A DNA stretch of 30,714 nt from Saccoglossus kowalevskii. Its lineage: Eukaryota; Hemichordata; Enteropneusta; Harrimaniidae. Under the pieces are notes generated by a model. It had not been told where the DNA came from. It ran no database searches and saw only the letters and a program-made list of their open reading frames with translations. Below are positions 1 to 30,714 of this stretch, in pieces. The stretch covers positions 136,787 to 167,500 of the forward strand of contig NW_003125889.1 in the NCBI RefSeq assembly GCF_000003605.2, written 5' to 3'. The stretch's first letter is position 1. Each line of letters starts with the position of its first letter. Both the position numbers and the translations under genes were made by a program.

Positions 1-856
1 TCTTAAAATGGCCATCATTCAGCTATTGTTAAGCGGATCATGAAACAAATGCACATATCTATTTGTGACATGATGCACCTTGTGTGTGTGAAGTTTGAAC
101 TTGATCAATCCAGACATGTCTTGGATACGGATCCAGAACTGAATTCTTTAAGAAAATGGCCGCCAGTCGGCCATTTCGAACTTGATCCGGAAAAAAAAAT
201 GACGTGCATCAAGGTCCTATTATGTTTAATGTAAGTACCAAATTTGAATGAAATCCGTCCATGCACAACTGAGATCCGGGTTCGGAATGGTGAAAATGTG
301 CGATTTCAATGCATTTTCGGCCTTAAAGCGGCCGCCATTTGGCTATCGTTAATGGGATCATGAAACAAATGCACATACATATTTGTGACATGATGTACCT
401 TGTGTGTGTGAAGTTTGAACTTGATCAATCCAGACATGTCTCGGATACGGATCCAGAACTGAATTCTTTAAAACAAAATGGCCGCCAGTCGGCCATTTCG
501 AACTTGATCCGAAAAAAAAATGACGTGCATCAAGGTCCTATTATGTTTAATGTATGTACCAAATTTGAACGAAATCCGTCCATGCATAACTGAGATCCGG
601 GTCTAGAATGGTGAAAATGTGCGATTTTGATGCATTTTCGGCCTTAAAATGGCCGCTATTTGGCTATCGTTAATCGGATCATGAAAAAAATGCATGTGCA
701 TATGTCCCATATAATGTGTGATGTATGAGTGAAGTTTGAACATAATCGGTCCATGCATGTTCGAGATACAGGTGATCACGGACGGACGGACGGACGGACG
801 CACACAGGGCAAAACATAAAGTCCCCGTTTTCGGACTCCGTCCGAACGGGGACTAA
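1..856 (+). repeat. Pearl/Helentron-like non-autonomous element, tandem 320-bp core
   Basis: Three tandem units share GGATCATGAAA at about 35, 355 and 676, a period of 320-321 bases. Each unit holds two related halves of about 160 bases, and TGGCCGCCA-like text recurs. The array ends in an (ACGG)n microsatellite at 778-800 and a long hairpin at 820-854 (AGTCCCCGTT paired with AACGGGGACT), followed by AA. This order (core repeats, ACGG microsatellite, hairpin tail) resembles oyster pearl elements and Helentron-associated interspersed elements. The 5' end is outside the window. Open frames here are repeat artefacts. Confidence 0.65.
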
Positions 857-1663
857 CAATATCCAACAAAACTAGGGAGTTTACTTACTTTGCTACTGAC
901 CCCTTAGCATTTGTGCTTTTAGTCTTTTTTGTCAAGTGATTGTCTTCTACCCATCTTACACCGTCAATGATGGCACTGCACACAAGAATAAACGATACAA
1001 ATAATAAAACATACCATGTTGATAAACATTGATTTTCCCACAATCCAATGCGCTCTTCTAATGGAAATCACAAATATGAGGTTTGACCTGGGCGCGACTT
1101 GCACTAATTACCACTAGTGACTCCCTCGATACCTTGGTTGATCAAAGTTGTCATCATTGTTCATACGAGAACCAAATATTTCATGTGATGACTACCGACC
1201 ATTAGAGGTAATTCTGAGATCAATTCAATTAAATTCGTTTATTTAAAGTCAGTTTGAAATACCTAGCCAAAGGCTAATATCACTGACTAAATAGAAAATG
1301 CAAATGCAAATGAAAGATACATAAATAACTTCAAAGCTCTAAAAACCATGTACATGCGATAGCATGTGAAACTTTCCACTTGCAATTGTGATAAATATAA
1401 ATTGACTCTTAAACTAGCATACGCTGATTACAGATACAACAAGCAGTGACATAAATATACAACTGATTTTAGTCTTGATGATACATTTGTATATGTAAAA
1501 TTGTCTCAATTGATATAATTTAATCTTCTGGGTTCATGAGGAGATGGCAGTCATTTTCTTGCCTCTTTCGGGTAAATTTGAAAAATTATTTTTTTCATGC
1601 TCATGCATTTGAAACCAAAATACCAAAGGCAAACTTAGGTCCTTCCTTGTAAACACAGTAAAC

Positions 1664-4600
1664 CCAGGTATATCATCTATCGTCTTAACCATGCCTTGAA
1701 TAATTGAAAACATGCTCTCAAACAATTACAATGATTTTTCAGGTACCGTAAAATCTGTATTAGAAGCCGCACCCATTCTTTTTGAACAATTGAGACCTAA
1801 AAATTCATCATTTCTCATAATTGATGAGCTTGATATATGACTTGTGATACCACAATAAATACAAGTTCTGTTAATTCGTATCCTACATGTGATATCAAGA
1901 TGGATGATGTATTTTTTGTGAGTCAATGCTACAGTACTTACTCTGTTGATCCAGCTCCATCTCTGTTTAACACTTTCACAGCAATCAGATTTACATCTTT
2001 AGCAATTCCATACATGGCGCCACCAATGGTGCCTTGGGGAAAAAAATAAACAAATGTGACAAAACTGCATGTACAATATTCTTATTTTCATATTTATATA
2101 GATAATCAAAGAATAGTTTATAAGTATCATTATTATTATAACAATAAATAGTGTAGTACTACAAAAAACAGAATCAACCTCTCTGTCTTCATGCTCTGTA
2201 GACATACCCCCACTTTGCTTATCACATTTGCTTGCATAAATCCCCCAGCCTTACCTTAGTTCATCAACACAGTCAGGCGACCCAGTCAATCAGGTTAGCG
2301 TACAGAGGAGACGACGCTCTCACAAAATGATAAATTTTGATATTGAAATCAGTTGTTGACCATTTTATTTGATGCAGATTTTAGTATTAAATAGTTGTTA
2401 CCTAACAGTTTCTTTTTTTAAGTGGTTTCTACTCAATAATCCAACCTCCATATAAAAACTACCTCTCTATAAAAGACCTTTTTAATGAAGTCTCATGGGT
2501 TGTCACTATACACAGGTTAGACTGTACAATACTTCACCTACCTGCTACGTGTGTTCCATGTCCATTTTCGTCTGTCTCAGGAGATGGCACATCAATGGTG
2601 TCAATGCCCTAAACACAAATGAACACTAATGGTCATATAAGAATTCAAAACAACTATCAGTCCACACAGAAAAGAGCAGATTCTGCTCCAGAAACTTTTC
2701 CTGGTAGGTAGGTAGGTACCCAATTTTTTTTTTAATATTGATTTCTATGCAAATTAGCTATGGTCATTCCACCAACGATGTATTTATTTTTCCATTTTAA
2801 GTACTTCCTTCTAATGTAGGGAAGCGTTTACTTGTATTTAATGGAAATGTATTTTGAAAACTAATTTTCATAAGATAATTTTTCATACCAGTAGTTAAAC
2901 CTAGAAGTACAAATCTCTGCCAACCTACTTGCCATTTAATGAATCAGTTCTAATTATAAAACAATATAAAAATGGTAGGATGGATTCATTTGTAATTACC
3001 GGTACAGTTTTGAATGTATTTTTCTGTAAAATAGTTGCTAATTTTTAATCAAATAATTCACCACAAACAGTTCCAGATGAAAATTTTCAAAAAATATTGA
3101 TAGCTTGGGTTCATTTTGTGAATAGTGATAAAAACTAACTTTCTTTTCGACCTACGAATATGTAATTTCTGTAATTCTTTATATAAAACAGTATCTATGG
3201 AAACAAAAAATTTCATTGATTGAATTTATATGTTTGTAATATCTTACCCATGTTGCTCTTCCTTGAAAGTCGGTATGTTCCAAATAGATTCCACTAACAA
3301 AAAAACAAAAAAAAATGGAAAAATATCATATCCATATATGGAATCATTTAAACACAAGTACACGTCATTTAAACACAAGTACACGTCATTTAAACACAAG
3401 TACACGTCATTTAGCATTCTCACGTACAAATGTAATGTACAGCTTTTGATCCATCCACAATCGAGTAGTGTATTTATCATGCTCGTGTCGCACATTTTGA
3501 TTATGCATTTTACCACATCAGTCTGGGTCCTGAAAACTTTTTACTGGATTATTTGTTTAAAGACATGGTTGCAGAGACGTAGGCAATCCTAAAAGTCAGG
3601 TCGTCTTGTTTGTGGTTTCCCATAGTGAGGTTATGTCGCCATTATGGTGGTTAAAATGTGCGATGCAAGCGTGATGAATAAAATATGGTACTTGAATGTG
3701 TGGCGCAATAGTTATAAATGTACGACACCTTCATGTGATAAATGAGTGGTGTGAATGAAAAACGAAATTAATCACAAGTTGTGCAAATGCTGTACTGTAT
3801 CAACATTATATTTCTCACACACATGTACATGTCATCTGTGCTGTTATACCAAGACATCTGTTGAAAATGCTGACCTGCGCTAGATTTCTTCAATATTTAT
3901 TTGAACACTAAGAACCACAGATTTGACCTTATATACAAATATACCTTTGACCTTAAAGTGTAAGTATTGGGATTACGATAGGAACATGTGTGCCAAATTC
4001 GGTAGCTTTATTGTGAACATGCATATACTGACACTTTTGAGCTTTAGTCCCTAAAAATTGACATATTATGTGGGTTACATAGGAAACCTGTGTGCCAAGT
4101 TTAAAGTTCCTAGCTATTAAACCTTGTAGCCAAATACTGATCACACATACATGTACAGCAGTAAACACCCTACTTGCATTGTGCTAGCACATGTAATGAT
4201 ACAAGTCTACAACCCTCTATTTTTAGAAACATTGCAAATGATAATATATTATTAAATAGTATTTTAAGGTAATATTAAATGACACATAAATATTTTGTTT
4301 TGAAATAGTGGACTAAAACATCTAAAGAACTGGGTAAAATTTGTTTACAATATTACCAGTTATGATACCATTTATTCAAATTGTAAGTACAAGATTCTCT
4401 ATAATGAGATTTCATAAAATTTCATAGGGAATCTAATAATAGAGTAAGACCTGCACAATAGTGGTCAATATACTCACGTGTCAATTACATAGGCATCGAC
4501 ACCATCACCAGTAGCATCACCTAGACAAAACATAATACAAATGTAATAATATCTTTATTACATTTTTAAAAATACAATTTTTCTATCAGTTTATAGCTAT

Positions 4601-7600
4601 ATGAATATATAAATGAATGGATTAGAAAAACAGGATGTCAATTTTATAAATCAAGTGAATATTCATTTCTTAAAATGAATAGTGTATTTTTCATTAAATA
4701 AATGAATTTCTGAAGATTTGTGTTGGTTTGGGGGGAAAATATAATATTGAAAAGTACCTCTTTTTGTTGGGTTTGATTTTTACATATTTAAAGAAAGTGT
4801 ATTTCATCTTTTATGTCATGCAATGAACAATGTCTATAAATCTTATTTTCTAACAGTTTTTGGTTGGGTGTGTCTTCCTTTTTCAATAGTTACTAAAATT
4901 CTTTGTTTTGAATTTAACACAATCAATCAAATAATCTTCTAAATTGTAAACATATTTTAAATTTAGTGTATGTTCTTACTTTTTCATACACAACAGTGTT
5001 ATATGACCATATGTTATATGGAAATCACAACTCGCACATTTCCTACCCTACACTGTAGTTGTAAGTTTGATAAAATAAAATTAAATTAAATATTAGTGTA
5101 CATCTTTCACCCTTACAATTGCAAACATTGTTTGTCATTGCAATACTGGTGACTATGTTTTGAATACCTACGTGCATATGAGTAAATTCCATCCAGTCGT
5201 AAGGCACGCTCCGTAGTACGAACAAGACCCTGAAATAGAAATCACAGTAACATCAGAAACTGTTAATGCAATAGCAAAGTATGGGATGAATGAGTTTTGA
5301 GTTGAATGAGTTAGCAATTATTTGGAGAAACATCTTTCTAGTATAATGTAGTAAAAGAAAGTTGGCTAGAATATACACTGTGGATAGTTGATGAAATTAG
5401 AGAATTGAAACAATGTGCATTGCGAATATATTGTCACTTACCCATTCAGCATTTCGTTGATCAATACAGTTTTGTGACGCTCTCATTATCTGCAAAAAAG
5501 TGGGGCAAAATTGTAATTTTCAAAAAAATTCTCCAAAAATCCTATACATTCATCCCGTTTTACTTACCATACAAGTCATTGAAAATGACACAGTCCCCAT
5601 TAAATTTTGGAAAGTTCTCTTTGTGCTCGTCATAATAAAGCGGAGTGCTTGTCGCGAGCGTGTCCTTGAAACTTGAGTTCCAAGTGGCGTATACAACAGA
5701 TTGTTTATTTACATCAAAACACGAGTTCATTGTAGTAGTAATATGGCCAAAAATAAAAACAGCCATTATTCAGCCATCTTTGATCTGATTATGAAACACA
5801 CTGATATGTATGATGTATGTGTACATAAATTGTGGAAATATAGCAGTAAGGCCAAAAAGTCAGATGGCTGTCAATCGGCCATCCTTGACCAGATTTTGAA
5901 ACAAATTGTCATGAACATGCATCCTAACATGTATAAAGTACATGTATGTGCCAAATTTGAATGACAACTGACAAAGCATGTCCAAAATACAACATTTTCA
6001 AAAAACAAGATGGCTGCCAATCAGCCATTTTGAATCAAATCGCTAAACCACTGCATGTGCATATGTCCCACATAAAGTACTAGGCACATGCAAAGAATGA
6101 ACAGAATCGGTCCAAGAAATTCTGAAATATGACTCTGGACGGACGCACAGATGCACGGTCGCATGGACGGAGACCGAATTATAAGTCCCTGTTTTCGGAC
6201 TTCGTCGAAACGGGGACTAAAAATGTGGCAGAGATGTGTCACCATGCAGTACTTCCAAACCTTTACACCTTTCTAGACAGCCAAAACATGACAAAACATA
6301 CCTCTAATATCAGATGCATGTAATTTTCTCAAAATGTACACCCTTTCACAGACTTGGTTTTTTTTTTTTTTTACACTAGAGATGAATTATACAAGTCCAC
6401 CAGAATTAACCAATTTCATTGTCTTGAGTGAAGCTTGTAAGCAATTTATGAACATTATATTTATAATTTCAAACAATTTTGCACAAGAAGGAACCCTTTC
6501 TGGCAGCATATAGATATATCTACATGTATATACTGTAAAATACTTTATTTTCGCTTGGAATAAATTTTCGCTATTTTCGCTGAACAAATGATTCAGTGAA
6601 AATAAAATCCAGCAAATATACTTTTTTTTCTATATTTGTCACTGCTAAAAAATTACGATACTCATTGACATGCGAAATTTACAAAAATTTTTTCTCTTGC
6701 AAAAAAACAACAATTTATATTATCACGCAAGGTACGCTACTGGTAACAATTAACTCAACAAAAGAGAAATATCAGGTTATTAATAATGTGAAAAATAAAC
6801 ACATGAGCTTGCCAATGAAACAATACACAACAATATTTCTGCTTCAAACCATACAACTACACACCTGGTTAGCTTCAATGAATTCTATTTCCGGCATTTC
6901 TTGCAATCTCTTCACAGTACTAGATTTCATACAGAGAGAAATCGTTACTTTTATTCGGATGATGTGGAAGGTTTTGTTGAGAGTGATACATGTATATTAT
7001 GTATAACTTGTGTTATAGTTTTCTAGAACATGGTTGGTTTGAAGTCGACGTGCAAGAGTCTTCAAGTGAGAACACATTCGCTCAACTGCATTGATGCATT
7101 ATCCTCTAATTTATATGAAAATTTTTTTTTAATCATTTCTAATGAATAGAATGCATTTTACTTCATAAAGTCCCATGTATTATCTGTGTAACCCACACAC
7201 AGTATTATCACATATATCTTAAAAGGAGGTTTTGTTTACCCATGACCTTGTATATATAATAACATTCGTTTGAATTAAATTGCATAATAACACAATTTAC
7301 CAGTTTTCAATAAAATAATATAAGGTTATTACGAGGATACCTCAAAGTATGCACGAAGACAGTACAGCTGGATATCAAACGACGCGCAGCGGAGGTGGAT
7401 GTGCGGCGTACTGTCTGAGTGCATATTTTGAGGTATTCTCGCAATAACCTTATTTTTATACATCTTTTCCTTGCAAGAATACACCATGGCAATCAAAAAT
7501 GTTTAGAACAAAATCAGCAAACTACTTTGTATGGAGTCCGGTCAAACTCTGGCGGCAGCCATGTTTGTTTTTGTTATTAGAGGAAACTTACACGGGTAAA

Positions 7601-10600
7601 TCATTCCATATTTGGAATTTTCATTTCCTAATATGGTAGGATGAAAATACCCTGTAAAAATTACAGCACGCTGTAACTTATGGCGTTACGATGACAGATG
7701 TATAATAATATAGCATTTATCTCTAGTTGAGTTATTTTCTATTTGAACTGCATCAATATCACACAACTCATTTAATAGTGAATAATTTGATAGCGAATCT
7801 TGCTTATCCATGAAAAACACAAAATCAAAACTGGTTCTGTGATTTTTTACACATATATAAATTCTATACTTGAAATAATATTTTTACCTTAGAGAACCTT
7901 GAAATGAATAACCCATAAAATGACTCATCTTGAATTCTCGTAGTATTTTAAAAGACGTGTTCTGGTTTGAGATGAGGCTATTGACATTCTTAAAGTGCTT
8001 TACAACTGAAACAAGAAGAGATTTGAATATTATTGCATCACATACAAAATACACTGTTAATTATTGGTTACATAAAAATAATTCAAATCACCTACACTGC
8101 TAATTATTGGTTTCATAAAGATAATTCAAATCGCATACACTGCTAATTATTGGTTACATAAAAACAATTCAAATTGCATACATTGCTAAATTAATGGTGA
8201 CAAAAAAACAATTCAAATTGCACACACTGCTAATTATTGGTTATATAAAAATAATTCAAATCACATATATTGCTAATTATTGGTTATATAAAAATAAATT
8301 CAAATCGCATACATTGCTAATTATTGGTTATATAAAAATAATTCAAATCGCATACACTGCTAATTATTGGTTACATAAAAATAATTCAAATCGTCTACAC
8401 TGCTAATTATTGGTTATATAAAAATAATTCAAATCGATCGCATACATGGCTAATTATTGGTTATATAAAATAATTCAAATCGCATACACTGCTAATTATT
8501 GGTTACATAAAAATAATTCAAATCGCATACACTGCTAATTATTGGTTACATAAAAATAATTCAAATCGCATACAATGCATGAAATAATTCAAATCACAAG
8601 TACTGCTTATAATTGGTTACATAAAAAAATTCAAATCTCATACACTGCTAATTATTGGTTACATAAAAATAATTCAAATTGAAGGCACTGCTAATTACTG
8701 GGTACAAAAAATAATTCAAACCACATGTACATGTTGTATGAAATGAATGCTATTTTCAAAACATAGTTTTAAAAAATATAATCCTGTACAAATAGTATCC
8801 CCATTTCTTCATAAAATATAAAACAAAAACATTGGAAAAATATTGAATGCTGCTCATTAATTTGATCTGATCATGTGGTTGGTGTATGAGTCATCCATTC
8901 AGACTGTCAATTTCTCATCTACCTGCTTCAACTGAAGTGTTGCTTTGAAATACCACAATGTATTCATCAGCAATCAATGTCTTTGAGTCTAATTGATAAA
9001 CAGGAGCTGGAATGAAAGCAAAAAATAATTATAAAAATGTTATAAAACCCGAATTATCCAGAAGTAAAATATCAAGTATGAGAGAATTAACACTTCAAAG
9101 ATGTAGACAATAAACACTAATCAAATTATTAACAATTATCAACGCATGCCACCAACAAATTAATTAAAGATCAATTGTTTTAAATCATATCAATCTAGAT
9201 ATAGAAGCCCATCTTCACTCTAAAATCAAGGTACATTGTACAACCTTTAGGGACGACGTCAAAAGATCGATGTCGGATAAAAAACTTATTTCCTTTAGTT
9301 TGGGGGTGGGGGGTTTTGACCTCAAAAAGTTCCCATCCTACAAAAACGATTTTATTTTTTAATGAAGTCAAAAAAATCTTGGAGTATTTTTAGTTCGTTT
9401 TTTCTATCCAATCATGGACAGAAATAACCGAAAAAAGGAAAAAAAAACAGAAAAATAGTTTGGTTCGAGTGTAAATCTGTACGTCAAATGAGGTGCATTT
9501 GTAAAATTTGTTTACACCCACCCGACAACCAACTGCTATGCAATACTACTGTCTGATTATCAATTTGTATTTAATGGTGAATGTAGTCTGACGCCATGAC
9601 CAATATTTATCAATTAAGTTTCAGTGGGGGGTAGGGGGGTTCGGATAAAAAGTAAAGGAATTAAGTTTTTTATCCGACATCGATCTTTTGACGTCGTCCC
9701 TTAGTTGGTCAGTAAATAGAATCCTCTGTTGAATGAGTACTGAGAAGAAATATCAAAAATACAACTGATATACCGGTAGATACAGATTATATAAATTATA
9801 AAATATCCATATTAATCAACATTTGCCAAAAAACATATATATAACATGCTTATATCAGTATTTAAATAATAACTAATTATATATGTCTTATGTAATAATT
9901 AAATAATAATTCATTTGATTTTCTATTTCCATTATTTTTATTTTTTTTTAAATATATATTCAAATATGTAAATAAACAGTAACAATTAAAAAACAATAAG
10001 ACTAGAATAAAAAATGCATTTTCAAAATAAACAAAAAAAATTACCGGTATATATATATAGATTTATTCTCCAATTATTTACAATACAATCTTGAAATCAC
10101 CCCCCTCCCCCAAATAACCAAGCTCCTAGTTGAAACACTAATTAAAATTGAAATAACTAGTTGGGTGTATTGTACACACACACAGGTGATCCACCTACCT
10201 ATCTTTCCACAGGTTCTTTACATATGCAAATATAACAAATTATTAGTTAACATATATGCTAAATATATGAAAATTAAAAACCATTTACATGTATATAGGT
10301 TTTTTATTTATGTGGAAAATTATGCTGTTTTTGATATGAGCAGTGTTCTCTCCAGCATGGTGGTTCATTTGCATAAAAATATGAGGTTTTTTTTAATGAT
10401 ATCATTAGCATAAGAATAACTTCCATTTTTTTTTTGAGAGAGAGTTTGAGCATGGTAAAGCCACTGAGCTCAAATATGTGAAATTTCTGAGAGAACACAG
10501 AGTTGTGATTTGATTACTACAACTCACAGGGTTCTTATGTTTGCTAATTATATAGTAGTTACATGCAGTATACTCATTGCATAGGCCATCCAGACTGAAT

Positions 10601-12043
10601 TTACAAATTTCAGAACAAATCAATAGTCATGGAATCCGTATATCACTAAAATTTGGACAACAGAGTCTAACACCCACCTCCCCATCCAACTCGACCCGAC
10701 CAGATAATTTATGTGGTGCCATTTCCTTGCATGTGCTTGTTCAACCTTAATGATTGTGCAATTGAAGTGGCCATCTTTGACTGGTGCCTGGATATTTCAA
10801 GAAACTAAATACCACCTTTGTATGAAAAGAAATAATTCTAATACCTCGCTTATTTGTAACTACTCACGGTCTCCGAGTTTGACTAGTGTTGAAGTAAAAA
10901 TGAAAACAAAAAGCATTTCAATATATTTAGAAAAAAGGTCTGCTATTGGGTAGTAGTAATTAATGGGTGTTTTGCAATGAATTTAAAAAAAAACGTCTCA
11001 AATTCAAGACATCAGATACTGTAAAATGTAGCTGCAATTAAACATGTATCCATGACAACAAGAATAATAATTGTACTGATTCCGCTAGTAACACCATTAT
11101 AAAACTGGATTGTGAATGATATTACGATTTAATTAGCTAATTCAGTGAATATCATGCAATGGTTATAGTTGTTCCTGTACACTGGCAATATGTACCAGTA
11201 TATGTATTTTCCAAAGACATGTTTTTTTTTTTGAAAACCATGACATTAGAACAAGACTACACTCTGCACATAAATAATTCATTGCATCATTGCATCACAG
11301 CAACAGAAGTGAAAGCTGTCCAAGGAGTGACAAATAAAAATCCCCTTTCGAGTCCTCACATGACTGCTTTACAACAACGGCAAGTCAGTCAACACATAGC
11401 ACTTTTACTTTCGTATGAATTGTTTCTGCTGTATTTGTATGGTCTATGCAATATACAAAACAAGAATACAGAGTTTACACTGCAGCCCCCTAATGCGATT
11501 TAATAAGAGCCTTCAAATAACCATAGTGTTCCGAAAAGGGGCTTATACAATTTAAATGGAGAAAGGTACTGGAGGGGCAGGGTTAGTATTAAAGTTACGG
11601 GTGAGGGGCCCCAAGGAAATCTAATATTAATTTTTTAGTAATCTGACCAATGTTTGAAGATTTTTTCCCCGAAAAAGTTCCAATATCTGGGAAAATTTCA
11701 GAGAAAATTAACCCATTTGGGCGGCACCAATAAGTGCCCCCCCCCCCTCCCTCCCGGAACCACACTGTCATACTTCAAGTTCAACACCATCCCATTGTCC
11801 CGAGCTTAATTTAGATTTCACGCTGGATACTTCTTGCTGGTCGTATTGAAAAATACTATCAAGGAAGAATTGTGTGTTTCGTGACCAGTCTATTACCTAC
11901 AAAATGTTATCATTGACATTGAGCAGCCAAACGTTCACACCTTCATTCAACTTCAAGCGCACATGTATACAGACAAAATACCTACCTTTACCAGACTCGG
12001 CAACCGACAGCAGCGCAATACTCAGCAAGATAACGCGAAACAT
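1664..12043 (-). CDS. Proteinase K-like S8A subtilase, 5' part (catalytic Ser exons outside window)
   Basis: Secreted serine endopeptidase of the subtilisin family, read from spliced exons (minus strand, GT..AG): 12043-11986, 9006-8923, 8005-7888, 6919-6865, 5489-5442, 5229-5172, 4520-4478, 3293-3248, 2608-2542, 2032-1942 and, tentatively, 1714-1664. Reading phases join without conflict. Residues 1-16 are a signal peptide (MFRVILLSIALLSVAE). Residues about 30-105 are an inhibitor-I9 propeptide (EYIVVF near 35, FKMSHFMGYSFQGSL, ending PEIEFIEANQ). The catalytic domain starts near residue 106. The catalytic Asp is D154 in DAYVIDTGI and the catalytic His is H187 in NGHGTHVAGTIGG. Exon 10 gives GIAKDVNLIAVKVL and exon 11 gives FSIIQGMVKTIDD, as in proteinase K. 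The oxyanion Asn and GTSMA Ser exons would lie below base 1, so activity cannot be judged. Exon 11 has a weak acceptor and an uncertain donor. The start is chosen because ATG is directly followed by the signal peptide. Confidence 0.9.
3344..3413. repeat. 21-bp direct repeat, three copies
   Basis: Three perfect 21-base units beginning TCATTTAAACACAAGTACAC sit at 3344-3364, 3365-3385 and 3386-3406, followed by a 7-base partial unit. They lie about 50 bases upstream (minus strand) of the acceptor of protease exon 8, in intron 7. Confidence 0.9.
5745..6219 (+). repeat. Second, diverged copy of the pearl/Helentron-like element
   Basis: This lies in protease intron 4. Roughly 160-base core units begin near 5750, 5870 and 6000 (GGCTGTCAATCGGCCATC, GGCTGCCAATCAGCCATT). 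A degenerate GGACGGACGCACAG stretch near 6137 follows, then the same terminal hairpin at 6183-6217 (AGTCCCTGTT ... AACGGGGACT) ending in AA. Its last 200 bases match 690-856 clearly. It contains no coding sequence. Confidence 0.65.
7323..7450. mobile_element. Fold-back MITE, Tc1/mariner-like (TA-flanked)
   Basis: This 128-base element has near-symmetric inverted arms of about 43 bases (AGGTTATTACGAGGATACCT at the left; AGGTTATTGCGAGAATACCT on the reverse strand of the right end). I count five mismatches between the arms. TA dinucleotides flank both sides (7321-7322 and 7451-7452), consistent with a TA target duplication. It lies in protease intron 3 and codes for nothing. Confidence 0.7.
8040..8735. 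repeat. AT-rich minisatellite, 43-bp period, about 15 copies
   Basis: Units of about 43 bases share GCTAATTATTGGTTACATAA and then AATAATTCAAATCGCATACA. Copies recur at regular spacing from about 8040 to 8735. One copy has a 4-base CGAT expansion near 8435, and another near 8570-8590 is truncated. The array fills most of protease intron 2, just upstream of exon 3. The open frame inside it is an artefact of the repeat. Confidence 0.95.
9250..9700. mobile_element. PIF/Harbinger-type MITE with 39-bp inverted ends
   Basis: The terminal inverted repeats are perfect over about 39 bases. Both ends read inwards as GGGACGACGTCAAAAGATCG and continue into GGATAAAAAACTTA. TTA directly flanks each end (9247-9249 and 9701-9703). 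A GGG terminus plus a 3-base TTA duplication is the PIF/Harbinger signature. The 451-base element has no open frame, so it is non-autonomous. It sits in protease intron 1. Confidence 0.85.
9701..11985. other. Rest of protease intron 1, no gene seen
   Basis: AT-rich intronic DNA with simple repeats (ATATAT near 10050, poly-A/T runs) and a C-run at 11737-11747. Short open frames here (for example 10165-10413 and 11159-11503) lack motifs, homologous neighbours or splice context. Confidence 0.6.
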
Positions 12044-12148
12044 TCTGACAATACAGTACAACCTTGCAATGTCGAGGAGTTGTCAAAATACTTTTCAAGA
12101 TACTAGTATTTTTCGGCCCAACTCGCGCCGAATTTGCATGCAAACAAA

Positions 12149-12171
12149 CTTCCGGGTTACTGTGTCACGTG
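12149..12171. promoter_or_regulatory. Candidate promoter elements of the S8 protease gene (ETS and E-box)
   Basis: About 105-130 bases upstream of the protease ATG lies an ETS-type core (CTTCCGGG, 12149-12156) followed by a palindromic E-box (CACGTG, 12166-12171). There is no clear TATA box between these and the ATG. Position and motif identity are seen; use as a promoter is inferred. Confidence 0.35.
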
Positions 12172-14231
12172 AAAGTCAATCAATTTCACAAGTCAGGTGA
12201 TCACAAATAATATAATCAATAACTGCCACTGAGGGCGCTCGATTAGATACCGCTTTTGATTGTGACTCAAAAAAAAGTATTATACACACTGACTAAAATA
12301 AAATCAGACTAGTCACCGTCTGGTGTTACTCGACCAAACGACCAGTCTTATCGACTGCCAGTGTGCTTTTGATAAGCTTTCAATTATTGTTTCAGTAAAC
12401 AAAACAAAACGTTGAATCGATTTCCACTAAAAAAAATGGTTGTATTCCAGGCTGATTGGGGCGATAACACTCAGTGTGAAATGTATAGAAGACATGGAGG
12501 AGAAAGTCAGTTGATGAGAATTGTGTGGGGTTTCGTACTGGTCAGAAGTCACTAGTGAATGACATGTTTGTTTGTTTGTTTGTTTGTCTGTTTACGGTAA
12601 TATAATGTTGGACATTGCCTTTAATCTAATTTGTTATCACAATTGTTAAACAATGCCCCATCGCCCCATTCCCGCTTATACAAATACTTACACCCAGTAC
12701 CTTGTGTTGTATTCAATTCTAAATGCCATGCACATTGCAATGAATGTTTTCTCAAGTGCCGTATCATTATTATATACCCTCTCTCCCCAGAGGCCAGTAT
12801 GCCACGAGATTTGAACCAGTTTCACGACATATACACACCTGCGATAGCTCGATGTCCATATTGCGTTTTGAGGACCGTCAACGCTTCCAACTTCACGATC
12901 GAGCCGCTATACACTATCACAGCCCCTTTATCCACCGTCCCTCAGCAGAGGGACGGTGCTTTATCATATAGAGGAACTGTGACACGATACAACTTGTTGT
13001 CGTCGTTTGCGTGGTTCTGCATTTTTTCCAGGCTTCTCTTTTGCGCCCAAAGTACCGGATCGTCGCAATATTCTTCATTACTGGCTATGTCAGTAGCGCA
13101 AAATAATATTTTTGTCGATTTCAGTTGACAGGAATATTTAACCTTATTGTGCGGTATTCACGTTTGGGGCCTACTTCCAAACACAGAAAACCATGATATA
13201 TCATATATTTTAGACAGGCTTGCCTCTATTTAAAACTACCTCTCAACAAATCATTGGTTAAATATAATAATATATTAATACTTTATGATTCAGGCATACT
13301 GATCAAATTGATGGAACGGTGGATTCAATTTATTCAACTTTAATTAAATACAACGGAATATAACAAGACAACGAGCGTACAGAATTCAGTGAAAACACAA
13401 ATCTAGTGAAAACACCAATTAGCATATAATAGTGTAGTTTATTATAGTTAAATTACATGAATAAAAACCTGTATACCATTACTCATACATAACAAACACT
13501 GCCCCCAGTGGTTTCAAAAGTCACTAAAGAATTCGAAAGAAAACGAAATGTACAAAATTATGTTTAGAGCAGGATTTCTAGTACAAGTAAATGTGCCAAT
13601 AAAACATGGTTACTGACAACAGTAGCAATTAGTAAGTACAGTCGTGGTAACATGAAACAGCATTCTTTTGTGATTTTTTGAGAAATGTTTTCTAATATTT
13701 AAAACAATATCAATGAAAACAGTGTTGAAGAAAAATTGTATTTTTTTTTACTTTTTAGAACCAAGATTTTCTCATAAACAATGATAATTCACGACAACAA
13801 AATATACCCCATGTGTTCACCCTATCCCACCAGCCTACAATTTGAGACTAAAATGTCGTACTATTTCCACCATAGTAACCAATAATAAAATGTTATAAAT
13901 ACGGACAACATTGGCGGCATTCACTTAAATTGAACCAACAAGTTGTTAAAGTTGATAAATAGGCTAGTGACCTTCAACTTTTTAATGTCAGTATCCTCGA
14001 TATTGACTGCAAAATAAATTCTGGTTATTTTCATTTGTGTACCTTATATGAAGGTTCGCACCACTGGACCGCGACGGAAACTATTTTGAAAAGTGTTCGT
14101 GTAAACACCAAATTCAAACCATTCATTATTTAAGACAAAGAAATGATAATTTGTTGACAAAATGACCGATATACAAATACAAAAAAAAAAGTATATATGG
14201 TGCAATTATAGTCAATTGTTCATGCCGAACG
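12172..14231. other. Intergenic, no gene seen
   Basis: Contains a GTTT microsatellite (12565-12592), one hairpin (described separately) and AT-rich unique sequence. The 165-codon frame at 12631-13128 has no recognisable domain. Confidence 0.6.
12933..12970. repeat. Hairpin with TTTATCATATA tail, copy 1
   Basis: A perfect 11-bp stem (CACCGTCCCTC paired with GAGGGACGGTG) with a 4-base AGCA loop spans 12933-12958. It is followed by CTTTATCATATA. A second hairpin with a related stem and the same tail lies at 15250-15287, so this is probably a recurring terminal structure of a dispersed element. Confidence 0.55.
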
Positions 14232-16746
14232 TTACTCTTCAACTTGAAGTGCGCCAACACACGGCTGGTATAGTCCCCGGGTAGCCTGACACATTTGGGT
14301 GTTGAGATAGATACCCGATCGGCCTTCTTGACTGCAGTCACAGACAGTTATTTGATAATGTGTCTCACTCTTTGCAACAAATTCTTGCAAGGCACGATAG
14401 CATTTGGCGGGACACTCGGAAACACCGACATCCAAATCAAAACACTGGCTGTACAGAGCGAATATGTCCATCTGCAGCTGATCGTAACATCCGGGTATTT
14501 CTTGGCAACGATTACTCACAGTGTCACAGTATAGTCCCGGATATGCAGCAATCTGTTGATAAACATGGAAACCAACAAGTTTTGCGATTAGTAATTGAGC
14601 TCATTCGAATGTCAGCGTGGTGACGTCACTGCTAGATGAAAAGGAGGTACTATTAAATTGTTTTACAACTACTTGCAGGTCAAGCAGGAGGACAAGACAA
14701 CAAGACAGTATTTGGGCAGTGGAAGAACTTGTTTTGAAAGTTCCACCTGAACCAAACACATCAAATACACAGAGACGGTTGAACAGAACTAGAAGACAGG
14801 GTATCCTCCTGGTATTTCTTTAAAATAACTTTAAAATAACAGTGTTTTGATTTTTGTCTACATTTTATCAAAAAGGGGAGGGGTAAATTTGTAATTAAAA
14901 ATCAATAGAAAGAAGTTGTTTTTGATTTTACAGAACAGTCATATGTCCTACATATACAAGCAAAGTGCCCACATATAGCTATGGTGATGGTGAGAGACGT
15001 TTGCAGAAACTCGTCTTAAAATATTACCATTTAGTACTTCGGAATCAACGTAGGTTAACTTGAATAATACTCACGCGCGGATTTAGAGAAGGCGCGCCAC
15101 CCCCTCTCTTCAGCCCGCAAAAAAAAGCTGACAAATCAATTGACAAACTCAGCCCATGTTAATAGGAGCGCCCCCTTACCGAATTTCTGGATCCGCCAGT
15201 GATACTGAGACTTATACGTAATCCATAGCATTATTTGTATCATTCATCTACAGTCCCTTGATCCCAGAGGGACTGTTATTTATCATATAAAGTACAGTAC
15301 ACTGTACTCAGTGTAGATGTCATCCAGTGTACATTTTCGCTACTGCATTTAGATTTTGCTCGTGCATCGTTACATTACTAGTACCCTGGACGATTTTAGA
15401 CATGACTATTATCACAAGATTTTACGAATTCACTCGGACGGTATTAATCCGAGCCAATATGCCCAATGGGAAGTCGTTATGACCAAAGATAAACTGGAAA
15501 CATGTTTAATTGTCGACAATTCAGTTTCAGAACAGGAAGTTAAAAACAGGTAATTAAAAACTTATTTTTTCGGTATTCGTATTGAACGCATACCATGGCC
15601 TACTGCTATATTCCTAGCAAAAACATTATTTTTAGTTCTGATACAATATCACATGTGTTTACTTTCGATGTTTCGAGTGATGGGCCTTATTAGGATACAG
15701 TAACAGTTATTTTTTTACTTATCCGAAATCTATGGCAAAGGATTGCGTCGGAATCACAAGTACTCCAATGTTCTAAGTAAGATGACGTCATCCATCCGAT
15801 AATGACAATATTTGTAAGTTTAATGAAATATGTCGCTACCTCAGCACAAAGATAAAATGTTTTTAACACATTGCTTTTCTCTTCTCAACAAACGCTCCAG
15901 CATCCCCCATTCATTTTGTGTCTTCTTAAGAAACAAAGTGAAATGTTCTTTTCACACAAAATAAGTGTAACAAGACCGTTTAATTAGAAATTCAGTATCA
16001 TTTGTACGTCAGTCTTTTTAAAATATGTATTCGAGACTATTAGTTTTCCACTCCTATTACACACTTCATATGTACATTGAAAAAAGAAAACTTTTTATTC
16101 GAAAATTGATTATAGATTATCGAATAATTGCGATTGTAGAGTAAGATTGTTTGAGTGATGGCTGTACGTTTGGCTGGCGTTTCAAATCATCAATTCCTTT
16201 AGCACTGTTTAAAATATGTCATGTATTATTCCGGACATACAAGCTACGTATTAAATGCTATAGGACGCCTGCAAATATGAGTTTCATCTATCACTGTAAT
16301 TAACACCATGTTAACATGTGTCATTTCCTCAATAACAAACAGATAAACACACATCTTGTTGACAAAGCTGAATTATCGCCTCGAGGGGTTGGAAACCAAT
16401 AGCATGCACAATAATACGTGGAGTAGGTGAAGACAAGTCAGAAACTTCTACTCAAATCGTAAACTTGAACAATATACGAGAAATACGAGAGCATATCCTT
16501 AACAATGTGATTTGAATGAGCAGTTAGCGTTTGGTGCGATTCAAATGTCATTAATGTCCCCAGTGCTACGGTTGATTTGTTTGATTCTTGTCAAACAATA
16601 AATAACATGAAATCTGACATAGAAAAAAAAAACACTGTTGGCTGATGTGAAGATACAATATTAGTCGTAATGTTAGTACTCACAGTTGTGCGGAGTAACA
16701 CGACGAACACAGCTAGACAAATTATTCGCCTTCCCAATTGTTCCAT
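14232..16746 (-). CDS. Small secreted cysteine-rich protein, GDNF-receptor/GAS1-like domain
   Basis: Two exons: 16746-16684 (63 nt) and 14552-14232 (321 nt, stop included), joined in phase 0, predict 127 aa. Exon 1 encodes a signal peptide (MEQLGRRIICLAVFVVLLRTT) ending at a good GTGAGT donor. Exon 2 follows a TTTATCAACAG acceptor. The mature part has ten cysteines (first YCDT, then NRC, PGC, SQC, SECPAKC, VCDC, QMC, QPC). The CPAKCYRAL and CDC segments resemble GDNF/GAS1 domains, which bind ligands or receptors at the cell surface. There is no transmembrane segment or clear GPI signal; the chain ends shortly after the last Cys in ALQVEE. The family call rests on cysteine pattern only. A further exon inside the 2.1-kb intron is possible. 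The ATG has a favourable context (CAACATGG). Confidence 0.7.
15072..15201. mobile_element. Small MITE with diverged inverted ends
   Basis: The left end reads CACGCGCGGATTTAGAGAAG. The reverse strand of the right end reads CACTGGCGGATCCAGAAATT, so the arms are imperfect inverted repeats. Both arms are followed inside by G/C-rich text (GGCGCGCCACCCCC versus GGGGGCGC). ATACT flanks both sides (15067-15071 and 15202-15206). The CASTGGCGGATCCAG end resembles hAT-type MITEs, but the visible duplication is only 5 bases. Confidence 0.55.
15250..15287. repeat. Hairpin with TTTATCATATA tail, copy 2
   Basis: A 9-bp stem (ACAGTCCCT paired with AGGGACTGT) around a 9-base loop is followed by TATTTATCATATA. 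It matches the stem core (GTCCCT/AGGGAC) and tail of the hairpin at 12933-12970. Confidence 0.55.
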
Positions 16747-17730
16747 GTTGTACAATGCCGAAGAAGACGATCGGTTGGATGCGTCCGTGCATATGATGCC
16801 AAAAACACTAAATGTATACTTCAAGTTGTGATGAATTTTATTCGCTAGACAAGGGCACTAAATAATTTTACGATCGTATTTGTCCCGTCGTATGTGGTGA
16901 TTCAAAGGTTTAAAACACTGACGTGACCTCCAACATATATGCATTACATTTATTTTGATCCAACTCCAATTTCTTTCCGCGAAGTCATCTCAGTAATAAC
17001 GTCACTTTGACAGGAACACGATTTATTTAGATTATTTTTAGAAGAGATTCTGTTGGCAAAAGTTCACTCACTGCATTGTTTTCGTAATTCTATCCTAACC
17101 AGCGTGACAATAACAAAATTATGTTCTGTCCCTGGAAGATTTAATGTTCGTGGTGATAGTCTGCGACCGCACATCTCGCTATTAAACACACTGTGTCGTG
17201 ACGTCACACCATATAAAAGTCATATCCAACGCAGTTCATTGACCTTTCGTAATAAAGGTCTGATTGTTAATTCAGAGAACTCAGTGATTATACGTACATC
17301 AAGTTTGAAATGTAAATAATAAGAATTGTTTGATAAATGTATTTTAATTATGAGCAACAAATATATGCCACTACCTATAGCTCAATTCATTAAGACCAAT
17401 CGAAATACTAGTCAGTAACTGTGTTTTAGGTTTGTAGATTTAATTGTGTTTTTGTTGTTGTTTTCCTTTTTTTATTTGTTTTGTTATGTATGACTCCTTT
17501 ATCTTCTGCGGGAGATATGAGTTAACAAATATTATTATGTGTATTCCACGAAATATCTGGTATCACCTTGGTAACGATTTCACTCATGAGTATACTCTGT
17601 ATGAAATAAAAAGCATGATTACATTTTCAAATAATGATGGATGTATATTTCAACAATTAAGAATATTAATGAGCTGCTGGATTGGTCGGTTACGGACATC
17701 GAGTTACGAGAATATCGAGTTATACAAATG

Positions 17731-17780
17731 ACCACGCCCATATTTTAGAAATCACTCCCACTTTTGTGAAATCACGCCCA
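17731..17780. repeat. 20-bp imperfect direct repeat, three copies
   Basis: ACCACGCCCA, ATCACTCCCA and ATCACGCCCA start at 17731, 17751 and 17771. Each is followed by about ten A/T-rich bases, giving a 20-base period. TCGAGTTACGAG flanks the block on both sides (near 17699 and 17812). Confidence 0.6.
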
Positions 17781-17835
17781 AATTGTATCCGATGTTCAAT
17801 TAACAAAACTTCGAGTTACGAGCAAAATATATATA

Positions 17836-17875
17836 TTTGTTTTTGTTGAAAATATTGACATTCAACAAAAACAAA
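17836..17875. repeat. Perfect 15-bp inverted repeat (hairpin)
   Basis: TTTGTTTTTGTTGAA (17836-17850) pairs exactly with TTCAACAAAAACAAA (17861-17875) around a 10-base loop. It is A/T-rich; no function is assigned. Confidence 0.75.
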
Positions 17876-19083
17876 AATGAACGTAAGCTCGAACAATTCA
17901 GCATCTCAATGTGAATACCAAAGTTCTTAGTGGATCTTCATATTATTTATATATATATTCAGTTAGGGTCAATCACCGTCATTGACCTCAATAGTCAAAA
18001 GGCAGACTTATGACGAAGATTACTATTCCGAACAAATGGTTCAACACTAGTCTACGACATGCCGCAAGTCAATACGTATTGTAATAGTTTAGTTTAATAT
18101 TGTATACAAACCTATAAATAGGTGTAATTCAAGCAAGCAACGATTTTTCAATCCAATTTGTTTAACCTCAATTTATTCTTCAAGAAAGCAACAACATTTA
18201 ACTCTTGCTGTATCCACAGAATCTTTCAACTTCGAAACACTCGTTTCTTCATATATTGTATAGTCATTCAATCCTATTGTACGGCATTAATGGTTCCACA
18301 TCGCCAGTGGTTACAGAATACTCCTTGGCAAACGTTTGTCGAAACACCAAATTTATATGCATTCTATAACCCAATTTACAAACAAACGGTTGCTGTGAGG
18401 GTGTAGCCCGAAAAAACTTTCCCCCTAAAAAATTATTCTTAATTTCCACCATCGTTTGATACTGACCACACAAAACCACCCCTGCTTTACGACTTCAATG
18501 CTTGAAATAACTCCATCCACTCAAAAACTAATTGAACCTTTCAGCAGAAGTTTGTAATGGGAATTAAGGCTAATAACACCATGGCTTGCCTCTCATTAAT
18601 TTATTGGCTACTTAAATAAATAGTTTTTCTAATACTGTGCGAATTACTGACTGTCACTGTGCTCACCATGAACAATAGAGGGCGGGAATGTATTAAATTA
18701 TGTCCTTCAGAGCGTTTTAAGAGTAATTTGTCAGATTTGTGCTGTTTAATGCGATATGCTGTACACGGTAGGGACATTACTATGGTATAATAACGTATTG
18801 CCTCATTAATAATTAATAACACAGTTACATTTATTTCTGCATAATCCACAAGTAACCCAACATTAACAACATTAGCGTAAGTCATGTGACATATTTTTTG
18901 CAAAATTAACTCGACACCGTAAAGTCATGTTGATGATCACGTAAAATTTACTAATGGCAAATAATATGATAATACGAATTCTTGTAAATGTTCAAACAAT
19001 TTCAAAGTTCCATGAGATAATAAATAAAGGTGCAATTCACGTACAATAATATACAAGAGTAAATACATCATGATTCAGTCCTT

Positions 19084-21025
19084 TTATGACTTCCTGAGTT
19101 TGTTTACCGCAATTGATTTTTTCACAAGACGTCTGACTTGTGTTTTCGAGACTGACTTTCCCTCGTGAACTTTGATGTCACTCGGATCGGTAATACTGAT
19201 AGCTGGCGTAGATGTGGCAGTTGTCGGTGCAAGTACGACTGTTTTCTTTGGTGATCGCTTTACCACAGGTGATGTCGTCAACACTACTGGGGATTTTCTA
19301 CCAGAACAACATGAACGTGGCGATGAAGATGGGTTACATACAGCACACACTCCGGTGACAGGGCACGTTGAGCTGGCTCTCGTTTGAACGCTAAAAAATA
19401 ATCAGATGAAAGAAAATGAATGTACAATTATTGTTTATTCGTTATTTATTGCAGTTTGTTCAATTGGGACATGTAAAGCCATTTTGAATAATACTTAATT
19501 TAGATTTACCATGCATCATCGTCACTAACATGTCTTCGACGTCTTGAAATCATTAATGCTCGTTTCTTGCTTCGCACAGTACTCACTGCGGCGGTTGGTT
19601 CACTGTCATCTCGTTTTCTCTTCATTCGTGACGTCACAGCTGTTGTATCTATGTTAATTTCTGGTTTGGCAAGTTCACTTTTAACTTCTGACATGCTCTC
19701 AAATTCGGCTATCCTCTTTGATCTTTCCGATGGTTCCTCACTTGTTCCAACTGCCATCATGGTTTTTGCGGTGCGTTCTGTAAATTAAATATTATAATAT
19801 TAGTATCTGTGGGTTTTCGAAAAATACAGATATTTTAATATATAACGAAATGTTCATAACAATTGTTCAAATATATTTTGTTAAAAACTTACTTCTTTTG
19901 GTCAATGTCTTTTCCACTCTATCCGCCATGGCATCTTCATCAACCCTTCCTCCTCTTGCATAATATTCATTAATCACTTCATGGTTCACCTCCTCTAATA
20001 ATTGTTGTAAAGACATCTCTTCACGAGCGCCACCAATGATAACTTTGGACAATAACTTGGCATCTTTCAATGACACGTATTGGCCACCAGTTACGTGTGC
20101 GATAGCCATAAAGAAATCTTTGAAACCTTCAGCATAACTACCACAAACTACGCTGTATAAAGTGATGTTCTGTTCCGCCATTTGTCGTGCGATTTTCATT
20201 GGATCGTGACCAGCCGGACAACCTGTAAATATTGTGCATAATTATGTTAATAAGAACATAACAATAATGCATAATCTGATAGATTGAACTTTCTTCACGT
20301 TTTCGGATTATAAATAATTAGCTCACCTTTTGGGAATCCGTCACCGCTGTCACGTAACCCATGAGGAGGTGCATCCGCGATCAGTACACATACTTTAGTC
20401 GCTAGCGGGCGCCAATTGAGATTTAAAGCTTCATGAAGACCATCAGCGACGGCTTCTGGACCATCTCCCCCTGCAATGGCATGTGGACTTTATTTAGTAA
20501 TTATTATTTACAATGAAATCATAGTCGTAAATAAGGAAAAATATTGATATTATGATCGACGGTGTTGAAATATATTACACAAACCTCCATTTGCTTTCAT
20601 ATTGTCCATTTGTTTCTGCATGTCTTTCAAAGAAGGCGTGAAATCCAACACACGAGTTACAAAAGTACTCTCTTGTGGAGGATGATCTCTGTACTCTACT
20701 AAGGCAAGTCGGATATCGGACATCTCCTTGGCAACGATTTCATCAACGATACTCTGAATATTCTGTATTGGGTACACAAAGCTTTATATTAGTATCATTT
20801 TTGAGTTTCAATGTCAACAAAATATTCCAAAGCATTTAAATATACTGTCATAGTAATATTTTATAGTATGTTAGTTTGGGGGTCATTCACCTTTCTAGCC
20901 TCATTGATCCAGCTGCCCATACTGCCAGTGCAGTCCATGACGAAAGCCAAATCTAAAACCGATGCATCGTGCTGTTTCAGTAAAGGCTGGGGGACAAAGT
21001 CGGGTACTTTGATAGCGCCAGGCAT
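19084..21025 (-). CDS. vWA gene A: vWA domain protein with basic cysteine-containing tail (453 aa)
   Basis: Six exons: 21025-20891, 20762-20585, 20470-20327, 20222-19893, 19777-19510 and 19390-19084. They total 1362 nt and phases match throughout. Residues about 24-235 form a von Willebrand A domain. LDLAFVMDCTGSMGSW gives the metal-site DxTxS (D31, T33, S35), GGDGPEAVADGL follows at 105-116, and ADAPPHG contains D137. This combination resembles the vWA half of vwkA-type alpha-kinases, but no kinase domain follows. Residues 265-352 are hydrophilic with basic clusters (RMKRKR 313-318, RSKKR 331-335, SRRRRH 340-345) that could be nuclear signals. Exon 6 has a cysteine cluster (CPVTGVCAVCN, then SCCSG) and ends RRLVKKSIAVNKLRKS. 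The likely role is metal-dependent protein binding; location and partner are unknown. The start follows ATCAACATG and matches gene B. Confidence 0.92.
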
Positions 21026-21105
21026 GTTGATATTAACGGGGTATTGTTGGGTTTCTAGTTCACTTTGCTTAGTTAGTACTTCACTGTCTGAATTCAGTTC
21101 AGTTG

Positions 21106-21227
21106 TGATTTAACTCTGATAGGCTACACGTCTTTTATAGGCTCTACCTACTATTGTGTTATTACCGACAAGCAGCGACGTGTTGGCCGAAGTGCCTGAA
21201 TGACCTAAATATAGAACACTGACGTCA
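21106..21227 (-). promoter_or_regulatory. Promoter of vWA gene A: CRE and TATA box
   Basis: A palindromic CRE/ATF site TGACGTCA (21220-21227) precedes a canonical TATA box, TATAAAAG on the minus strand (21139-21132). An initiator-like TCACAAC lies about 30 bases downstream, near 21106. The ATG is about 107 bases from the TATA box. The same block is conserved upstream of B and pseudogene C. Motifs are seen; the start of transcription is inferred. Confidence 0.6.
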
Positions 21228-21270
21228 GTATTGTGAGCGTGTTTCGACTTGTTTGAACTCTAGAGGGCGT

Positions 21271-22311
21271 GTGATGAGAAGGTAAAATACAATGCACTGT
21301 ACAAGGGTGTCTAGAAATACGTTATTGGGAGCGTTTAAGGTTTGGTACATGAGCAAATGGTTATTCGGGGTGTCTAAAGTGTCCCGAATAAAGACAAAAT
21401 ATAATACAGTTTAGTTTATGAGCATCATAATGACTTATTTCTATTCTTCATCGGATGAAGTCTGAATCTATGTATTGGGTTACGTTAGTCTGTGTTCGTC
21501 ATTCAGGTTTCATTTCTCAGACATGGCTGGATTGAATTTGTGCACAGCTGGTACAAGTTATAATGGCGGCTGGCTACCATTTTTGTCATAGAAAAACCGC
21601 CCTGAATTAACATTTTAACATGTCATCCACTGCTCATCGTACATGCTTTGGTTGATTTCATTCAAACTTAGCATTTACAGATGTACATCATTTTGCTCCG
21701 TGACTCAATTAAGAATGGTCGACTGAAACCCATTTCTTTTCAAGTATTCTATCTATTTCTAAGATACGCATTAAAATATTGTGTTGAAATTTGGTACAAA
21801 GGCAAGACATAGTGGATTTCAGTTCTATTTGGAGTGTGCAATTTAACCGATTGGCCGCAAAGAAATTGAAAATAAAAAATGTGATTAGTTGTTGTAATGT
21901 TATCTAAACTTAGTGTGAGACGATGAGTTACTCATGTATGTCAGTTTGAAGTTCAAGTCAAAATGACCGATTGGTGGCCATGTTGGTTTTATTTGTCTAC
22001 CATTTCCAATTTACCTCGACTGATTTTGTTCTAAACAGGCACAAAGATGAAATTTATATGCACTTTTGGATAGAACAAGTATTTTTATTTTCGCAATTTA
22101 ATTTACTCGTCCTACACAAATTTCATACGCACACGAATGACCCTGTTTTCAATACTTAGTGGTATTTGTTGTGTCAGTTTCAATGTCTATGTAGGTTTTT
22201 ATCGTCTAAAATATCCTGGTACCCCCGCCCAATCTCAGCCCTCCTCCTACACATTTTTTGAAAACACCCTTATAAAGTCTTTATGCGCGAATCACACAGT
22301 ATTTTTGATTA
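21271..22311. other. Spacer between divergent vWA genes A and B, no gene seen
   Basis: About 1 kb of AT-rich DNA at the centre of the inverted duplication. Phrases such as ATGGCGGCTGG (near 21563), CCGATTGGCCGC (near 21849) and CCGATTGGTGGCCATG (near 21967) recur and look like decayed dispersed repeat rather than coding sequence. Confidence 0.5.
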
Positions 22312-22355
22312 TGCGCCCTCTAGAGAACAAACGGGTTGAGACTCGCTTACATTAG

Positions 22356-22444
22356 TGACGTCCGTGTTCTATATTTAGGCTATTCACGTATCAGCTTGTT
22401 TGTAAAACACAATAGATCGAGTGTCAAGAGACAGCCAATAAAAG
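22356..22444 (+). promoter_or_regulatory. Promoter of vWA gene B with altered CRE and TATA
   Basis: Aligned with gene A, the CRE is TGACGTCC (22356-22363), which breaks the palindrome. The TATA position reads CCAATAAAAG (22435-22444) instead of CCTATAAAAG. The following leader (AGAGTTAAATCACAAC) is shared with A. Confidence 0.5.
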
Positions 22445-22550
22445 ACGTATAGCCTGCCAGAGTTAAATCACAACCGAACTGACTTCAGACAGTGAAGTGA
22501 CAACTAAAATAAGTGAACTAGAAACCTAACAATAACCCGTTAATATCAAC

Positions 22551-24512
22551 ATGCCTGGCGCTATCAAAGTACCCGACTTTGTCCCCCAGCCTTTACTGAA
22601 ACAGCACGATGCAGCGGTTTTAGATTTGGCTTTCGTCATTGATTGTACTTCGAGTATGGGCAGCTGGATCAATGAGGCTAAAGAGGTGAATAACATGAGA
22701 TTGACCAAAGAATGTCAATACATATCACGTGTATTTATCAACAGCTACTCTTAGTTTTGTTTATTTATTTCAACATAATACCAACATAATAGTAACAAAG
22801 AATTATACATCTATTTCAGAATATTCACAATATCGTTGATGAAATTGTTGCAAAGGAGATGTCCGATATTCGACTTGCCTTGGTAGAGTACAGAGATCAT
22901 CCTCCACAAGACAGTACTTTCGTAACTCGTGTGTTGGATTTCACGCCTTCTTTGAAAGACATGCAGAAACAAATGGACAGCATGGCGGCGCACGGAGGTA
23001 TGTAAAACATATTTCAACTTAACTTCAAAATGCTCACAAATACACGATTGGTAAATAATTAATAATAATTGAAAATAATATAATTTTTTTTCAGGAGGAG
23101 ATGGTCCCGAAGCAGTTGCTGATGGTCTTCATGAAACTTTTAATCTAAATTGGCGCCCGCTAGCGACTAAAGTATGTGTACTGATCGCGGATGCACCTCC
23201 TCATGGGTTAGGTGACAGCGGTGACGGATTCCCAAAAGGTGAGCTAACTATTTATAATCCGAATTTTGTAATTAACTAGACGTGAAGAAAGTTCAATCTA
23301 TCAGATTATGCATTATTGTTATGTTCTTATTAATATTGCACAATATTTACAGGTTGTCCGGCTGGTCACGATCCAATGAAAATCGCACGACAAATGGCGG
23401 AACAGAACATCACTTTATACAGCGTAGTTTGTGGAAGTTATGCTGAAGGTTTCAAAGATTTCTTTATGGCTATCGCACACGTAACTGGTGGCCAATACGT
23501 GTCATTGAAGGATGCCAAGTTATTGTCTAAAGTTATCATTGGTGGCGCTCGTGAAGAGATGTCTTTACAACAATTATTAGAGGAGGTGAACCATGAAGTG
23601 ATTAATGAATATCATGCAAGTGGAGGAAGGGTTGATGAAGATGCCATGGCGGATAGAGTGGAAAAGACATTGGCCAAAAGAAGTAAGTTTTTAACAAAAT
23701 ATATTTGAGCAATTTTTTTATGAACATTTCGTTATATATTAAAATATCTGTATTTTTCGAAAACCCACAGATATATACTAATGTATTTATGTAATTCATT
23801 TACAGAACGCACCGCAAAAACCATGGCAATTGGAACAAGTGAGGAACCATCGGAAAGATCAAAGAGGATAGCCGAATTTGAGAGCATGTCAGATGTTAAA
23901 AGAGAACTTGCCAAACCAGAAATTAAGACAGGTACAACAGCTGTGACGTCACGAATGAAGAGAAAACGAGATGACAGTGAACCAACCACCACAGTGAGTA
24001 CTGTGCGAAGCAAGAAACGAGCATTAATGCCAGTGATTTCAAGACGTCGAAGACATGTCAGCGACGATGATGCATGGTAAGTCTAAATTAAATATTATTA
24101 TTTAAAATGGCTTTACTTCTCTTAATTGTTCACACTGCGATCAATATCGAACAAACAATAATTTTAGAATGTATACTCATTTTCTCTAATCTAATTAATT
24201 TTTAGCGTTCAAACGAGAGCCAGCTCGACGTGTCCTGTCACTGGAGTGTGTGCTGTATGTAACCCATCTTCATCGCCACGTTCATGTTGTTCTGGTAGAA
24301 AATCTCCTACACTGTTGATGACATCACCTGTAGTAAAGCGATCACCAAAGAAAACAGTCGTACTTGCACCGACAACTGCCACATCTACGCCAGCTATCAG
24401 TATTACCTATCCGAGTGACATCAAAGTTCACGAGGGAAAGTCAGTCTCGAAAACACAAGTCAGACGTCTTGTGAAAAAATCAATTGCGGTAAACAAACTC
24501 AGGAAGTCATAA
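22551..24512 (+). CDS. vWA gene B: vWA domain protein, paralogue of A (454 aa)
   Basis: Six exons: 22551-22685, 22820-22997, 23095-23238, 23353-23682, 23806-24076 and 24206-24512, with the same exon sizes and phases as gene A. Exon 5 alone differs in length: one Met is lost and PV gained near RALMPVISR. By eye there are about 29 substitutions and 2 small indels against A. The exon-4 part of the vWA domain is the most constant, with about 3 changes in 110 residues. The metal site is DCTSSMGSW (D31, T33, S35 kept; G34 replaced by S). GGDGPEAV, ADAPPHG, the basic clusters and the cysteine cluster are all kept. All splice sites and the frame are intact, so B is probably functional. It is transcribed away from A; a tandem decayed copy lies 2.4 kb downstream. 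Confidence 0.92.
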
Positions 24513-24618
24513 AAGTAATACAGCATGATATATTTACTCTTGTATATTATTGTACATGAACTGCATTGAATCTAATTAAACTTTCAACTAGTTTGAGACA
24601 TTACAATCAATCGAAAAA

Positions 24619-24690
24619 AAAAACGTCTTTTAAATCCTGTGAATAAATCAGTTGCAGTAAACAGACTACTTCAAGTAGTCATAAACGAAA
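24619..24690 (+). pseudogene. Decayed second copy of the vWA-gene C-terminal motif, downstream of B
   Basis: About 105 bases after the gene B stop, AAACGTCTTTTAAATCCTGT and the text after it can be read as KRLLNPVNKSVAVNRL. This resembles the true C-terminus (RRLVKKSIAVNKL) encoded at 24462-24510. The bases ACGTCT, AAATCA, TTGC and GTAAACA line up in order. It is either a tandemly duplicated exon end or an unused alternative terminal exon. Confidence 0.6.
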
Positions 24691-26655
24691 CATAATCCTT
24701 TGCCTTGAGATGTGTTTTACATACACATGAATTGACTTAATCTGATAATATCTATATCTGTTAGAATTAGCTTGGTTTTTACAGCAATCGATTACACTAT
24801 AGTGTAATTTTGAAGGAATATTTTTTTATAAATTTAATTATTTATGTTGAAATAAATATATTATATTGCATGAATTGTTGTTATTATGCGTGCATGTTCT
24901 AGGCGTGTTTCACAGTAAATACAATTATGTTGTCATATTTCAATGTCATATTAGCATAAACGGCTACTGTATTTTACTGTAGTCTGATAAATCAATACCA
25001 GACTGTTACAATTTTAGATTTGTAAACTCCATGATTATCTCGGACATCTCTGGCACGATTTTATTCAAGATAGTTAGAAAGACAAGGTCGTGATATTATA
25101 CACATGAACGTCGAATTGTTTTTCGTTCCATTGACCGTGACCTTTTGACCAACTGCAGGCGTCCACGTTTGTCCCTAAAACAAACCAAATCAGTATTTGG
25201 ACATGTCATTAACCCGGCGTTCTCAAAAATTCCTGGATCGTTTTTATTCAAACTTGGTATTTCTATCACCAACAGATGCCTGTTATTTTGTTTCGAGTTT
25301 AATTAACAATGACCAACCAAGGGCCATGTTTATTTTCATCTGACCTCATCACAGTTGTAATTAGGAAGTTTTAAATATAGGAAACAGATAGATCATTCAT
25401 GTATACATAATTACGTTTGTGTAAAGCTGCTTTGCACTGTCAAAACGTTGAAAGTAACATTGACAATTGAAACATACGTAGTGTCAAGTGCGTCATACCG
25501 TCGACATGTCACAGAATGGACAATTTACAGTTGAATTTACGCCCTGCAAACAACTATGTATAAATTGCTAATTAATATGCCGAAGAAGCACTGTGTTAAT
25601 TGTATGCAAATGTGTACATGCCAATCAACATAATGTTCACAGTTGAATTATCCGAAAACATTCGCATCTATGTCGGTTGATTGAATGACACGTGTGTCAG
25701 TAATGGCCACATGTATCTGACCTTTCAATTCGTTAAACACCAACATAACGAAAACAAGTGTCCATGAGACATAACAATATTGAAGATTGATTTACTGCAT
25801 TTAAAGCAACGCCATTCTTCAAATATATTTTATATATCTGATTTGTCCCTTATTGCCCCTAGTGTGTTTTTCTTGATTGAATTAGGATATTCGGATCCTT
25901 TTCTAGTCGACTAATTTTCTCATATAGGTACTGATGGGTACGGCTGACTTCAATAAAACTGTTTCCATAATTTTACTTCGACATGCTTCCAACACACACT
26001 CTAGGAAATAAAATGTTTTTTTACGTCATATTTATATGCAAAATATACATTGATATTCTCGAACAGTGTCTGAAAACTGTTCATTATGAAATTCACTATA
26101 TATGTTGGATTTAATCAGGCATTGTGAATAAAGCAAACACGCATATACCCTATTGTACAGTAATGCATGTCACGTACTAAACTCAATGATAGAGAGTCAT
26201 ACACGTTTTGTTTGCCTCCCAGTAGGTTTCATACAACTAATTAGATATCCATAGACGAAAATGTTAGGGTAGGGGTTAATATCTCTAAAAACAATTTACA
26301 AAAATTGTTTTTTTCAATACACATACATAATATAATTCTGGCCAGAAAAAAAAACACATGTTCATAAACTAAATCTCCTACACAATGGATGTAAACAAAA
26401 CACACACATTTTTCAGGTTTTCTACCAAAAAATTACATGTGTGTATCAGAGAAAAGCAATAAATGTTGAAGTACTTAATCGAGAGTTGCCCAGATACACA
26501 GGTCACATTTGACGCAATTGAAGTACGCCTACACATCACGTTTCGGATAAAACTAGGTAAAACACCCATTGGCCAACTACAACCATGTGATTTGAGGAAT
26601 ACCAACGCTAATGGGGTACTTGGTGGTGTAAAATAAATGTATCTTATTGCCTGAG
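24691..26655. other. Downstream DNA of the B duplication unit, no gene seen
   Basis: AT-rich noncoding sequence separating B from the next unit. The section 25427-25810 is recognisably repeated after pseudogene C. No open frame here has a recognisable domain. AATAAA occurs at 24643 and 24850, which could serve as poly-A signals for B. Confidence 0.5.
25427..25810 (+). repeat. Unit-end block of the vWA tandem duplication, copy after B
   Basis: Shared phrases with 28783-29012 include TTTGCACTG, TTGAAAGTAAC, GCGTCATAC, AACAACTATGTATAAATTGC, TTTTCAATT/TTTCAATTCGTT, CGAAAAC and GTGTCC, in the same order. This shows that the duplicated unit extends well beyond the coding region. Confidence 0.7.
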
Positions 26656-26715
26656 AGCTGATTTTGTGACAAGCGCCCCCTGGAGAACAATCAGGTCGAG
26701 ACACTCTCACAACAG

Positions 26716-26800
26716 TGACGTCAGTGTTCAATATTTATACACGTATCAGCTTGTTTGTAAAACACAATAGATCGAGTGTCCAGAGACAGCCAATAAAAGA
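26716..26800 (+). promoter_or_regulatory. Promoter remnant of vWA pseudogene C
   Basis: An intact palindromic TGACGTCA (26716-26723) and the B-type CAATAAAAGA (26791-26800) are followed by the shared leader AGAGTTAAATCACAACCG. The promoter is better preserved than the coding region behind it. Confidence 0.5.
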
Positions 26801-26905
26801 CGTGTAGCCTGCCAGAGTTAAATCACAACCGAACTGACTTCAAACAGTGAAGTACCAACTAAAATAAGTGAACTAGAAACCCAACAATATCCCTTTAATA
26901 TCAAC

Positions 26906-28355
26906 ATGCCTCGGCTGGCGCTATCACCCGACTTTGTCTCCCAGCCTTTACTGAAACTGCACGATGCATCGGTTTTAGATTTGGCTTTCGTCATTGATTG
27001 TACTTCGAGTACGGGCAGCTGGATCAATGAGGCTAAAAAGGTGAATAACATGCGATTGATCAAAGAATGTCAATACATATCACGTGTAATTATTAGCGGC
27101 TATAGTTTTGTTTATTGTGTTCAAGTTAGCATTTCGATGGTATTCCACATAATAATACCCACATCTGTTCCAGAATATTAACAATATATTTGACTTGCCT
27201 TGGTAGAATACAGAGATCATCCTCCACAAGACAGTAATTTCGTGACTCGTGTGTTGGATTTCACGCCTTCTTTGAAAGACATGCAGAAACGAATGGACAA
27301 CATGAAAGCAAATGGAGGTTTGTGTAATATATTTCAACACCGTCGATAAAAATATAATCTATTTTATTTTTTTCCTTACGACTAAGGTGTAAATAATGAT
27401 CTGGAAGCCGACGCTGATGGTTTTCATCAAGCTACTAGTTTATAAATCTTAAATGGCGCCCGCTAGCGACTAAAGTATGTGTACTGATCGCGGATGCATC
27501 TCCTCATGGGTTAGGTGACAGCGGTGACGGATTACAAAAAGGTGAGCTAATTATTTATAATCCGAAAATTGTAATTAACTAGACGTAGAGAAAATTCAAT
27601 ATGTCAGATTATGCATTACTGTTAATGTTCTTTTAACATAATTATGCACAATATTTACAGGTTGTCCGGCTGGCCACGATCCAATGAAAATTACACGACA
27701 AATGGCGGAACAGAACATCACTTTATACAGCGTAGTTTGTTTTTTAATTGTTATCATTGTTGGCGCTCGTGAAGAGATGTCTTTACAACAATTACTAGAG
27801 GAGGAACCATGAAGTGATTAATGAATATCATGCAAGAGGGGGAAAACGAGATGACAGTGAACCAACCACTACAGTGAGTACTGTGCGAAGCAAGAAACGA
27901 GCATTAATGCCAGTGATTTCAACACGTCGAAGACATGTTAGTGACGATGATGCATGGTAAGTGTAAATTACTAGTAAATATTATTAAACATGGCTTTACA
28001 TCTTTCAATTGTTCACACTGCGAACGCATACTCATTTTCCTTTATGTAATTATTTTTTAGCGTTCAAACAAACGGAGTGTGTTATGTATGTAACCCATCT
28101 TCATCGCCACGTTCATTTTGTTCTGGTAGAAAGTCTCCAACACTGTTGACGACATCACCTGTAGTAAAGCGATCACTAAAGAAAACAGTCGTATTTGCAT
28201 CGACAACTGTCACATCCACGCCAGCTATCAGTATTACCGAAACAATCAAAGAGCGTGACATGTGGAAAGTTCACGAAGGAAAAACAGTCTCGAAAACACA
28301 AGTCAGACGTCTCGTGAACAAATCAATTGCGCTAAAAAAACTCAGGAACCCATAA
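26906..28355 (+). pseudogene. vWA pseudogene C, tandem copy of B
   Basis: All parts occur in order but are broken. Exon 1 (26906-27040) is still open: MPRLALSPDF, then DCTSSTGSW with M36 changed to T. Exon 2 (27175-27317) has lost about 35 bases after AATATTAACAATAT and then reads a stop (LPW stop). Exon 3 (27389-27541) has an altered start with in-frame stops; ADASPHG replaces ADAPPHG. Exon 4 (from 27661) keeps its first 80 bases, then lacks about 100 bases (the GSYAEGFKDFF to LLSK segment). It is fused directly to exon 5, removing intron 4 and half of exon 5 (junction near 27841). The exon 5 donor (after 27956) and exon 6 (28061-28355) remain, with an in-frame deletion removing RASSTCPVT. 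It cannot encode a complete vWA protein. Confidence 0.92.
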
Positions 28356-28459
28356 AAGGACAACAACAAAATTCATTTACTGCTGTATATTTTTGTACGT
28401 TGACAATATCATTATTGAATCCAATGGAACTTATTATAGATCAATTACAATCATTCAAA

Positions 28460-28519
28460 ACACGTCTTATTGAATCTCAGAATAAATCGGCTGTAGTAAA
28501 CAAACTAGAGTAGTCGGAA
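28460..28519 (+). pseudogene. Decayed second C-terminal motif downstream of pseudogene C
   Basis: ACACGTCTTATTGAATCTCA and the following bases read TRLIESQNKSAVVNKLE then stop, about 105 bases after the exon 6 stop. It aligns with 24619-24690 after gene B, so the extra motif predates the B-to-C duplication. Confidence 0.6.
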
Positions 28520-28782
28520 GCAAGACAACATATATGTTTGCCTTGACACGTGTTTTACATAAATTTGAATCGACTCTACCCGATATATTCATTATATATT
28601 CAATTGCAGTACAATAGATTGAAATATAATGTACATTGCTTGTTATATTTTGAAGGAATAACATCTTTTTATAAATTTAATTATGTTGAAATAAACATAT
28701 TGCATGCATTGTATTGATTATTTGTGCATACAAATATGTAATTAATTTATACATACTTACTTCCGGGCGATGGTCTTTTGCA

Positions 28783-29012
28783 CTGCCTTTCACTGGTTTG
28801 AAAGTAACTAGACATTGGAATATACGCAGTTTTTAGCGCGTCATACGATCGACATATTGCACAATGGAGAATCTAAATGAACGCCTTGCTAACAACTATG
28901 TATAAATTGCTAGCGGTATGAGCTCACTTTTCAATTGCAATTCGTTGAACACAATGCAACGAAAACCAGTGTCCGCGAGGCAATACAATTGAAGATTTAC
29001 TGGACTTAACTG
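28783..29012 (+). repeat. Unit-end block of the vWA tandem duplication, copy after C
   Basis: Counterpart of 25427-25810, shortened by deletions. It runs almost directly into exon-4-like sequence of fragment D, so the next unit lacks promoter and exons 1-3. Confidence 0.65.
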
Positions 29013-29040
29013 CATTCAGGTTTTTTAAATGTATTAGATA

Positions 29041-29320
29041 AATTCTTCACGGACATCGCAAACGTGATTGGTGGCCAAAACGTGTCATTGAAAGATGGAG
29101 ATGTGAGGAGATGTCTTTACAACAATTATTAGAGGAGGTGAACCATGAAGTAATTAATGAATATCATGCAAATGTTAGAGTTAATAAAGATGCCAGGGCG
29201 AACAAATTTACAGTGGGCAAAGAAGTCAGTTTTCAGAAAAAAATTATGTATTATAAGCAGTTCGTTTGCTTTAAAAATCTACAGATAAATACTAATATAG
29301 TACATTGTATTATAAATCAT
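29041..29320 (+). pseudogene. vWA gene fragment D (exon 4 and intron 4 remnant)
   Basis: TTCTTCACGGACATCGCAAA and what follows matches gene A/B exon 4 (FFMAIAHVTGGQYVSLKDA), with Met, Ala, His, Thr and Tyr positions altered. A deletion joins SLKDG to EEMSLQQLLEEVNHEVINEY. The exon end is scrambled (VRVNKDARANKF). Intron-4-like text (ACAGATAAATACTAATAT) follows to about 29320. D retains the exon 4 middle that C lost, so D did not arise from the present C. Confidence 0.85.
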
Positions 29321-30714
29321 ATAACTCGCCTGTGTTCTGTGATCGTCCCTTCAAAAAAAATGTTGAGGGGCGTCGCCCCTTCCAAAATCAAGCTGAAACC
29401 CTTTGTGTCAGCATAATTTATGTTTCAGAGGGTCTAGATTTAAAATTTTTCAAAAGAAGCATGCCTTCGTATCCCCTAGTAAGGTCGCGCGTTTGGCGAG
29501 AGGTTGGAGAGCAGATCTCGCCCCTCATGCAAAATTTCGTTCCGCCGCCTCTGGTATGTAATCCATCTTCACCCCCACATCGAGGTCACGACTCGGTTAA
29601 CCTTGCTCAACTGGTTAGTAACCAGTCTTGTGATTGGTTGTTGACAAATGCTGAACAGGCCACGCCTCCAACGGTGTCATGCGTTCGGACTAACCGTTAG
29701 GAATTCCTAAATGGAGTCAATTTGTGTAGTTTTCTTGATTTATTCTGCAGATATCGGTAAAATGTAGGTAAGGCTTTGGCGAATTCGAAGGAGCAACTAA
29801 TATTCTTCAACCTGGTATTTTTTTTAGATTTTATTTTTTTATTTTTTTCGTCTGTTTTTTCGAGTTTAAAAAATGTGAGCTGGCTGGAGCCTTCACCCCT
29901 TGTCTATTTCTTACACTAGATACCAGCCGATACCCCCCCCCCCCCCCCCGCTCATAGAGACTGCGTATTACAGTTGATTATAGTTCTTGGGCTCCCTGTG
30001 GTCTGGGTGTATAAAAGGAAAGATGGCCGCCACTTTTCAGTATGCAAATGACACTCAAGCGTGAAACATCTCTTCGCGGTGCTCCGCAAAATCACTCTTT
30101 TCGGCAATCTTAACGCCTGTGGTGCTTTATTTTCATGTCGTACACAAACATGAATATGTCCGCGATACAACTGCGATGTTAATTTACGAGTTCGGTGCGA
30201 TGTCAGTGCGATTTCCGCGTAAAAGCGACGGAAAAGCATGATTCAAACAGTCGTTTTGACTGCTCAAACTGGCTGTCAGTCATGGGTTTATGCAAATGTA
30301 AGGTGTTAATCCCGAGTTATTTGTTCAATCTCTAGGTATGCTTATGTAATTACGGAGTTGATCATGTAAGTGATATCGTGGAGCTAATAAGAAATGATAT
30401 GCTGTGAGCTGTTTGTCCGTCCGCTCATCTCAGGGGACATCGTCGGCGCTCCACGAAGCGGTCCGACCTGAGCAAGTGCGAATCGCACGAGCTGGGGTGT
30501 GCGCGAGAGGGGAGGGACTTTGCGTAAACATACCAATAATTTCTGTAGTGTGTGTGCGCAAAGAAAGACATTCGCGGTTACAGGGCTGGAAAAAAATGGG
30601 TTTCACTCTGATATCGATGAAAAGAGTCGAGGGAGTCCCAAATACGTCCCCTACAATATGTCGAGTATGCTTCTCAAATTTCTCTTCGTTCTCGAAATAA
30701 ATAAATTGAAAGGT
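29321..30714. other. Right-hand region, no supportable gene
   Basis: Mixed repeat-like sequence: GGGGCGTCGCCCC near 29367, a 17-base C-run at 29933-29949, and a local rise in G+C at 30410-30520. A TATAAAAG at 30010 has an ATG 13 bases later that leads to a 13-codon frame only. The open frames 29305-29700 and 30404-30700 have no recognised domains. Confidence 0.5.

Follow-up and report, generated by a model that had tools for sequence, protein, structure and literature searches.

Evidence for past, patchy gene conversion between two inverted vWA genes in Saccoglossus kowalevskii

What keeps two neighbouring vWA genes alike in Saccoglossus kowalevskii? The window that we analysed, 30,714 nucleotides of contig NW_003125889.1, holds two such genes, A and B, together with two further copies, C and D. 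Our analysis suggests that A and B are probably the surviving inverted pair of an older vWA cluster, and that this pair has been patchily homogenised by gene conversion combined with purifying selection.

Two intact genes and two broken copies

By BLASTN, positions 18982-21269 (arm A, minus strand) and 22314-24606 (arm B, plus strand) match each other in inverted orientation with 85.6% identity over 2356 columns (E = 0), each arm comprising a 5' flank, a gene and a 3' flank. The genes are divergent, gene A on the minus strand encoding 453 aa and gene B on the plus strand 454 aa, which bears out the head-to-head inverted pair described in the earlier note. In our spliced models the six exons of gene A lie, in order on the minus strand, at 20891..21025 (with the ATG at 21025), 20585..20762, 20327..20470, 19893..20222, 19510..19777 and 19084..19390 (including the stop), and those of gene B, on the plus strand, at 22551..22685 (ATG at 22551), 22820..22997, 23095..23238, 23353..23682, 23806..24076 and 24206..24512 (including the stop). 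All frames are open and all ten introns have GT-AG borders, so both genes are indeed six-exon and intact; presumably both are expressed. The aligned proteins are identical at 423 of 455 positions (93%), and the count of about 3 differences among the 110 residues of exon 4 proved correct, at 3.

The products are predicted vWA-domain proteins, passing the curated Pfam cut-offs for VWA_4 (PF25106; 53.6 for A and 48.8 for B, cut-off 27), VWA (PF00092; 39.1 and 40.4, cut-off 23.8) and also Med25_VWA (PF11265). The vWA metal-site motif is D-x-S/T-x-S, and inspection by eye of this part of the putative site alone finds it in A as D31-C-T-G-S35 and in B as D31-C-T-S-S35. By its sequence the product may be a vWA adaptor that works inside the cell and has a basic, perhaps nuclear, tail. 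We set aside as noise a RasGAP_C match in exon 4 of A (E 0.005), which is below the cut-off and becomes weaker when B or the complete A protein is used. A search of solved structures returned just six weak matches, to integrin beta-8, with E from 0.29 to 0.84, and a profile built from four family members matched none at E 0.01; scans seeded with patterns, a method that may overlook distant relatives, confirmed no relatives in prokaryote or viral contigs. Between A and B we count 27.8/308 synonymous vs 32.2/1048 nonsynonymous differences (P = 3e-5 on rounded counts), a sign of purifying selection on the exons.

The spacer between the arms and outside both (21270..22313, 1044 bp, with no strand assigned) contains relics of a dispersed repeat at about bases 173-776. 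Against the 572 Mb assembly it gave at least 39 matches, one at its own place and at least 38 partial ones elsewhere, and among the matches listed only its own place matched at full length; on these grounds we rejected it as a repeat unit joining the arms. Scans of the window with Rfam (at gathering thresholds) and for tRNAs gave no matches.

Copies C and D are broken and in direct orientation, as expected from the earlier description of them as decayed tandem copies. Copy C (26674..29009, plus strand) has deletions in exons 2, 3, 4 and 6, plus one spanning exon 4 to exon 5, and its B-like 3' flank continues in pieces to about 29009; copy D (about 29043..29244, plus strand) is a remnant of exon 4 only. 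A search at E 0.1 found nothing shared between the regions upstream of B and of C.

Divergence along the arms

A young palindrome would show uniform low divergence across exons, introns and flanks. What we find, once the arms are aligned base by base as had been proposed, is strongly non-uniform divergence with patches. Mismatches between A and B amount to 60/1359 in exons (4.4%) and 125/551 in the pooled introns (22.7%), and the introns range from 3% to 47%: 58/124 in intron 1 (47%), 33/94 in intron 2 (35%), 3/99 in intron 3 (3%), 11/115 in intron 4 and 20/119 in intron 5, the alignment of introns 1 and 2 being uncertain because they are so different. The 5' flank with the 5'UTR has 37/227 mismatches and the 3' flank 26/102 (counts from the three-copy alignment used below differ slightly, at 23/119 for intron 5 and 20/97 for the 3' flank). 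Thus introns and promoters are not, as had been claimed, nearly as alike as the exons; outside the exons, similarity reaches the exon level in intron 3 and the early part of intron 4 only. Over the whole arms 248 of 2239 aligned sites differ (11%), and "near-identical", the term first applied to the pair, fits the proteins and one block rather than the arms.

That block, which we propose as a converted tract, runs from exon 3 to intron 4 and was delimited by segmentation of putatively neutral sites at 19805..20406 in A (minus strand); its counterpart in B, read off the alignment by hand, is 23159..23772 (plus strand). Putatively neutral mismatches number 7/242 inside it vs 196/839 elsewhere. 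The segmentation gains 34.3 in log-likelihood, the largest gain among 120 shuffles being 8.8, and when intron 1 is left out it still gains 24.6, with at most 10.6 in 73 shuffles. The longest mismatch-free non-coding run, 56 columns, lies in intron 4 (P = 0.0006, 5000 shuffles), and the introns are heterogeneous with intron 1 (chi-square 84.7, P = 2e-17) or without it (42.2, P = 4e-9). Low-neutral-divergence patches therefore stand beside high-divergence ones, as gene conversion would predict. Four-fold sites of exons 1, 2, 5 and 6 are also low, 8/135 differing vs 174/666 in non-coding DNA of the 5' flank, introns 1, 2 and 5 and the 3' flank (P = 2e-8). Even the best block holds substitutions and indels between A and B.

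Relationships among the copies change along the gene as well. In the 5' flank B is nearer C (21/232) than A (37/227), and likewise in intron 1 (32/130 against 58/124). Which pair among A, B and C agrees shifts along the gene with a chi-square of 98.3, where the largest of 2000 shuffles gave 48.2, exon 1 counts in this three-copy pattern test including an artefact where a compensated indel in C upsets the alignment; the six non-coding segments alone give P = 5e-9. Unmatched in 5000 shuffles were runs of 17 sites with B=C in intron 1, of 11 sites with A=C across exon 2 and intron 2, and of 12 non-coding sites with A=B in intron 3; restricted to non-coding sites the A=C run shrinks to 5 and is non-significant (P = 0.056). 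A positions 21004-21020 were masked in the run test and unmasked in the pattern test. At many A=B sites it is the decaying C that has changed, and in exon 4, judged against outgroups, 7 of the 12 variable sites are C-derived. Shared-derived sites that could be polarised in exons 1-4 are few and mixed (BC 5, AB 5, AC 1). Among the non-coding segments, intron 3 ranks slowest in the A-C comparison (13/104) and second slowest in B-C (16/114). A low local rate or constraint may therefore account for part of the patch, and for this the three-copy pattern tests allow and the pairwise tests do not.

Weighing the histories

How could such a mosaic arise? A single recent inverted duplication, with later divergence by selection only, would suit two intact genes with proteins this alike and an overall dS of 0.096, but it would not suit introns 1 and 2 so different beside an intron 3 so similar, nor a B that, in its 5' flank and intron 1, resembles C more than A. 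Since divergence is non-uniform and B is nearer C, a simple recent inverted duplication is unsupported, and we regard it as quite unlikely. Nor do we favour an assembly artefact, in which two haplotypes, or one copy's reads used twice, were set as an inverted pair. Stretches of N adjoin the window and limit the view of its wider context, but the window itself has none, the arms differ by the 11% given above and are flanked beyond their ends by unlike sequence, and substitutions and indels occur even in the best block. When the 572 Mb assembly was searched at the DNA level, with only the best candidates scored, neither the pair, nor an arm, nor the whole spacer turned up a second time, and homologous flanks did not appear; a haplotype artefact is therefore unlikely.

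Could constraint replace conversion altogether? After an old duplication, selection, acting for instance on regulatory or splicing elements, might have conserved the exons together with intron 3 and the beginning of intron 4, while the other introns drifted. Purifying selection on exons fits this history, as does the slowness of intron 3 in A-B, A-C and B-C alike. However, constraint alone would not be expected to make A/B/C agreement change along the gene, four-fold sites are low too, and the A/B introns lack convincing similarity to two distant paralog loci (two short matches, both of intron 5, one with E 0.011 that lies outside the paralog loci and one with E 0.041). We give it a small but real chance. 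It is also conceivable, if unlikely, that homogenisation acted selectively on the exons of A and B and left most introns and both flanks to diverge. Numerous short exchanges limited by homology, some of them perhaps templated by spliced transcripts, would be the means, and the cluster would then be a compact place for watching exon-limited conversion, with a living inverted pair beside a dying tandem copy.

Gene conversion, all tests of which rest on one genome, is supported by the patches and by the way in which A/B/C agreement changes along the gene. Under past, patchy conversion, an old local cluster of four copies of a single vWA gene type, with A inverted and B, C and D in direct order, would have lost C and D as functional members, A and B surviving. 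Purifying selection on the proteins would be the first force holding A and B at 93%; the second would be interlocus gene conversion between neighbouring copies, rewriting patches, of which the clearest, about 600 bp, would cover late exon 3, all of exon 4 and part of intron 4, with shorter exchanges with C before or during its decay. Gene conversion is inferred here in preference to double crossover, and so is the direction of the exchange. Of the two origins offered earlier, recent inverted duplication or ongoing gene conversion, the patches thus favour conversion, though "ongoing" would say more about A and B than one genome can show. Substitutions and indels have already gathered in the best block, and we therefore prefer the more cautious "past, patchy conversion".

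Known systems and the dating of duplicates

Gene conversion between neighbours is a well-known process, and in other respects A and B represent ordinary genome evolution. A review (PMC3966223) describes interlocus conversion between adjacent inverted paralogs in Caenorhabditis, namely the hsp16-48 modules, which form an inverted repeat separated by 416 unique bp, and adjacent inverted hsp70 genes. Like A and B, these are inverted neighbours separated by little unique DNA, although gene family and host are different. Conversion, according to the same review, may take in introns, but introns diverge faster and may hinder it; the usual tract there is 50-200 nt, shorter than our block, which is yet inside the ranges of the review's table. 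In the copepod Tigriopus californicus, the GOT1 study (PMC3728101) ascribes to gene conversion a mosaic in which the paralogs differ little in some regions and much in others, like that at the A/B locus. A further likeness is a second pair in that species, with copies not functional in every population; the GOT1 study covers several populations, whereas ours is a single genome.

A and B thus provide a clear small example of a pair whose exons suggest recent duplication and much of whose non-coding DNA looks old. Coding divergence alone would mislead the dating of this pair.

Architecture of the vWA cluster

The two arms, each a vWA gene with its 5' and 3' flanks, form an inverted pair with 85.6% identity over 2356 columns, arm A lying at 18982-21269 (minus) and arm B at 22314-24606 (plus). 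On the minus strand gene A spans 21025 to 19084 (six exons, 453 residues), and on the plus strand gene B spans 22551 to 24512 (six exons, 454 residues). Each has an open frame, 10/10 introns of the pair are GT-AG, and the proteins are identical at 423 of 455 aligned positions, with 3 replacements in the 110 codons of exon 4. In the same direction as B follow copy C (from 26674), with multiple exon deletions, and copy D (from about 29043), a piece of exon 4 only. The earlier note's picture of an intact, inverted six-exon pair differing at about 3 of 110 residues in exon 4, beside decayed tandem copies C and D, is thus borne out.

Both proteins score above the Pfam cut-offs for VWA_4, VWA and Med25_VWA, and carry the vWA motif D-x-T-x-S at residues 31-35. 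Their tails hold many basic clusters; a nuclear location would be a guess. Single vWA paralogs lie at two distant loci on other contigs, their exon 4 being 57% and 53% identical. At one (L004/L009) exons 1-4 end, as judged from the sequence by eye, at alignment points matching those of A, and at the other (L010) exons 2-4 give separate matches, apparently split where A's exons split. In GGGD(T)PEAV the T of L009 and L010 is G in A and B. Pattern-seeded scans of prokaryote and viral contigs gave no relatives.

On the 5' side the homology of A, B and C stops at one short motif, CGCCCYCTRGAG, about 240 bp 5' of the ATG (21269, minus; 22314 and 26674, plus); it resembles a CTCF site, as a candidate only. 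On the 3' side B and C can be aligned in pieces to about 1.3 kb beyond B's stop and 0.65 kb beyond C's.

Could the pair be two haplotypes misassembled? Our DNA search covered the 572 Mb assembly (4830 contigs), scoring the best candidates and skipping very common words. Arm B gave 7 matches, all inside the window (3 candidates scored), and no second locus with arm B appeared among the best candidates scored. Among the matches listed, the spacer between the arms (21270-22313, 1044 bp) found no second full-length copy, only itself; its middle holds relics of a dispersed repeat, shown by at least 38 partial matches elsewhere in the assembly. The window contains 0 N, and the stretches adjoining it are N.

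Uneven divergence between the arms

Introns and promoters had been described as almost as similar as exons, which, since divergence is uneven by segment, is wrong everywhere but in intron 3 and the opening stretch of intron 4. Mismatches between A and B number 37/227 in the 5' flank with 5'UTR and 26/102 in the 3' flank; 9/135, 16/178, 8/144, 6/330, 10/265 and 11/307 in exons 1 to 6 (60/1359 in all); and 58/124, 33/94, 3/99, 11/115 and 20/119 in introns 1 to 5 (125/551). The dS is 0.096 overall; exon 5 is lowest at 0.03 and exon 2 highest at 0.35.

The patch test drew on intron, flank and four-fold positions, 1081 in all with 203 mismatches. Its best low-divergence segment, A 20406-19805, holds 7/242 mismatches against 196/839 outside, a log-likelihood gain of 34.3 where the largest among 120 shuffles was 8.8; without intron 1 the same segment is again best (gain 24.6 versus at most 10.6 in 73 shuffles). 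The five introns are heterogeneous (chi-square 84.7), and the longest mismatch-free non-coding run, 56 sites in intron 4, has P = 0.0006 (5000 shuffles). Of the two outcomes foreseen for a base-by-base alignment of the arms, patches are found and uniform divergence is not.

Copy C provides a third sequence. We sorted the variable columns of the A/B/C alignment by agreeing pair, leaving out intron 4, which C lacks. Columns of type AB|C, BC|A and AC|B number 16, 39 and 7 in intron 1, 8, 2 and 15 in intron 2, and 12, 1 and 2 in intron 3. This mix shifts along the gene (chi-square 98.3 over all segments, largest of 2000 shuffles 48.2; P = 5e-9 for the six non-coding segments alone). A GENECONV-style test of agreement runs over variable sites gave a B=C run of 17 sites in intron 1, an A=C run of 11 at the exon 2/intron 2 border and an A=B run of 12 non-coding sites in intron 3, all unreached in 5000 shuffles, and an A=B run of 13 in exon 6 (P = 0.001). 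Since these pattern tests are conditioned on variable sites, local mutation rate affects them less than it does the pairwise ones. Moreover, B is closer to C than to A in the 5' flank (B-C 21/232, A-B 37/227) and intron 1 (B-C 32/130, A-B 58/124), and therefore A/B is not the latest split there.

Several observations count against conversion. Intron 3 is slow in every pair (A-C 13/104, B-C 16/114, as well as A-B), and, restricted to non-coding columns, the A=C run shrinks to 5 sites (P = 0.056). Polarisation by the two distant loci (one without exon 1) covered exons 1-4 and gave few shared-derived sites (BC 5, AB 5, AC 1); in exon 4 the A=B agreement is mostly change on the C side (7/12 variable sites).

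Other features of the window

Perfect CRE-type palindromes, TGACGTCA, occur seven times in 30.7 kb (14621, 15783, 17199, 19629, 21220, 23944, 26716). A and C each have one upstream, at 21220 and 26716, B's counterpart having one mismatch; those at 19629 and 23944 lie inside exon 5 of A and B; that at 17199 shortly precedes a TATAAA. A cysteine-rich open frame (14232-14623, minus), which has no Pfam match up to E 0.1, and, upstream of it, a frame whose start resembles a signal peptide (about 16675-16746, minus) perhaps belong to a gene for a secreted Cys-rich protein. Inverted repeats of 53 bp (9249-9301 and 9649-9701; 96% identical, about 350 bp apart) look MITE-like. Tandem arrays lie at 2-694 (321 bp unit, whose relatives occur in sequence upstream of the window), 3344-3413 (21 bp unit) and 8049-8720 (about 43 bp unit).

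Selection and probable exchange

Synonymous differences between A and B (27.8/308 sites) exceed nonsynonymous ones (32.2/1048) in rate (P = 3e-5, rounded counts), and thus both are mostly maintained as coding genes. At the four-fold sites of exons 1, 2, 5 and 6 the two genes show 8/135 differences, compared with 174/666 in introns 1, 2 and 5 together with the flanks (P = 2e-8), or 83/448 once introns 1 and 2 are dropped (P = 2e-4). Either exons are more accessible to short exchanges, a Caenorhabditis review (PMC3966223) noting that diverged introns may hinder conversion, or the introns here change unusually fast.

The locus is best read as a small old vWA cluster of which two members survive, in inverted order, and stay alike through purifying selection plus patchy gene conversion. 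Adjacent inverted paralogs with conversion are already described in Caenorhabditis in the same review (PMC3966223), as is a mosaic divergence pattern for Tigriopus californicus GOT1 in another source (PMC3728101). The pair is an ordinary one.
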